Below, in pieces: positions 1 through 64,000 of a stretch of 64,000 bases of DNA (the stretch's first letter is position 1; each line of letters opens with the position of its first letter). The DNA is taken from NCBI RefSeq assembly GCF_025370785.1, contig NZ_JAMXFA010000002.1, positions 62,001 to 126,000 of the forward strand, read 5' to 3'. The position numbers were made by a program, and so were the translations under genes. The stretch is from Laspinema olomoucense D3b (GTDB lineage Bacteria > Cyanobacteriota > Cyanobacteriia > Cyanobacteriales > Laspinemataceae). The notes under the pieces were generated by a model. It did not search any database, had not been told where the DNA came from, and saw only the letters and a list, made by a program, of their open reading frames with translations.

Positions 1-243
1 ACCCCCGCATCAGTGGTCCGCTGGGGAGAACCCCCTGGTCCTTTCCCCTAAAATGCAGGCGATCGCAACGACAAAGACGGGGTACAAAACCGAGGACTCT
101 CTCTATTTTTATGTACCCAGGCTGTGCAAATCACCAAAAGTAGTATTCAATTCAATAGCAGATCAACGGATTTTTAATTCTCCTAATATCATATTTGCAG
201 GCGCACCCCTACTGACCTAACCCCCTTTCCCCCTGCAAAGGAT

Positions 244-294
244 GGGGGAGAAGAGGAAAAACTGTTTTTTTAGGTTAATCCAAGGGACTTGATA
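244..294 (+). repeat. Dispersed 51-bp repeat, copy A
   Basis: This 51-bp stretch recurs with only a few mismatches at 14315-14365 in the same orientation. Both copies begin with GGGGGAGAAGAGG, contain a run of T followed by AGGTTAA, and end in GGACTTGATA. Both lie outside genes. The rest of 1-403 shows no convincing gene: the open frame at 217-423 on the minus strand has low-complexity composition and no family signature. Confidence 0.7.
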
Positions 295-403
295 TAAGTT
301 GAAAAAGTACGACGCTTTTGCCAAACAGGCTTTAGTGAGTTGCGCAATGGGTTTTTTGCCAGCGCGATCGCGATTCCATGATGGAGCATACTCGCACTTA
401 CAT

Positions 404-1441
404 TCAATCCAACTCCTCCGCAAGCTCCTCTGCTTGGGCTTTTAGTGCCGCTTGCATCGTTTTTTCCGCATCCGCGAGAATCGGACTGGCTTCGGCATCC
501 CGATTAGCTAACTTGAGGGCTGTACCCAAGTGATTCAGGGCTTCGGCTCGATAACCATCAACGCCGATGGAGTAGGCTAATGCCGTGGCCTCACAGAACT
601 GTCCAGAACGAGCCTGCGCTGCCACAATTTCACACAGTGCCTTTTCCGGCCAACTCGGATAGCGCATAGAGCGAGCGGCTTCTATGGCCTCAGAAAAACG
701 TCCAGCTTGGGTCAGTGCCGTTGCCAGTTGGTTCAGACTATTCTCGCGCTGCACCGGAGCGCCCAGAGAATAGGCGATCGTTTGTGCTTCAGTCAAAACG
801 GTATCCGCTTCCCTGGGTCGGTTTACTCGCTCCAGAGTTGTCATCACCTGAAGTAGAGAATAAACGGAGCAAGACTCCATCCCCCGAGCGACCGTAGTAG
901 CTTCGGCGAAAATAGCGCTGGCTTCATCCGGGCGATCGCCACTCTCCAATGCTAGGGCTAACTCTAAAAACGCACGGACTCGCTCGCTACGCTTGGTAAT
1001 CGAACGGATCACATTTGCCGCTTCCTCAAAGTTTCCGGCTTGAGTCCATGCAGTTGCCAAACTCCTGAGCGCCTTGATGCACTCGCGTTCCCCCTCCAAA
1101 GAAGCCGCAACAGAGGCCGCTTCGGTAAACTGTCCCGCTTGTGCTAAGGCTGCCACTAGCTCGCTCAGAACGTTTTCTCCACTGGAAGCAGGCCACAGGG
1201 ACTGAGCGATTTGGGGGATTTCGGCAAACAGAGCCTGTGCTTCATCATGACGGTGGGCTCGATGGAATGCTGTTGCTAACTCGCACAGCGCAATCGCTCG
1301 ACTAGACATTTTCCGAATAGAGCGAGTTGCTGTAGTTGCCTCGGCAAAAACTGCACTCGCTTCACTGTCACGATTAGCGATCGCCAATTCTACGGCGCGA
1401 TCTCTCAATTCTTGCCTTCGTCTCGTCTCTACAAAGTCCAT
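404..1441 (-). CDS. TPR-like repeat protein, function unknown
   Basis: A 345-residue protein made almost entirely of degenerate helical repeats of about 34-38 residues. Each carries an alanine-rich helix pair of the form 'LATALTQAGRFSEA', typical of tetratricopeptide-like solenoids that act as protein-binding scaffolds. There is no signal peptide, membrane segment or catalytic motif. The frame stays open upstream to a TTG at 1555. I chose the ATG at 1441 because GGAGGT lies just upstream of it (overlapping an alternative ATG at 1459) and the repeat-like sequence begins soon after. The partner and pathway are unknown. The gene stands alone and is divergent from the DUF3616 gene, with about 290 bp between them. 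Confidence 0.75.
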   Translation of the reverse strand: MDFVETRRRQELRDRAVELAIANRDSEASAVFAEATTATRSIRKMSSRAIALCELATAFHRAHRHDEAQALFAEIPQIAQSLWPASSGENVLSELVAALAQAGQFTEAASVAASLEGERECIKALRSLATAWTQAGNFEEAANVIRSITKRSERVRAFLELALALESGDRPDEASAIFAEATTVARGMESCSVYSLLQVMTTLERVNRPREADTVLTEAQTIAYSLGAPVQRENSLNQLATALTQAGRFSEAIEAARSMRYPSWPEKALCEIVAAQARSGQFCEATALAYSIGVDGYRAEALNHLGTALKLANRDAEASPILADAEKTMQAALKAQAEELAEELD

Positions 1442-1727
1442 ACAAGAGGCTACCTCCATGACCGATTGCAAATGCTTAAATGCCTGTTTAAGCCCGGTTA
1501 TCAATATAGCTCGTCGTCGGTGTCCTTTGCTATAGACATAGCAAGCAAGGTGCAAAGCCTGATCCCAGGCGATCGCTTACCGCACGTCCCGGGATTCCAG
1601 ATTGGATCCCTTGTCAAATATCAAAATGATTTAGGGTTGCGATAGAGTCGCCCGCAATCAATTGTGTAGAGGGGGCAATTCCTGTAAGATGGGCCTATAT
1701 AAAATACCGAACTCTGGTTAACTTCTT

Positions 1728-2801
1728 ATGTCTGAAGCTTTTTTACTCAGCCGAATTCTGCTTAAATTTGACCCGGAATCCCAGGAACGGCTGGGAGATT
1801 TATCCGCCGTTGCCTTTACTCCCGATGGTTCATTATGGGTTGGTTCCGATGAATTACTAACTCTGGAACGGCTTTCGGTGATTGAACCTTATGTTTATGG
1901 AAATCATCAACCCTTTGAAATCGGAGAATTGATCGAGTTATCTAATCACGAAGAGGAAATCGATATCGAAGGAATGGATTACTCGGAGGGCTACCTCTGG
2001 TTTACCGGGTCTCACAGTACAAAACGTAGCCAGCCGAAAGGGAAGAATCCGGAGAAAGATATCCGCAGGCTGGCCCGAGTCAAAAGCGAGGCCAATCGCT
2101 ATTTATTGGCCAGAATTCCCATTCAAGATGGAGTTCCGGTTAAAGCCTCTCCCGACCCTTTGAATGGCGATCGCCCCTTGACTGCGGCTTCCTTGGAAAA
2201 AACTGAAAGCGGCAATATTTTAATAGACGCCCTGAAAAAAGATGTTCATTTCGGTTCAATTATCGCCGCACAGCTTCCCAGCAAAGAAAATGGATTAGAT
2301 ATAGAAGGATTGGCCGTTCGGGGTTCTAAAATTTTTATGGGGTTTCGCGGTCCCGTTCTGCGCGGTTGGTCGGTGATTATTGAACTGGAAGTCGAAGAAA
2401 GTGCGCCCGGAACATTAACGCTCAAAGAGATTGGCCCAGAAGGACGGCTTTATAAAAAGCATTTTTTGGATCTCAATGGCTTAGGGATTCGAGAAATCTG
2501 TTTAGATGGAGATGACTTAATTATTTTAGCCGGTCCAACTTTAGATTTAGATGGTGGAATGAAAATGTTCCGGCTGACCCGGGTATTTGAGCGCCCGGGA
2601 GATACAATCATCGCCCAGGATGAGACGGAATTAAAAGTTTTATTTGAGTTACCGTTTAAGCTAGGAACCGATCGCGCTGAAGGATTAGCCCTTGTGCCTT
2701 GTTTGGGACATCCCAATTCTTTGCTCGTGGTTTATGATTCCCCGGACCCGGCGAGATTAGTTAATAATGATTCGGTATTTGGGGATGTGTTTCGCCTATG
2801 A
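1728..2801 (+). CDS. DUF3616 domain-containing protein
   Basis: A 357-residue soluble protein. It shows the repeated blade-like pattern of DUF3616 proteins: 'LSAVAFTPDGSLWVGSDE' near the N terminus, 'IDIEGMDYSEGYLWFTGSHS' around residues 84-105, and 'LDIEGLAVRGSKIFMGFRGPV' around residues 190-210. These recurring 'IEG(M/L)' and glycine/tryptophan turns suggest a beta-propeller-like fold. The biochemical role of the family is not known to me. No signal peptide is visible. The gene converges with the secreted-protein gene at 2898-3251 and they share a hairpin between their stops. Confidence 0.8.
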   Translation: MSEAFLLSRILLKFDPESQERLGDLSAVAFTPDGSLWVGSDELLTLERLSVIEPYVYGNHQPFEIGELIELSNHEEEIDIEGMDYSEGYLWFTGSHSTKRSQPKGKNPEKDIRRLARVKSEANRYLLARIPIQDGVPVKASPDPLNGDRPLTAASLEKTESGNILIDALKKDVHFGSIIAAQLPSKENGLDIEGLAVRGSKIFMGFRGPVLRGWSVIIELEVEESAPGTLTLKEIGPEGRLYKKHFLDLNGLGIREICLDGDDLIILAGPTLDLDGGMKMFRLTRVFERPGDTIIAQDETELKVLFELPFKLGTDRAEGLALVPCLGHPNSLLVVYDSPDPARLVNNDSVFGDVFRL

Positions 2802-2855
2802 TTATTCACGGCTGAAAAGATTAAAGGTTTAAAACTGAAGTCATGGCAAGGGGAG

Positions 2856-2891
2856 GCAGGCTTCCCCCACTGACACAGGGGTGAAGCCTGC
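2856..2891. terminator. Convergent-gene hairpin terminator
   Basis: The arms GCAGGCTTCCCCC and GGGGTGAAGCCTGC pair almost perfectly around a short loop and are followed by TTTT. The hairpin lies between the stop codons of two convergent genes, so it could serve both, best for the plus strand. Confidence 0.7.
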
Positions 2892-2897
2892 TTTTGC

Positions 2898-3251
2898 TTA
2901 TAATGCTTGCAATTGGGAAAAGCGCTCGGGACAGAAGAGGGCGACTCCAACAGCAATCACCTTACCGCTATAGAGTCCCCGCGCTTGTAATTGCGCTTCG
3001 GGCACATTTTCTTGGGCGATGGACTCGGCGACTTTTGTCGCAAAGTCTTCGACGGAAGACCCAGCAGCCAGGGCGCTACAGGCTTCTTGACCCAACTGTT
3101 CCGCCTGTTGACTCCCCACCTGTTGATGGATTTGGAGTTCTTCTGGGGTCAACAGTCCTTCTAAAACAGTATCAAATTCTTGAGCATAAGCCGGAGTGAG
3201 AGAGCCTAAAACAAGGGAAGTGCTTAGACAAACGAGGGATTTTTTCAGCAT
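2898..3251 (-). CDS. Small secreted protein, DUF732-like
   Basis: A 117-residue protein. It has a clear Sec signal peptide: a lysine pair at the N terminus, a hydrophobic stretch, then an AYA-Q type cleavage site near residue 23. The mature part has an 'ACSALAAGSSVEDF' segment and a C-terminal 'VGVALFCPE', giving two cysteines spaced as in DUF732-type exported helical domains. I infer a small periplasmic or secreted disulfide-bonded protein. The DUF732 likeness is from motif shape only. Function is unknown. Confidence 0.7.
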   Translation of the reverse strand: MLKKSLVCLSTSLVLGSLTPAYAQEFDTVLEGLLTPEELQIHQQVGSQQAEQLGQEACSALAAGSSVEDFATKVAESIAQENVPEAQLQARGLYSGKVIAVGVALFCPERFSQLQAL

Positions 3252-3420
3252 AATTGTATGTTAAGAAAGCGGTGATATTGTTTCCCGTTCCACGAGTGAG
3301 CGAGATTGGGGAAAGCTAGACGCTTTAAATTACCCCTGCATTATAGTCGGGAGTGGGGAAAGTCAGCTTAGGGGGTGATCGCCCTCCCCCTGGGTGAATT
3401 TGGTCGGCGGTACTCCAAAA

Positions 3421-3465
3421 CCCTTTACCCTGGCCTAAATTGAGAAGGACGCCAGGGAAAGAGGG
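3421..3465. terminator. Possible hairpin in the 3252-3625 spacer
   Basis: CCCTTTACCCTGGC can pair with GCCAGGGAAAGAGGG about 16 bases later. It lies in the spacer (3252-3625) downstream of the minus-strand haemagglutinin/CHAT gene. No long T run follows on the minus strand, so the terminator role is tentative. The rest of the spacer shows no gene. Confidence 0.35.
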
Positions 3466-3625
3466 GTCGGAAACTGGGGGATTTTTTCCCCAAGACAAGT
3501 TGGATCCGTAGGCTCTAATCGTAGGGAGGACTACTTATTTAGGCCAGAATGAACTGACAGTCAAAGGTGGGAAATCATTTTATGTAGTGGGGATGAATGG
3601 CGGCGGGTTGAACTCCAAAGGGGGT

Positions 3626-6600
3626 TTACCAGGGACTGCCGATCGCTGTAAATCCGGACCAGTAGTAGGGATGGGATAAGGCATAATCTCCTACTTCTGA
3701 CAATTCCGGTGGCAGGTTGAGCGCCCCTTGGGAGTGAATTAGGCGATCGGATTCAATTCTCACTTCACCGCGTAGCATAGCCAGTTGTGCTTGCCGCAAG
3801 GCATCGGCTTTCAGGGAAACTAAGTTGAGATGATGGTATAATTCGGTCATGAGTCCTAATGTGGCTTCATCATTGACATACCACAGAGAGGCGATCGCGG
3901 TTTTTACGCCACTTTTAACCGCTAATCCCGCAAACCCTAATTCTGCCTCGCGATCTCCCAGGGCGGTGCGGCAAGCGGATAGCACTAATAACTCCACCGT
4001 AGGCATATCTAACTGTAATGTGGTCATTTCATCTAAATTCAGCCGACGGTCCCAGAGTTGAATATAAGAATTCGTGCGATCGCCTGTTTGAAATTCCGCA
4101 TGAGTTGCCAAATGAATGATTTTTAAATTATCTCTTTTATGGGATTCTGACAAATTTTCTAGGGTAAATTCTTCGTTTAAAAAGGCTTTATCTGACCCGG
4201 TTTGTTGCACAATATGGCTCAACTCTAACGGCACTGCTGGTAAAGGAGAGTGTTGGGCAAATTTAGAAGCACCCATTGCCAACACTGGAGAATTTTGCAG
4301 GGAATGATAGGTTTGGGCAGTTAGGCTAAAACTGGGAATTAAACTCAGACTATACCGTTCAATTAAAAATTGCTCCCCATCAAACAAGGCGGCAATGGGT
4401 AAGCTGCGTAATCCCGGATCCAAAGAAAACAGGAGGGTGTCAATTTCTAAATTTTCTAATTCTTCCGCAATGGGCCCAATAATCCAATCATACAACTGTT
4501 TCCCCGAGGAAAAATAGTTGTTCATATTTTGTCTTCTGGGGTCGGTAATTTCCCACCGAAATTCATTAACCACCGGAAACAATACTTCCGGAGTTGCTTC
4601 AAAAATGGTCTGGCGAATGGGAGGACCAACGGGGGGGACTAAGATGATTTCCAAGCGATCGCCCCGGGAAATGGCATAAAGAATGGCGGCCTGTTTTCCG
4701 GTTTGCTCCTTGAGGGTTTTTAAGGTCTCTTGGAAGCTAAACAGGGTTAGATTTTGGGAAGGCAAATTCCCCGTAACACCCAGATAATCTTGGAATTCTT
4801 GATTCCGCGACTCTTCGATCGCCCAGATAATTTCTTCGGTATTCTCATGGGCAAATGCCAGTTCTAAGCGCGAGATGATCTGTTCGGATTTTTCCCCCTC
4901 CATGAAGGTTTGAGGATTGGGGTACGCCCCCATCGCCCTGGAACTAATATACTGGTGTTCCTGTTGATGAGGAATCAACGAGGACTCGGTGAGATTAGCA
5001 TTAGGAACGATGTTTCCCAGGGTAGATTTCATTTGTTTGAGGGATTCCAGCATTTCCTTCCCTTTGGCAATTTCAGTATCTGATAAGTTGGGATTTGTGC
5101 TGATTGCCCATTGATACCAAATTGAACTATCAATGTTCAAAATTTCATTAAAAATCCATCCCGCATCGCCGAGGGGTTCTAGGGGTTCTGTAGCGGAATA
5201 GTTTAGGTTAGAGGCAGAAACCTGATCGCCGGTTGTACTGGCGGGGATGGGGTTGGATAAAGGTGCGATCGCCACTTGTCCCGATTCTGGCACATTCTCC
5301 CCGGTGGGTTGGGATAAGGATTCGGGCAAAGTGTCGGTGACTCCCGATGGCGATGCCAGTAATGGCAGATTCTCGGTATCGGGTGCGATCGCTGGCATTT
5401 CTCCCCCAACCGTTGCCTTGATGGGTTCCGTTACCCCCTCACTTGGAGATAACTGAGGCAGTTCTATGGACTCACCGAGTTCCGGGGTGACCAAAATTGG
5501 CGATCGCTCACTTTCAGGGCCGACGCCTTGATCCGGTCCCGGGTCTAGAGATTGCTCACCGGGGGGTAATTCCATTGGCGATATCGAGGCGATCGAGACC
5601 CGGGGAATATTTCCTGACGGTTCTGCTGTAGGCAGGGGTTGGGATGTCGCCGGTGGTGATTGAATCGGTAGCGGTGTAGAAGATTGTACCGGCGCCGGTG
5701 TGGGTGTTGGCAAAGAGGATTCTACCGGCGTGGGTGTTGGCGCTGGCAAAGAGGATTCTACCGGCGCGGGTGTTGGTGTGGGTGTTGGTGTGGGCGTAGG
5801 GGATTCTACCGGCGCTGGTGTTGGCGCTGGTGTTGGTTCCTGTACGGGTTTCGGTGGAGGTTCGGGAACGGAGTAAATCCCGATATTGCCTTGGGTAAAG
5901 GTATATAAAAACGAGTCACTGGTGATCTCACTGGTCCCGGTGGTTAAAGCACCGGCAGTCCCATTGATGCGGGCATCTCCGACAATAAAAGGCACAATCC
6001 CATCCCCTCCGTGACGAATGACGATCGCACCGCTACCTGTACCGCCCATAGTGGAAATACTCGCCTCTTGTCCATTTGCTGCGGTAAATGTCCCGGTAGC
6101 GCGGAAATTGCTCCCGGTTGTGATATCCACCGTTCCCCCAATTGTTCCTCCTTGAGCATTAATCCAACTCACTTCGATATCCCCTTCCGGGTCGAGAGTG
6201 ACATTTCCCCCGGCCCCCGCAGTTCCGGTGGCGGCGATCGCCCCGGCGAAGATGGCGGTTTCGGCGAGGACTTGAATACTGCCTCCATCCCCTGCACCAG
6301 AGGCGTTCAAGTCTCCCGAGGTAATCGTTCCCGGGGCCAGAGTCCCATTACCTCCGGTTAAGGCAATGTTCCCCCCATTTCCGCCGGTGGCGCCACTATT
6401 CACAGTCCCCATTGTGATATCATTCCCCGTTTGAATGCTCACCTCACCCCCGGCAGTCCCGCCGGATGTGTTAATATTTCCTAGGACAATATTCCCGGTT
6501 GTGGTATTAACGGTGAGGTTTCCCCCAGTTCCGAGGTTGGCACTACTATTAATGTTTCCCCCAGTAATTCCGGTATTGGCACTCAGGGCGATCGCCCCGC

Positions 6601-9600
6601 CATTGTCTCCCTGGGTGGTTAAGGGTCCGACGGCGACTGACCCGGATGTACTCTCTAGGTTAATGTTGCCCGCCGTGAGATCCGTGGTAGTGATGTTGCC
6701 CACTGCGGTTACCTGGGTATTGCCTTCAGTGGCGATCGGGCGGTTCAGACGAACGGTTCCTGTAGCATCAATGGTAACCCCGCCCAATTCTACGGCGATC
6801 GGCGCATCTACAGTTACATCCCCGGCCTGAATTTCTAACCCCATCAAGGGAATTATATTCCCGATCGCCTTCTCAAGTTGCAGGTTACCTGTACCGCTAT
6901 TTAAGGTCAACTCTTGGGAACCATTCACGGTTCCCCCCAGGATAATCTGTCCATTTGCTGCGGAGGTATCCAGGATAATATCTCGCTTCAGTTGAATATT
7001 GTCGCTTTGAATGGTAATTCCATTACCCTGGGTGGTGACCATATCCCCATTGAGTATCGTTTCACTTGCTGTGGCATTCAGGTCGGCTAAATTAGCACTT
7101 TCTAAGCGAATTGTGCCACTCTGTGCATTCAAAATTAAGGCGCGATCGCCATTCACAATCCCAGCAAAATTAATATCTCCCTGGGACGTTTCCACTGCTG
7201 TATTATCCTGCAAGATAATATTGTTAGATTCAAAGGTAATTGACGAATCATTCGCCCCGCTAATAGACCCGGCGAGTTCTATCGTATTTCCCCGCAAGAT
7301 GAGCGAATCTCTAAATTCTACAACACCCCGACCTACTTCTAAGGTGGTGGTTCCGGTCCCGTCTGTCCGTCCGATGGTGATGGAGTTAAACCCAGTTTGC
7401 AATAAATCCAGTTCCGTTGCTGTCAGGGTTAATGTGGAATTTTGGCCCTGATTGATTGCACCCAGTTTGATATCTAAACTGGGCGTAAAGGGTTGTAAAA
7501 CCAAATTGCCATCACCCCAAATTGTCCCGCCAAAGTTTAGGTCGTCAGCAGTTAAGGTAATATCATTTAAAGGGGTGATGGCCCCGATGCTTAAATTAAA
7601 ATTAATGCTGCTGTTTCCAGCAGTTACGGTTAAGTCTTGATTGCCATTGACCGTCCCATCAAAGGTAATGTCTGCGTTTGTTGTTTCTACAGTAGCGGGA
7701 TTGAGGATTGAAATATCCCCGGTGGTTGAAAAGGTCAAAGAAGCGTTATCTGTGCCTTGGACTGTATTGTGTAGATTAATCATGCCCGTCTGCGATCGCA
7801 CGGTCAAGGGGTCGCTGATGGAAACTTGATTCAAATCAATGGCGGCAGTGCCATCCATCCGGCCAATGGTAATAGAATTAAATCCATTTTGGAGTTGATT
7901 TAATTCACTTAAAGTTAAGTCTAAAGCGGGGGTATGATTCTCGGCCTCCCCGAGGGCAATGGGTTGGTTAGGGGTGAAGGGTTCTAAGGTGAGGTCACCT
8001 GTCCCGGAAACTGGACCGCCAAAGTCAATTTCCTCTCCCCGTAAGCGCAGATTGCCCTTTAATAATATACTATCCCTGAAATCGAGGAGAGTCGCGGTAG
8101 CATTTCCCGATAAGGTGGTGGGGGTATCGGTGGTTAAGAGATTTAAGGGGGTGGTTTCTCCAATATTTCCCTCTAGGTTGATTGTACCTGTGGCGGTTTG
8201 CAGGGTTAAATCATACCGGCCATCAATCTCCCCGATTATATCAATTGTACCGCCCCCTGCATCAACGCTGGTATCTTGATCGAGGATAACTGTGCCTGCG
8301 ATTTGAATGGCATTGCTGTGGGTAATGATTTCATCTTCCGGGGTGATGATTCCTCCAGCAGTGAGGGCGATCGCACCTCCCGTCCCGGAACTGCCCTGGG
8401 CAGTGATATTTCCCGGGGTAACATTGCCCCCTGCGGCAACGGTAATATCCCCTCCATCCCCAGCAGATGAGGCATTCAGGATTCTTGTGATAATATGTTC
8501 CCCAGCATTGAGTTCAATTCCTCCCGGGGCGATGATATCCTCGGTGATAATATGGGTTCCTGCATCGAGGGCGATCGCGGCATTTCCCACAATCCCATCG
8601 GGGGCGGATATCGACCCCGCACCCTCGGGAGTTCTAATCAGCAAGGGGTCGTTAAAAGTGTGAGAATTGGTAACGGTGACCATCCCGCTACTGTTACTCC
8701 GGCCAATAGTGAGGGAAGCAAACCCCGGTTGTAACCAACTCAAATCCGTTGTTGTCAGTTGGAAAATGTGGGGATTTCCGTTACCGGGTCCGGCGATCGC
8801 CATGTTTTGGGCCGGGTTGAAGGGTTGTAAGGTGAGGTGAGTTGTCCCGGAAACGACATCGGTAAAATGAATCCGATTGGCGGTGAGTTCCACATCCCTA
8901 GTGATGTTAATTGGGGTATTATAGGTTTGAGTCTGGGTGGTGGTGATATTCTCGGCGATCGCCGTCTGTGCCGCATTCACTGTTAAATCAACTAAAGGCG
9001 TCTTTTCCCCCACAATGGAATTCAGGGTGACGGTTCCCTCTTCCGTCTGGAGGAACAAACGGGCATCCCCATTTACTGCCCCTTCCAGGTTGATCCCTCC
9101 CTGATTTTGGTACTGTTCAAGGGTCAAATCCTGATTAACCTGAAGATCCCCCTCGATGTTAATCGGATTAATATATCCTTGAATCGACTGCACCGAAATA
9201 GTCCCCGTCGGAGCCCATAAATCTATACCTCCGCCCCGGGTCCCATTGCTCGTAGACCGGGACCAGATCCTCTCACTATCAATGTTTCCCTGGGGACTCA
9301 TGAGACGAATGTTACCCCCATCCCCAGCACTATAGGACCGAGAATCGATATTCCCTGTCAAAATGGAACTGCTGGCACTCTCTAAAGTAACGGCCCCACC
9401 GGATGCCCCACTACTGCGAGTGCTGATATCGCCCGTTTGGATATCAGTTCCTGCGGCGATCGCTATTGCACCCCCATCCCCTTTCACCAACCCATCCATA
9501 TAGGCAGCGGTACTCAGAATCCCCGTTTCCACTCGTCCCAAAGGGGCAGATAAGGTAATATCCCCACCCCCTTGCATGACCAAATCCCCCAGCAAATTAT

Positions 9601-11407
9601 CATTCGCCTCGGCAATAATATTCCCGGTGACAATATCTCCCCCGGTGGCGGTGAGGGTGACACTCCCGGCATTTCGCGCCATCAGTCCTAAAAATAGGAT
9701 GTTTGTACCCACATCACTCACATCCACGTTCCCGAGGGTAATATTCACCCCAGAAATGGTCAGACTCCGACCCTTAGCGATAATCGATTGGGTCGGGTCC
9801 ATTCTAAAGTCGCCACTGCCGCTATTATTGGCATCAGCAATAAAGGCCAGTTGTAAGGGGTTGGCCCCCACGAGGGTTCCTCCGGGATTGGCAAAGTTCA
9901 GCGAAACCCCCGGGGCAATAGTGATATCGTTATTCGCCTCCAACCGGATATCAGCGACAATTGAAGTTAGATTCCCAACGCTGATTGTATAATTAAGGTT
10001 GGGGTCATCCATCCCGGAAATAGTGCTATTCAACAGCAGTTTATTATTGTGAGTTCCGCCCGTTGCCACAATTTCGATATTTTCTGGGTCCAGCAGCAAG
10101 TTCCCCACAGTTCCCCGGACGGCACTCAAGTCCACATGGCCTCGAAACAGGAGGGTCTCTTTCCCCGATACTTCCACAAAACCCCCATCGGATGAGGTTT
10201 CCTGACTGCCTCGGGCGGTGATACTTCCGGCAAACTCCGTTGTATCATCGGCCCATAAAATCACCGTCCCGCCATCGCCTTCTTGGATTGCATCTGCGGT
10301 AATTTCTGACCCTTCACTCACAACAGTCTGGGTGGCATTGGGAATATTTCCCCGTCCCTGAAAGTCTCCACCAATTCTAATCGTCCCGCCACCACTTCCC
10401 GAGGCATCCAGGGTTCCTTCAACCACCGCCACACGGTTGCCGAGGAGGGCGATTTGTCCTCCGGTCGTGTCCTCGGCGGAGACATCCAGGGTCCCGGAGG
10501 TAATGGCATCGCCCGGTTGTGCAGCAACGCTGATTCCTGAACCCGTGAGGGCGATCGTGCCATCTTCCTGAACCTCAACGCCGGTGGCATGGGTGAGACT
10601 CCCCCCGACAAGCAACTCCGGTAAAGACAAGGGGGCGATCGCCCCCCAGGGTTGCATTTCCGGCGGTCTCACCTCTAAACTCAGCAGATGATGTTCTTGG
10701 GAAATTCTCACTACGCTTTCACCGGGGACCGCTGCGATCGTAATGCTTCCCCCAGGCGCGGCAAGGGTTCCCGTATTAAAAATGCTCCCCCCTAACAAAG
10801 TTAAGTGATTTCCCGGTTGCAGGATTAATTCCCCAAAGTTGGCAATACTTCCGGGTTGTTCTAACCCAAAGGCAAACTGCGAAGGGGTTCCCACTAAACT
10901 TGCCCAGTTATTTTCCCCGATCGCCTTAAACCACCCGTCCCCCAACCCGATTGCTGTGGCAGTCGTTGCTAAAAAGTCTCCGGAAACATTAAGTTGTGCG
11001 TTTGATCCAAAGACAATTCCTGCTGGATTCATTAAATAGAGATTGGAATTGCCTCCAGTGATTTGAATTAATCCATTAATATAAGAGGCATCGCCTCCGG
11101 TAACTCGTCCCAAAATATTTGCGATCGCCGGGTTGGACAGAAAATTCGCAACTTGTCCTCCCTCTAAATTGAAGCGCTCAAAACTGTGGAACAAATTGGC
11201 CCCATCTGCCGACTGTTGTCCCCCCTGAATATTAAATTTTGTTCCCTCCGTGGTAATTCGGGTGCCGGTCCCATCGCTTGCCGGATCAATGCCTTGGGCC
11301 AACAAGGGGTGTTGATGCGCGCCAATCACCGTGGCAACCAATCCAGTGATAATCAACTGAATTTGCTTTCCCCTTAATTCTTTGACTGGACCAATACAAT
11401 AACCCAC
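3626..11407 (-). CDS. Filamentous haemagglutinin (TPS domain)-CHAT protease fusion
   Basis: A 2,593-residue secreted protein. Residues 1-38 form a signal peptide ending near 'PLLAQG'. Residues about 40-160 are a two-partner-secretion domain, with 'SNLYLMNPAGIVFGSNAQLNVSGDFLATTA' type motifs. About 1,600 residues of glycine/threonine/asparagine-rich beta-helix repeats follow (for example 'SGSISGANDSSITF'), then a Pro/Thr/Ser linker at about 1845-1940. The C terminus (about 2260-2593) is a CHAT caspase-like domain, with the catalytic pair visible as His2436 in 'LATHAEF' and Cys2479 in 'LSACRTALG'. TPS proteins cross the outer membrane through a TpsB pore; none is seen in this window. The start is GTG with AGGGGG just upstream. 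The architecture is recurrent in cyanobacteria. I infer a cell-surface protease or adhesin with unknown substrate. Confidence 0.92.
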   Translation of the reverse strand: MGYCIGPVKELRGKQIQLIITGLVATVIGAHQHPLLAQGIDPASDGTGTRITTEGTKFNIQGGQQSADGANLFHSFERFNLEGGQVANFLSNPAIANILGRVTGGDASYINGLIQITGGNSNLYLMNPAGIVFGSNAQLNVSGDFLATTATAIGLGDGWFKAIGENNWASLVGTPSQFAFGLEQPGSIANFGELILQPGNHLTLLGGSIFNTGTLAAPGGSITIAAVPGESVVRISQEHHLLSLEVRPPEMQPWGAIAPLSLPELLVGGSLTHATGVEVQEDGTIALTGSGISVAAQPGDAITSGTLDVSAEDTTGGQIALLGNRVAVVEGTLDASGSGGGTIRIGGDFQGRGNIPNATQTVVSEGSEITADAIQEGDGGTVILWADDTTEFAGSITARGSQETSSDGGFVEVSGKETLLFRGHVDLSAVRGTVGNLLLDPENIEIVATGGTHNNKLLLNSTISGMDDPNLNYTISVGNLTSIVADIRLEANNDITIAPGVSLNFANPGGTLVGANPLQLAFIADANNSGSGDFRMDPTQSIIAKGRSLTISGVNITLGNVDVSDVGTNILFLGLMARNAGSVTLTATGGDIVTGNIIAEANDNLLGDLVMQGGGDITLSAPLGRVETGILSTAAYMDGLVKGDGGAIAIAAGTDIQTGDISTRSSGASGGAVTLESASSSILTGNIDSRSYSAGDGGNIRLMSPQGNIDSERIWSRSTSNGTRGGGIDLWAPTGTISVQSIQGYINPINIEGDLQVNQDLTLEQYQNQGGINLEGAVNGDARLFLQTEEGTVTLNSIVGEKTPLVDLTVNAAQTAIAENITTTQTQTYNTPINITRDVELTANRIHFTDVVSGTTHLTLQPFNPAQNMAIAGPGNGNPHIFQLTTTDLSWLQPGFASLTIGRSNSSGMVTVTNSHTFNDPLLIRTPEGAGSISAPDGIVGNAAIALDAGTHIITEDIIAPGGIELNAGEHIITRILNASSAGDGGDITVAAGGNVTPGNITAQGSSGTGGAIALTAGGIITPEDEIITHSNAIQIAGTVILDQDTSVDAGGGTIDIIGEIDGRYDLTLQTATGTINLEGNIGETTPLNLLTTDTPTTLSGNATATLLDFRDSILLKGNLRLRGEEIDFGGPVSGTGDLTLEPFTPNQPIALGEAENHTPALDLTLSELNQLQNGFNSITIGRMDGTAAIDLNQVSISDPLTVRSQTGMINLHNTVQGTDNASLTFSTTGDISILNPATVETTNADITFDGTVNGNQDLTVTAGNSSINFNLSIGAITPLNDITLTADDLNFGGTIWGDGNLVLQPFTPSLDIKLGAINQGQNSTLTLTATELDLLQTGFNSITIGRTDGTGTTTLEVGRGVVEFRDSLILRGNTIELAGSISGANDSSITFESNNIILQDNTAVETSQGDINFAGIVNGDRALILNAQSGTIRLESANLADLNATASETILNGDMVTTQGNGITIQSDNIQLKRDIILDTSAANGQIILGGTVNGSQELTLNSGTGNLQLEKAIGNIIPLMGLEIQAGDVTVDAPIAVELGGVTIDATGTVRLNRPIATEGNTQVTAVGNITTTDLTAGNINLESTSGSVAVGPLTTQGDNGGAIALSANTGITGGNINSSANLGTGGNLTVNTTTGNIVLGNINTSGGTAGGEVSIQTGNDITMGTVNSGATGGNGGNIALTGGNGTLAPGTITSGDLNASGAGDGGSIQVLAETAIFAGAIAATGTAGAGGNVTLDPEGDIEVSWINAQGGTIGGTVDITTGSNFRATGTFTAANGQEASISTMGGTGSGAIVIRHGGDGIVPFIVGDARINGTAGALTTGTSEITSDSFLYTFTQGNIGIYSVPEPPPKPVQEPTPAPTPAPVESPTPTPTPTPTPAPVESSLPAPTPTPVESSLPTPTPAPVQSSTPLPIQSPPATSQPLPTAEPSGNIPRVSIASISPMELPPGEQSLDPGPDQGVGPESERSPILVTPELGESIELPQLSPSEGVTEPIKATVGGEMPAIAPDTENLPLLASPSGVTDTLPESLSQPTGENVPESGQVAIAPLSNPIPASTTGDQVSASNLNYSATEPLEPLGDAGWIFNEILNIDSSIWYQWAISTNPNLSDTEIAKGKEMLESLKQMKSTLGNIVPNANLTESSLIPHQQEHQYISSRAMGAYPNPQTFMEGEKSEQIISRLELAFAHENTEEIIWAIEESRNQEFQDYLGVTGNLPSQNLTLFSFQETLKTLKEQTGKQAAILYAISRGDRLEIILVPPVGPPIRQTIFEATPEVLFPVVNEFRWEITDPRRQNMNNYFSSGKQLYDWIIGPIAEELENLEIDTLLFSLDPGLRSLPIAALFDGEQFLIERYSLSLIPSFSLTAQTYHSLQNSPVLAMGASKFAQHSPLPAVPLELSHIVQQTGSDKAFLNEEFTLENLSESHKRDNLKIIHLATHAEFQTGDRTNSYIQLWDRRLNLDEMTTLQLDMPTVELLVLSACRTALGDREAELGFAGLAVKSGVKTAIASLWYVNDEATLGLMTELYHHLNLVSLKADALRQAQLAMLRGEVRIESDRLIHSQGALNLPPELSEVGDYALSHPYYWSGFTAIGSPW
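5684..5850 (-). repeat. Pro/Thr linker-coding repeats
   Basis: Within the haemagglutinin-CHAT gene the DNA repeats short units encoding 'PTPTPAPVESS'-type segments. The repetition is visible at the nucleotide level and probably varies in length by slippage. It separates the beta-helix stalk from the CHAT-containing C-terminal region. Confidence 0.7.
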
Positions 11408-11806
11408 AATTCCCCCTGACCTCCTGAGCTGTTCCTCTGTCCCCGTTTAGCGCTCTGATGTTCCTAAGACGGATTCCCTGATTCTGGAGAACCCCACCCC
11501 ATTTTTTATCTGTTGGTGGGCTGTTAGTACCGGGTTTGAATTAAACAACAAGTCTATTTTAAAAGACTATTTTTACCATTCTTTTACTCTACTGGATTAT
11601 ATCCCCTTTGACAAGTTAAGTATTCTTGCTCAAGAAGCGTGTTAAGTTCCTATGAATAGGTCGCTTAAAATTACCTAAATTGGGGACAGATTGACGCCAA
11701 TCCTTGCTACGGAGAGATTCCCGGGGTTAAAGGGGTCCGTGGCGTTAAAATTCCGCTTAAAATTCGGCTCAAGTGGGGCCGGGTTGAGAGGACGGATCAG
11801 GGACAG

Positions 11807-11839
11807 AAAAAAAACCCGGTTTCATTACAGAAACCGGGT
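11807..11839 (-). terminator. Rho-independent terminator of the M50 protease gene
   Basis: Read on the minus strand, a GC-rich stem (arms of 10-11 bases built on ACCCGGTTTC/GAAACCGGGT with a 6-base loop) is followed directly by a run of eight T. It lies 34 bases past the stop of the gene at 11873-13003. The stem belongs to the same AGAAACCGGGTTTCT-like family that recurs elsewhere in this window. The remaining spacer up to 11407 holds the promoter side of the haemagglutinin-CHAT gene and no other gene. Confidence 0.85.
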
Positions 11840-11872
11840 CCAAGTTAGATTAAACGAACAGCCCCTGAAGAA

Positions 11873-13003
11873 TTAGGCGGGATTCGTTTGGCTAGATTTG
11901 TGTTGCAGCTTTCGGACAATCTCACCTTTTTCCAGGAGTCCGACTAAGAGGCCATTGTCATTAATGACCGGCAACTCACTTAAGTCTCGATCTTCGAGAA
12001 TGGCGATCGCTTCGAGTAAGGTGACATTGGATTTGATCGTGGTCGTGGATTCCACGGTTTTCATCAGTTCTTTCACCTGCGTATTCGGCCAGTCCGAGGT
12101 CGAAATCAGTTTCAAATCATCCACGGCGATCGACCCGATTAAATATCCTGCCTCATCGGTGACTAAAAACTTGCGCCACTGAGTTTTGCTGCCGATAATG
12201 TACTCGTTGGCAAACTCACGTAAAGAGAGTTCGGCAGAAACAATCGGACTGTTAGGGTTGACCGCATCCGCAGCGGTATAGTGAGAAAGGGTATCCTGAA
12301 TCGCCGCTGATTGTGCGGCAGTTCCAGCGTTTTGAATCAGGAAGAACCCGATTAACAGGGTCCAGAAGCTCCCTATGTTACTGATGCCGAGGATGGCCAT
12401 CCCACCGAGGAGTACAGCAATCCAACCGAGTGCTTGGCCGACTCGGCCAGCAAAGATGACACCTTTGTAGGGGTTGCCGGTAATTTTCCAGACGAGGGAT
12501 TTGAGGATATTCCCGCCATCTAGGGGTAAACCGGGAATGAGGTTAAACAGGGCTAACATTAAGTTGATTGAGGCCAACAGTCCCAGAATCGCAGCGATTG
12601 GGCCAGTGAGGGGGGTTGTTAAGGCCAGGGCACTAAAGAGGGCAAACAACAGTAAGCTCACTGCAGGTCCGGCGATCGCCACCCAAAATGCCTCACCGGG
12701 CGTTTTGGACTCCCGCTCTAAACTAGCCAGTCCCCCGAACAGGAACAAGGTGATAGATTTCACTTCAATTCCCTGACGAATGGCTACAAAACTATGTCCC
12801 AGTTCATGGGCTAAGACTGAAGCAAACAGCAACAACGCTGCAACCAATCCTAAAATCCAGGGGAGTATTAACCCCATTGCCGGAAATTGAGCAGCCAGCG
12901 CTCCCCCATAACTAAATGTCACTAAAGCAAGCACTAAAAACCAAGAAGGATTAACGTAAAAAGGGATTCCGAATAAGTTGCCGATGCGAATGTTGCCGTT
13001 CAT
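11873..13003 (-). CDS. Site-2 protease family (M50) membrane metalloprotease with CBS pair
   Basis: A 376-residue intramembrane zinc protease of the M50/Rip1-like group. The zinc motif HELGH is at residues 66-70. The second zinc-ligand motif 'NLIPGLPLDGG' is near 153-164, with Asp162 as the expected third ligand. About six hydrophobic segments fill residues 18-235. The C-terminal 130 residues form two CBS repeats ('SELPVINDNGLLVGLLEKGEIV'), which in this family bind adenine nucleotides and are thought to regulate. The substrate is unknown. An upstream in-frame TTG exists at 13027, but the ATG at 13003 has GGAG about 8 bases before it and starts the usual 'NIRIGNLFGIPFYV' sequence. Confidence 0.9.
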   Translation of the reverse strand: MNGNIRIGNLFGIPFYVNPSWFLVLALVTFSYGGALAAQFPAMGLILPWILGLVAALLLFASVLAHELGHSFVAIRQGIEVKSITLFLFGGLASLERESKTPGEAFWVAIAGPAVSLLLFALFSALALTTPLTGPIAAILGLLASINLMLALFNLIPGLPLDGGNILKSLVWKITGNPYKGVIFAGRVGQALGWIAVLLGGMAILGISNIGSFWTLLIGFFLIQNAGTAAQSAAIQDTLSHYTAADAVNPNSPIVSAELSLREFANEYIIGSKTQWRKFLVTDEAGYLIGSIAVDDLKLISTSDWPNTQVKELMKTVESTTTIKSNVTLLEAIAILEDRDLSELPVINDNGLLVGLLEKGEIVRKLQHKSSQTNPA

Positions 13004-13236
13004 ATTGGCTCCGTCATTTATTAACAATTGAGATGCAGTGTTTGGCTTCTCATTCCTTTTACTGTAACAAAATGTAACGAATCGGTCAATCTCAGTTGAG
13101 TCGTAGTAACCGTCCCTAGGGGTTCGGCTTAAATAAACCGGATTTCAACCTGAGTAAATCTACGGAGTTCCCCGAGGTAAAAGTCTGAAACTGAAGGGAA
13201 AGAAGCTCTATAAACCACCCGGTGATGGCAGAAGGA

Positions 13237-13554
13237 TTAACAATAGGCCGTGACATCTTCGCCACATTCATCGGCGAGGAAACATAACGCCCGAAACCGC
13301 AGAAATACCAGTTGTTCATAAAACGGATTGAGCTTACACAGGGGTGGAATGTGAAATAAAGTCCGTCCAAATAGCTGGATATCCCGTTCAAATGGACATT
13401 GCGCCGGAATTAGCTTGCACAACTCTTTCGCCTGTTGGGGGTTTTTAATTTCAATGCGATCGATCCAGTTACGGATAGGGAGCAGGACATCATCAAACCG
13501 AAGTTTAGCAGGAATTTTTGACTGGCGTAATAAGCTGGATAGAATAAACATCAC
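13237..13554 (-). CDS. Orphan Mo-dependent nitrogenase C-terminal domain protein
   Basis: A 105-residue protein matching the small cyanobacterial family named after the Mo-dependent nitrogenase C terminus. Diagnostic stretches are 'KELCKLIPAQCPFERDI', 'IPPLCKLNPFYEQLV' and 'LRFRALCFLADECGEDV'. It has five or more cysteines and no signal peptide. No nif genes lie in the window, and family members also occur away from nif clusters, so a direct role in nitrogen fixation is not implied. The ATG is preceded by AAGGAAG at a suitable distance. Function is unknown. Confidence 0.8.
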   Translation of the reverse strand: MMFILSSLLRQSKIPAKLRFDDVLLPIRNWIDRIEIKNPQQAKELCKLIPAQCPFERDIQLFGRTLFHIPPLCKLNPFYEQLVFLRFRALCFLADECGEDVTAYC

Positions 13555-13815
13555 GATTCTTCCTTGACATCAATCTCTGAAGGTTTTTTTCTTATAGTCT
13601 TATAATTAACCATGCATTCCCACTTTGTCCCAGCCCAAAGTAGTAAAATCCACCCTCGCTAGATAGAGTTTTCTTATCTAAATTATACGAACAAAGGGAG
13701 AATCAATAGCCTGTCGGTGCATTTGCAGTCACAGAAAAACGCTGTAACCCTCTGTGTGCAAAGGATGTGTTTTCTAATACCTGAGATAGAGAGCCTCAGT
13801 GCGCTTTTAACTGCT

Positions 13816-14053
13816 GGCTTCCAAACTACCTCCCGGGTAAAACCCGGGGAGGTTTGTGGAAACTGGAGTTTTATCAGTCTTATAACTTTTGCAAATCTTC
13901 TGGTAAGGCATGGTAGCGCCAATACTGTTTTAAAAGGCTCACTTCCGAACTACTTCCCGGGTAAAACCAGGGAAGGTTTCGGGAAACTGGGGTTTTATCA
14001 GTCTTATAACTTTTGCAAATCTTCTGGTAAGGCATGGTAGCGCCAATACTGTT
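13816..14053. repeat. Tandem ~120-bp duplication with decayed coding tail
   Basis: Two copies (13816-13929 and 13936-14053) are nearly identical over their last 70 bases and slightly diverged at the start. Each begins with a GGCTT..CCRAACTAC segment and a CCCGGGT hairpin. On the minus strand both encode the same 14-15 residue end, 'YWRYHALPEDLQKL' plus stop. In the second copy the frame continues upstream as 'FAKPSRQEHEYIDGLRQQ' before a stop near 14120. This looks like the last codons of a lost gene, duplicated once. The protein family was not recognised. Confidence 0.7.
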
Positions 14054-14314
14054 GCCGGAGTCCGTCGATATACTCATGCTCTTGCCGGGAGGGTTTAGCG
14101 AAGCATAATCGGCAGCAGCCTGATCATGCGGTCGGGTTTTCCTGTGAATATAGGAATGTACCAGTTAGTCGTACAGGGCGATCGCCTGTTGTATCTCCTG
14201 CGGTCATATCATGTTTGCTCGCTCACCCACAGTGAAACCCCCGTCCCACCTCTTTTAACACCTTCTCCTCAGAAGAAAGGGAGGTATAAGGAATAGATGT
14301 CTTTGCTGTTGTCC

Positions 14315-14365
14315 GGGGGAGAAGAGGAAGAATTGTTTTTTTAGGTTAACCCAACGGACTTGATA
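14315..14365 (+). repeat. Dispersed 51-bp repeat, copy B
   Basis: This is the second copy of the element at 244-294, in the same orientation, with only a few differences. It is shared almost base for base from GGGGGAGAAGAGG to GGACTTGATA. It overlaps the 3' end of the doubtful frame at 14341-14595. Confidence 0.7.
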
Positions 14366-14595
14366 AGACAATGTTCTACACAATGTAACCTCTGTTCCCC
14401 GGCCTTCAAATTTGGATAAAATTTCACGGAGACAGCCTCGATCTGCAACAACAGCATCATCAGGCGATCCAGATTTTTCTGGTTCTTATTTTCTGGATAA
14501 TATTTCACCAAATCCTCTAACAGGAGACAAATATTATCCGAACCCAATTTGTAGAAATTTGCCACCGCCTCCGGTATTTGCTGTTTCAAACCCAT
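14341..14595 (-). CDS. Doubtful small hypothetical protein
   Basis: An 84-residue frame opening with ATG. The first 55 residues look protein-like ('GSDNICLLLEDLVKYYPENK', then a leucine/methionine-rich helix). The last 25 residues run into the dispersed 51-bp repeat, so the natural end may be lost. There is no good ribosome binding site and no recognised family. It may be a degraded gene. Confidence 0.25.
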   Translation of the reverse strand: MGLKQQIPEAVANFYKLGSDNICLLLEDLVKYYPENKNQKNLDRLMMLLLQIEAVSVKFYPNLKAGEQRLHCVEHCLIKSVGLT

Positions 14596-15057
14596 TCACC
14601 AATGCGATCGGACCTTAGAAACTTGCAGGGCGATCGCCCGAGGCCAGGACCGGCCCCTGAGAAACCCTCGAACGGGTGAGCAATTCTTAGACCTTCAAGC
14701 TGAACTCAGCTTTAATCCAGGATCCAGGCAAGAGAAAGAGCAAGACTGAAACACCGTTTTTGTCCTCGGGATTGAATCCTGAACCGAGGCCCTAGGTTAG
14801 GGGATAAAGCCCCTAAATGTGGCAATATTTTGAGGGAATTGAAGACCCAAACCCCTTAAAATTTACAAACCCTTTAAAAAACCCCCCTTAAAGATAAAGC
14901 TCTAAACAAGAGTTTTTTTTACTCTTGCCTTTGCTAGAAAATCCCCATATTATAAAAATGACATAGGGTGCAGATACCCAGACAGAGGTTGGACAGAGAA
15001 GTGCATTCACAACCACATTCCTTTAACTCATTCTTCCAAAACAGGGAGACCCCCATC

Positions 15058-15852
15058 ATGAACGCTCAAATCAGTGACAAAATTTCCTCTTGCAAGACAA
15101 TCGGTCGCCACTGCACCCTAGGTTTGATGGCCTTGGCTGCCACCACCGCCAGCGTTTTCGCGGCTCAAAGCGCTTCGGCTCAGGTGACTCAAAGCCAGTA
15201 TGAGGCTCAATATACAAGCTCACCCAGCGATCTATTGCGTTTAGATTTCGATACGTGGAACCTCTTTAACAGTGTGGTGAATGTAGAGCGGCAGAAGCTC
15301 AGCACTCTTCAGCGCCCTCAAGCGGACCTCAGTAAACTGCGTTGGGGCGGTGGCGTTCAAGATGTGGAAGTGTTCTTCATCAATGAAGGAGCAGGCTACC
15401 GGAATCAGCTATTCTACTCTGTAGATGGTGGAACCAGCAAAAACATGATTTTTGGTGATATTTCCTCCCCCCTGAGCCTTCTTTCCAACAGTAATGGACC
15501 CCTGAAACTCGGGCAAGGGAGCAATTTGGGCAGTTTCACCGGAAATACTTTTATTGATTTCTTCGTGAAGTCTGACGGTGCCAATGGCGGCACAAATTAC
15601 CTCGGATTTGACCCGGATCAGAACCCCGGCTCATCCAAGGGTCTGTCCCACGTGATTGGATATACTTTTGGTGACTACTTGCTCCTAGGGTTTGAAGACA
15701 TTATAGGAGGAGGGGATCTCGACTTCAATGACGTTGTGTTTGCCGTCAAAGGGGTAACGACTTCAGTCCCTGAACCTTCTTTGATGATTGGGCTAATCGC
15801 TACGGGTGCAATGGTCGTGCTGCGCAAACGCGCTCACAATTCAGAAGTTTAA
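15058..15852 (+). CDS. DUF4114 domain, PEP-CTERM anchored secreted protein
   Basis: A 264-residue exported protein. The signal peptide ends near 'SASAQV' (about residue 44). A DUF4114 domain covers roughly residues 100-235, with the acidic end 'GFEDIIGGGDLDFNDVVFAV' that probably binds calcium. The C terminus is a PEP-CTERM sorting signal: 'VPEPS', a hydrophobic helix, then 'LRKRAHN'. Such signals are processed by an exosortase, not present in this window. An upstream in-frame ATG at 14968 is rejected because AGGGAG sits just before 15058 and the signal peptide starts there. A surface or extracellular-matrix role is likely. Confidence 0.88.
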   Translation: MNAQISDKISSCKTIGRHCTLGLMALAATTASVFAAQSASAQVTQSQYEAQYTSSPSDLLRLDFDTWNLFNSVVNVERQKLSTLQRPQADLSKLRWGGGVQDVEVFFINEGAGYRNQLFYSVDGGTSKNMIFGDISSPLSLLSNSNGPLKLGQGSNLGSFTGNTFIDFFVKSDGANGGTNYLGFDPDQNPGSSKGLSHVIGYTFGDYLLLGFEDIIGGGDLDFNDVVFAVKGVTTSVPEPSLMIGLIATGAMVVLRKRAHNSEV

Positions 15853-15962
15853 GGGTGGTATGAACTCAAGAAAAAACTCGCCTATTCTAGGCGGTTTGAG
15901 CCAAGGGGATTGAAGGGGTAGACCGGCTTTTCATCAAAGAGATCGCCCCTCTGGTCCCCGAA

Positions 15963-16180
15963 AACCCCTTAAACTGATCCGGCAACGCCGGATCAGTTGT
16001 CGCTGCTCACGATAACCGGGCTACAGGGAGGCATCTTTCATCAGATTCTGGTCAATCCCTTTGAGCCTCTGTGCGTACAAAGGCGCATTTTTGTAATTTT
16101 ATCGCATCTTAGTCTGGATATACTTCATCACCTCTTATCATCAATGGCGATCGCCCGTTCAGGTCAATGTTCCTGAAATC
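15963..16180 (-). pseudogene. Decayed duplicate of the SWIM-gene 3' end
   Basis: This spacer aligns with the last ~230 bases of the neighbouring SWIM gene (16311-16540) in the same order and orientation. Shared blocks include CCCCTTAAACT, CAACGCCGGAT, CAGGGAGGCATCTTTCA, a TGGATATACTTCATCACC-like block and ATGGCGATCGCCC. Read on the minus strand it is broken by frameshifts and stops, so it no longer encodes protein. At its start, ACTGATCCGGC and GCCGGATCAGT (15973-15997) form a perfect 11-bp inverted repeat not present in the parent. It is most simply a tandem partial duplication that decayed. Confidence 0.8.
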
Positions 16181-16306
16181 CCGAGGCGATCGCCTCCGTT
16201 TCACCGCCCACAATAAAATACCCGGAACCCAGTTTCTCAGGGGGGAGCCATACTTCCCGCAATTCACTTCACCCCTGATATTGACCCATCTCCCCCTTAG
16301 AATGCT

Positions 16307-18100
16307 CTACAACCCCTTAAACTCATCCTGCAACGCCGGATAACTGCGATAAGTCTGCCGTAGCTGATCAATATATCCCTGCCACAGGGAGGCATCTTTC
16401 AGGATATCCAGATAAATCGATTTGATTGTTCCTGCATACATAGCAGCAGTTTGGTAATTGGCTCGCGTCTTAGCCTGGATATACTTTATCACCATTTTGT
16501 CATAAATGGCGATCGCCCCTTGAGGGCGATGTTCCTTCACCCCCTCCGCAATTTTCAGATCCGTAAACTGCCCACAAGGAGAGTTTTGAGATAAGGCGAT
16601 CGCCTTGTCCCACTCTTCCTCCTCTAAATAAATTTCCGCTAACTGCTTCGGAACATTTGCCACCCCGTCCAGGATCTCCTTGTACACCAGTTCCCACCGA
16701 TCTAACCCCGTCGCCACTTCCTTCAGTTGATGATACAGTGCGAGAGAATAGCCATATTCCCGCAACCTCAGCATCAACAGTCGATACAGATTTTCTAAGT
16801 CCCCTTGCTCTTGATAGAACTTGCTTAACTCAGAAAGAATGTTTTGGTCCTGGGAGCGGATTTTATAATAAGTATTGCTTCTTTGATCGCCTAAATCGAG
16901 ATGATTCTCTCTGCCAGTAGAAACCCATCGTTCTAACGTTGCCCGATATTTTTCTACCTTCCCTTGTTCTCGCCAATAATAGGCTAACTCCACATACTGA
17001 AAGGGCTGGTTTAAATTTGCCTCCCGCAACCGCAGATAATTTTCATCATCCCCCAACTGGCGATAAAAGTCCGCCATCCAATCAAAAGTATCTTCATGAT
17101 TACTATATTCCGGTAGGTGTTGAATCACATAGAGATAATCTTCCGGCATCGTACAAATCAGATTCAGGGTATCTATAATTACCCCATCCAGTGACTCATC
17201 CTCGAACATCTCCCACTGGAGCAAATTTAGCACCGAATCAATATAACCTTGCTTTCTTGGCATGGGCACTTCTCCTGCCGCCACCGCCTTTGCAAATAGG
17301 GCTAATGCCGTCCTTACTTCATAGGTGCCGATTAAATATTCTTCTTCGACGAAGTATTGATGCGCCTCCGTCACCACCTCCCACAAAACATTAATTTGGT
17401 CCGGCAATTCCAGGGTTGGGACTAGAGAGAAAACATGATCCAAGTCGGGATAATCCTCTTCATCATCATAATCCTCCTCATAGTCATCCTCATAATATCG
17501 CTCTTCTTCATCATAACTTTCTTTTTCAATCCATTGCTCATAGGTTTCCTCAAAAAAGTTCTGAATTTCTTGCTGGAGTCTGATCACCATTCCCAAGTTT
17601 GTTTGTGAGGGCTGAAGAAGTTCCGGGGATAGGTTTCCTTCAGACAATAGTAGATGACGCACCTCGGGAAATTCATCTACAAATTTCAATACCATTTCTA
17701 CTAACTTATCAACCCCCATCCCTCGCAACGCCGCTTCCAAATCATCAGGAAGGGAGGCAACAGAAGAACCGGAGGCGATCGCCTCAACCTCATCCGAATT
17801 ATTCCCCACCAACTCATCGGGGTCACCGTAAAGCGCATACAACAACACCGCCACCCGATGCTTACAAACCTCATCTTGAGCAGCACAAGTACAATCCGCC
17901 GAAACATTGCCGCCACTACTGCGAATTTCTACACTGTAGACACCCGTTTTGGTTCCTACCTTCGCTGTAATTCCCGTGCCGGACCTATAATAAAACTGCT
18001 CAATGGAACTCGTTTCATAGCACAATAAGCCCACTTCAAAACTATCCGGATTATCGGCAAATTGTTTAATGTCTTCTACCGTCAACTGGTTCAAATTCAT
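16307..18100 (-). CDS. SWIM zinc-finger domain protein
   Basis: A 597-residue soluble protein. The N terminus 'LTVEDIKQFADNPDSFEVGLLCY' is typical of SWIM proteins. The zinc motif C-x-C-xn-C-x-H is seen as 'CTCAAQDEVCKH' near residues 70-81. An Asp/Glu/Tyr-rich low-complexity stretch follows at about 190-220, then a long helical TPR-like C-terminal region. SWIM domains bind nucleic acid or protein; no enzymatic domain is visible. The frame extends to a TTG at 18157, but the ATG at 18100 starts the family-like N terminus. A degenerate copy of its 3' end lies just downstream. Confidence 0.85.
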   Translation of the reverse strand: MNLNQLTVEDIKQFADNPDSFEVGLLCYETSSIEQFYYRSGTGITAKVGTKTGVYSVEIRSSGGNVSADCTCAAQDEVCKHRVAVLLYALYGDPDELVGNNSDEVEAIASGSSVASLPDDLEAALRGMGVDKLVEMVLKFVDEFPEVRHLLLSEGNLSPELLQPSQTNLGMVIRLQQEIQNFFEETYEQWIEKESYDEEERYYEDDYEEDYDDEEDYPDLDHVFSLVPTLELPDQINVLWEVVTEAHQYFVEEEYLIGTYEVRTALALFAKAVAAGEVPMPRKQGYIDSVLNLLQWEMFEDESLDGVIIDTLNLICTMPEDYLYVIQHLPEYSNHEDTFDWMADFYRQLGDDENYLRLREANLNQPFQYVELAYYWREQGKVEKYRATLERWVSTGRENHLDLGDQRSNTYYKIRSQDQNILSELSKFYQEQGDLENLYRLLMLRLREYGYSLALYHQLKEVATGLDRWELVYKEILDGVANVPKQLAEIYLEEEEWDKAIALSQNSPCGQFTDLKIAEGVKEHRPQGAIAIYDKMVIKYIQAKTRANYQTAAMYAGTIKSIYLDILKDASLWQGYIDQLRQTYRSYPALQDEFKGL

Positions 18101-18384
18101 AAGTAGCTGCTGATAGGATGGAATGGACCACTCAGATTTTACCCTAGAAAATCCCAAGGCGATCGCCCAATTAATCTCCCCGGGAAGATGTGCCGGTACG
18201 CACTGAATTGATAACTTAAGGGGAGCATCTGCTGCCCGTGCAGATAGATTTGGTTTATGATAGAAGCATCGGTTTTAAAGAAGCGACACTGAAGCAGGGT
18301 GGGGCAACATGAACAAAGCTGTGCCTGCACTTTGCTTAAAAGAACATTGATATAATTTGCATTGCATTTATGGAGAGTATTGCT

Positions 18385-19125
18385 ATGACATCCACCCAAC
18401 CTCAAGCGATCGCCTCTCGGGTGAATCCCACTCGCACCTTACCCCCCTTAGAAAATGGCGATCGCTTAAGGCGTCCGGAATTCGAGCGCCGCTATCACCT
18501 CATGCCGGACATCAAAAAAGCTGAACTCATTGAAGGAGTAGTTTATATGGCATCCCCCTCCCCCTTACGCTTTCGGTCCCATGCCGAACCTCATGGTGAT
18601 TTAATCGGGTGGTTGTGGACTTATAAAATTGCCACCCCCCAAGTTCAAATGGGAATTGAACCCACAGTGCGCCTAGATTTAGAAAACGAACTCCAACCCG
18701 ATGGCGTCTTATTAATCAGTCCCGAAAACGGCGGACAATCCACCATTGACGCAGAGGGATACATCCAAGGCGCACCGGAACTCGTCGCCGAAATTGCCGC
18801 CAGTAGCGCCGCCATTGACTTGGGGGATAAAAAACGCGCCTATCGCCGCAATGGGGTGAAAGAATATATTATATGGCAAGTTTTTGATGAAAAAATTGAG
18901 TGGTTTCAGTTAGAAGACGGGGATTATGTATCAGTCTTGCCCGATGAGCAAGGGATAATCCGTTCGCAAGTCTTCCCCGGATTGTGGTTGGATATTCCTA
19001 ATCTCATCCAAGGGAATATGCAGCAAGTTTTGACAGTTTTGCAACAAGGAATCAGTTCGCCGGAACATCAAGCATTTGTGCAACCATTAGGAGAAGATTC
19101 GGCGGAATCATCTCCTGATGCTTGA
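18385..19125 (+). CDS. Uma2 family endonuclease (DUF820)
   Basis: A 246-residue protein of the Uma2/DUF820 family, abundant in cyanobacteria and predicted from fold to be PD-(D/E)XK nucleases. Visible core: 'KKAELIEGVVYMASP' (conserved Glu), 'LQPDGVLLIS' (Asp), 'GAPELVAEIAASSAAIDLGDKKRAYRRNGVKEYIIW' (E-x-K-like core with downstream Lys). No signal peptide or membrane segment. The ATG at 18385 is preceded by GGAGAG, which overlaps an alternative ATG at 18370. Its cellular role is unknown; these genes come in many copies per genome and behave as accessory genes. Confidence 0.88.
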   Translation: MTSTQPQAIASRVNPTRTLPPLENGDRLRRPEFERRYHLMPDIKKAELIEGVVYMASPSPLRFRSHAEPHGDLIGWLWTYKIATPQVQMGIEPTVRLDLENELQPDGVLLISPENGGQSTIDAEGYIQGAPELVAEIAASSAAIDLGDKKRAYRRNGVKEYIIWQVFDEKIEWFQLEDGDYVSVLPDEQGIIRSQVFPGLWLDIPNLIQGNMQQVLTVLQQGISSPEHQAFVQPLGEDSAESSPDA

Positions 19126-19156
19126 TGCTGGGATTAAGATTGGACTGCGATCGCCC

Positions 19157-19393
19157 CTATTGCTCATGTTCGGAGTCCTGGTTTTTCTCCTCCATCCCGG
19201 GGGCGATCGGTACCTGATGGGTGACCCGTTGCACCATACTGTCCTGCTGCACCGGCATCGTGTTATCATAGCGAATATGCCACAATGCCAATCCAAAGGT
19301 GAGAGCAACTCCTAACCCCTCATGAATCAACCCGATCGCAGTCGTTGCCATTGCTTCCCCAACAATTAACAGAGTGCGCTTAGAAATCTGCAT
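19157..19393 (-). CDS. Small one-to-two-pass membrane protein, unknown
   Basis: A 78-residue protein. It has a basic N terminus ('MQISKR'), a hydrophobic glycine/alanine-rich stretch over residues 7-45, and a charged glutamine/glutamate-rich tail that is probably cytoplasmic. The long upstream open frame is ignored because GAGGATAAGG lies just before the ATG at 19393. It is divergent from the NB-ARC/TPR gene, so the two could share a control region. No family recognised. Confidence 0.6.
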   Translation of the reverse strand: MQISKRTLLIVGEAMATTAIGLIHEGLGVALTFGLALWHIRYDNTMPVQQDSMVQRVTHQVPIAPGMEEKNQDSEHEQ

Positions 19394-19502
19394 TACCTTA
19401 TCCTCAAACTCGATAATGCAGTTGTAAAATTGCGGGTATTCCCGAAAGCAAGGAAGCGCCGAAAGCACTATACTACAAATATTCGGGTAGATACGGGGAG
19501 GG

Positions 19503-19545
19503 GTTTCGGTATCGGGATCCCGAAACTTTCCCGAAACTTCTTTCG
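19503..19545. promoter_or_regulatory. CCCGAAAC repeats before the STAND gene
   Basis: GTTTCGG pairs with CCGAAAC across a short spacer containing GGGATCCC. The 11-bp unit CCCGAAACTTT/C is then repeated head to tail at 19519 and 19530, followed by TTTCGGA. It lies in the 200-bp divergent spacer, 50-90 bases upstream of the NB-ARC gene. Regulator binding is inference. Confidence 0.4.
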
Positions 19546-19593
19546 GATTCCGGAACCCGCAAACTCGGTTTTTACTCTCATTCCCTTGCAGCG

Positions 19594-22500
19594 ATGGCGA
19601 AAAAAGCTCACGGCAATACTCCCAAAATACGAGTTCAGCTTCTGGTTGAGGCATTGTTGGACTATGAACTGAACAACAGCGATCGGATTAACAACCTGAG
19701 CGTTAGCTGGGATAAAAATGATGAAACTCTGCTCATCGTCAATACTACTCTGCAAGCGCTGCGGTATTTGGTGCGGGATAAAACCGAATTTAAACCGAGT
19801 CCTAAGACATCTGAGACGCAACTCAAGAAAATTATCGGCGAACTCCTCAGCTATTACCTCAAAGACTTCCTTGGCATCTTGCACGATAACCGCGCCACCA
19901 TCAAAGGATCTGAGGATTGGGTATTTACCCTAAAATTGTGGAGTCAAGATAAAGAGAAGAACCTGCAACCACTAGAGGAACTGTGGTACGAGAAACAATC
20001 GCCCCAGTCTCGCGACAGTCAAAGCGGATCGGTTCCCCCGGTAGTGGAAACGAATCAAGACACAACGCCGCCTCCACCACCCCAGAGCAAAGGGATCCAA
20101 ACCGTGGGACTGGAAACCATCGCTGAAATCCCCGTGTGGGTGGGGCGCGATGCTTTGTTACAGGAGTTAAAAACCAAATTACTCGCCCCCGAAACTCCCC
20201 CGAAAGTGCTGACAATTATCGGACAAGGGGGCATCGGCAAAACCAGTTTAGCGGTGAAACTCCTGGAAACCTTGGGAGTGCAGTTGCAACCGCCTACCCT
20301 CACCGCCACCTGTCCCTATCAGAAAGCATTGTATTTAAAAACCTACCAAGGGACCAGTTTTGATGCCGTGGCAGAGTTTCTCCTGCGGGGATTAGACATC
20401 GAAACCCCTGAACCCCTGAAAACCGCAGGGGAAAAAATCACCCAAATTCTGGAGGGGTTGACAAAACAGCGCAGCGTTGTCGTGCTGGATAACCTGGAAG
20501 ATATTTTACACCCCGCTCACCATCCCGACTGCGGTAAAGCGCTGTCTCCAGAATGGGGCGAGTTGCTTCATGCCTTTGCTTACCGCAATCATTGCTCAAC
20601 CCTGATTCTCACCAGTCGAGAATTCCCCGTGGATTTAACTGATACTCGTGCCCGGAACCCGAAACCCGACCCGAAATTAGTGGAAGTTCTCCCCTTGTCT
20701 GGGGTTGAGGATACGGATGGAGTGGAAATCTTGCGTCAGCGCGGATCGGAAGATAGTGAGGAAGATTGCCGATGGATTGCGGAACGAGTCAAAGGGAATG
20801 CCTTTATTTTGACCCAATTGGCGGCGATCGGGGCCGAAAGTCCCGGGTATCTGCGGAAACATCCGGAACTGGTGACAGAAGAAGCAGAACCGATTCTGCA
20901 AGCGCAACTCGGGCGGCAAAGTCAGGCAGGGTTAGACTTATTGCGGCGAATGTGCGTCTTGCGCGTCGGCATCGATATCCAGGGTTTGACCTTTTTGCGC
21001 CTGTACACCGATGACAGAGAGAAAAACAAGCGGTTTGAGATGGCAGCACTTTTAGAAGAACCGGCAGAATTGACCAAAGCGGAAGTCAAAGATACCCAAG
21101 AAATTGTCATGCGCTTGGTGAATAGTTCCTTAGTGCAGCGTCGCTATGATAAGGAGCAGTGTGAGTGGTATTATGACCTCCATCGCTTGATGGTTGAATA
21201 CTTGCAAGGGCAATATCAAGCCGAATTACCGCAACTGATGCAACGGGTTTATAAGTTCTACTGTACGGGGAAGACGGTAGAAAATCCCAAAACCTTACAA
21301 GATTTGCGCCCGCTTTTGGAGGCACAGTATTTTGCCTTCATGTTGGGAATTTATAACGAGGCATCTAGTTTATTGATGGGACAAATAGAGGATTATCTAA
21401 CACCCTGGGGATACGGGAACCTCTTAAAAGATTTGTATGAGCAAATCTTACCCCATGTTGATGAGGGGACTCGTCCTTATTATCTATCGCGAATTGGTTT
21501 GAGATATCGGGATTGGGGGAATTGGGATGAAGCAGAAGAATATTATCAGAATGCTTTAACTATCGCACAAAAACAAAAAAATAAGAGTTTGATTGCTGGA
21601 TTACAAGCAAGTTTGGGATATATCCAGCAGGATCGCGGCAACTGGGATGAGGCGGAGCGTCTGTTTCGGCAATATTTGGAAGTTAAAACCCAATTGCGGG
21701 AGCGCAAAGGGATGGCAACCTCTTGGAGACTGTTAGGTTCTATTGAGCGACTGAGGGGCAACTGGGATGAGGCGGAGCGTCTGTTTCGGCAATCTTTGCA
21801 ACTGAGTACCGAATTGGGCGATCGCTCGGGGATAGCATCCTCTTGGGCAAGTTTGGGATATATTGAGGGAAAACGGGGCAACTGGGATGAGGCGGAGCAT
21901 CTGTTTCGGCAATCTTTAGCAATTGACACTGAATTGGGCGATCTTTCCAGTATGGCATCCTCTTGGGCAAGTTTGGGTTCTATCGAGCGACTTCGGGGCA
22001 ACTGGGATGAGGCGGAGCGTCTGTATCGGCAATCTTTAAAAGTTAAAACCCAATTGGGCGATCGCCAAGGGATGGCATCCTGTTGGGGACTGTTGGGATA
22101 TCTCGAGCGAAATCGGGGCAACTGGGATGAGGCAAAGCGTCTGTTTCGGCAATCTTTGGAATTGAGCACTGAATTGGGCGATCGCTCCGGTATGGCAACC
22201 TCTTGGGGACAGTTGGGAGATATCCAGCAACTTCAGGGCAACTGTGATGAGGCGGAGCGTCTGTATCAGCAATCTTTGCAACTGAGAACCGAATTGGGCG
22301 ATAAATCTGGCATGGCAACCTCTTGGGGAGTGTTGGGAGATATCCAGCGAAATCGGGGCAACTGGGATCAGGCGGAGCGTCTGTATCAGCAATCTTTGGC
22401 ATTGAGAACCGAATTGGGCGATCGCTCGGGGATGGCAGCAACTTGGGGTTGTCTGGGAGAAAACGAACTCGTCAAAGGCAATCTCGATGCTGCTGAAAAA

Positions 22501-22710
22501 TATTTAACTGAAGCATTGGTACAGATGGAAGAATTGGGAATGACTTTGCATATTGCGGAAGCAAATTTTGACATCGCGCAACTCTGGCGCAAACGTGGGA
22601 ATGAAGAAATTGCCCAGCAGCATTACCAGAAATCCTATCAAATCTATCAACAACTAGGTGCAGCAAAGGATTTAGAACGGATTGAGCGGGAGTGGAATCA
22701 GGAAGTTTAG
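19594..22710 (+). CDS. NB-ARC (STAND) NTPase with TPR sensor array
   Basis: A 1,038-residue STAND NTPase. Residues 1-135 form an uncharacterised N-terminal domain ('IRVQLLVEALLDYEL'), followed by a proline-rich linker. The NTPase core has Walker A 'GQGGIGKTS' (210-218), Walker B 'VVVLDNLED' (295-303) and 'LILTSRE' (337-343). A winged-helix region follows, with an MHD-like 'LHRLMVEYL' near residue 529. From about residue 640 to 1000 there are nine 40-residue TPR units of the form 'RGNWDEAERLFRQSL..TELGDRSGMA'. In STAND proteins the repeats sense a ligand and the N-terminal domain acts or recruits an effector. Several bacterial relatives defend against phage; that role here is inference. No Shine-Dalgarno is obvious at the ATG. 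Confidence 0.88.
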   Translation: MAKKAHGNTPKIRVQLLVEALLDYELNNSDRINNLSVSWDKNDETLLIVNTTLQALRYLVRDKTEFKPSPKTSETQLKKIIGELLSYYLKDFLGILHDNRATIKGSEDWVFTLKLWSQDKEKNLQPLEELWYEKQSPQSRDSQSGSVPPVVETNQDTTPPPPPQSKGIQTVGLETIAEIPVWVGRDALLQELKTKLLAPETPPKVLTIIGQGGIGKTSLAVKLLETLGVQLQPPTLTATCPYQKALYLKTYQGTSFDAVAEFLLRGLDIETPEPLKTAGEKITQILEGLTKQRSVVVLDNLEDILHPAHHPDCGKALSPEWGELLHAFAYRNHCSTLILTSREFPVDLTDTRARNPKPDPKLVEVLPLSGVEDTDGVEILRQRGSEDSEEDCRWIAERVKGNAFILTQLAAIGAESPGYLRKHPELVTEEAEPILQAQLGRQSQAGLDLLRRMCVLRVGIDIQGLTFLRLYTDDREKNKRFEMAALLEEPAELTKAEVKDTQEIVMRLVNSSLVQRRYDKEQCEWYYDLHRLMVEYLQGQYQAELPQLMQRVYKFYCTGKTVENPKTLQDLRPLLEAQYFAFMLGIYNEASSLLMGQIEDYLTPWGYGNLLKDLYEQILPHVDEGTRPYYLSRIGLRYRDWGNWDEAEEYYQNALTIAQKQKNKSLIAGLQASLGYIQQDRGNWDEAERLFRQYLEVKTQLRERKGMATSWRLLGSIERLRGNWDEAERLFRQSLQLSTELGDRSGIASSWASLGYIEGKRGNWDEAEHLFRQSLAIDTELGDLSSMASSWASLGSIERLRGNWDEAERLYRQSLKVKTQLGDRQGMASCWGLLGYLERNRGNWDEAKRLFRQSLELSTELGDRSGMATSWGQLGDIQQLQGNCDEAERLYQQSLQLRTELGDKSGMATSWGVLGDIQRNRGNWDQAERLYQQSLALRTELGDRSGMAATWGCLGENELVKGNLDAAEKYLTEALVQMEELGMTLHIAEANFDIAQLWRKRGNEEIAQQHYQKSYQIYQQLGAAKDLERIEREWNQEV
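21517..22596 (+). repeat. Nine tandem 120-bp TPR-coding units
   Basis: The block GGCAACTGGGATGAGGCGGAGC recurs at exactly 120-bp intervals (21637, 21757, 21877, 21997, 22117, 22237, 22357), with degenerate outer units at 21517 and 22477. Inner units are near identical at the DNA level over long blocks, beyond what protein constraint needs. Variable positions cluster around the helix that follows 'LGxI'. No unit has an insertion or deletion. Confidence 0.92.
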
Positions 22711-22833
22711 GGCTGTAGTAAAATAGGGGCGAGTGCCAGAAACCTGGTTGGGGCGATAATTGGGGAATTTGTCCCCAGATTGGCTCAAGCAACTGGGTTC
22801 TCATTTTATAAACTTTTATCGGACAATATAACC

Positions 22834-23160
22834 ATGTCAATCCCCTCTCAAGTTCTCGCCAAATTGAAAATTTTAGAAACCCTTTATCACCAAGGGAAAT
22901 CTAATGATCTCATCAACCAGACATTAGACAAAATTATTAGCCAAGAATTGGCGGAGTCTCGGCAAAAAAATCAGGAATTCGAAGCCGAAATGCAAATTTT
23001 TGAACAACAGTATCAAATGTCATCGGCTGAATTCTCTCAACTATTCCACTCCGGAAAATTAGGAGATCAAATTGACTTTGTGGAATGGAACGCTTTTTAT
23101 CAAATGTGGACGACATTGCAAGAGCAGATTCAACTTTTGCAATCTACGGAAAATCTATGA
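22834..23160 (+). CDS. Small coiled-coil-like hypothetical protein
   Basis: A 108-residue soluble, mostly helical protein with charged heptad-like stretches ('ISQELAESRQKNQEFEAEMQIFEQQYQ', in pieces). The C terminus is rich in glutamine and leucine. No family was recognised; small size and context suggest the first gene of an antitoxin-like operon. I chose the ATG at 22834 because the upstream 18 residues are not helical and no ribosome site precedes 22780. Its stop overlaps the next ATG by four bases (ATGA), the remains of a coupled operon. Confidence 0.6.
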   Translation: MSIPSQVLAKLKILETLYHQGKSNDLINQTLDKIISQELAESRQKNQEFEAEMQIFEQQYQMSSAEFSQLFHSGKLGDQIDFVEWNAFYQMWTTLQEQIQLLQSTENL

Positions 23161-23301
23161 TGATTGAAGAGTATTTGACCGTTTTGTGACAATTCTAATC
23201 CGGCTGGTGCTAGAATTATCGCCAGTGGCATCCGGGATATTCAGGAAACTATTCATAATGCTCAAACCTGGGAGAGGATTACAGGAGAATTTAACCCATG
23301 A
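23157..23301 (+). pseudogene. Remnant of a middle operon gene
   Basis: The reading frame begins with ATGATG at 23157, in a 4-base overlap with the previous stop. It encodes about ten residues ('MMIEEYLTVL') and hits TGA. After a frame change, 36 codons ('NSNPAGARIIASGIRDIQET' and onward) are open and end in TGA, again overlapping the next ATG by four bases at 23298. Head and tail therefore keep both ATGA junctions while the body is deleted or frameshifted. I infer a lost gene that once linked the two flanking small genes. Confidence 0.65.
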
Positions 23302-23492
23302 ACGAACAACCGTCAAAATCCATCTCTGAAATTTTTGAGGAGAGAACCCTCATCGATCGCGCTTTAAAAGTTGCCGCCAATCGTGCCTTTTTGCGTCACA
23401 AACAATTGGGGCGTCCGATTGTAGTCTGGCAGGATGGAAAAATTGTCAAAATTCCCCCGGAAGAGATTTGCGTAGATGAAGAATATTTCTAA
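23298..23492 (+). CDS. Small hypothetical protein, operon tail
   Basis: A 64-residue protein with an N-terminal helix ('ISEIFEERTLIDRALKVAANRAFLRHKQLGRP') and a short basic-to-acidic beta end ('IVVWQDGKIVKIPPEEI'). It resembles the small conserved proteins that follow toxin-like genes in cyanobacteria, but no function is established. Its ATG overlaps the end of the decayed gene before it, and AGGAGAA lies upstream at about 10 bases. Confidence 0.6.
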   Translation: MNEQPSKSISEIFEERTLIDRALKVAANRAFLRHKQLGRPIVVWQDGKIVKIPPEEICVDEEYF

Positions 23493-23542
23493 ACCCATCG
23501 GTCCCACCCGGAGTTACCGATAGTGGTGCAATTTCAAGGGTT

Positions 23543-23640
23543 AGAAACCGGGTTTCTTAATCAGATGTTGGCAATTGCCATGAAAGGCGGTGAGAAACCC
23601 GGTTTCTGGTCCAGTTTTAAGGGTTAGAAACTGGGTGTTC
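23543..23640. repeat. Palindromic AGAAACCGGGTTTCT cluster
   Basis: Three related 15-base elements occur in 98 bases: AGAAACCGGGTTTCT at 23543, AGAAACCCGGTTTCT at 23593, and a weaker AGAAACTGGGTGTTCT at 23626. The same motif is found at 11813-11839, 47264-47280 and 47344-47358. The elements are non-coding here and able to form short hairpins. Confidence 0.6.
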
Positions 23641-23758
23641 TCATGAGGGGGCTTCAGCTCCCTCACAAGGAAAAAAAGGGAAATTTGCTAAACTGAACCC
23701 ATGAACCTATAAAAAGGCGGTTTGAGTGACAGCCTAACACACAATTTGAGGTCAAGCA

Positions 23759-24004
23759 ATGAAAGCAGTTGAAGTCATGGGCAAAGTCGATGATAAGGGT
23801 CAACTTTTGTTAGATGAACCTTTAGACATTAAATCCGAGAGCCGAGTCAAAGTGATTCTCTTGATATCCGATGAAGATGACTTGGATCCGGATGATACTC
23901 CCGCCGAGGAAATTAAAGCTAGTTTAATCCGAGCCTTGCAAGATGCTAAAGCCGGAAGAAGAATTCCCTTAGAACAAATGTGGGAGGGAATTGATGCCGA
24001 ATAA
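23759..24004 (+). CDS. Antitoxin of a RelE-type pair
   Basis: An 81-residue protein. Its short beta-rich N-terminal part ('VEVMGKVDDKGQLLLDEPL') is followed by a long acidic helical tail ('DPDDTPAEEIKASLIRALQDAKAG'). This is the usual build of cyanobacterial antitoxins that neutralise RelE/ParE toxins and bind their own promoter. GAGG lies about 7 bases before the ATG. The gene overlaps the toxin gene by 11 bases, which implies translational coupling. Confidence 0.8.
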   Translation: MKAVEVMGKVDDKGQLLLDEPLDIKSESRVKVILLISDEDDLDPDDTPAEEIKASLIRALQDAKAGRRIPLEQMWEGIDAE

Positions 24005-24356
24005 TCCTGAACTCGTCAACATTGATTTAACACCTGAATATCGCAATAACCTCAAAAAACTAGCGAAGAAATATCGCAATATTCGTTCTGATACTCAGGT
24101 AGTCATTGAGGCATTACAACAAGGCTCTCGATTAGGCGATCGCCTTTCTGGTTTTGGCGAAAACCTTTATATTTACAAGGTTAGAGCCAAAAATAGTAAT
24201 ATCCAAAAAGCAAAAAGTAGCGGCTATCGCATTATTTATTTGCTGGAATCAGAAACCAGTATTTTATTGTTGACGATTTATAGCAAACCAGAGCCAGAAG
24301 ATATAACACCGGAGCAAATTCAAACGATTTTAGAGGAGCTGTATCAATCAGAATGA
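23994..24356 (+). CDS. RelE/ParE-family toxin
   Basis: A 120-residue basic protein with the RelE/ParE fold pattern: N-terminal helices ('TPEYRNNLKKLAKKYRNI'), a basic middle ('YKVRAKNSNIQKAKSSGYRIIYLLE') and a final strand 'TSILLLTIYSKPE'. Family members either cut ribosome-bound mRNA or inhibit gyrase; the sequence alone does not decide which. A TTG at 23991 is possible, but the adjacent ATG at 23994 is preferred. Second gene of the toxin-antitoxin pair. Confidence 0.82.
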   Translation: MPNNPELVNIDLTPEYRNNLKKLAKKYRNIRSDTQVVIEALQQGSRLGDRLSGFGENLYIYKVRAKNSNIQKAKSSGYRIIYLLESETSILLLTIYSKPEPEDITPEQIQTILEELYQSE

Positions 24357-24477
24357 ATAGGGAGCATCTCAATCACGAACAGTTCTTCCCCCTCCCCGAT
24401 GTCTTGGTGAGAGGGTTGGGGGGGTGGGGTCTTTCTCGTGACGCGGCTGAAGCCCCCTCACGAGGAAATTTTGCCAC

Positions 24478-24509
24478 AAAAAAGCAGCCTCGGAAAAGGC
24501 TGCTTTTTC
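24478..24509. terminator. Bidirectional terminator
   Basis: AAAAAAGCAGCCT pairs with AGGCTGCTTTTTCT around a short loop, with A and T runs on both sides. It lies between the toxin gene (plus) and glmS (minus), so it can stop transcription from both. Confidence 0.85.
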
Positions 24510-24529
24510 TCACATAAAACTTACTCTAT

Positions 24530-26437
24530 TTACTCCACCGTGACTGACTTCGCCAAATTACGGGGTTGATCCACATCTAAACCGCGTCGGGCTGCGATGT
24601 GATAGGCGAGTAACTGTAACGGGATGACCGCTAAAATAGGTGAGAGTAACTCGTCTACAACGGGGACTTGTAAGACATCGTTAAAAATCTCTGCTGCGTC
24701 AAACCCATTTTGCGGAGTGACCCCAATCAGGCGGGCATCCCGCGCTTTTGCTTCTTGGGCGTTGGAAATCACTTTCTCGTAGACGGTTCCCGGCATAGCG
24801 ATCGCCACCACCGGCACTTTGGCATCCAACAGGGCGATCGGTCCATGTTTCATCTCCCCTGCGGGATATCCTTCCGCATGGATATAGCTGATTTCCTTCA
24901 GCTTTAACGCCCCTTCCAAGGCGATCGGGAAATTAATCCCTCGTCCTAAGAAGATAAAATCCTGAGTCTCGGCAAATTCATGGGCCAACTCCTCAATACT
25001 ACCTTCTTGAGAACTCAGCACCTGTTCAATTTGTACCGGAAGTTGGCGCAATCCTTGGATAATTTCCTCGATGCGTGCTTCTGGGAGGGTTTTGCGTTGA
25101 TAGGCTAAGTCCAAGGCTAAACTATAAAATGCCATCAACTGCGCCACAAAGGTCTTTGTTGCCGCCACCCCGATTTCAATTCCAGCATGGGTATTAATAA
25201 TGTCGGGGACAAGGTTCCCCAAGGAAGACTCGGGACGATTGGTAATCCCCAAGAGTCGCGCTTGATAGGCAGCAGAAAGTCCAGTTCGGCGCTGGTTTTC
25301 CATTGCTAGGGCCGCCAGAGTATCCGCCGTTTCTCCCGACTGACTGATGCCGATCGCCAGGGTGTAGGGGCGCAAGGGGGCCGGTGCATAGCGATATTCT
25401 GAGGCATAGTTGACCGAAGTGGGAATTCCCGCCAACTGTTCCAGCAAGTATTTCCCAACTAACCCAGCGTGCCAACTGGTCCCACAAGCGAGGATTTCAA
25501 TCTGTTGCAAATCCTTATACAGTTCTGGATTAATTCCCAAATTAATCGGCGCAACTTGATTATCCCCCGGTTGCCACTCCCGGTTAAAATAGGCTTCCAA
25601 ACAGGTGCGGACCACTGCCGGTTGTTCGTAAATCTCCTTATGCATGAAGTGGCGGAATCCTTGTTTTTCCACCAAGACCGGGTTCAGGTTGAGGACTCGG
25701 GGAGTTTTTTTGAGGCGATCGCCTGCAAAGTTATAAACCTCCACCCCTAACGGTGTCAACCGGGCCATTTCTTCATTTTCCAACGCCAAGACAGCGCGGG
25801 TATAGGGCATGATCGCCGGAGTATCCGAGGCACAGAAAAATTCCCCCTGGCCAAATCCCACCACTAAAGGGGCCTGCTGTCGGGCGACAATCAGTTCATC
25901 GGGGTAGTCACTACAAATCACGGCGATCGCAAATGCCCCTTCTAACTTATTCACCGCCTTGCGCACCGCCTCAAAAAACTGCGAGATTAACGGCATAAAC
26001 CCCGGTGCATCCACCATCGGTTCAGTCATCAACTCCGCAATTAAATGGGGGATGACCTCCGTATCCGTATCGGATCGGAACTCATGTCCTCTACCCTTGA
26101 GTTCTTCGCGCAACTCCCGATAATTTTCAATAATCCCATTTTGGACCACCGCCACTTTGCCATGAGTGTCCATGTGGGGATGAGCGTTGTATTCCTCCGG
26201 TTTACCGTGAGTCGCCCACCGGGTATGTCCGATGCCGATTTGAGCGGGATTGTCGATGCCTTGGATTTTTTCTCGCAGGTTATGGAGTTTACCTTTGGCC
26301 CGGACACAAGTGACCTTCCCATCCCAAATCGTTGCTACACCTGCTGAATCGTAACCGCGATATTCTAGTTTTTCCAGTCCGGCGAGTAAAACATCTTTCG
26401 CCGCTTGAGTGCCAATATAGCCAACAATTCCGCACAT
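24530..26437 (-). CDS. glmS: Glutamine--fructose-6-phosphate aminotransferase (isomerizing)
   Basis: 635 residues, full length. The enzyme makes glucosamine-6-phosphate from fructose-6-phosphate and glutamine, the first step towards UDP-GlcNAc for peptidoglycan and lipopolysaccharide. The N-terminal glutaminase starts 'CGIVGYIG' with nucleophile Cys2 after Met removal, and has 'RGYDSAGVA' and 'IGHTRWATHG'. Two SIS sugar-isomerase domains follow ('ACGTSWHAGLVGKY' and 'GRGINFPIALEGALKLKE'). The end 'LAKSVTVE' is the conserved C terminus. No glmS ribozyme-like leader is apparent in the upstream 330 bp. Confidence 0.97.
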   Translation of the reverse strand: MCGIVGYIGTQAAKDVLLAGLEKLEYRGYDSAGVATIWDGKVTCVRAKGKLHNLREKIQGIDNPAQIGIGHTRWATHGKPEEYNAHPHMDTHGKVAVVQNGIIENYRELREELKGRGHEFRSDTDTEVIPHLIAELMTEPMVDAPGFMPLISQFFEAVRKAVNKLEGAFAIAVICSDYPDELIVARQQAPLVVGFGQGEFFCASDTPAIMPYTRAVLALENEEMARLTPLGVEVYNFAGDRLKKTPRVLNLNPVLVEKQGFRHFMHKEIYEQPAVVRTCLEAYFNREWQPGDNQVAPINLGINPELYKDLQQIEILACGTSWHAGLVGKYLLEQLAGIPTSVNYASEYRYAPAPLRPYTLAIGISQSGETADTLAALAMENQRRTGLSAAYQARLLGITNRPESSLGNLVPDIINTHAGIEIGVAATKTFVAQLMAFYSLALDLAYQRKTLPEARIEEIIQGLRQLPVQIEQVLSSQEGSIEELAHEFAETQDFIFLGRGINFPIALEGALKLKEISYIHAEGYPAGEMKHGPIALLDAKVPVVAIAMPGTVYEKVISNAQEAKARDARLIGVTPQNGFDAAEIFNDVLQVPVVDELLSPILAVIPLQLLAYHIAARRGLDVDQPRNLAKSVTVE

Positions 26438-26680
26438 TTATCCGTTAACTCCTCTCGATACGGTGCAATGGATAGAATTTTAGTTTTTCCGTGCTGTTTC
26501 TGCTATAATCACATCCCTTTATAGTTTCCTAACGTCTCAAGTGGCGATCGCCCGGTATGAGCAGAAATCGACAGCGCGATCGTGGATGCAAATAATCCCT
26601 ACAGCAAGTTGATAGTCTCTTCCCCTGCCTAGTCTCTGATTCCGGAAATGAGTTCCCCTGGCCTGAAGCACAGGGACGCG
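26438..26680. other. glmS upstream spacer
   Basis: About 240 bp between the start of glmS and the psaC terminator. It is non-coding on both strands apart from shadows. The AT-rich stretch near 26470-26530 is a reasonable place for the glmS promoter. Nothing else was seen. Confidence 0.5.
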
Positions 26681-26709
26681 AAAAAAGAGGGGCGCAAGGC
26701 TCCCTCTTT
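26681..26709 (-). terminator. psaC terminator
   Basis: On the minus strand AAAGAGGGAGC pairs with GCGCCCCTCTTT (short loop, one or two mismatches) and is followed by TTTTTT. It lies 65 bases downstream of the psaC stop. Confidence 0.7.
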
Positions 26710-26773
26710 CTATTTCAATTCTAAATGTTTTAAAAGCACTCTTGAACCCAAAGTGCCTTCAAATCATCCAACT

Positions 26774-27022
<249 letters not shown>

Positions 27023-27315
27023 TTATAAGCTCCCAACGTGTTCTCAACAAATTTTTGGATCTGGTAATAGCCGCTTTAAGCGCTAGAGTAAGCGTTAAAG
27101 CTGTCGAAATCTTGGCTTAGTTTATCGTAGTCCTACCTATTCCTCTCAGAAAAGGAACGAGAACTTAAAAGATCGTAATATATTGCCCGGTGCTTTTACT
27201 AGAGGGGGAGGGTGGCGATCGGGCTTAAGCGGTTTCCAACCCGCCTAGGTTCATCCTTTTGTCATAAATCTTTACAAGTTTCCAGGGACCTGCCATCAAG
27301 GTCGCTCAATCCATT

Positions 27316-27359
27316 CCCCCGTTCGTAGTAACGCCTTCAGGCGTTACTACGAACGGGGG
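27316..27359. repeat. Perfect 20-bp inverted repeat
   Basis: Two perfect 20-base arms (ending CCCCCGTTCG / CGAACGGGGG) enclose the 4-base loop TTCA. It starts 7 bases past the stop of the HdrB-like gene and could act as its terminator, though there is no T run on the minus strand. From memory, GTAGTAACGCC-type hairpins are dispersed in Oscillatoriales genomes. The rest of the spacer back to psaC (27020-27315) shows no gene. Confidence 0.85.
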
Positions 27360-27366
27360 ATGAGTT

Positions 27367-28272
27367 TTAGAGTCCCAATTTTTCTAAAACGGGTCGAGTA
27401 GATACTACGTGACGATCTAACCCCAGTGCTTTGGGGGGGATGCCTAACGCTAACGCCACTAATTGCGGCAGGTGGAGGACCGGCAGATCTAACTTATGAC
27501 CGATGAATTTAGCCACCTCCGGTTGCCGGGAGTCTAGGTTGAGGTGACATAGAGGACAAGGGGTGACTAAACAATCCGCACCTGCCGCGATCGCCTCATC
27601 TAGGTGGTTCCCCGCCATTTGAAACGCTTGGTCTGTGGCATAACTGGAAAGGGGCCAGCCACAGCACTGGGTGCGGCCCGGATAATAGACAGGCGTGGCC
27701 CCTACCGTCCGAAATACATTTTCCATCGATTCCGGTTGATAGGGGTCATCATAAGGGATAGTTTTTTGAGCGCGCAGCAGATAGCAGCCATAGAATGCCG
27801 CACATTTGAGTCCACTCAGCTTGCGAGTCACGCGTTTTTGGAGCTCATCGAGACCATAATCCGTGACCAATGCCCATAATAGATGTTTGACTTCCGTAGT
27901 GCCTTGGTAGGGAGAACAGTTTTGTTTTTCCAGTAACCCATTAATCTGGTTGACATAAGCGGGGTCAGAGGTTTGGAAATCCTTGAGACGCTCATCCACA
28001 TGACCGATGACCCCTTGGCAAGTGCTGCAATGGGTGAGTAAGGGGAGATTGAGTTGTTCGGCGAGGGCAATATTGCGGGCGTTGACCGTATCCTCTAGGA
28101 GGCGGGAGTCTTCTTTAAAGGTGCCGGAACCACAGCATGAGGCTTTTTTGAGTTCCAGCAGTTCGATACCGAGGGCTTTGGTTAAGGCGGCAGTGGATTG
28201 ATAGAGTTCGCCGCAAGCGCCTTGAGCAACACAGCCGGGAAAGTAAGCGTATTTGAGGGTAACTGATGGCAT
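27367..28272 (-). CDS. HdrB-like CCG-domain iron-sulfur protein
   Basis: A 301-residue protein of the heterodisulfide reductase subunit B family. Two cysteine-rich CCG domains are visible: '[11 protein letters not shown]' with 'THCSTCQG', and '[11 protein letters not shown]' with 'TPCPLCHLN'. Such domains bind a non-cubane [4Fe-4S] pair in HdrB and serve as electron-transfer subunits in succinate dehydrogenase-like enzymes. In cyanobacteria, which lack methanogenesis, the homologue is often considered a succinate/quinone oxidoreductase partner; that is family knowledge, not visible here. The start at 28272 begins the family-like 'KYAYFPGCV'; a TTG 18 codons upstream is possible. Confidence 0.85.
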
Positions 28273-28414
28273 GGCAGTGGCACAGTTGAGAGGACGGTAG
28301 GAGGCGATCGCCGTAAGTGAGCTCAAGGCGATCGCCTCTTCTATTATTATGATCTGGCCTGGGGCGCTGCACAGTCCTTATCTTAATTCCGGCTTAATTT
28401 TAGAAGGGTCCTTG

Positions 28415-28480
28415 GTCATTGGTTATTGGACGAGTGACAAATGACCAAGGACAAATGACAAATAACAAATGACATCAGAA
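28415..28480. repeat. Degenerate ACAAATGAC short repeats
   Basis: A run of short near-repeats with the core (A)CAAATGAC/ATAACAAATGAC, preceded by its partial complement TGGTCATTGG. Such strings are common in cyanobacterial spacers. Located in the 28273-28668 spacer, which also carries the acpP promoter; nothing else is seen there. Confidence 0.6.
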
Positions 28481-28668
28481 ATCGCGTGTGGGTGATGCAT
28501 CTTTCAGATAAGATGGGAAAACGGCCTTGAGCCAGTCATCGGGCATAGGAGTTTTAGAAACGACTAAGGGCCAGAGCGACCAAACCGGGCAGGGACAATC
28601 CCACGTTAGAACGGCCCCACCCGAACCCAAATTTGTTATGATTTGCTGCATTCAAAGAGGACATCCCC

Positions 28669-28920
28669 ATGAGTCAAGAAGATATTTTTTCCCAAGTCAA
28701 GAAAATTGTCACGGAGCAACTGGAAGTTGAAGGGGAGAAAGTCACCCCTTCCGCCAGCTTTGCCGAAGATCTCGGCGCTGATTCCCTGGATACAGTGGAA
28801 CTGGTGATGGCATTAGAAGAAAACTTTGATATTGAAATTCCGGACGAAGCAGCAGAAAAAATCACCACCGTCCAAGAGGCAGTGAAATACATCGAGAGCC
28901 AAGTTGCAGCAAAAGCATAA
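28669..28920 (+). CDS. acpP: Acyl carrier protein
   Basis: 83 residues, acidic. The phosphopantetheine attachment site is Ser39 in '[17 protein letters not shown]'. It carries acyl chains as thioesters during fatty-acid synthesis in the cytosol. It lies 60 bp upstream of fabF in the same direction, the usual acpP-fabF order, so co-transcription is likely. A short GAGGA-like site precedes the ATG. Confidence 0.97.
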
Positions 28921-28980
28921 AGCCGACTGCTTTCACCTGGATTCTGCGTGTTTGGTGTGGCAGCAAGAGATACCGCAATC

Positions 28981-30231
28981 ATGACCAGCTTAGAACGAAA
29001 ACGAGTTGTTGTTACGGGTCTGGGTGCCGTTACGCCCATCGGCAATACCTTACAGGACTATTGGGAAGGGTTGTTGAGCGGACGTAATGGCATTGGTCCC
29101 ATTACCCTATTCGATCCGTCGAGTCATTCCTGCCGGATTGCCGGTGAAGTGAAAGGATTTGACCCCCATGACTACTTGGAAAAAAAAGAAGCCAAGCGCA
29201 TGGATCGATTTGCTCAGTTTGCGATCGCCGCGAGTAAGCAAGCGATCTCCGACGCGAGTTTCGAGATTAATGAACTCAACGCCGATCAGGTGGGGATTGT
29301 CATCGGCAATGGCATCGGTGGCATGAAGGTAATGGAAGATCAGCAAACGATCTACCTCGATCGCGGACCGGACCGATGCAGTCCATTCATGGTCCCGATG
29401 ATGATCGCCAACATGGCGGCAGGTTTGACTGCCATTCATACCGGAGCCAAGGGGCCAAATTCTTGTGTGGTGACGGCTTGTGCAGCGGGTTCCAATGCCG
29501 TGGGAGATGCCTTTCGCCTCATCCAAGGCGGATACGCTCAAGCGATGCTTTGTGGCGGAACCGAAGCGGCAGTGACACCGCTATCCGTTGCGGGGTTTGC
29601 AGCAGCGCGGGCGGTTTCCACCCGGAATGATGATCCGCTTCATGCCTGCCGTCCTTTTGATCGCGATCGCGATGGATTTGTGATGGGCGAAGGGGCGGGC
29701 ATTTTACTCCTCGAAGAACTGGAGCACGCTCTGGCCAGAGGGGCAAAAATTTATGCCGAAATGGTAGGCTATGCCATGACCTGTGATGCCTATCACATGA
29801 CCTCCCCCGTCCCCGGTGGTGAAGGGGCCACCCGAGCGATGTTACTGGCAATGAAAGATGCCGGAATCACCCCGGAACAGGTGAGCTACATCAATGCTCA
29901 CGGCACCAGTACCGCTGCCAACGATAAGACCGAAACCAACGCGATTAAAAACGCTTTGGGAGACCATGCTTACAAGATAGCAGTCAGCTCTACAAAGTCA
30001 ATGACCGGACATTTGCTAGGGGGTTCTGGCGGCATTGAAGCGGTAGCCACAGTCATGGCAGTCGCCAATGATAAAGTGCCCCCGACGATTAACCTGGAAA
30101 ATCCAGATCCGGAGTGCGACCTTGATTATGTGCCCCATCACAGCCGGGATTGCCCAGTGAATGTAGCACTCTCCAATTCCTTTGGGTTTGGGGGACATAA
30201 CGTCACCCTCGCCTTTGCCAAATACCAGTAA
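28981..30231 (+). CDS. fabF: 3-oxoacyl-ACP synthase II
   Basis: 416 residues, the normal KAS II length. It condenses malonyl-ACP with acyl-ACP in chain elongation. The thiolase-fold catalytic triad is present: Cys167 in 'VVTACAAGSNAVGDA', His307 in 'NAHGTST' and His344 in 'KSMTGHLLG'. The ATG at 28981 starts the family N terminus 'RKRVVVTGLGAVTPIG'; the in-frame upstream extension lacks family sequence. Directly follows acpP and precedes the transketolase gene, an order often kept in cyanobacteria. Confidence 0.97.
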   Translation: MTSLERKRVVVTGLGAVTPIGNTLQDYWEGLLSGRNGIGPITLFDPSSHSCRIAGEVKGFDPHDYLEKKEAKRMDRFAQFAIAASKQAISDASFEINELNADQVGIVIGNGIGGMKVMEDQQTIYLDRGPDRCSPFMVPMMIANMAAGLTAIHTGAKGPNSCVVTACAAGSNAVGDAFRLIQGGYAQAMLCGGTEAAVTPLSVAGFAAARAVSTRNDDPLHACRPFDRDRDGFVMGEGAGILLLEELEHALARGAKIYAEMVGYAMTCDAYHMTSPVPGGEGATRAMLLAMKDAGITPEQVSYINAHGTSTAANDKTETNAIKNALGDHAYKIAVSSTKSMTGHLLGGSGGIEAVATVMAVANDKVPPTINLENPDPECDLDYVPHHSRDCPVNVALSNSFGFGGHNVTLAFAKYQ

Positions 30232-30488
30232 AGGGTTAAAGGTGACAAGGTTGCCGGATGAAGTTTGTTTTCGAGTTTCACCTGAACGGTTAAGCCTACA
30301 GATAGCGGCTTTCATTCTCAATACTCCCTCCTTGTCACTTGACCCTTGCCCATCGATCCGGGTAATGGGATCATGGGATTACCTGTTTGGGGCGATCGCG
30401 ACGGGGTAACTTTCGCTCATCACCCCCAATCGTCCTCCATTACCAGACCAAGCTTAGACAACAGACCCTCATTTACACAAAAGAAACT

Positions 30489-32519
30489 ATGGCCGTATCT
30501 GCTCCTACCAAACAATCTCTCGAAGAACTCTGCATCAACAGCATCCGCTTCCTGGCGATCGATGCTGTGGAAAAAGCCAACTCCGGTCACCCCGGTTTAC
30601 CAATGGGTGCAGCGCCGATGGCGTTCGTCCTGTGGGATCAGTTTATGCGGTTTAACCCCAAAAACCCCAAGTGGTTCAACCGCGATCGCTTCGTCCTCTC
30701 TGCGGGCCACGGCTGTATGCTTCAGTACGCCCTCCTGTATCTCACCGGCTACAGAGGCTTAGAGTTAGAGGACCTCAAACAATTCCGTCAGTGGGAATCC
30801 AAAACCCCGGGTCACCCCGAAAACTTCCAAACCGAAGGCGTCGAAGTCACCACCGGACCCCTCGGTCAAGGAATTGCTAATGCTGTGGGTTTGGCTGTGG
30901 CTGAAGCCCACCTCGCCGCCAAATTTAACAAACCCGACCTCACCATCGTTGACCATTACACCTACGTTATTTTGGGTGATGGCTGCAACATGGAAGGGAT
31001 TTCCGGCGAAGCTTGCTCCTTAGCCGGTCACTGGGGACTGGGTAAACTGATCGCTTTCTACGACGACAACCACATCTCCATTGATGGTTCCACAGACATC
31101 TCCTTTACTGAAGATGTCAGCAAGCGCTTTGAATCCTACAATTGGCACGTCCTCCACGTCGAAAATGGTAACACCGACCTGGATGCCATTGCCAAGGCGA
31201 TCGCCGAAGCTAAAGCCGTCACCGACAAGCCCACCTTAATCAAAGTCACCACCACCATCGGCTTCGGTTCTCCCAACAAAGCGAACAGCCATGATGTCCA
31301 CGGTGCAGCCCTCGGTGCATCCGAAGTCCAAGCCACTCGCGACCACCTCGGCTGGAACTATGGCCCGTTTGAAGTACCGGAAGATGCCCTCGGCCACTTC
31401 CGCAAAGCGGTCGATCGCGGTGCTAAATATGAAGAAGAATGGAACAGCCTCTGGACTCGCTACAAAGCTGAGTATTCCGAAGAAGCTGCCGTTTTAGAAC
31501 GGATGATGAGTGGCAAACTCCCCGATGGCTGGCACAAATCCCTCCCCACCTTCCAACCCGGTGAGAAAGCCGATGCCACCCGGAACCAATCCGGTGCTTG
31601 CTTGAATGCGATCGCTGGAGTCCTCCCCGACTTGATCGGCGGTTCCGCTGACTTAGCCCCCTCCAACAAAACCTTGCTGAAATCTTCCAAAGATTTCCAA
31701 AAAGGTGCTTATGAAAACCGCAACGTCCGCTTCGGCGTCCGCGAACATGGCATGGGCGCAATTTGCAACGGTATCGCCCTGCATGGTTCCGGTTTAATCT
31801 CCTACGGTGCCACCTTCCTGGTGTTTACCGACTATATGCGCGGTGCCATTCGTCTGTCGGCCCTCTCTCAAGCTGGGGTAATCTGGGTCATGACCCACGA
31901 CTCCATTGCCTTGGGTGAAGACGGCCCCACTCACCAACCCATCGAGCATATCCCCTCTCTACGCGCCATTCCTGACCTGATCGTGCTGCGTCCGGCAGAT
32001 GGCAACGAAACCTCCGGTGCCTACAAAGTCGCGATCGAAAAAGCCAAAGGCATTGGTGCAGATCATCCCTATCCTTCCCTATTGGCCCTGTCTCGCCAAA
32101 ACCTGCCCAACCTGGAGGGAACCTCCCTTGAAGGCGTTGCTAAAGGCGGTTACATTATCTCCGATAGTGAAGGCACTCCGGACATCATCTTGATCGGAAC
32201 TGGCGGCGAACTCTATCTGTGCGCCGAAGCGGCTGAAAAGCTCCGTGCACAAGGGAAGAAAGTCCGTGTCGTCTCCATGCCTAGCTGCGAACTGTTTGAC
32301 GAACAAGACGAAGCCTATCGCGAATCCGTGCTTCCCAAAGCCGTTAAGAAACGTCTGGTTGTAGAAGCCGGTTCCAGCTATGGCTGGCATCGTTACTTCG
32401 GCGACCAAGGTTCCTCGATCAGCGTCGATCGCTTCGGTGTCTCCTCTCCCGGTGAGATCGCCTTAGAACGGTTTGGATATACAGCCGATAATATTGCTGC
32501 CAAAGCAGCGGCACTTTAA
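30489..32519 (+). CDS. tkt: Transketolase
   Basis: 676 residues, full length. A thiamine-diphosphate enzyme of the Calvin cycle and pentose phosphate pathway, moving two-carbon units between sugar phosphates. The substrate loop '[10 protein letters not shown]' is near residues 32-41. The TPP motif is '[13 protein letters not shown]' with the closing 'YDDNHIS'. The pyrimidine domain has '[18 protein letters not shown]'. Codon use is strongly C-ending compared with neighbours, as expected for a highly expressed gene. Upstream frame extension to 30387 is non-homologous. It lies 257 bp after fabF. Confidence 0.97.
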
Positions 32520-32576
32520 GTATTTTATACAAAAAGTGTAGGGGCCTATTCCTGGCAATAACCCCCTAATTTTATA

Positions 32577-32611
32577 CAAAAAGGCTCTCTAATCCTAGGG
32601 AGCCTTTTTAT
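32577..32611 (+). terminator. tkt terminator
   Basis: AAAAAGGCTC.CTA pairs with TAG.GAGCCTTTTTATA around a 4-5 base loop, followed by a T-rich end. It starts 57 bases after the transketolase stop. The direct repeat TTTATACAAAAAG lies on either side of the intervening segment. Confidence 0.85.
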
Positions 32612-33085
32612 ATAAAGTCCGGTGGATTAACCTCTTCTCCCCCGTACAGCCCTAAAAAAAATGGATTATACCTCCCTCTCCTCTTAAAAGAGGTGGGGGG
32701 AAAGGGAGTTAGGTCAGGGGGGATGAGCCAGCCAACATGAGATGATTATGTCTTTCCCAGCCCGATTCGGGATCCAGAATGTTCGGGTCAAACACCCCAT
32801 TTTCGGCCCTTTAAAAACCCGATAGATTCCATTCGGATTGCTCAACCCTGCAGCCAGTTAAAATCAACCTAGGATTGAACTTTGAAAGCCGGTATATTGG
32901 CTCATACCAAATCCGGTTGGTAAAAGTAGGTTTTCGCTTTTAGCCCGCGCTTCTCGGGCTACCCTTCACCGAAGCCGCTAGCGCGTCTACGTCCGTATAG
33001 ACCCACCCTTGAGGGTGTGGGTTTTTATAGACCTTTGCCAACCGCATTCCGTATCAGAGGCCACCCTGGGGACCAGTCGCCTCCA
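32612..33085. other. Repeat-rich spacer
   Basis: No gene. It holds a copy of the 'AAAAGAGGTGGGGGGAAAGGGAGTT..'-type G-run element (about 32680-32715) and GAAGCCGCTAGCGCGTCTAC at about 32973, a sequence I recall as dispersed in Oscillatoriales. A hairpin (ACCCACCCT/AGGGTGTGGGT followed by TTTTTA) lies near 33003-33028. Confidence 0.55.
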
Positions 33086-33126
33086 AAAACAAAATGCGGT
33101 AACATCAGACAAGATGCTACCGCATT
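33086..33126 (-). terminator. Terminator of the WGxxGxxG gene
   Basis: On the minus strand AATGCGGTAGCATC pairs with GATGTTACCGCATT, with a 6-base loop and one mismatch, and is followed by TTGTTTTTGG. It lies 48 bases past the stop of the gene at 33174-33509. Confidence 0.75.
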
Positions 33127-33173
33127 TATAACTTGATTAAAACTTAGGCAAAAATTGCTCGCTTTTTTTAGGT

Positions 33174-33509
33174 TTAGCGATAAGTCGTCGAGGACCGACC
33201 AGTCACTTCTTCGCGATCGCGAGCCGGATCGGCATAATAAGTAGGGGATTCGTGGCGATTACGACCGGCTAAACCAGCCAGACCCAGTAAGCCTAACAAG
33301 CCTAGTAAGCCCCAATCTCCATTATCATTATCTTCTTCGACACTTCGAGTCCCTTCGCGGGTCTCATAAACCTGTTGAGTTTCATTTCCTTGGTTCGTGT
33401 CAGTTCCGGGGCTCGATTGAGCAGAGGCCGGTAAAATGGAAGGCGCGAAAGCTAAACCTGCACTGAGAACAGTGGCGCTTAAAATTGTGGACAATTTAGA
33501 ACTCTTCAT
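33174..33509 (-). CDS. WGxxGxxG family exported protein
   Basis: A 111-residue protein. It has a signal peptide (cleavage near 'PASAQS', about residue 31), an acidic/polar mature part, then 'DWGLLGLLGLLGLAGLAGR'. This WGxxGxxG-type hydrophobic segment may act as a sorting or membrane anchor. The tail after it is unusually long (about 29 residues, basic and polar) compared with typical C-terminal sorting signals. Function unknown. The ATG is at the signal-peptide start, with AAGGAGAC upstream. Confidence 0.8.
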   Translation of the reverse strand: MKSSKLSTILSATVLSAGLAFAPSILPASAQSSPGTDTNQGNETQQVYETREGTRSVEEDNDNGDWGLLGLLGLLGLAGLAGRNRHESPTYYADPARDREEVTGRSSTTYR

Positions 33510-34566
33510 AAAAAGCAGTCTCCTTAAAACATTGCTTGCTTGTAACCAATTTATCTACAATCACAGTAAGGCGCATCAATCTTTAGATGTAAACTCCGTT
33601 ATAACTCAGTTATTCCTGAAGAAATAGACAAAGGGGAAAACACAGTATATACCGTAGGAAAATGCCCTCAAACTTAAAGCAGGAGAAAGAAAGATGCTCT
33701 GGCTGGAGGTCTGGCGATCGCCCACTAAAATCCGGATTCTATGGGTTGCACAGCAGCACCCTCAAAGCTTTCTAGCCCTGGCATTGGAGGGCGAGAAACC
33801 CGGCGATCGCCACCGCAGAGGACCTCTGGATGAGGGTGCAATTTGCCCCGGGATTTAAACCCCTCCAGAAATTCCTCGGGTTTACATCCGAGGTTATCTC
33901 CAAATTAATCCCCTCTAGGGTTGATATCCCTAAAAAAACTGGAAGCAGATAAAAAAAATTAGCGCTTGAAAACTGAGAATCCCCCCAAGATGAGCTATGG
34001 TTTCCGATAAAAGTGGGGGTTCCCATGTCATCAAATATAGACAAAAAAACCTAAAAGGATAACAACCCTCATGCCCAATTCTCTTAAGCTCGCCTTAATA
34101 ACGCCAATCGGTTGGGGGGATTAATCCTTTTTGTTGCCAGCGGTCTAATAAAGTAGGCGGGGCCAGCACAACTCAGGTTTTAGGCCCCCTAGAGCATCCC
34201 TGTAGAAGCGTCGGGCATTAATATAAGTGACCGGAATTTTCTCCGGCAACTTGGAAAAATAGCAGTCCTGAGATTGGGGTGAGTAGACAACGGGGTCACT
34301 CAAGGCAAAATAGGCTCGTGAAAAAGAGGCTACTCCAAAAGCGATCGCCCACCGCAGCGACAGACAATTGGACCCGATCGCCTCGGCAACCGTGACCCCT
34401 CCTGCGAGATCGCGTATAATAACCAATCAGTTGATAGTGCTTCATCCACAATATCCAGTGTCAATCGGGAGATATCTTCCTCTACAGACAGAGGCGATCG
34501 ACATAGTTATGACCTTTAATTTGAGTGAAAACACATTCACTTGTCGAACGTAGTAAGGAGTATTGG
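33510..34566. other. Long spacer upstream of sucrose synthase
   Basis: About 1 kb with no secure gene. A minus-strand frame at 34145-34426 (TTG start, 93 codons) ends in protein-like sequence ('PEKIPVTYINARRFYRDALGG') but has no start signal or recognised family; it may be a gene remnant. The last 70 bases carry the sucrose synthase leader and its AAGGAG ribosome site at 34554-34559. Confidence 0.5.
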
Positions 34567-36987
34567 ATGTCAGACTTGATAGAAGCCGTCCTCAAAAGTG
34601 ACGAAAAAATCGATCTGCGTCAGTTTGCCAGCGAATTACGCACCACAGGGCAGCAGTATTTTTTGAGAAATGATATCGTCCGTGCCTTCTCAGACTACTG
34701 TACACACCATGAAAAGCCCTCAGATTTTTATCACTCTTCCCATCTCGGAAAACTGATTTTATATACCCAGGAAATCATTCTGGAAAATGAAAGCCTCTGC
34801 ATGATTATCCGGCCTAAGATTGCCTCTCAAAAAATCTTTCGGATCTTAGAGGACCTGACCGTAGAGGCCATGACCGTGCAGGAATTGCTAGATTTGCGCG
34901 ATCGCCTCGTCAATCACCACCACCCGAACGAGGGGGATGTCCTAGAACTGGACTTTGCCCCCTTTTACGACTATTCCCCCATCATTCGCGACCCCAAAAA
35001 CATCGGTAAAGGAGTCCAGTTCCTCAATCGCTACCTGTCGAGCAAGTTATTTCAAGATCCAGAGCAGACCCTCGAACTCCTCTATGAATTTTTGAGTCTG
35101 CATCAGTATAACGGGCTGCAATTACTGATTAACCAACGGATTAAAAACCGGCGGGAATTGTCCCAGAAAGTCAAACAAGCCCTCTCCTTCGTGGGCGATC
35201 GGCCCCGAGAAGAATCATTTGAAAACTTCCGATTTGACCTACAAATCCTAGGATTTGAACCCGGTTGGGGTAATACTGCTGGTCGCGTCCATGCCACCCT
35301 AGAAATTCTCGACGAACTCATCGACTCCCCTAACGATGCAGGACTGGAATCCTTCATCTCCCGGATTCCCATGATCTTTCGCATCGTCCTCGTCTCCGTG
35401 CATGGGTGGTTTGGTCAAGAAGGCGTGCTCGGACGACCCGACACCGGCGGCCAAGTCGTTTATGTCCTGGATCAAGCCCGCAGCTTAGAAAAACAACTGC
35501 AAGAAGAATTTAAACTCGGCGGCTTGGATACATTAGGCGTTCATCCCAAAGTCGTCGTCCTGTCCCGGTTAATCCCCAATGCCGATGGCACTCGCTGTAA
35601 CGAACGCCTCGAAAAAATTTACGGCACCGATAATGGCTGGATTCTGCGAGTTCCCTTCCGTGAACAGAATCCTAAAATGACCCAAAACTGGATTTCTCGC
35701 TTTGAAATCTGGCCCTATTTAGAAACCTACGCCATTGATGCTGAAAAAGAACTCCTAGCCGAATTTCAAGGCAAACCCGATTTAATCGTCGGCAACTATT
35801 CTGATGGAAACTTAGTAGCATTCCTGTTGGCACGTCGCCTAAAAGTCACCCAATGCAACATCGCTCATGCCTTAGAAAAATCTAAGTATCTCTTCAGTAA
35901 TCTCTACTGGCAAGACCTGGAAAGTCAATATCACTTTTCTCTCCAGTTTACCGCCGACTTGATTGCCATGAATGCTGCCAACTTCATTATTAGCAGCACC
36001 TATCAGGAGATTGTGGGGACTCCCTCTAGTGTGGGGCAGTATGAATCCTACGCCTGTTTTACCATGCCGGATCTGTATCATGTGGTCAACGGCATCGAGT
36101 TATTTTCTCCTAAATTCAACGTCGTCGCCCCTGGGGTGAATGAAACGGTCTATTTTCCGTACACCCGCACCCAAGACCGCATCCCCTCCAACCGGGAACG
36201 ACTGGAGGAACTGCTCTTGACTCTGGATGACCCCACTCAAGTCTTCGGAAAGCTGGAAGACCCTAGCAAGCAAATTCTGTTTTCCGTAGCCCGTCTGGAC
36301 CGGATTAAGAATTTGACGGGTCTTGCCGAATGTTTTGGCCGCAGTCCAGAACTGCAAGAACACTGTAATCTGATTCTAGTGGCTGGGAAATTGCGGCCAG
36401 AGGAGTCTACGGATACGGAAGAAATCAGCGAAATGCAAAAATTGTATGGCATCATTGAGCAATACAATTTGTATAATAAGATTCGCTGGTTGGGAGTTCG
36501 ACTCTCTAAGAGCGATTCTGGGGAATTGTATCGGGTGATTGCTGACCATAAGGGCATCTTTGTGCAACCGGCTTTATTTGAAGCCTTTGGCCTGACTATT
36601 TTAGAGGCAATGGTTTCCGGTTTGCCCACCTTTGCCACCCAGTTCGGGGGTCCGTTAGAAATCATTCAGGATAAGGTGAATGGATTCTACATCAACCCCA
36701 CGAATTTAGAAGAAACCGCCGAGAAACTGCTGGAATTTGTGTCCAAACATCAGCAAAATCCCCATTATTGGGAGGAAATTTCCCAACGGGCGATCGAGCG
36801 GGTTTACACCACCTATACTTGGAAAATTCATACCACCCGCCTGTTGTCCCTTTCTAAAATTTACGGCTTCTGGAATTATACTTCCAAGGAAAATCGTGAG
36901 GATATGTTACGCTACTTAGAGGCGTTATTTTATCTGGTTTATAAGCCCCGTGCTCAGGCGTTATTGGAGGAACACCGGGGCCGATAG
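34567..36987 (+). CDS. susA: Sucrose synthase
   Basis: 806 residues, the normal length of this enzyme. It reversibly cleaves sucrose with UDP or ADP to fructose and nucleotide-glucose, feeding glycogen and cell-wall sugar pools. The N-terminal sucrose-synthase domain covers about 1-270. The GT-B catalytic part has 'VHGWFGQEGVLGRPDTGGQVVYVLDQA' (about 280-306), 'HALEKSKY' and the C-terminal 'EAFGLTILEAMVSGLPTFAT' with its E-x7-E motif near residue 675. The ATG at 34567 has AAGGAG at 8 bases; the in-frame ATG at 34525 lacks this. It stands alone between two long spacers. Confidence 0.96.
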   Translation: MSDLIEAVLKSDEKIDLRQFASELRTTGQQYFLRNDIVRAFSDYCTHHEKPSDFYHSSHLGKLILYTQEIILENESLCMIIRPKIASQKIFRILEDLTVEAMTVQELLDLRDRLVNHHHPNEGDVLELDFAPFYDYSPIIRDPKNIGKGVQFLNRYLSSKLFQDPEQTLELLYEFLSLHQYNGLQLLINQRIKNRRELSQKVKQALSFVGDRPREESFENFRFDLQILGFEPGWGNTAGRVHATLEILDELIDSPNDAGLESFISRIPMIFRIVLVSVHGWFGQEGVLGRPDTGGQVVYVLDQARSLEKQLQEEFKLGGLDTLGVHPKVVVLSRLIPNADGTRCNERLEKIYGTDNGWILRVPFREQNPKMTQNWISRFEIWPYLETYAIDAEKELLAEFQGKPDLIVGNYSDGNLVAFLLARRLKVTQCNIAHALEKSKYLFSNLYWQDLESQYHFSLQFTADLIAMNAANFIISSTYQEIVGTPSSVGQYESYACFTMPDLYHVVNGIELFSPKFNVVAPGVNETVYFPYTRTQDRIPSNRERLEELLLTLDDPTQVFGKLEDPSKQILFSVARLDRIKNLTGLAECFGRSPELQEHCNLILVAGKLRPEESTDTEEISEMQKLYGIIEQYNLYNKIRWLGVRLSKSDSGELYRVIADHKGIFVQPALFEAFGLTILEAMVSGLPTFATQFGGPLEIIQDKVNGFYINPTNLEETAEKLLEFVSKHQQNPHYWEEISQRAIERVYTTYTWKIHTTRLLSLSKIYGFWNYTSKENREDMLRYLEALFYLVYKPRAQALLEEHRGR

Positions 36988-37903
36988 GTCAGGCATTAAA
37001 CTTTTCCTCAGATAAGCATTCCCGTTCTTGGGAATCGGTGAGGTTTGAACCTTGAGAATTAAGAATTAAACCCTAATCAGGATGATTAGATTAATCCTTA
37101 ATTCTCAAGTTTAATTCCCTCTTCCCTTACCCCTGGATATATCCCGGCGCCCTACCCCGCTCCTCTTACCGAATCTCCCCTCATCATCCCTCACGGTTCC
37201 AGGAGAGCAATCATCGACTAACCCCCCTCCCCGTTCCTACTTTGCCTTACAATTCCAGAGTCGGGTTCTCACTAAAGTATTTAAAAATTCCCATAAAAGC
37301 GTGAGCGCAAAAAAATCGACTGTTGCCCAACTCTTTGAGCCGCCACTGATAGCTATTTTAGGAAATTTGGGTATAATCCCAAAAAACTGACTGTGAGCCA
37401 AATCCAGAAGGCTTCAGGAAAAATCACTTGTTCCTCCTCCGGACTGGGAATTGTAAAAACCGTCGGGAGGGGGTCGTTCCCGATCCGGGGACTCAGAATA
37501 AAAGAGAGTAACCTAGGGGTATCCTCTCAGACGCCAAAAATTAGCCAATGACTACCATTTACATCTCGTAAATATTGGTCTATGGTGCTAAGGGTGTATT
37601 TCCATCCAAAATGGGGACGGCCCATGATTCTCGGGTTCCTCATCTTCGGTTCGATAAGGCACTGCCATTGTCCAATTAGAGGGAATGGGTGCATTGTAAA
37701 AACCCAATCGCAAAAACAGGAGGAGGGTGCAAGTTTTATTGAATTTATCTTGAGTGCATCTGAGTATTAGTGAGCGATCGCCCATGTAAAGAAGCGATGA
37801 CAACCCCTACTTTTTAATGATCAAGCCGAGCGATCGGTCCTAAAAAACTCCGAGTGATGAGTTTAGTATTCCCCAAAACTATTCTGTAGATAGAGTTCCC
37901 AAA
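36988..37903. other. Long spacer with AT-rich inverted repeat
   Basis: About 0.9 kb. At about 37051-37111 an AT-rich inverted repeat built on CTTGAGAATTAAG / CTTAATTCTCAAG encloses a smaller CTAATC/GATTAG hairpin; it may end sucrose synthase transcription. A minus-strand frame ending at 37588 has a plausible tail ('PIPSNWTMAVPYRTEDEE') but no proper start, so it could be a gene fragment. No intact gene seen. Confidence 0.5.
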
Positions 37904-40900
37904 ATGGCAGAAATTAGAGACCCGAACAATCCCCAGGCGACGAATCTCCCCGGATCCAACCTACCCGGATTAGATGAAAGCGATCCCCTAGAATCCTCTC
38001 GAACTTTAGAGGAAGAGGGAATTTTTTTAGATTTATCCTTACGGCAAATCATCCAAGGCCAAGGCGGAGATGATACCCTTATTGGTTCCCTAGCCGACGA
38101 TACCATCGTTGGAAACCCAGGGAACGATACCCTCTATGGGAATGCAGGCAGTGATAGTGTTCAAGGAAACCAAGGCAGCGACACGATCGCAGGCGGTCCC
38201 GGCAACGACTTCATTCAAGGCAATAAAGAGGACGACTTCCTCTTCGGAGACTTAACTCGCGACGGACTCCCTCTCCCCGAAGGAACTGGTAACGACTTCA
38301 TCCTCGGTGGCATCGGCAATGACCTAATGTTCGGTAACCAGGGTGACGATAGCCTCGATGGAGAAGGGGGGACCGACACTATTTATGGCGGCAAAGACAA
38401 CGACTTTATCATTGGTGACGCAGGGGAAGACTTCCTCGCAGGCGATGATGGCAATGACCTGCTCTATGGTGGCCTGGACAATGATATTCTCGTTGGTGGC
38501 CTTGGTATCGATACCCTCTACGGGGAAGACGGCGCCGACATCCTCAATGGCAGCGAAGGCAACGACCTTGTAGTTGGCGGTGCCGGTGATGACATCCTCT
38601 ATGGCGACGACCTCACCGCAGAATCCTTTGGCGCAGGAAACGACATCGTTTACGGAAACGAAGGCAACGATATCGCCTACGGTGGCTCCGGCAACGATGT
38701 TCTATTTGGCAACGAAGGCAATGATAACCTCTTTGGCAACCGAGGAAATGATGTCCTCTATGGGGGTCAAGGAGATGATACCGCCTACGCTGGACAAGAT
38801 AATGACCAAGTATTTGGCGACAAAGGAAATGATGTCCTCTTTGGCAATCTGGGAAATGACTTCGTAAATGGTGGTGAAGGCAATGACCTCCTCCTAGGCA
38901 ACGAAGGTAGCGACCTCATCGACGGCGGTTCTGGAGGCGATATCATTTACGGCGGTCAAGATAACGACACCATTCGAGGCGAGGATGGAGATGACCTGCT
39001 GTTTGGGGATAAAGGCGATGACGTAATTTTTGGCGGCGTAGGCAGCAATACCCTGACCGGCGGCCAAGGGTCGGACCAATTTGTAATTTCCCCGGGATTG
39101 GGATTCTTACAACAGACGCGAAACTTAATTACCGACTTCACCGATGGGCAAGATTTCCTACTCTTAGCCGATGGCATCACTTTTGATGATCTCGACCTCC
39201 GCCAAGAGATCGACGCCAACGGGACAGTTAATACCGTCGTTTTGGATCGCCTCACCGGCACCGTGACCATCTTGCAAAATGTCAGTGCCAGCGCGATTAC
39301 CCGGGATGATTTCCTACCCCCACTCGCACCGCCACCGCCTCCGCCTCCACCGCAGGCAGCGCCACTCCCAGACATCCCCACCCCTCCGATTGTCAATCCT
39401 CCAGTAACCCCGGGACCCGGACCCACCGAACCCGAACCCGAACCCGAACCCGAGGAGAGTGTCATTCAATTTAGTAATGCCACCTATCGCATTAATGAAA
39501 ATGGGACTCCCGAAGCCATGCTAGTCACGGTGACTCGCGGCAATAATACCGAAGGGGTGATTAGTGCCGATGTGGTTCTTCAAAGCAATCCGGGAACTGC
39601 AACAGCGGTAAACGATTATGAGAATTTTGTCCCGGTTACTATCCGGTTTGCAGAGGGAGATACCACCGCCAAACAGGTTGCTATTCCCATCGTTAACGAT
39701 ACCCTCGCTGAAGATACGGAAACGATTAGCTTACAACTGACTAATCTCACGGGTACTGCGGTTTTAGGCAGCCAATCTACCGCGACGGTCGAAATTATCG
39801 ACGATGATAATCCCGGAGAGTTAGAGTTTGTCATTCCAGCAGAAGGGAGTTTCCGAGTTAAGGAAGATGGAAGCGTAGTCCGACAAGTCCAGGTCCGTCG
39901 AGTCAATGGCAGCAGCGGCGAGGTAAGTGCTCAGATCTCTCTGGCTGCCGGTTCAGCGAGTACAAATCCACCGGGACAACCGGGGAATGTGGGAGAGGAT
40001 TTTGGGGCAGTTACGGTTCCCGTCTCCTTTGCTGATGGAGAGACGGCAACTAAAACCATTCAACTCCCACCTACAGCAATTTTACGGGGGACATTAGGTC
40101 AAGTCGATGGTCTCAAAATCGTCAACTTATCGTTGACAAATCCCACAGGGGGGGTAGAACTCAGTACCACTGCAGCACCCCTGCAAATTGAAGATATGGA
40201 TCAACTGGTTGTCAGTCTTGAGGTGACTCCCCCGGGAAATGAGGCGTTTGAGGCCCAGGGGGCCCTGCAAGCCCCGGCCACCCGAGAAGGGGTGTTTACG
40301 ATCGCCCTGCGAGATGCCAATGGTGCTCTAGTCCCTGCTCCTGCCGGGGGCTTAACGGTTTCCTATCGGGTTGATACCACAGCACCGACAGAACCCACCG
40401 ATCCAGAAGTAGCAGTCGAGGGTCAAGACTACAATGCCGTCTTCAATAATGCACCCTTCACTTTGGCGAGCAATACCGTCTTCATTCCCGAAGGATCTTC
40501 CACGGCTACCATTACTATCAATCCCACGGACGACAGTTTGCCCGAAGGGAAGGAATTCATTAAGGTCATCCTGAATGAAACGGCTGATTACAACATCGCC
40601 GCTGACAAGCAAGAAGGGGAAGTTATCCTGATCGATAATGACTCACCGATTGTCCGCATCAGTCCAGCCACCGGACGGATTAAGGAAGGCACAAACCCCC
40701 AGACTGTCTTGACCATCTCGCGAGAAGATAGTGTTGGTAATCCCATCACCTCGGGAGCTTTGACCGTCAATTATGGGCGGGGCGGAACTGCGGCCAATGG
40801 TGTAGACTATGACCTGTTGACTGGGCAAGCCGTGATTCCAGATGGTCAATCGTCAATCACCGTGACGGTTCGGGCTTTGGATGATAGTAATGCAGAACCG

Positions 40901-41335
40901 GATGAAACGGTCCGCATTACTCTGCAAGGGTCAACGGAGCCCACCCAGGTTTATGAACTGAAAGAGGGACAAACTCAGAGTGTGGTTACCATTGAAGATA
41001 ATGAGACCCCTCAAATCAGTGTAGTGGGACGGGCTGCGGATGTCTTGGCTGACCCTCCTACGGGTAACCAGTTCCAATTTATCCGCTTTGGTGATAAAGC
41101 CATCCCCCTGACGGTGAATTATACTCCCGCTGGGACGGCTGTAGCTGGCACGGACTACACGGCATTACCTGGCACAATTAGCTTTACTGCGGGACAAAGT
41201 TCGGTGTCGGTTCCGTTAACTACTATTGACAATCCGAATGATGCCAATGCCAAGGTTACGGAGATTCAGATAGTAGATGGCGCGGCTTACGATCTAGGGT
41301 TTGCTCCTACGGGCAATTTGCTGTTCTTAAACTAA
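37904..41335 (+). CDS. RTX calcium-binding repeat protein with Calx-beta domains
   Basis: A 1,143-residue acidic protein with no Sec signal peptide. Residues about 50-395 are some 20 RTX nonapeptide repeats (GGxGNDxLx type, e.g. 'GGSGNDVLFGNEGND'), which bind calcium and fold as a parallel beta-roll. A short 'QFVISPGLGF..LITDFTDGQDFLLL' cap follows, typical of RTX proteins, then a proline-rich and Pro-Glu repeat linker (about 470-520). The rest is at least four Calx-beta domains ('AVNDYENFVPVTIRFAEGDTTAKQVAIPIVNDTLAEDTE'-like, in pieces). RTX proteins leave by type I secretion; no ABC exporter lies in the window. Probable surface or matrix protein; the ATG has no clear ribosome site. Confidence 0.9.
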   Translation: MAEIRDPNNPQATNLPGSNLPGLDESDPLESSRTLEEEGIFLDLSLRQIIQGQGGDDTLIGSLADDTIVGNPGNDTLYGNAGSDSVQGNQGSDTIAGGPGNDFIQGNKEDDFLFGDLTRDGLPLPEGTGNDFILGGIGNDLMFGNQGDDSLDGEGGTDTIYGGKDNDFIIGDAGEDFLAGDDGNDLLYGGLDNDILVGGLGIDTLYGEDGADILNGSEGNDLVVGGAGDDILYGDDLTAESFGAGNDIVYGNEGNDIAYGGSGNDVLFGNEGNDNLFGNRGNDVLYGGQGDDTAYAGQDNDQVFGDKGNDVLFGNLGNDFVNGGEGNDLLLGNEGSDLIDGGSGGDIIYGGQDNDTIRGEDGDDLLFGDKGDDVIFGGVGSNTLTGGQGSDQFVISPGLGFLQQTRNLITDFTDGQDFLLLADGITFDDLDLRQEIDANGTVNTVVLDRLTGTVTILQNVSASAITRDDFLPPLAPPPPPPPPQAAPLPDIPTPPIVNPPVTPGPGPTEPEPEPEPEESVIQFSNATYRINENGTPEAMLVTVTRGNNTEGVISADVVLQSNPGTATAVNDYENFVPVTIRFAEGDTTAKQVAIPIVNDTLAEDTETISLQLTNLTGTAVLGSQSTATVEIIDDDNPGELEFVIPAEGSFRVKEDGSVVRQVQVRRVNGSSGEVSAQISLAAGSASTNPPGQPGNVGEDFGAVTVPVSFADGETATKTIQLPPTAILRGTLGQVDGLKIVNLSLTNPTGGVELSTTAAPLQIEDMDQLVVSLEVTPPGNEAFEAQGALQAPATREGVFTIALRDANGALVPAPAGGLTVSYRVDTTAPTEPTDPEVAVEGQDYNAVFNNAPFTLASNTVFIPEGSSTATITINPTDDSLPEGKEFIKVILNETADYNIAADKQEGEVILIDNDSPIVRISPATGRIKEGTNPQTVLTISREDSVGNPITSGALTVNYGRGGTAANGVDYDLLTGQAVIPDGQSSITVTVRALDDSNAEPDETVRITLQGSTEPTQVYELKEGQTQSVVTIEDNETPQISVVGRAADVLADPPTGNQFQFIRFGDKAIPLTVNYTPAGTAVAGTDYTALPGTISFTAGQSSVSVPLTTIDNPNDANAKVTEIQIVDGAAYDLGFAPTGNLLFLN

Positions 41336-41350
41336 GAAGACAGCCTATTG

Positions 41351-41380
41351 GGGTTAACGGCTGTTAACCCTGACCTTTTT
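41351..41380 (+). terminator. Terminator of the RTX gene
   Basis: GGGTTAAC pairs perfectly with GTTAACCC around the loop GGCT, followed by TGACCTTTTT. It begins 16 bases after the RTX gene stop. Confidence 0.8.
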
Positions 41381-41497
41381 AGCCCCAGTCTCCCTTACTT
41401 AGGGTAGGGGAGACTCTGCGGCTTTTGTATCAATAGGTTAAGATCAAAATAACAAGCCTAGATTAAAACCTAGCCGGAAACCGCACCCCCTAAGTTC

Positions 41498-42061
41498 ATG
41501 AGTTCTCAAGTTCTTGTCGAAAAGAAAAAGTTAGAGCATCCACCTCGGGATATTCGTTATCTCGGCGATCGCGATCTGCGTCAGTCTGCCAAGCGCGTTG
41601 CTCAAGTGGATGCGGATATCCGCCAACTGGTGCGGGAAATGCTCCAGAGTATGTACACGGCGGATGGCATTGGATTGGCGGCACCTCAAGTCGGGGTCCA
41701 CAAACAAGTGATTGTCGTTGACTGTGATTTGGAAAACCCTGCAACTCCCCCCCTGGTCCTGATCAATCCGGTGATCAAGAAATTCGGCGGCGATGAATGC
41801 ACCTATCAAGAAGGCTGTCTGAGTATTCCCGGTGTTTATTTGGATGTTAAACGCCCTGAAATTATCGAAGTGGCTTACAAAGATGAACGGGGACGTCCTC
41901 AAAAAATGACGGCGAATGGAATCGTCTCTCGCTGCATTCAGCATGAGATGGATCACCTCAATGGTGTCCTCTTTGTCGATCGCGTGGAAAATCACTTGGC
42001 GCTAACTGAAGAACTTGCCAAACAAGGGTTTTCGACGAAAGACGTTAAATCCATGCTTTAA
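41498..42061 (+). CDS. def: Peptide deformylase
   Basis: 187 residues. A cytosolic metalloenzyme removing the N-formyl group from new proteins. All three motifs are present: 'GIGLAAPQVG' (57-66), 'EGCLSIPG' with metal ligand Cys107, and 'QHEMDH' with ligands His149 and His153 and catalytic Glu150. The N-terminal ~15 residues are longer than in E. coli, as usual for cyanobacterial forms. It is a single gene closed by its own terminator. Confidence 0.96.
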   Translation: MSSQVLVEKKKLEHPPRDIRYLGDRDLRQSAKRVAQVDADIRQLVREMLQSMYTADGIGLAAPQVGVHKQVIVVDCDLENPATPPLVLINPVIKKFGGDECTYQEGCLSIPGVYLDVKRPEIIEVAYKDERGRPQKMTANGIVSRCIQHEMDHLNGVLFVDRVENHLALTEELAKQGFSTKDVKSML

Positions 42062-42070
42062 GAAAGAGTC

Positions 42071-42103
42071 AACGGTTAACTATTAGGGGTTAACCGTTTT
42101 TTT
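42071..42103 (+). terminator. def terminator
   Basis: AACGGTTAA pairs with TTAACCGTT around a 10-base loop and is followed by seven T. It begins 10 bases after the def stop. The GGTTAAC core resembles the hairpin after the RTX gene. Confidence 0.88.
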
Positions 42104-42200
42104 GGGCTTCAATTGTAACCCCGGGCGGTTTCATTGACCCTTAGTAAATCTCCACAGACGTAGTGATACTGTAATCATACTTTATTGGTCAGGGTTTCTC

Positions 42201-42401
42201 ATGTTCATGTCTCCCAAAACTTCCCTCTTTCTCGGCGCTTCCTGCGTGGCGGCGATCGCCTCGGTGGGTTCGATTTTTGAACTCTCCTCCGGACAACCGG
42301 AACTCGGAACCCTTCCCACGGGTATCATTCTCGCCATTAGCGTTCCTAGCGTGGTTTTATTCTTCCTCGCTGCAGTCCGGGATGCCCGGTCTTCCGGCTG
42401 A
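42201..42401 (+). CDS. Small two-helix membrane protein
   Basis: A 66-residue protein with two hydrophobic segments (about 8-25 and 40-58) separated by a short polar loop ('SSGQPELGTLPTG') and ending in 'RDARSSG'. A TCAGGG sequence lies about 8 bases before the ATG; a second in-frame ATG is two codons on. I do not recognise the family. Thylakoid or plasma-membrane location is likely. Confidence 0.6.
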   Translation: MFMSPKTSLFLGASCVAAIASVGSIFELSSGQPELGTLPTGIILAISVPSVVLFFLAAVRDARSSG

Positions 42402-42464
42402 TTGGCCCCTCTCTCGTCGGGTTTGGCAAGTTTCCTTTTTAAGGTAGGGTGGGTCCTCTCTACC

Positions 42465-43751
42465 CTACTCCTTTAAAACCCCTAAATCTGTCACTAGGGG
42501 TAGATGATCTGAGCCAATATTAGGTCCTTTTCGAGTTTTAAAAACTTGAATTTCTCGATTGACGAAACAATGATCGATGGGGATGGAAAGCAGTGGGTTA
42601 AAACTAGGCCAAGTGGGCATGATTCCAAACCCTGAACGTGCATTTTGAAGGTGAGCATTTTGGACAAACTCCCTGTAAATAGGAGACCAGAGGCTGATAT
42701 TAAAATCTCCTAGAACTAGGGCTGGGTTGTTTAAAGGAGCCACATAATCAGCAATCGCTTCTAACTGCTGATTTCGATTTTTAAAGAGGTTTTTTGAAAG
42801 GGGAATATTAGTATGCGCCACCACAATCGATAAGACTTTTTCCGGCAAAGATATTTGGGCGATAACCCCTCGTTTTTTGAAGTCTAAACTCTCCTCATAA
42901 ACCCGTTTTAAGGGTAGGGAACTATACAAAGCTATATCTCCTTTTAATACGGCATAAGGCAGAATATCCCGTAAGGTTTCTAACTGTTCCTTCCATTCCC
43001 CTTTCACCTCCATAAATGCAGCAATATCGGGAGTTTCTTGGCGGACAAAACTTAGTAGTTTTTCGTAATGTTTATTTTGGAATAAAAGGTTGGACTGCAA
43101 AACTTTGATGGGAATTGAAGATTGAACCGGGGTGGCGATCGCTGGATTGGCCCAGTACCAAGGCGCAATTTCTGCAAAATTTATCAGAATACAAATTAAA
43201 CTAACAATAATCCAAGGCTTACGCCGTTTAAAAGCAAAATAAAATAAGCCAATTATTCCCCCTATCAGATATTGCAGTTTAAAATGAGAAGTTAAATCGA
43301 GGAGATAGAAAAACTGGCCAAAATATCCCAATAGAGAAAGCAAAATTACTCCACAAACCCCTATTTTAAACCCATGCCTGCCTAAAAATTGAACTACTGG
43401 AAAATTTGGAGTTTCATTGTGTAAAACTACCCACTTGAGTTGAATTTTTAAAGGGTATGAAAGAGGTAATTTGTCAATTTCTGCTAAGAGTTGGTCGGTG
43501 GGTTCTAATTGCCTGCGTTTTTGATAAATTTTTATCCAGACTGTATCCATGCACCGATTAATCACCCCATTCACGACTAAACCCACCGCGACTAAAAAAA
43601 ACAGTCCTCCCAATAATTGAAACGGTCCGCCTAAGTTCTGTAATCCAGACCAAATTGCTGAATTTCCGGTTTTTCCAGTAGCCTGCATACTGAAAAAAAG
43701 AAGTAACCCCGGGACAGCAACAGTCATTCCGGTAATTATTAATTTATCCAT
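42465..43751 (-). CDS. Membrane-anchored endonuclease/exonuclease/phosphatase (EEP) protein
   Basis: A 428-residue protein. The N-terminal half has about five hydrophobic segments (3-20, 40-60, 128-150, 158-175, 180-200), so the C-terminal domain is membrane-tethered. The C-terminal half (about 212-425) is an EEP-fold hydrolase: 'LQSNLLFQN', 'AFMEVKGEW' (metal Glu), 'VVAHTNIPL' (His), 'LVLGDFNISLWSP' (Asp-Asn pair) and 'IGSDHLPLVTDL' (Asp-His). All expected catalytic residues are present. Substrate could be nucleic acid, phospholipid or sugar phosphate. A long helical insert lies between the first two helix groups. Confidence 0.85.
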   Translation of the reverse strand: MDKLIITGMTVAVPGLLLFFSMQATGKTGNSAIWSGLQNLGGPFQLLGGLFFLVAVGLVVNGVINRCMDTVWIKIYQKRRQLEPTDQLLAEIDKLPLSYPLKIQLKWVVLHNETPNFPVVQFLGRHGFKIGVCGVILLSLLGYFGQFFYLLDLTSHFKLQYLIGGIIGLFYFAFKRRKPWIIVSLICILINFAEIAPWYWANPAIATPVQSSIPIKVLQSNLLFQNKHYEKLLSFVRQETPDIAAFMEVKGEWKEQLETLRDILPYAVLKGDIALYSSLPLKRVYEESLDFKKRGVIAQISLPEKVLSIVVAHTNIPLSKNLFKNRNQQLEAIADYVAPLNNPALVLGDFNISLWSPIYREFVQNAHLQNARSGFGIMPTWPSFNPLLSIPIDHCFVNREIQVFKTRKGPNIGSDHLPLVTDLGVLKE

Positions 43752-43888
43752 ATTTTTTAGGGTTTAAACTTCGGAGTAACTTGCTAAATATTGTAGTGGT
43801 ATAGGGTCTCAAAATATTTACAAAAAATTTTGTAATGTAGCCCTAAACTTCCGTAGTAATCCAGTCTATTTGATAATTCCCTGATTGC

Positions 43889-43918
43889 CCAAAGTAATGG
43901 CAGTCGCCATTACTTTGG
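43889..43918. terminator. Perfect hairpin downstream of crtH
   Basis: Arms of 13 bases (CCAAAGTAATGGC / GCCATTACTTTGG) around a 4-base loop, 40 bases past the crtH stop. There is no T run on the minus strand, so it may be a processing or stability hairpin rather than a classic terminator. Confidence 0.65.
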
Positions 43919-43958
43919 TATCCCCAAAAGCCTAATCGCTTCGCTTACTTTTCTGCTC

Positions 43959-45485
43959 TTACAATCCCAAATCTACCCCAATTCTATGGGCGCAGGCAAA
44001 CCCAGAAAAAGCCACTGCATTTAATCCTTGTCCTGGGAATGTACTATCTCCCACACAGTACAAACCAGAAATTGATGTTCGATTAAATGGCATTCCCAAC
44101 AATCCTAATAACTTACGTCGGGGAATCGGTCCATAAGTCCCATCCACCCGATTTAAAAACCTGCGATGCGATCGCGGTGTTCCTACCTCCATATAATCCA
44201 ATCCCGCATCTAAACCCGGAAAAATCTCTTCTAAACGCTCAATAATTCGTCCTGCTGCTTCTTCCTTTTTCTCTTCATACTCTTCAGAAGACATTCCCTC
44301 CCAATCCTTAATCCAACTGGGGGTAAAAGTATGAATAATATGATATCCGTCCGGGGCTAAACTCGGATCCAAGAGGGTAGGAATCGACACGAATATTGTC
44401 CCCTCGGGTTCTTCCATCTTCTGCCACTGGTCTAAAACAATATGATGACAAGCAGTATCCCGTGGCAATACCCCCGCTTCTACCCCTAAGTGCAAACTAA
44501 TAAAACTGGGGGATTTGCGATAGCGACTGCGCCAATTTTCTTCTTTCCCAGGCAGTGGGCGATCGCTCAATAACTTGTCAAAAGTATCCCAGCGCGTGGC
44601 ATTCGACACAATCCGTTTGGCCCGATATTGCTCTCCTGTGGTCAATTTTACCCCCACAGCCCGTCCTTTTTCCGTAATAATTTTATCCACCCGAGATTGA
44701 TAGCGAATGCTACTTCCGGCATTCACTAATCCTTCGGCTAATTTCTTAGCAATTTGTCCCACGCCGCCTTTAGGATAATTAATTCCCCCATAGTGGCGAT
44801 CGGAAAACACCATCCCGGCATTAATCATCGGGGTCATTTCTGCTGGAACTACGGACCAGCAATAGCATTCGATATCGATAAATTTCAGCAGGGCCGGATC
44901 TTTGATATACTTGCGGGCAATATCTCCAGCATTCAGAGGGAGATATTTGACTAACCCCAAACAGGCGAGGGGATGCTGGAAAAACACCTGGGTCAGATAG
45001 CGCGGTTCTTCCAGGGACAGTAATGGCATGGCATTGAGGCAGTTGAATACTTTCCAGCATTCATCGTAAAATTGGCGAATCCCCTCCCGTTCATGGGGAA
45101 AGCGACTGCTTAGTTCTTGCAAAAATTTCTCATAATCCCGATGAACTTCTAGGTCCAGTCCCTCCGGGAGGTGATAGTGGATTTGAACCGGATCGGCTAC
45201 GGTTTCTAGGTGGACATTGACTGCATTCAGGGCGCGAGTCAGCAGGTTCGTGGTGCCTTTGTCCCCAAATCCGAAGATCATCGAGGCCCCTTGGTCAAAG
45301 CAATAGCCGTTGCGCTCAAAGGATCCAGAACTGCCTCCCGGAATGGTGTAGCTTTCCAGGACTAGGACCTTGGCTCCTTTGGCAGCGAGTTGGGTGGCGG
45401 TAACGAGTCCGCCAATGCCAGAACCGATAACGATAACATCGAAATTCTGAGTTTGGGGTGAGGTTGAGGTGGAAGCAACTGCCAT
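43959..45485 (-). CDS. crtH: Carotenoid isomerase (CRTISO)
   Basis: 508 residues. An FAD-dependent isomerase turning poly-cis-lycopene to all-trans-lycopene in carotenoid synthesis at the membranes. The FAD dinucleotide fold is '[21 protein letters not shown]' (about 18-38), with '[23 protein letters not shown]' following. The C-terminal '[22 protein letters not shown]' is the typical end. Related phytoene desaturases differ around this last motif, and the internal '[14 protein letters not shown]' also fits CRTISO. No operon partner. The ATG at 45485 is about 15 residues ahead of the FAD fold. Confidence 0.93.
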
Positions 45486-45801
45486 GAGTCGAAGTCTTGC
45501 GATCGCCTAAAGGGTTATGAATGGGAGAGCTGAACACATTGCACTGCACCCACATCTGCACCCCAATTCGATTTGGAGGACAACGGGATGTAGGTTTTAG
45601 AGACAATGCCACAAGCTATGGGGTTATTGTAAGGGAAATTTTAGGTCAGGGGCGCGTTGTGTTAGTTATTCTCCCCCCCCAAGGAATTAGGGGAGCAAGG
45701 CCCCAAGCTTTGCGCCCACCCCCCAAAAAGAAATACGGGACTAGCCGTTGCTGACCAATCCCGCCTGCCGATCCTTTTTGAGAGGAGAACACTTTAGTAA
45801 T

Positions 45802-45844
45802 CTCAATATAGACTTATTGAAAATATTTGTCAATACTTATTGAG
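45802..45844. promoter_or_regulatory. Nested TATTGA/TCAATA palindrome
   Basis: CTCAATA...TATTGAG at the outside (45802-45844) contains an inner TATTGA...TCAATA pair, all in a very AT-rich stretch. The layout looks like overlapping operator half-sites, somewhat like Fur-type boxes. It lies about 165 bp before upp and 320 bp before the divergent crtH start, in the 45486-46010 spacer, where no gene is seen. The regulator is unknown. Confidence 0.35.
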
Positions 45845-46010
45845 AAGTTTTTTCATAAAAATTTTCAAGAGAATCTGCAAGTTAACAACAGGTAACGGAG
45901 TCTGGGGCACAAAACGATCGCCCCTCGATGAACTAAGCAGACGCGGAAGGCAGTACAATCGGTCTGGTCTCCAACCTAGAATTAAGACAAGCGATCGCCT
46001 GTAAAAGTCC

Positions 46011-46661
46011 ATGACCATACAAATGCGAGTTTATGTGCCGCCGCATCCGTTGATCAAGCATTGGCTTGGGGTGGCGCGGGATGCCGGAACCCCACCAGCC
46101 TTGTTTCGGAGTGCCATCACCGAATTAGGACGCTGGCTGACTTATGAAGCCTGTCGCGACTGGTTGCCGGTGGTAGAAACCACCATCGAAACCCCCCTGG
46201 CTCCTTGTCCCGCAACCTTTGTGAATCCCGAAGTGCCGGTGGTGGTAGTGCCGATCCTGCGGGCGGGATTAGCCCTCATGGATGGGGTGCAACCCGTGAT
46301 CCCCTTGGCAGCGGTGTATCATCTGGGGATGGTCCGGGATGAAGAAACCCTGGAAGCGCGATGTTATTTAAACAAACTCCCGGCTCAAATTGATCCCCAA
46401 ACCCGAGTGCTGATTTGCGAACCGATGTTAGCCACTGGGGGGACAATTATGGCAACAATGGCGATGCTCACCGAGCGCGGGGTGGATCCGGGGCTGATTC
46501 GGATTTTGTCTGTGGTAGTGGCATCCCCAGCTTTGCAAAAATTGAGTCAAGCCTATCCGAGTTTGAATATCTATACCGCTTGCATTGATGAAAGTCTCAA
46601 TGAGAACGGTTATATTGTGCCCGGGTTGGGAGATGCAGGCGATCGCGCCTTTGCAACTTGA
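46011..46661 (+). CDS. upp: Uracil phosphoribosyltransferase
   Basis: 216 residues. A pyrimidine-salvage enzyme making UMP from uracil and PRPP in the cytosol. The PRPP-binding motif is 'EPMLATGGTIMATMAML'. The uracil-binding C terminus 'YIVPGLGDAGDRAFAT' is intact, and 'VPILRAGLALMDG' is conserved. The ATG at 46011 is followed by a second ATG four codons later that matches the usual family start about equally well. Confidence 0.95.
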   Translation: MTIQMRVYVPPHPLIKHWLGVARDAGTPPALFRSAITELGRWLTYEACRDWLPVVETTIETPLAPCPATFVNPEVPVVVVPILRAGLALMDGVQPVIPLAAVYHLGMVRDEETLEARCYLNKLPAQIDPQTRVLICEPMLATGGTIMATMAMLTERGVDPGLIRILSVVVASPALQKLSQAYPSLNIYTACIDESLNENGYIVPGLGDAGDRAFAT

Positions 46662-46876
46662 GTCAAGCCGACACACCTGCCACGCCTTCATGAGCCTTGA
46701 CAAGCTGCCGGTGTGTCGCGCTGCCGAGGTTTTCGCCGGAACTCAAGATGAGGAGAGTACCCGCCCCTATGTGTTATTATATCGAGCATGAGAGGGGTTC
46801 CGGGACCCGAGATTCCCAGGGTAGAAATTAATAAGCCACAAGTGAAAGAAGCAGCAACTCTAGACAGGGTAAAGCA

Positions 46877-47209
46877 ATGAGTAATCGAGATAATTTTGCA
46901 GGCGGATTTTTACTGGGAACGATTTTAGGTGGCATCGTAGGTGGAGCGATCGGGGCGATCGTCGGTGCAAAACTGGCAGAAGATAATAAGCCACCGGAAA
47001 ACGGGAACCGTCCCGAACCTAGACCCCGAAAGCTAAAAAAACGTCAGTTTGCCGAACAAGCTGGCATGGAAACTGCACGGCGTTCTTTGGAAAACAAAAT
47101 CGCTCAACTCAATGATGCGATCGATGATGTGCGGCAACAACTGAGTCATGTGAACGGGGCTGTAGTTGATGAAAACGAGACCCTTTCACCTCTGACGGAA
47201 GAATCCTAA
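46877..47209 (+). CDS. Glycine-zipper small protein (YtxH-like)
   Basis: A 110-residue protein. Residues 8-36 are a hydrophobic glycine-zipper helix ('GGFLLGTILGGIVGGAIGAIVGAKLAE', in pieces). A basic 'RPRKLKKRQF' segment and a charged coiled-coil-like helix ('RRSLENKIAQLNDAIDDVRQQL') follow. This layout matches small cyanobacterial envelope proteins related to YtxH. The helix probably inserts in or lies along the membrane, with the coiled coil in the cytosol. No function established. Confidence 0.7.
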   Translation: MSNRDNFAGGFLLGTILGGIVGGAIGAIVGAKLAEDNKPPENGNRPEPRPRKLKKRQFAEQAGMETARRSLENKIAQLNDAIDDVRQQLSHVNGAVVDENETLSPLTEES

Positions 47210-47261
47210 TCCGATTCCGAACGTTGCCACAACGAGGAAGCCAGTACAGTAGTACAGTAGG

Positions 47262-47419
47262 GATGAGAAACCGGGTTTTTTGAACAAATTTCTGCTAATT
47301 CCCGAGAAATCTAGGCAAAAACCCGCTTTCTGGCCCCCTGGATGAGAACCCGGGTTTTTTTGCCGAATTTCTGGTAATTTCCCATAAATTCACAGAAGAA
47401 CCTGGTTTTGAGTCCCCTG
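47262..47419. repeat. Two tandem 79-bp units
   Basis: Each unit starts GATGAGAA(A/C)CCGGGTTTTTT and ends (C/A)CCCCTG, with similar middle parts containing ATTTCTGNTAATT. Units span 47262-47340 and 47341-47419. The start belongs to the AAACCGGGTTT element seen elsewhere in the window. Non-coding; together with 47420-47557 this fills the spacer before the YggT gene. Confidence 0.7.
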
Positions 47420-47557
47420 GGTCTCATATTTCTGTAGCGATCGCCCGGTTCGCTGGCGATTCGGAAACCCGACTGCCTAAAAATTCGGCGATCGATTACA
47501 CTAAAAACAAGGCTCGATAGAGCTTAGAGTTCCGATAATCCAAGCCAATCAACCATA

Positions 47558-47845
47558 ATGAATCCCGCACTAGACTTAATTTTCAGCACCCTAGCTGCAT
47601 TCTTTCAAATTTATTTCGTCCTGTTGATCATTCGGATTCTCTTAAGCTGGTTTCCCAATGTCAACTGGTACGATCCACCGTTTTCCATTGTCAGTCAGCT
47701 AACCGATCCTTACCTCAATATTTTCCGTTCTTTTATTCCACCATTAGGGGGAATCGACTTCTCCTCCATCTTGGCAATTTTGCTTTTGCAATTCGTCTCG
47801 GGGTTCTTCGGCAGCTTATCAGCCAGTGCAGCATTGGGTTTTTAA
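47558..47845 (+). CDS. YggT family (Ycf19-like) membrane protein
   Basis: A 95-residue protein with two transmembrane helices (about 5-30 and 65-90) joined by 'LLSWFPNVNWYDPPFSIVSQLTDPYLNIFRSFIPP', the signature of the YggT/Ycf19 family (quoted in overview; key residues are the SWFP, DP and FRSFIPP groups). Cyanobacterial and plastid relatives affect thylakoid or nucleoid organisation and maturation of c-type cytochromes in some cases; no specific role is visible here. A strong terminator follows. Confidence 0.9.
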   Translation: MNPALDLIFSTLAAFFQIYFVLLIIRILLSWFPNVNWYDPPFSIVSQLTDPYLNIFRSFIPPLGGIDFSSILAILLLQFVSGFFGSLSASAALGF

Positions 47846-47903
47846 TGCCCCCGAGGGACCCTTTCCCTTGGGAACTTCCAAGTCCCCGGTTACTGAGGAC
47901 TAC

Positions 47904-47934
47904 AAAAGCGGCGAGCTCAGACTCGCCGCTTTTT
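47904..47934 (+). terminator. Terminator of the YggT gene
   Basis: AAAAGCGGCGAG pairs with CTCGCCGCTTTTTG around a 6-base loop. It begins 58 bases past the stop and can also serve the convergent gene at 47970. Confidence 0.9.
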
Positions 47935-47969
47935 GTTGATAAAGAGGGGGGAGTAAGAAGAGATTCAGC

Positions 47970-48470
47970 TTAATCGAGACTATCGAGACTATTCTCATAG
48001 AGTAACGGTTTGACCTGCCCGCTAAATCCCCGCGCCTTGAATTTGTCTAATTTGAACGGCGTGGGGAGATTCGCTGGAACAGAGATTCTGAACTCAAAAT
48101 CGCTATTTCCTGGGGGAACGGACTGAATATTGCCGATGCGGGTCCGATTGGGCATGATATTGTTGCCATTGGCATCATAAATCACGCCAAATACATCAGC
48201 ATCATAAACGGGTTTACCGGAGGTATTTTTAGCAGTCCCGCTAATGATAAAACAGTTGGCAGCGCTCATATCGCCACTGGCTACGATGCCCTCGGAGAGT
48301 TCTTCACCACAGTCTTTGTAGGCGATATTGGCAATTTGGATATCGGTCAGGGCTAAAGCGGGAGGACTAAACCAGAACAAGCCGATCGCGATCGCAATGG
48401 GAAGAATTATCCTCCTCAACGGGAAGAAGCGCCCGGTTTTAGGGAGGGAGATTTGCAGAAATTTGCTCAT
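47970..48470 (-). CDS. Secreted FxLYD-like protein
   Basis: A 166-residue protein. The signal peptide has an arginine pair and ends near 'PPALAL' (about residue 40). The mature part has 'FIISGTAKNTSGKPVYDADVFGVIYDANGNNI', a pattern like FxLYD/Ig-type domains that occur in secreted proteins. It contains two cysteines that may form a disulfide. The ATG at 48470 has GAGGTG at about 7 bases; the extension to 48509 lacks support. Role unknown, periplasm or cell surface. Confidence 0.75.
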   Translation of the reverse strand: MSKFLQISLPKTGRFFPLRRIILPIAIAIGLFWFSPPALALTDIQIANIAYKDCGEELSEGIVASGDMSAANCFIISGTAKNTSGKPVYDADVFGVIYDANGNNIMPNRTRIGNIQSVPPGNSDFEFRISVPANLPTPFKLDKFKARGFSGQVKPLLYENSLDSLD

Positions 48471-48634
48471 GAGAACACCTCGGAATAGGGGATAGTTAGA
48501 ATTAAACACAATTAACGATAGGCGGGATTTTCAACAACCAAGCTAAAACATAGCTTACCGCGAAGCAGGGCCTAGGAAAAAACGCTGGGGTGAGGGTTTT
48601 AACCCAGGGGTTGGAGGGGGTTAAGGAAGAGGGA

Positions 48635-49501
48635 TTATCCGCGTAAATGCTGACGGAGTGCTTGACCCATGATATCAACGGGCACGGGGCGATCGAGCCA
48701 AATTTGCAAGGCGGCAGCCCCTTGTTGGACTAACATTTCTGAACCATCGATCGCCTCTGCGCCCACTGCCTGCGCCTGTCGCAAAAATTCTGTAGGACTT
48801 GGGGTGTAGATGAGATCATAGGCGATCGCCCCCTGGGGGAGGGTTCCTAGGAGGTCTGGGGTCACCGGCGAGTGCCCCACATCCGGATACATTCCCACCG
48901 GGGTGGAGTTCACCAGTAATCCCGCCTGGGGTATGAGTTGTGGCAGTTCTGACCAGTCATGGACCGAGAGATTGACCAGCCAAGGGGAATCCTGCCAACT
49001 GGTTTGAAATGCCTGTAATTTGTCCAAATTCCGGCCCACAACACAGATTTGGGCACAGCCTAACTGGGCTAAACCGGCAACTACAGCCCGCGCAGCCCCC
49101 CCGGCCCCTAAAATAACGGCGAGGGTTTGATTCCAGGGGCGATCGCAACTCTGCAACGGGGCGAGAAATCCTTCCACATCGGTATTTGTGCCTGCCCACC
49201 CAGTGGGAGTGCGCCAGACGGTATTCACCGCCCCCACCGCCTGAGCAACGGGAGAAATCTCCGATAACAGAGGAATAATGGCCTGTTTGTGAGGGATGGT
49301 AATGCTAAATCCGCGCACCCCAATGGCAGCAAAACCGGCAATAGCGGTGGATAAATTGGCCGGGGCGACTGGCCAAGGTAGATAGACAAAATCTACCCCC
49401 ATTTCGGCGATCGCCGCATTGTGCATCACCGGAGAAAGGGAATGCTTCACCGGATAGCCGATGACACCGAGTAATTGAGTTGTTCCTGTAATAGTTGGCA
49501 T
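48635..49501 (-). CDS. aroE: Shikimate dehydrogenase
   Basis: 288 residues. It reduces 3-dehydroshikimate to shikimate with NADPH in aromatic amino-acid synthesis. The substrate-binding 'HSLSPVMHNAA' (about 19-29), catalytic-lysine region 'GFSITIPHKQAI' and 'NTVW..GTNTDVEGF' (Asn/Asp) are present. The NADP fold is 'VILGAGGAARAVVAGL' and 'STPVGMYPD' is conserved. Full length. The ATG is preceded by a purine-poor region, but the start aligns with the family. Confidence 0.95.
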   Translation of the reverse strand: MPTITGTTQLLGVIGYPVKHSLSPVMHNAAIAEMGVDFVYLPWPVAPANLSTAIAGFAAIGVRGFSITIPHKQAIIPLLSEISPVAQAVGAVNTVWRTPTGWAGTNTDVEGFLAPLQSCDRPWNQTLAVILGAGGAARAVVAGLAQLGCAQICVVGRNLDKLQAFQTSWQDSPWLVNLSVHDWSELPQLIPQAGLLVNSTPVGMYPDVGHSPVTPDLLGTLPQGAIAYDLIYTPSPTEFLRQAQAVGAEAIDGSEMLVQQGAAALQIWLDRPVPVDIMGQALRQHLRG

Positions 49502-49818
49502 GGGCTAAAAAAGCGGATTCCTGACACCTGTTCGTGAATACGGTTAGAGTAGAGTTCTAACTACTGTCCCGCCCCTTGATTTTATGTCACAATTTTGAAT
49601 AAGAACCGTAAAAAAAGCGCGTTCGGCTCAGGGTTATGAAGGGCTGGAGATTTGTAAAACACTCAACTTCAGGGAATTCTACCGAAATATTAGGGTTGTT
49701 CAGGTTAATCGGTGATTTGTACATAGACAACCCTCTGCTGTCATACCCGCTTCCAGCCCCTGGCATTGATGGTTGAGCTTGGCGGCCCTATTTTGCTTTA
49801 GTGGACTAGAATTTTATC

Positions 49819-50919
49819 ATGAAAAGACTCACCTATATTAGTAAATTTTCCCGCACCCTCTCCCATGACGATATTGAGGCGATCGGTCGCGTATCCGCTC
49901 ACAAAAATCAACAAGCAAATGTGACCGGCGTGTTGCTCTGTTTGGACGGGATATTTTTTCAAATCCTCGAAGGCGAAGCGGAGAAAATTGACCAAATTTA
50001 TGACCGAATTCTGGCCGATGAGCGTCATACGGATATTCTCTGCTTAAAATCGGAAGGGGAAGTCGTCCAAAGAATGTTTCCCGATTGGTCCATGCAAACC
50101 ATTAATTTGGATGAAAATACTGATTTGCTAATTGGACCGATTAAGGTATTATTGCAGACTCTCACCGAATCCCATCGCGTGTTGGAAAAATATACCCAAC
50201 CCAGTATTTTTAAAATTATTAGTCAAGGGATTAATCCCCTAAGCATTCGGCCCAAAGCAGTCGAAAAAATTGTGTTTTTTAGTGATATTGTTTCTTTTTC
50301 TACCTTTGCGGAGAAACTGCCCGTAGAGGAGGTGGTTTCCGTGGTGAATAGTTATTTTTCAATTTGTACTGCCATGATTACCCACCATCGGGGAGAGGTA
50401 ACTAAATTTATAGGGGATTGCGTGATGGCTTATTTTGATGGAGACTGCGCTGATGACGCCATCCAAGCGAGTTTAGATATCTTGAGTGAACTGGAAAATT
50501 TAAGAAATGTTTCCCCCGAAGGGAGTCCGCTGCGGGTGCTCTACAGTGGGATTGGTTTAGCCAAGGGGAAAGTGATTGAGGGAAATATTGGTTCGGAAGT
50601 GAAAAAGGATTATACCATATTAGGGGATGCGGTGAATGTAGCAGCTCGCTTGGAAGCCTTAACCCGCAAGTTATCCCAAGCCTTAGTTTTTTCCGGGGAG
50701 GTCAAAAAGAGTGCGGCGAAATCTTGGGACTTTATTTGGTTAGCAGATTCGGCATTGAAAGGAAAATCGGAATCAATAGAGATTTATTCAATTGATAATG
50801 AAATGACGCGAAAATCCAGCGGTGGATTAGAAATTGCGCGGAATATTGGGCATTATTTGGAACGAGTGGGCGATCGCGAACCTAGTCAGATTTTTGGGGT
50901 GACCAGTTTGCCACTATAA
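49819..50919 (+). CDS. Photoactivated adenylate cyclase (BLUF + class III cyclase, OaPAC-like)
   Basis: A 366-residue blue-light-activated cyclase making cAMP from ATP. Residues 1-95 are a BLUF domain binding FAD non-covalently, with the photocycle residues Tyr6, Asn30, Gln48, Trp90 and Met92 all present. A linker helix at about 100-130 leads to a class III cyclase domain (about 145-325): metal residues Asp156 ('FFSDIVSFS') and Asp200 ('TKFIGDCVMAYFDGD'), Lys196 fitting ATP selectivity, and 'YTILGDAVNVAARLEAL'. The C-terminal ~40 residues follow the family. Length and most positions match Oscillatoria acuminata OaPAC from memory, with scattered changes. Monocistronic; light-driven cAMP signalling (motility or development) is inferred. 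Confidence 0.95.
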   Translation: MKRLTYISKFSRTLSHDDIEAIGRVSAHKNQQANVTGVLLCLDGIFFQILEGEAEKIDQIYDRILADERHTDILCLKSEGEVVQRMFPDWSMQTINLDENTDLLIGPIKVLLQTLTESHRVLEKYTQPSIFKIISQGINPLSIRPKAVEKIVFFSDIVSFSTFAEKLPVEEVVSVVNSYFSICTAMITHHRGEVTKFIGDCVMAYFDGDCADDAIQASLDILSELENLRNVSPEGSPLRVLYSGIGLAKGKVIEGNIGSEVKKDYTILGDAVNVAARLEALTRKLSQALVFSGEVKKSAAKSWDFIWLADSALKGKSESIEIYSIDNEMTRKSSGGLEIARNIGHYLERVGDREPSQIFGVTSLPL

Positions 50920-51903
50920 GGAAGTCCGTGCATGGGGTGCATCTTGACTCAACCTCACTTGGACATCGGTTTTTGGGGGAAGATCAGCCCCTGGAAACCG
51001 GGAGATGACGGCGGAGTTACCTGCCTCAGTTGGATTCCCCGGATGAGGGAACTCCTGTATCTTGGGACGGGAATCTCTCCCTGGCGATCGCCGTGCCCAA
51101 ACCGGCCGATCTATAAAATTTTGATAAACCTCCTCCCGATTTTTCAAAAAACTTTATAATAGCTTTAACTGAATCAGGGAACCGGCTGTTCATCGGCCCT
51201 CACATCCATCAGTGATCTAAATTTTTCATCAGACTGAACTGACTCTATATCTCCTCAAAACAGCCCAATTTTTCCCTCCCCCTACCGATTGACATTTATC
51301 AAAATTTATGGCCCGCTTGACCCGAAATTGGATATAAACGGGGTCTTGTACCCCCGTTTTCCACCTTCTTCGTGTTCTGCGAAATAACGCTTTAAAGCGA
51401 GTGTATCAGCAAAAACCTTGAATAATCCCCTCAAAATCAAGGGTTTCCAACCTCTTCCTTGCTGAAGGCTACCTCACTCCCCAAGGCCAATTCCCATTCT
51501 TCTCCAAACTCAGCACAAAGATAGAGTGACTGACTTAGAACATAGAGGAAACTAATAAGCAAAGCCTACCCCAAGAAAACCTCAGCCCTATGCAGGGTCA
51601 GGTTACAGGAACAGATTTTCTGAAAAATATCCTGTCTTCTCGGGCTGGCGAGTCGGTATGACATGAATAGAACAAGAACCCCGGTTTCTCGCTCTATGTT
51701 GTTGCCAAATCGGTGAAATTTTCTAAGGGGAACGGGTTTATAACAGCGGCTATCCCGCTACCCTGGGGTCAACAATCACTCTAAGTTATACCTGTGGGAT
51801 TCGACCCGAATCCGCCTAAATTTTACCCTTGTAGTTGAGAAATTCAGCAAAAAGCATCCCTTCTATTCACTTATTTTGAAGAGTTTACCCGAGGTATTAC
51901 AAC
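50920..51903. other. Long spacer after the cyclase gene
   Basis: About 1 kb with no convincing gene; short open frames at 50914-51159 on both strands mirror each other and lack start signals. AAACGGGG/CCCCGTTT at 51336-51360 forms a hairpin followed by TTTT and may be a late terminator. The last 200 bases, A/T-rich with a GAGG before the next ATG, hold the promoter and ribosome site of the SGNH gene. Confidence 0.5.
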
Positions 51904-52809
51904 ATGAAAAAGATAAATCTCACCCTGACATCTGCGGGTTTTGCGACCCTAGTGCTTTTGGGTGCAACCTCCTCTACGGTACAAGCCTTTTCTTTAACTC
52001 AGTCCAACCCCTTGAAAATTATGCCATTAGGGGATTCTAATACCCGAGGCAAAGGTGAGGACGTTGCGGGCTATCGAGATGACCTCTGGATGCGGCTGAA
52101 TGACAGTGGATTCAATGTTGATTTTGTGGGGAGTGCTACCACGAATCCCCCCAGTAGTTGGAATCAACCCTATCCATTCGATCGCGATCATCAGGGTCAT
52201 GGTGGATATGCCGTTAGCGGGGACACCTACGCCACTGGCGGTGATTTGATGTCCAACATCGATAACTGGCTGAATGCCGCCACTCCCGATGTCATCCTGT
52301 TGATGGCAGGAACTAACGACTTTATCTTTCAGAAGACAACAACTGCCCAGGAAACCCTTGATGAACTGGGTACATTACTAGATAAAATCTTTGCTTGGTC
52401 GTCCGATGTAGCTGTATTGGTTAGCTCGATCGCCCCGTTAGCGCCCAAGGAAGGATTAGCACAAGAAGCCGCTTTATACAATAATATGATTCCGGGTCTG
52501 TTAGGCAGCGATCGCTATCAACAGAATAACCTCTCCTTTGTGGATACCCGCAATTTGTTTACCCTGGATGATGTCTATGATGGGGTTCACTTTACACCCG
52601 AGGGTTACTCCACCTTAGCCAATGCCTGGTTTGATGGGATTGTTTCCGCCTCTAATGTAGGTCAACCTCCTATAAGTCCGATCGTCGTTGAAACTCCCGG
52701 ATCAGACGACCCAGTTTCTATACCTGAACCGACTTCTGTATTAGGACTCTTAGCATTCGGTTTAGTTGGCGCAGGATCGTTACGCAAACGCCGTCATGTT
52801 TCTCCCTAA
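51904..52809 (+). CDS. SGNH/GDSL hydrolase, PEP-CTERM anchored
   Basis: A 301-residue secreted esterase-type protein. The signal peptide ends near 'TVQAFS' (about residue 29). SGNH catalytic blocks are visible: 'MPLGDSNTRG' (nucleophile Ser), the block II Gly region, 'LLMAGTNDF' (Asn) and 'DGVHFTPEG' (Asp-His). The C terminus is a PEP-CTERM signal: 'IPEPTSV', a helix, then 'SLRKRRH'. An exosortase would process it for surface or matrix attachment. The substrate may be an acylated polysaccharide or lipid. GAGG lies about 10 bases before the ATG. Second PEP-CTERM protein in the window. Confidence 0.9.
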   Translation: MKKINLTLTSAGFATLVLLGATSSTVQAFSLTQSNPLKIMPLGDSNTRGKGEDVAGYRDDLWMRLNDSGFNVDFVGSATTNPPSSWNQPYPFDRDHQGHGGYAVSGDTYATGGDLMSNIDNWLNAATPDVILLMAGTNDFIFQKTTTAQETLDELGTLLDKIFAWSSDVAVLVSSIAPLAPKEGLAQEAALYNNMIPGLLGSDRYQQNNLSFVDTRNLFTLDDVYDGVHFTPEGYSTLANAWFDGIVSASNVGQPPISPIVVETPGSDDPVSIPEPTSVLGLLAFGLVGAGSLRKRRHVSP

Positions 52810-53177
52810 CCCGAACTCCAGGATTTTGCCCCAGAACAATTCCCAGAAGAAAACCGGGCGATACCAGGGGATACTTAGGGCGAATGAGGGCGATCAGGTG
52901 GGCTGAATTGAGATTTAGCCCCCTTCTTACAAAAAGTGCTTACAGGAGGGGATTAAAGCCAGTCTGAAATCGGGTTTGCTCACCGGAATTCCCTCCGATT
53001 AAAGCAACTTCTAGGGGGTCAGTACAGGATTTAAAGTGGATGACCCTAGGACAGCTTGATGTAAGTGCAGCACTCACAGGCTGGAGAGCATTAACTACAC
53101 CAGAAAGAGCGATCGCCATCCTGCACTCCCCCAAATGTACAAAAATAATTGTACAAAGGGCTATAATCTGCTCATTT

Positions 53178-54359
53178 TCACTGTCGATAGACGGGTAGGG
53201 TAAAGTGAAATGCACTGCCTTTATTGCAAGAAGAATCCACCCAAATTTCCCCACAATTGGCCCGAATTAATCGCTTACATAAGCCTAAACCGATTCCATA
53301 CCCATCTTTTTGCTCATCGCGCTTGAGGCGAAACTTATCCTCAAAAATATGCTCCTGATTTTCGGAGGGAATGCCGGGACCCGTGTCGATTACACTAACT
53401 TGAACCTTTTGTGTCGTGCGGTGCAAGATACAAACTTGAATTTCGCCGCCTTGGGGAGTGTACTTAATGGCATTGTCCAGAAGATTGACAATCACCTGGC
53501 GTACCCGTTCTCCATCGGCATAAACCGAGGGTAAATCGTTGGGAATGTCGGTTTTTAGGGTATGGGATTTTGCCAATAAGCGGTCTTTGAAATTTTCTAG
53601 GATGTTCAAAGTCAGGGTTTTGAGGTTGAGTTTCTTGGGATGAATGTGAAACTCGGCACTATTCGTGCTATGAGCAGCAACGAGGATATCTGAGATCATG
53701 CGATCGATCAGGCGGGTTTGAGTCCGGGCATGGTAAATTAATCGCGATCGCAGTGCCGATGCCGCCTCGGGACTGAGAGATTTTTCCGGTTTGTAAGTGA
53801 TTTCTAGGGTTTCTAAAGCCAGAGAAGCTGCCGTCAGAGGATTTCGCAACTCATGGGCTAACATGGCAATCAAGCGGTCCTTAAAATGCAGTTGGTCCAC
53901 CAGTTCTTCTTTTTCCTGCTTCAGGCGAAAAATTTCATCGGAGAGCTCCATCAGTTCAGCGGAATGTGCCAGTTCAGAAGAGATGCTTTTGCGGGGGTAA
54001 TGCCCGATCGCTTCTTCTGATGCCTGCTTGCTGAGATACTCTTCCACGGACTTTTGCCAGCGATCCCACCACTTATCCAGTTCTCCGACTAAATTACTAC
54101 CGGCGAGAACTTGTCGGGGTCCCGGGTGGAGTTTAATCAAAGCTGGAGTCGCGACCAGTTTAAACTGTTCCGCTAGATAAGGCTGTTCGCTGACATCAAT
54201 GATTTGCAAGTCAAAGGGGATACCTGTCCGCAGTTTCTGAAAATAACTGCGGATTCTGCGAATTTGTTCACTGGATCTCGGACGCCTATCAACAAATAGG
54301 ACAAGCTGTAAAGGTGCTTCATCGTTCTGATGCATGGTTTTTTCCGGAACTGCCCTCAT
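53178..54359 (-). CDS. sasA: Circadian output histidine kinase SasA
   Basis: A 393-residue kinase. Residues about 15-105 are a KaiB-like thioredoxin-fold domain ('QLVLFVDRRPRSSEQIRRIRSYFQ', in pieces) that binds KaiC. The catalytic part has the phospho-acceptor His169 in 'LIAMLAHELRNPLTAA', the N box 'VIVNLLDNAIKYTPQGG', G1 'DTGPGIP' and the final 'GYGIGLGLCKRLI'. In cyanobacteria SasA passes KaiC phase to the regulator RpaA; neither partner lies in the window. The ATG at 54359 has AAGGGG at 6 bases; an ATG at 54335 is the alternative. Divergent from the DUF2079 gene. Confidence 0.93.
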   Translation of the reverse strand: MRAVPEKTMHQNDEAPLQLVLFVDRRPRSSEQIRRIRSYFQKLRTGIPFDLQIIDVSEQPYLAEQFKLVATPALIKLHPGPRQVLAGSNLVGELDKWWDRWQKSVEEYLSKQASEEAIGHYPRKSISSELAHSAELMELSDEIFRLKQEKEELVDQLHFKDRLIAMLAHELRNPLTAASLALETLEITYKPEKSLSPEAASALRSRLIYHARTQTRLIDRMISDILVAAHSTNSAEFHIHPKKLNLKTLTLNILENFKDRLLAKSHTLKTDIPNDLPSVYADGERVRQVIVNLLDNAIKYTPQGGEIQVCILHRTTQKVQVSVIDTGPGIPSENQEHIFEDKFRLKRDEQKDGYGIGLGLCKRLIRANCGEIWVDSSCNKGSAFHFTLPVYRQ

Positions 54360-54661
54360 GCAATCCCCTTGCGGCAATGCGGCTAAAAAAGTAACACTGA
54401 TTTTGAGCTTGAGACAAGTGACTCGATCGCCCTAGCGATTCTTTTGTTTTTCTTTATATTTATAAATTATCCTGTTTATTGTCGATTCGTGAAAGAGTAC
54501 AAAGGATTCGACTCTTGTCACGACTTGACTGCCCAGAAGGAAAAGAGCTAGGGCCTCCGGACTGGTCTAAACCTACCCAATGGAACCTCAACTTTCAACC
54601 TGTTGAGGCAGCAGAACGTTTGTTGTCAAACCTTAACATTTTCTTAAGACTTAAGCGAGGA

Positions 54662-56488
54662 ATGTTGTCAAATTTGCCGAAAAATTCAGGGGGGCGGTTG
54701 GTGATCACAGTTGCGATCGCCTTCTTTGTGGTGACCCTAGTCTTCACCCTCCACCGCTACTACACCTTTTACGCCTCTTTTGACCAGGGAATTTTTAACC
54801 AGGTCTTTTGGAATAGCAGCCAGGGACGGTTGTTCCAAAGTTCGCTGTCCTCGGGTCTTTCCACCAATGTTGTCCATAGTGGAGAAGTCCCGGACGTTTC
54901 CTATCACCGTCTCGGACAACATTTTACCCCGGCCCTATTACTCTGGCTACCCATTTACAGTCTGTTTCCCTCTCCGGTAACCTTGAGCGTACTCCATGTG
55001 ACAATGGTCACCGCTGCTGGGGGGGTACTCTATGCCCTCGCCCGAGTCTATCTCCAACCCGCGATCGCCAGTTGGATTGCCGTCAGCTACTATGCCGCCA
55101 ATGCGATCGCCGGTCCCACCCTCTCCAACTTCCATGACAATTTCCAGATGCCCCTATTTGTCTTCAGTCTGTTGTTGGCAATGGAAAAACGCTGGTGGTG
55201 GCTCTTTTGGCCTCTGGCCCTCTGCATCCTCGCAGTCCGCGCCGATGGCGGCATCTCCCTCTTTGGCGTCGGAGTGTACATGATTCTCAGCAAACGCTAT
55301 CCCAAACGGGGATTAGCCATTTGTACCCTCAGTTTCACTTATATCGCCCTCTTGACCAACCTGGTCATGCCCCTGTTTTCCGACGATATTTCTCGCCGAT
55401 TCACCATTGAGCGCTTCGGGCAGTACATTGATAAAGAAGAAGCGACCACCTTGGAGATTCTCTGGGCCTTTATCAGCCAACCGGGATTAGTCCTTTGGGA
55501 GATTATCACCCCGATTGGGGGAAAAATAAAGTATCTCCTGGGACAATGGCTGCCCTTGGCCTTTATTCCCGCATTTTCCCCAACCGCTTGGGCGATCGCC
55601 GGATTTCCCCTGCTGGCGATTTTCTTACAACAAGGTCAAACCGCCTTATCCATTAATATCCGCTATGCTATGACTGTCGTTCCGGGTCTCTGTTATGGGG
55701 CAATCCTCTGGTGGTCCTACCGACAACAGTCCTTACAAACTCCAGTCCGGGACGTAATTCGCCAGGGACTCTGGAATAAACCTGCGCCACCGCCAGTCCC
55801 CATCAATGAACCGAAGCAAACCCCCAAGACCAATTTATTAACCGGCAAGATGTCCACCTGGGGCGATCGCCTCGGTTCCCTCCTCGAACCCCTGCGCAAA
55901 AAAGCCGACTACTGGTGGGAAACCCATCCCAAACTGCTCAAAATTTCCATGCAGCGCTTTTGGGCCATTTGCATTGGGTTGTCCCTATTGTTTACCTTTA
56001 CCTCCAACCCGAATCGCACCTTTTATTTTATTATTCCCGACTCCATCGACCCCTGGGTCTACGTTTCCCTGCCGCAGCAGTGGGAACATAGTCGCCACAT
56101 CCGGAACTTAATGTCCCAGATTCCCCCGGATGCCAGTGTTTCCGCGACCACCTATTTAGTGCCTTCCCTCTCCGGACGCCGAGAGATTCTGCGCTTTCCG
56201 TTTTTGCGGTTCCGCAATGATGCTTCCCAAGAGGTTAACGTCGAATATGCGATCGCCGACTTGTGGCAACTCCAACAATATCTCCCCGCCTTCAAACATG
56301 ACCGCGCCCTCTTTCGCGATTTAGTCCCTTTTATCGATCAACTCCATGCCACGGACCAATATGGCATTATTGGATTTGAACAAGGGGTGATTTTAATGCG
56401 CCGACAAACTCCCTCAGATTCAGCAGCATTAGCGGCATGGCAACGGTATCGTGAAGAGATTGAGCCATTATTGAAACCGGATGCGTAA
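54662..56488 (+). CDS. DUF2079 polytopic membrane protein
   Basis: About 608 residues with 10-12 hydrophobic segments between residues 10 and 450. The 'ASFDQGIFNQVFW' start region and 'GQHFTPALLLWLPIYSLFPSP' are DUF2079 signatures. This family looks like GT-C-fold glycosyltransferases but has no proven reaction. A soluble, Trp/Arg/Pro-rich segment with the C-terminal 'DQYGIIGFEQGVILMRR' is typical. The frame is open back to TTG at 54479, but those 61 residues lack family sequence; ATG at 54662 is preferred, with GAGG only 3-4 bases before it. Upstream spacer (54360-54661) is shared with divergent sasA. Confidence 0.8.
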   Translation: MLSNLPKNSGGRLVITVAIAFFVVTLVFTLHRYYTFYASFDQGIFNQVFWNSSQGRLFQSSLSSGLSTNVVHSGEVPDVSYHRLGQHFTPALLLWLPIYSLFPSPVTLSVLHVTMVTAAGGVLYALARVYLQPAIASWIAVSYYAANAIAGPTLSNFHDNFQMPLFVFSLLLAMEKRWWWLFWPLALCILAVRADGGISLFGVGVYMILSKRYPKRGLAICTLSFTYIALLTNLVMPLFSDDISRRFTIERFGQYIDKEEATTLEILWAFISQPGLVLWEIITPIGGKIKYLLGQWLPLAFIPAFSPTAWAIAGFPLLAIFLQQGQTALSINIRYAMTVVPGLCYGAILWWSYRQQSLQTPVRDVIRQGLWNKPAPPPVPINEPKQTPKTNLLTGKMSTWGDRLGSLLEPLRKKADYWWETHPKLLKISMQRFWAICIGLSLLFTFTSNPNRTFYFIIPDSIDPWVYVSLPQQWEHSRHIRNLMSQIPPDASVSATTYLVPSLSGRREILRFPFLRFRNDASQEVNVEYAIADLWQLQQYLPAFKHDRALFRDLVPFIDQLHATDQYGIIGFEQGVILMRRQTPSDSAALAAWQRYREEIEPLLKPDA

Positions 56489-56589
56489 GCGACAATCGGC
56501 ACTCTCAAGCGGGTGCCGATTTAGCAGGGGATTAAGAATGGTGCAAAATCTCAGTTCTATCCAAACCTAAACTTGTGTAATCTGCGTCC

Positions 56590-57777
56590 ATGAAAATTCT
56601 GGTACTCACTTGGGAGTTTCCTCCTCGGATTGTCGGGGGTATTGCACGTCACGTTGCGGAATTATATCCGGAGTTGGTGAAATTGGGCCATTGCGTCCAT
56701 TTAGTGACCGTGGAATTTGGTCATGCCCCGATGTATGAACAACTGGAAGGGATTGACGTGCATCGGGTCCCCGTCGAACAGGGAAACGACTTCTTCCACT
56801 GGGTTGCCAACATGAACGAGAGCATGGGACGTCATGGGGGCAAATTGATTTTAGAAGAAGGACCCTTCGACTTGATTCACGCCCATGATTGGTTAGTCGC
56901 CGATGCAGCGATCGCCCTCAAACACCACTTTAAAATTCCCCTGATTGCCACCATCCACGCCACAGAACATGGCAGAAATAACGGCATTCATAACGAAATT
57001 CAGGGGTATATCGCTCAGAAAGAGCGAGACTTGGTGTACAACTCCTGGCGGACGATCGTCTGTAGCGATTATATGCGTCGAGAACTGGAACGAGCATTAG
57101 GCTGTCCCGGGGATAAAATCGACGTCATTTTTAATGGCATCCGGGCCGAAAAAAAACCCCGGTGGCAGGATTTTGATGCTCAAACTTTTCGCCGTCAGTT
57201 TGCGGGCGATCATGAAAAAATCGTCTACTATGTCGGTCGCATGACTTACGAAAAAGGCGTCGAAGTCTTATTAAGAGCAGCCCCCAAAATCCTCTGGGAA
57301 ATGGGAGGATTGGTCAAATTTGCCATTGTAGGCGGTGGCAATACCGACCACCTCAAAGAATTGGCCGGTGCTTTAAATATCTGGGATAAGTGCTATTTTA
57401 CCGGCTTCATGTTTGAGGATGACCTGCACAAATTCCAAGCGGTTGCTGATTGTGCCGTCTTCCCCAGTCTCTATGAACCCTTTGGAATTGTCGCCTTAGA
57501 AAGTTTTGCCGCCCGGGTTCCTGTGGTTGTCTCCGATACCGGAGGATTACCCGAGGTGGTTCAACATACAAAAACCGGCGTCGTCACCTGGGCGAATAAT
57601 CCCGACTCCCTCGCTTGGGGAATCCTCGATGTGTTGAAAAATCCTGGGTATGTGCAGTGGTTGATTGATAATGCTTACGCGGATTTAAACCGGCGATTTA
57701 GTTGGCCGAAATTGGCTCATCAAACTGAAGTAGTTTATCATCGTGTGGTGAATGAGCGATCGCAAATTGTTTGGTAA
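56590..57777 (+). CDS. GT4 family glycosyltransferase
   Basis: A 395-residue GT-B-fold retaining glycosyltransferase. It starts 'MKILVLTWEFPPRIVGGIARHV', the donor/acceptor cleft of the family, and has 'HAHDWLVADAAI' and 'IATIHATEHGR'. The C-terminal donor half has 'VYYVGRMTYEKGVEVLLRA' and the E-x7-E motif in 'SLYEPFGIVALESFAARVPVVVSDTGG'. It resembles glycogen-synthase-like and exopolysaccharide enzymes; the donor sugar cannot be read from sequence. It follows the DUF2079 gene by about 100 bp in the same direction, so the two may be co-transcribed for surface glycan synthesis (inference). Confidence 0.9.
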   Translation: MKILVLTWEFPPRIVGGIARHVAELYPELVKLGHCVHLVTVEFGHAPMYEQLEGIDVHRVPVEQGNDFFHWVANMNESMGRHGGKLILEEGPFDLIHAHDWLVADAAIALKHHFKIPLIATIHATEHGRNNGIHNEIQGYIAQKERDLVYNSWRTIVCSDYMRRELERALGCPGDKIDVIFNGIRAEKKPRWQDFDAQTFRRQFAGDHEKIVYYVGRMTYEKGVEVLLRAAPKILWEMGGLVKFAIVGGGNTDHLKELAGALNIWDKCYFTGFMFEDDLHKFQAVADCAVFPSLYEPFGIVALESFAARVPVVVSDTGGLPEVVQHTKTGVVTWANNPDSLAWGILDVLKNPGYVQWLIDNAYADLNRRFSWPKLAHQTEVVYHRVVNERSQIVW

Positions 57778-58042
57778 TGTGAGGGGAATTGCCAAGTCAT
57801 CCCCCATCCGGTTGTAAACCGTTGGTTTTCTTTCTGAGGGAAGCAAAAGACAGCCTAATTCTGCTTTCCTGCCCACCCTAACTCACCCAGTTGCTGCATC
57901 ATCTCTCTCCAAAACCCCACCTACAATCCTCGGATTCTAATCCCGAATCACCGGCCCTAGAGGGTCGGTATCGGATTAGGAAAACTAACCTAGTTGCTGT
58001 ACAAACCTCCCTCAATCCCCTCCCAAAATCCTTCCGTGAAAA

Positions 58043-58076
58043 TCTGTGAAATCAGTGGTTCATCCCTCTACCTCAA
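58043..58076. repeat. 34-bp direct repeat, left copy
   Basis: This sequence (TCTGTGAAATC...CTACCTCAA) recurs exactly at 60099-60132. It contains the last codons and stop of the DUF4276 gene. The copies bracket the ATPase/DUF4276 cassette. Confidence 0.9.
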
Positions 58077-58725
58077 TTGATTCTATATAATCAATTAACC
58101 GCTCAACTTCCTTAAAATCATGTATCAATCCTTCTAAATTCAGCAATCCTATTAATTTGGCTCCATCCTTAGCTTTGGAATATTTTTTATTTTTTCTTTT
58201 CTGTTTTCCTCTAACAATTTTTACCTCTTCAAAATATTGACATAAAATAGTCTCTAATTTTTCACTAGGTCTTTCAATTTCTTCCGGATGTCTATTTCTA
58301 ATTAAGGGATTGCTGCGGATATCTTGTTCTTGTTTTTTACGAGTCAATCCTTCACTCTTCCCAAATTCTTCAATCTTATCAACTTGAGACAGTATCCAAG
58401 CTTCCATTTCTTGGACCATAAAAAAAATTCGGGTTGTATCAAACGGCTGATATCGCGCCAATCTTTCAGGGATTATTTCTGTGGGTCCATCTAAATCGAT
58501 GAGAATAGCTGCATTAGACTGCTGTTCTTCTATAAATACAAGACGGTTCCTAGTTTGGGTGATGGTTCCAAAGGGTTGAATGATGAGATTAAAGTCAGCA
58601 GGGGAGAGCCTTTGAGATAATAATTTATGAAAACTTTCCCGAAAAACAGCTGTATTATCCACGGTCAATACTGAGGGATTTTCGGAGTAGACTCCCTCAA
58701 TATAAATCGTAACATTGATTACCAT
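58060..58725 (-). CDS. DUF4276 protein, TOPRIM-like
   Basis: A 221-residue protein of the DUF4276 family, often encoded just after an AAA-type ATPase. It has a TOPRIM-like layout of acidic residues: 'IYIEGVYSE' at the N terminus, 'AAILIDLDGPTE' (Asp-x-Asp) and 'VQEMEAWILSQ'. The C-terminal half is basic ('RGKQKRKNKKYSKAK'), suiting nucleic-acid contact. Its ATG (58725) lies inside the ATPase stop region with a 7-base overlap (58719-58725), so translation is coupled. The last residues and stop fall within the 34-bp repeat. In related two-gene pairs this subunit is a nuclease or effector; that role here is inference. Confidence 0.8.
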   Translation of the reverse strand: MVINVTIYIEGVYSENPSVLTVDNTAVFRESFHKLLSQRLSPADFNLIIQPFGTITQTRNRLVFIEEQQSNAAILIDLDGPTEIIPERLARYQPFDTTRIFFMVQEMEAWILSQVDKIEEFGKSEGLTRKKQEQDIRSNPLIRNRHPEEIERPSEKLETILCQYFEEVKIVRGKQKRKNKKYSKAKDGAKLIGLLNLEGLIHDFKEVERLIDYIESIEVEG

Positions 58726-59939
58726 CGCTTGCCACCTATCAAACCTTGTAACCAAGCTTGACCCACCAAAAAATCTTCATCCACTTCATCAGGGAAACTG
58801 TAATTGACTACCGTTTCATTCCCCTGGTTCTTTTCAAAAACTAAGACATCCTCTAGCTCAAATAAATTCAGGAGTAAGGGTGAATGAGTCGTCAAAATGA
58901 TTTGAGTCTCTTTTGAGGCTTGTTTCAGGGCCTCCGCAACCGTATTAATCATGTCCGGATGAAGATTAGTTTCCGGTTCGTCAAGACAGACCAGATTGCC
59001 GCGTTCAGGGTTAAATAATATGGATAACAAGAGAAGATATTGTAGCGTTCCATCCGAAATCTGTTCAATAGAGACAGACCGAGTTAAATTTTTTTCTCGA
59101 AGAACTAGATATAACTTAGAACCTATTACATCAAAATTAATATCCTTGAAAAAAGGATTGATTTTCTTAATAGCTTCTTCAATTTTTTCATAGTCGAGAG
59201 AATTATTATTTTTGATTCTATTCAAAATAGTTATTAGATTTTGTCCGTTAGGCAATAATGTTGTTTCTGTGCTGTAGCTGGCAGGTTGTCGGATCAGACT
59301 AGAAAAAGTTGTATCAAAATTAGAGTAGACAGCAGCAGATTCTAATGCTCTTTTCAAGGTAAACAAGGGATAGAATCTTTCCGGATCCGAAATTTGACTC
59401 AAAGCGGGTTCGGTTGATTTGAAGGTGATTTCTTGATTTTGTTCGGGATATTTTTCGAGGCGCACTTTTCCATCTTCCCTCCTTTTGGAAATAACTCCCT
59501 GGGCATTATTCATTTCCATGAAAATAAAATCATCTTGGGTAGAACTAGGACTTATAGAGTATAATTTTTCAGCCAACCAATAAGAGGTTGACGCCATTTT
59601 ATAAATCGTCAGTTCATAAATTGGATTTTCCCTAAATTGATAGCCTTTCTGATTTTTTATATTATTAATGAATTCTTTATCAAATTCAAAAGACAACTTA
59701 ATATAGTCTTTTTCATTGGCATTGAAATTGGCTACCGTAGGAAATCCACCCCAGGTTTTTAAAAATATGTATTCTAATCCATTCCCAATAATCGCTTGGT
59801 ATAATAGTTGAATGGCTTTGAGTAAATTTGATTTACCACTGCCATTAATCCCTAACAAAATATTAAGACCGGGATTCAGTTTTACGGTGGTTGGACCTCT
59901 GAAACTAAAAAAGTTCTCCAATGTTATTCGTGAAAACAT
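58719..59939 (-). CDS. AAA ATPase (OLD-like, AAA_15/21 type)
   Basis: A 406-residue ABC/SMC-like ATPase with an inserted helical middle. Walker A is 'NILLGINGSGKSNLLKAI' (about 27-44). The signature 'SVSIEQISDGTLQYLLLLSIL' and Walker B 'NLVCLDEPETNLHPD' lie near residues 285-328, with the switch histidine in 'QIILTTHSP'. It starts 'FSRITLENFFSFRGPTTV', the usual N terminus of OLD/RecF-like proteins. DNA here is clearly more AT-rich than neighbouring core genes. With the overlapping DUF4276 gene it forms a cassette like anti-phage ATPase-TOPRIM pairs (PARIS, Gabija-type logic); function is not proven. Confidence 0.87.
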   Translation of the reverse strand: MFSRITLENFFSFRGPTTVKLNPGLNILLGINGSGKSNLLKAIQLLYQAIIGNGLEYIFLKTWGGFPTVANFNANEKDYIKLSFEFDKEFINNIKNQKGYQFRENPIYELTIYKMASTSYWLAEKLYSISPSSTQDDFIFMEMNNAQGVISKRREDGKVRLEKYPEQNQEITFKSTEPALSQISDPERFYPLFTLKRALESAAVYSNFDTTFSSLIRQPASYSTETTLLPNGQNLITILNRIKNNNSLDYEKIEEAIKKINPFFKDINFDVIGSKLYLVLREKNLTRSVSIEQISDGTLQYLLLLSILFNPERGNLVCLDEPETNLHPDMINTVAEALKQASKETQIILTTHSPLLLNLFELEDVLVFEKNQGNETVVNYSFPDEVDEDFLVGQAWLQGLIGGKRW

Positions 59940-60098
59940 AATTTTGGGGGTTGGCTAAGGGTGGAGATGAGATTAGGTTGAGAATTGTACGAATTCCGTG
60001 GAATAATTATCTCCCTACAGAATATTTTACAAATTTTAAAGTATTATATAGCAATTGTCAAGGTTTCTGCTCACCTCGGGGTTTAATTCAGATAAAAG

Positions 60099-60132
60099 TC
60101 TGTGAAATCAGTGGTTCATCCCTCTACCTCAA
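60099..60132. repeat. 34-bp direct repeat, right copy
   Basis: Exact copy of 58043-58076 in the same orientation. Its right end includes the stop codon and last residues of the cysteine desulfurase gene. The spacer from 59940 to 60098 is AT-rich, with the ATPase promoter likely inside it. Confidence 0.9.
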
Positions 60133-61296
60133 CAATCCTCCCCGAACTTTCCGTAACGATTCAATCGTGGCGATCGCCTGTTGTGCCACTCTATCAATCT
60201 CCTCAACCGTATTAAATCGCCCGATTCCAAATCGTACCGAAGCAAATGCCAACTCCGGCGATCGCCCAATTGCCTCCAACACATGAGACGGTGCAATTTT
60301 AGCCGAAGTACAAGCGGAACCCGATGACACCGCCATCACTGATTGCAATCCCAACAACAACGCTTGACCATCCACTCCTGCTACACTTATATTTAAGTTA
60401 CCGGCTAATCGTTGGGTGGGATGACCATTCAAAAACACCGATTCCAAAGATTGTAATTGTTCCCATAACCGCTGTCGCAACCTCATCAGGCGATCGCCTT
60501 CTGACTCCATTTCTGCCAATCCCAACGCTACCGCTTTAGCAAATCCCACAATCTGCGGCACATAAAGCGTCCCCGATCGCAATCCTCTCTCATGTCCTCC
60601 CCCATGCATCTGAGGAGCAATTTTCACCCGAGGATTACGCCGCCGAACATACAGTGCACCCACCCCTTTCGGTCCATATATTTTATGGGCAGTTAATGAC
60701 ATTAAATCTACCTGCATCTCCTGCACATCTAGGGGAATTTTACCAATCCCTTGTGCTGCATCACTATGAAAAATAATCCCCCGTTCTTTACACATTAACC
60801 CAATTTTTTTTAACGGTTGTAAGACACCTATTTCATTATTTGCCGCCATGATGGATACCAACACTGTATCGGCACGAAAGGCATTTTCTAACTCCACTAA
60901 ATCCAGCAATCCATCAGGTTGAACCGGCAAATAAGTAATGTCAAATCCCAAGGTTTCTAAGTAGGCACAGGGGTCAAGAACAGCATTATGTTCGGTGTTA
61001 ACGGTGATGATATGCCGTCCTTTTTGAAAATAACTTTCCGCCACCCCTTTAATCGCTAAATTATTGGCTTCCGTTGCACCACTGGTAAAAATGATTTCTT
61101 CTGGGGTGGCATGAATAGCATCAGCGAGGGTTTCTCTAGCTTGTTGAATAGCAGCTTCTGCTTCCCATCCATATTGATGATTGATGCTTGCCGGATTTCC
61201 GAAATAGTCCGTAAAATAAGGCAACATTGCCTGGATAACCCGTTGATCTACAGGGGTGGTGGCATGACAGTCGAGATAAATGGGGCGCTCGGACAT
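60124..61296 (-). CDS. Cysteine desulfurase (NifS/IscS-like)
   Basis: 390 residues, aminotransferase class V. It removes sulfur from cysteine for iron-sulfur clusters and thiolated tRNA. PLP-binding Lys205 lies in 'SLTAHKIYGPKG', with 'NTEHNAVLDP' (His) and 'SDAAQGIGK' (Asp) around the cofactor. The sulfur-carrying Cys329 is in 'SSGSACTSAK', a loop long enough for group I (IscS/NifS) enzymes. The start at 61296 begins 'RPIYLDCHATTPVD'; an upstream TTG exists. Its last codons sit in the 34-bp repeat. No isc/suf partner nearby. Confidence 0.93.
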   Translation of the reverse strand: MSERPIYLDCHATTPVDQRVIQAMLPYFTDYFGNPASINHQYGWEAEAAIQQARETLADAIHATPEEIIFTSGATEANNLAIKGVAESYFQKGRHIITVNTEHNAVLDPCAYLETLGFDITYLPVQPDGLLDLVELENAFRADTVLVSIMAANNEIGVLQPLKKIGLMCKERGIIFHSDAAQGIGKIPLDVQEMQVDLMSLTAHKIYGPKGVGALYVRRRNPRVKIAPQMHGGGHERGLRSGTLYVPQIVGFAKAVALGLAEMESEGDRLMRLRQRLWEQLQSLESVFLNGHPTQRLAGNLNISVAGVDGQALLLGLQSVMAVSSGSACTSAKIAPSHVLEAIGRSPELAFASVRFGIGRFNTVEEIDRVAQQAIATIESLRKVRGGLLR

Positions 61297-61464
61297 AAGC
61301 AATGTTAGGAAAAAAGGTAGGCTCTAGCTTTAGCTTAACTTAAATTAGTCTACAATTTGAAGTATAGAGGGGATTTAGGATGAGTTGTAGGGTGCTTCAG
61401 ACTCATTTTGAATCTATAGCAAGTCTAAATCCTTCTGACAATCCCTACAATACCTACAATTGAC

Positions 61465-61519
61465 GGAGTAGGAGCATCTTGCTCCCTTAAAGTCACAGAG
61501 AGCAAGATACTCCTACTCC
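61465..61519. repeat. 20-bp inverted repeat with 15-base loop
   Basis: GGAGTAGGAGCATCTTGCTC pairs with a 20-base arm ending TACTCC, with one mismatch. It lies in the spacer (61297-61612) between cysteine desulfurase and the hybrid kinase, about 95 bases past the kinase stop on its strand. It could end kinase transcription or be a dispersed hairpin. No gene in the rest of the spacer. Confidence 0.7.
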
Positions 61520-61612
61520 CTTTAAAAATTGTACAAGGCTTACCAGTGCGCTCTCTATCCCGGTCCTGGGTAGGATTTTCCGAGGTAACCTTACCCTGAA
61601 ATTACCATTTTT

Positions 61613-62890
61613 TCATTCCGGTTGCTGCACTGCAAAATATTCTGTCTTGATACCCGGGCGATCGCTGGATTTAGCCGACTGAATACGAATGGGTAATTCA
61701 ATTTTAAATTCGGTTCCTTTTTGGGGATGAGAAATACATTCTATCGTCCCTTGATGTTGCTGTACAATAATTTGATAAACCATTGATAATCCGAGTCCGG
61801 TTCCTGAACCGACGGGTTTTGTACTAAAAAAGGGGTCAAATATTTGGGATTTAACCGATTCGGAAATTCCGGGGCCATTATCGGCAATCCGAATCAGAAC
61901 TCTATTTTCACTTAAAGTTTCCGTCTGAATTGTCAAACAACCGGGATGAGAAGGGGAATATAAACTGCTGCTTTCTATCGCATCAATGGCATTATTGAGG
62001 ATTTGCAAAAAAGCTTGATTAATTTGGGCCGCGTAGGATTCAATAGAAGGTAATTTTCCGTAATTTTTAATAAGCTGAATTTGTTGATTAGTGGCGTTAG
62101 ATTGCAACCGATGACCTAAAATTAATAACGTATTTTCTAGGGCTTCATTGATTTGAATGCACTGGAGTCCCGACCGTTCAAAGTGGGTAAATTCCTGAAG
62201 AGATAAGACAATTTGGCGAATGCGATCGCTCCCATGTTGCATTGACCCAATGATTTTCGGTAAATCTTGCAGCATGAAATTCAAATCGATGGATTCGAGT
62301 TTGGTTTGAATCGCCTCACTGGGTTGATTAACTTCTTTTTGATACAACTGAACCAGGTCAATTAAGTCTTGAGTATATTCTTGGAGATGACTGAGATTAC
62401 TGTAAATAAAGGTAACCGGATTGTTGATTTCATGAGCGACCCCAGCGACGAGTTGACCAATGCTGGACATTTTTTCGCTTTGGATTAATTGAGACTGCAC
62501 TCGTTGTAAATCCTTGAGGGTTTTACTCAGGCGTAAACCGGCGCGAACCCGGGCCATTAGTTCTTCGGTGTCGATGGGTTTAGAGAGGAAATCATCCGCC
62601 CCGGAGTCCAAGCCGATCACGCGATCGGTCACCAGTTCGCGGGCAGTTAAGAGAATAAAAAAGGTGCTGGATAAAGCGGGGTTGGCTTTGACGTGCTTGC
62701 AGACGGCTAATCCATCAAGTTGGGGCATCATCCAGTCACAAATAATTAAATCGGGACGGAGTTGCTCTGCTTGATGGATACCTTCCTCCCCATCGGAGGC
62801 GATCGCCACATGATGACCTTCACTTTCGAGCAATTCTTGCAAAACAATTTGCACCGTAATATCATCATCAATCGCTAAAATTTTACCCAT
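61613..62890 (-). CDS. Response regulator-histidine kinase hybrid
   Basis: A 425-residue protein with a receiver domain first (residues 1-120; acidic pocket Asp8-10, phospho-acceptor Asp52 in 'LIICDWMMPQLDG', Lys104 in 'FLSKPID'). A coiled-coil linker leads to a histidine kinase: His153 in 'QLVAGVAHEINNPVTF', the N box 'FLQILNNAIDAIE', G1 'IADNGPGISE', F box 'IFDPFFSTKPVGSGTGLGL'. No transmembrane segment, so it is cytosolic and probably takes signal by phosphorelay. It lies 310 bp downstream of the next kinase gene on the same strand, and the two may work together. Confidence 0.92.
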   Translation of the reverse strand: MGKILAIDDDITVQIVLQELLESEGHHVAIASDGEEGIHQAEQLRPDLIICDWMMPQLDGLAVCKHVKANPALSSTFFILLTARELVTDRVIGLDSGADDFLSKPIDTEELMARVRAGLRLSKTLKDLQRVQSQLIQSEKMSSIGQLVAGVAHEINNPVTFIYSNLSHLQEYTQDLIDLVQLYQKEVNQPSEAIQTKLESIDLNFMLQDLPKIIGSMQHGSDRIRQIVLSLQEFTHFERSGLQCIQINEALENTLLILGHRLQSNATNQQIQLIKNYGKLPSIESYAAQINQAFLQILNNAIDAIESSSLYSPSHPGCLTIQTETLSENRVLIRIADNGPGISESVKSQIFDPFFSTKPVGSGTGLGLSMVYQIIVQQHQGTIECISHPQKGTEFKIELPIRIQSAKSSDRPGIKTEYFAVQQPE

Positions 62891-63117
62891 AATCTGGTTA
62901 TCATTGATAATTTTTGCGTTGAAATTTTTTCGGGGTTGGGGGAATCTAATCCCTAGCCTAGCCTAGGTTTTATGATAATTTATACTCCTTACGGTTAAAG
63001 TAGGAGTCCGACCGTTGAGAATCAGGGTAGGTTTCCCAAGCTTCTACTTTCTTCGGGGGTCTGTGAGGACTAGACACCAGGTTTCTGGTCCCAAACTTGG
63101 TAGGTTATCCTTCCAAA

Positions 63118-63136
63118 CCCCTCTGAACAAGAGGGG
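63118..63136 (-). terminator. Small hairpin terminator
   Basis: CCCCTCT pairs with AGAGGGG around a 5-base loop, in the 62891-63200 spacer about 65 bases past the stop of the gene at 63201. On the minus strand it is followed by TTTGG only, so its strength is doubtful. The spacer shows no gene. Confidence 0.45.
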
Positions 63137-63200
63137 CTTATTTATAATTCAACCGGGGATAAAAAACCGCAGGGGGTTGATGGAGGGTTTCACCGTGGAT

Positions 63201-64000
63201 TTAAAGTAACTCGGGTAGATGAGTTTCAATAAACTCGCAAACGCTCTTTAATTGAGCTTGCAAGCTAGATAAAGGTGAGTCAGCTTCCGCTAAGCGGTTT
63301 TCGCGAGCGAGAGTGCCTAAGTGTTCAGCTAGGGCTGATATAGCTTGCGCTCCTACATTAGCACTGGCTCCTTTCAGGCGATGGGATACCCGGTCAACTT
63401 TAACACAATCATTGGCTTGAATGGCGGAGGCGATCGCCTGGGTATCTGCTGTAGCGGTGGTGGCAAATGCTTCTAACAGGCGGCGTTGGAGTGCTCTTTT
63501 GCCGCGAGAGACTTCTTCCAGACGGTCCAGGTTAATGGGTGGTGGAGAGTCTGAGGCGATCGCCTCGGCAGGATCAACAGGCAGATCCGGAGTCGAGAAA
63601 TTCGGTTCTGGGGGTTGCCTCACCGGGTACATCTGCTGATCGGGGTGAACAATCCACCGTTCTAAAAGCGCCCTCAAGTGTTCTAGCTGGACTGGTTTAC
63701 TGATATAGTCATCCATTCCAGCAGCCAGACACTTATCCCGTTCCGCAGACATGGCATGAGCGGTGAGAGCAATGACCACGGTTTTGTGAGGTGTGGACGG
63801 GTCCTGGGGTTCGCCATCGGCAGAGGGGCAAAGGGACCCGGTTGCTTCCCGGTTGCGGATTTCTTGGGTGGTTTGATAGCCATCTAATCCGGGCATCTGA
63901 CAGTCCATCAAGACAATATCATAGCGCTTTTGGCTCAGGCGAGCGATCGCTTCGACCCCATTTCCCACACATTCCCCTTGATAGCCTAATGCCTCTAATT
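63201..64000 (-). CDS. C-terminal part of a hybrid histidine kinase (REC + HPt)
   Basis: The frame is open through the window edge, so the start is missing. The visible part begins inside a receiver domain ('LEALGYQGECVGNGVEA', then phospho-acceptor Asp in 'IVLMDCQMPGLDGYQT', Lys in 'YISKPV'). A proline-rich linker of about 55 residues follows. A histidine phosphotransfer domain (about the last 100 residues) ends the protein, with the phosphorylated His in 'VDRVSHRLKGASANVGA'. The missing part should hold sensor and kinase domains. It would pass phosphate to separate regulators. Confidence 0.88.
   Translation of the reverse strand, partial: LEALGYQGECVGNGVEAIARLSQKRYDIVLMDCQMPGLDGYQTTQEIRNREATGSLCPSADGEPQDPSTPHKTVVIALTAHAMSAERDKCLAAGMDDYISKPVQLEHLRALLERWIVHPDQQMYPVRQPPEPNFSTPDLPVDPAEAIASDSPPPINLDRLEEVSRGKRALQRRLLEAFATTATADTQAIASAIQANDCVKVDRVSHRLKGASANVGAQAISALAEHLGTLARENRLAEADSPLSSLQAQLKSVCEFIETHLPELL

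Follow-up and report, generated by a model that had tools for sequence, protein, structure and literature searches.

An OaPAC ortholog of Laspinema and the genus-specific C-terminus of its photoactivated adenylyl cyclases

Among the closest described systems are two photoactivated adenylyl cyclases (PACs), OaPAC of Oscillatoria acuminata and bPAC of Beggiatoa sp., which are 57% identical (PMC11533990) and of which bPAC is about 100-fold more active (PMC6937261). The two proteins also end differently, in that the last shared Glu is followed by three residues in bPAC versus 18 in OaPAC (PMC6937261). According to the available text of the same report, OaPAC lacking at least nine C-terminal residues was 30-60 fold more photoactive in HEK cells exposed to a single light level, and the fusion of 15 OaPAC tail residues to bPAC was without effect (PMC6937261). 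Residues 351-366 of OaPAC are missing from earlier crystal structures (PMC10634658). The comparison of natural PACs is an established strategy, as seen with bPAC, EuPAC, TpPAC, mPAC and LiPAC (PMC8522238) and with biPAC (PMC9624221). A literature search covering few subscription papers returned, among the matches listed, no study of other OaPAC orthologs of the genus, and no paper among these matches contained both “Laspinema” and “photoactivated adenylate cyclase.”

The window, a 64,000-nt stretch of the genome of Laspinema olomoucense D3b (G000; 7.02 Mb in 104 contigs), carries on the forward strand at 49819-50919 an intact ORF (ATG start, 366 aa, TAA stop) for a BLUF-class III adenylyl cyclase. 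A first-pass annotation had described it as a single ORF with both domains, equal in length to OaPAC and with substitutions scattered throughout, and this description is borne out: Pfam places BLUF at residues 1-93 (E 2.2e-27) and Guanylate_cyc at residues 152-325 (E 2.5e-16), both above cut-off, so that an N-terminal BLUF domain precedes a class III cyclase in one chain, which is the PAC architecture. In a phmmer search of the PDB sequences, OaPAC is the top match, aligned over 366/366 residues with no gap (E 1.1e-215), followed by bPAC (E 4.2e-127). The alignment with OaPAC is 89.6% identical, which excludes identity and leaves a close natural homologue with 38 substitutions, 11 of them in the BLUF flavin photosensor domain (aa 1-93; 49819-50097), five in the alpha3 helix and linker (aa 94-145; 50098-50253, a boundary of our own choice), 20 in the class III cyclase domain (aa 146-325; 50254-50793) and two in the C-terminus, which comprises aa 326-349 (50794-50865) and the tail, aa 350-366 (50866-50916), all on the forward strand.

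Twenty-four of the 25 positions singled out in the available text of OaPAC and bPAC papers are unchanged, the exception being D321E at one of the two residues of the OaPAC surface calcium site (PMC11533990). The key flavin-site residues Tyr6, Asn30, Gln48, Trp90 and Met92, previously listed as kept, are confirmed by the alignment, and the alpha3 signalling residues Leu111 and Leu115 are present together with the pair of Tyr125 in the linker and Asn256 in the cyclase domain. The active site retains Asp156 and Asp200, which we take to be the metal-holding residues, as well as Asp270, Asn273, Glu279, Lys196, Phe197, Thr266 and Arg277, the last four corresponding to K197, F198, T267 and R278 of bPAC by a shift of one in a register that was checked. 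The counterpart of bPAC H266 is Tyr265 in both OaPAC and the window PAC. R79, named near D67 in the available text of one OaPAC paper (PMC10448171), was set aside as a position, residue 79 being Glu in both proteins.

The 38 substitutions place A27/H28 beside K29/N30, change the beginning of alpha3 (F103L and R106G) and alter the inhibitory tail (K362T), and a protein so changed could still be light-gated with a photocycle or dark activity substantially unlike those of OaPAC; single changes are reported to alter the behavior of OaPAC (D67N; PMC10448171) and of bPAC (S27A; PMC8522238). Such a functional variant appears unlikely, given that D321, in the surface calcium site, is the only one of the 25 published positions compared that is changed. 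Moreover, S27A of the window PAC is not the dark-lowering S27A of bPAC, an equivalence that was rejected because the alignment pairs bPAC S27 with residue 26, a Ser in both. F103L was rejected as a peculiarity of the window PAC as well, since residue 103 is Leu in seven of the eight PACs of the genus, window included, and Phe in OaPAC alone, so that it is OaPAC that deviates there. Ten residues are unique to the window PAC among the eight (G16H, E18D, S27A, Q28H, R59Q, Q83V, E84Q, T138I, R189H and M223S), and because two of these, A27 and H28, adjoin K29 and N30 of the flavin site, the kinetics may differ from those of OaPAC. OaPAC in turn is the odd one out at nine positions, F103 included, and the laboratory reference is therefore not fully typical of its own genus.

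The best explanation, which we hold with great confidence, is that the locus encodes a single-copy OaPAC ortholog acting as a homodimeric BLUF-flavin blue-light receptor with light-gated cAMP synthesis and a C-terminal brake. By analogy with the OaPAC papers, from which the flavin chemistry, the dimer, the light gating and the tail inhibition are carried over, a homodimer with flavin in the BLUF domain would receive blue light, whereupon electron and proton transfer from Tyr6 would rearrange the hydrogen bonds of Gln48. The region of Trp90 and Met92 and the alpha3 coiled coil would relay the change from the flavin site, the two cyclase domains would then convert ATP to cAMP, and the C-terminal segment with its terminal hydrophobic nine-residue tail would keep the activity low. 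An AlphaFold model of the window PAC built with 13 sequences has a mean pLDDT of 63.1 and is unusable for the tail, the two final blocks having pLDDT 44 and 32.

A search of 59 genomes, namely the host and its relatives, found full-length PACs with 89-97% identity in all seven other members of the genus and with 63-67% identity in seven more distant genomes. The PAC of one congeneric genome (G004) is OaPAC letter for letter, and the window organism is therefore congeneric with the OaPAC source; besides this one, four of the seven are identical to public-record proteins of Laspinema, Phormidium and Oscillatoria, the named matches being Laspinema palackyanum D2a, Laspinema sp. D2d, Phormidium pseudopriestleyi FRX01 and Oscillatoria sp. 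HE19RPO 67. The gene stands divergent from aroE in the window (48635-49501, reverse strand, 317 bp from PAC) and in 14/14 other loci compared, with a gap of 315-317 bp within the genus and of 167-1666 bp elsewhere (14 loci), and a partial aroE lies at the same place in two further loci (L040 and L067). No aroE (E 1e-6, flanks of up to about 3 kb) was found beside the compared PACs of Pseudanabaena, Pseudomonadota, Spirochaetota and Bacteroidota.

Even sampling of the phylum, with only the best five candidates per genome scored, gave a PAC match at E 1e-60 or better in five of 386 genomes, host included. Relatives from Pseudomonadota, Spirochaetota, Bacteroidota and Thermodesulfobacteriota are among the matches listed in a separate database search. 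Such a patchy distribution would suit a recent horizontal acquisition in place of vertical inheritance within the family, but the presence of PAC in 14/14 family genomes, the conserved aroE neighbor and the single genus clade with support 100/100 in a maximum-likelihood tree of 43 PACs make this highly improbable. Older transfers between phyla are possible, several deeper forks of the tree being without resolution. The “natural variant” of the earlier description is thus indeed a homologue, now narrowed to a single-copy OaPAC ortholog that a sister species inherited vertically; the genus yielded eight in all. The eight genes have a mean dN/dS of 0.107 over 28 genus pairs (0.122 for the window PAC against OaPAC; 0.046-0.172 in the 13 pairs listed), which indicates purifying selection. 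These ratios, together with the intact 366-aa ORF in 8/8 genus genomes, render it exceedingly improbable that the gene is decaying or that its cyclase works without light gating in vivo.

In the host genome, class III cyclases gave 27 matches and BLUF a single one. PAC occurs once in each of the 14 family genomes examined, one of which is 87% complete, with no other BLUF protein beside it, and this makes it the natural candidate for BLUF-type sensing of blue light there. Among 120 genomes of the order, BLUF was found in 23, of which 11 have long frames (365-415 aa), counted as PAC from length only in G424, G435 and G455, and 12 have short ones (140-196 aa). These short frames, 13 in total and absent from the 14 family genomes, may be PixD, judging from their length only. 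That PAC and short BLUF proteins exclude each other (11 and 12 of the 120, none with both) was considered and rejected as not significant, since about one overlap is expected. Viral contigs gave one weak match, to BLUF only. In a distant cyanobacterium (G380), two PAC genes (L127 and L129) lie on the same strand about 350 bp apart and differ at their C-terminal ends, possibly the result of a tandem duplication.

The window PAC is an ordinary, expected ortholog of a well-known protein, and what is new is comparative, namely the genus-specific C-terminus and its low variability within the genus, as read from the aligned sequences. All eight genus PACs, window included, share a tail ending in IFG[VM][KT]SLPL, and residues 358-366 of the window PAC equal the published inhibitory tail of OaPAC except for K362T, a change common to three of the seven other members. 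Outside the genus, 37 distinct PACs with complete sequence all lack this tail, the best of them matching 5 of 11 tail letters. The comparison set consists of proteins that reach their own stop codon, drawn from the 59-genome search, the phylum sample and the best 80 matches of a database search, and is hence a sample of PACs; from 57 proteins handled, the exclusion of eight identical copies (L035-L039, L041, L042 and L126) and of four that are truncated, broken or running off the contig (L052, L065, L066 and L071) left the eight genus members and the 37 others.

Upstream of the tail, none of the 24 sites of residues 326-349 varies within the genus, although outgroups differ there. When only sites at which at least 40% of eight near outgroups differ are considered, 0/17 are variable within the genus in residues 326-349 versus 41/101 in residues 1-325 (Fisher p 3.5e-4, for a segment picked after inspection). 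A permutation over all windows, which corrects for the segment having been noticed before testing, gave p 0.0018, 0.0008, 0.0002 and 0.0002 for widths of 16, 24, 32 and 41, with the most depleted windows starting at residues 326-335. The C-terminus thus varies less within the genus than the divergence between genera predicts, mainly through residues 326-349; five of 17 sites vary in residues 350-366, and the final nine, taken by themselves, show no exceptional conservation (2/9 sites vary). Synonymous divergence is lower in residues 326-349 as well (dS 0.21 vs 0.31-0.50 in the BLUF, linker and cyclase parts), so that part of the conservation may lie at the DNA level, a hint that DNA-level constraint or gene conversion acts at 50794-50865 besides protein constraint.

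Although the variable sites of the tail and the low dS speak against it, our interpretation is that an inhibitory module specific to the genus may span the entire C-terminal segment and not just its last nine residues. Such a module would be consistent with the lack of effect of the OaPAC tail on bPAC, which suggests that the complete segment, or else a docking site, is required. In a tentative reading, which we regard as somewhat less likely than not, PACs of the genus would have acquired an autoinhibitory C-terminal module of about residues 326-366, composed of the invariant segment and the hydrophobic tail, and selection would have fixed it, making a weak PAC with a high light threshold out of a highly active one. 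If so, the roughly 100-fold lower activity of OaPAC relative to bPAC would be accounted for by the module, and sister-genus PACs lacking it would be naturally strong.

The gene had also been placed in its own transcription unit between two long spacers. A unit of its own is plausible from the layout, but promoter-like sites (4 vs 4.0) and terminator-like sites (4 vs 3.2) near PAC are about as frequent as in shuffled sequence. The spacers are indeed long, 317 bp toward aroE and 984 bp toward a GDSL lipase gene on the same strand as PAC (51904-52809), but they are unlike each other: the aroE-PAC gap (49502-49818) is 90.3% identical across the genus, versus 66.1% at four-fold sites of PAC and 75.8% at aroE four-fold sites, whereas identity is 78.5% in the 300 nt that directly follow PAC (7/8 genus sequences). 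Because its conservation far exceeds that of the four-fold synonymous sites, and because it contains a 37-nt run (49564-49600) invariant in 8/8 genus members, the gap points to a control region common to both genes, the run being a possible regulatory element for aroE and/or PAC. Twelve nucleotides of the run recur in the aroE-PAC gap of one other genus (L010), and the other six gaps compared share no run of at least 10 nt with it. Genome-wide, a 16-mer of the run has one exact site and four sites with two mismatches, versus two for the reversed control, a count so near the control that no regulon is visible.

A covarying RNA structure in the gap was rejected, as RNAalifold gave 87 pairs with no double compensatory change and an unfavorable covariation term. 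Rfam yielded two matches within 49300-52000, both below gathering; one is a STAXI RNA match at 51339-51450 on the forward strand, in the spacer between PAC and the lipase gene (22.8 bits against a gathering threshold of 40.5, E 0.036). Short ORFs at about 50914-51159 appear non-conserved because of frame-breaking gaps. Beyond the lipase gene, 2.3 kb downstream of PAC, the reverse strand encodes a KaiB-domain and HisKA/HATPase kinase that is SasA-like by domains (53178-54377); a SasA-like kinase lies 4.0-6.4 kb downstream of PAC in four of the seven other genus loci, and in the other three it is absent from the stretch compared.

In Synechocystis, cAMP rises in blue light through Cya1, whose photoreceptor is described as unclear, and CRP-type proteins have a role in motility by type IV pili (PMC7690835, in its available text). 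The host genome has 14 cNMP-binding matches, 11 of them above cut-off. A crude regular expression for the cAMP pocket, applied to ten of the 14 loci with some frames clipped, matches four proteins, none of which, as far as the partly clipped frames go, is of plain CRP size (229-239 aa). From the counts of cNMP-binding domains, cAMP made by PAC may act via CRP-type receptors on motility or mat behavior, and by analogy it is a reasonable idea that a direct light-to-cAMP enzyme would take the Cya1/CRP-like job in the host.

The eight same-length PACs of the genus and the tail-less PACs of sister genera form a natural mutational series around a studied optogenetic enzyme, which shows what parts of it evolution keeps, the brake-carrying end included, and makes it testable whether the genus-specific C-terminus keeps OaPAC weak. 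It is proposed that the window PAC would help to relate sequence to dark activity, light gain and photocycle.

Compared with known systems, PixD-type short BLUF proteins share the BLUF sensor with the window PAC, but their frame is too short for a cyclase. bPAC (PDB 5m27 and others) has the same BLUF-cyclase architecture, with homology over residues 1-341. The PAC of Laspinema palackyanum D2a (JAMXFF010000053.1) resembles the window PAC in sequence (97% identity), in its locus and in a tail with T362, and differs at 11/366 residues. OaPAC (PDB 4yus, 4yut, 5x4u, 9f1w and others) agrees with the window PAC in length, domain order, the 24 unchanged positions, C-terminal tail and gene neighborhood, but differs from it at 38/366 residues, chief among them F103L, R106G, S27A, Q28H, D321E and K362T.
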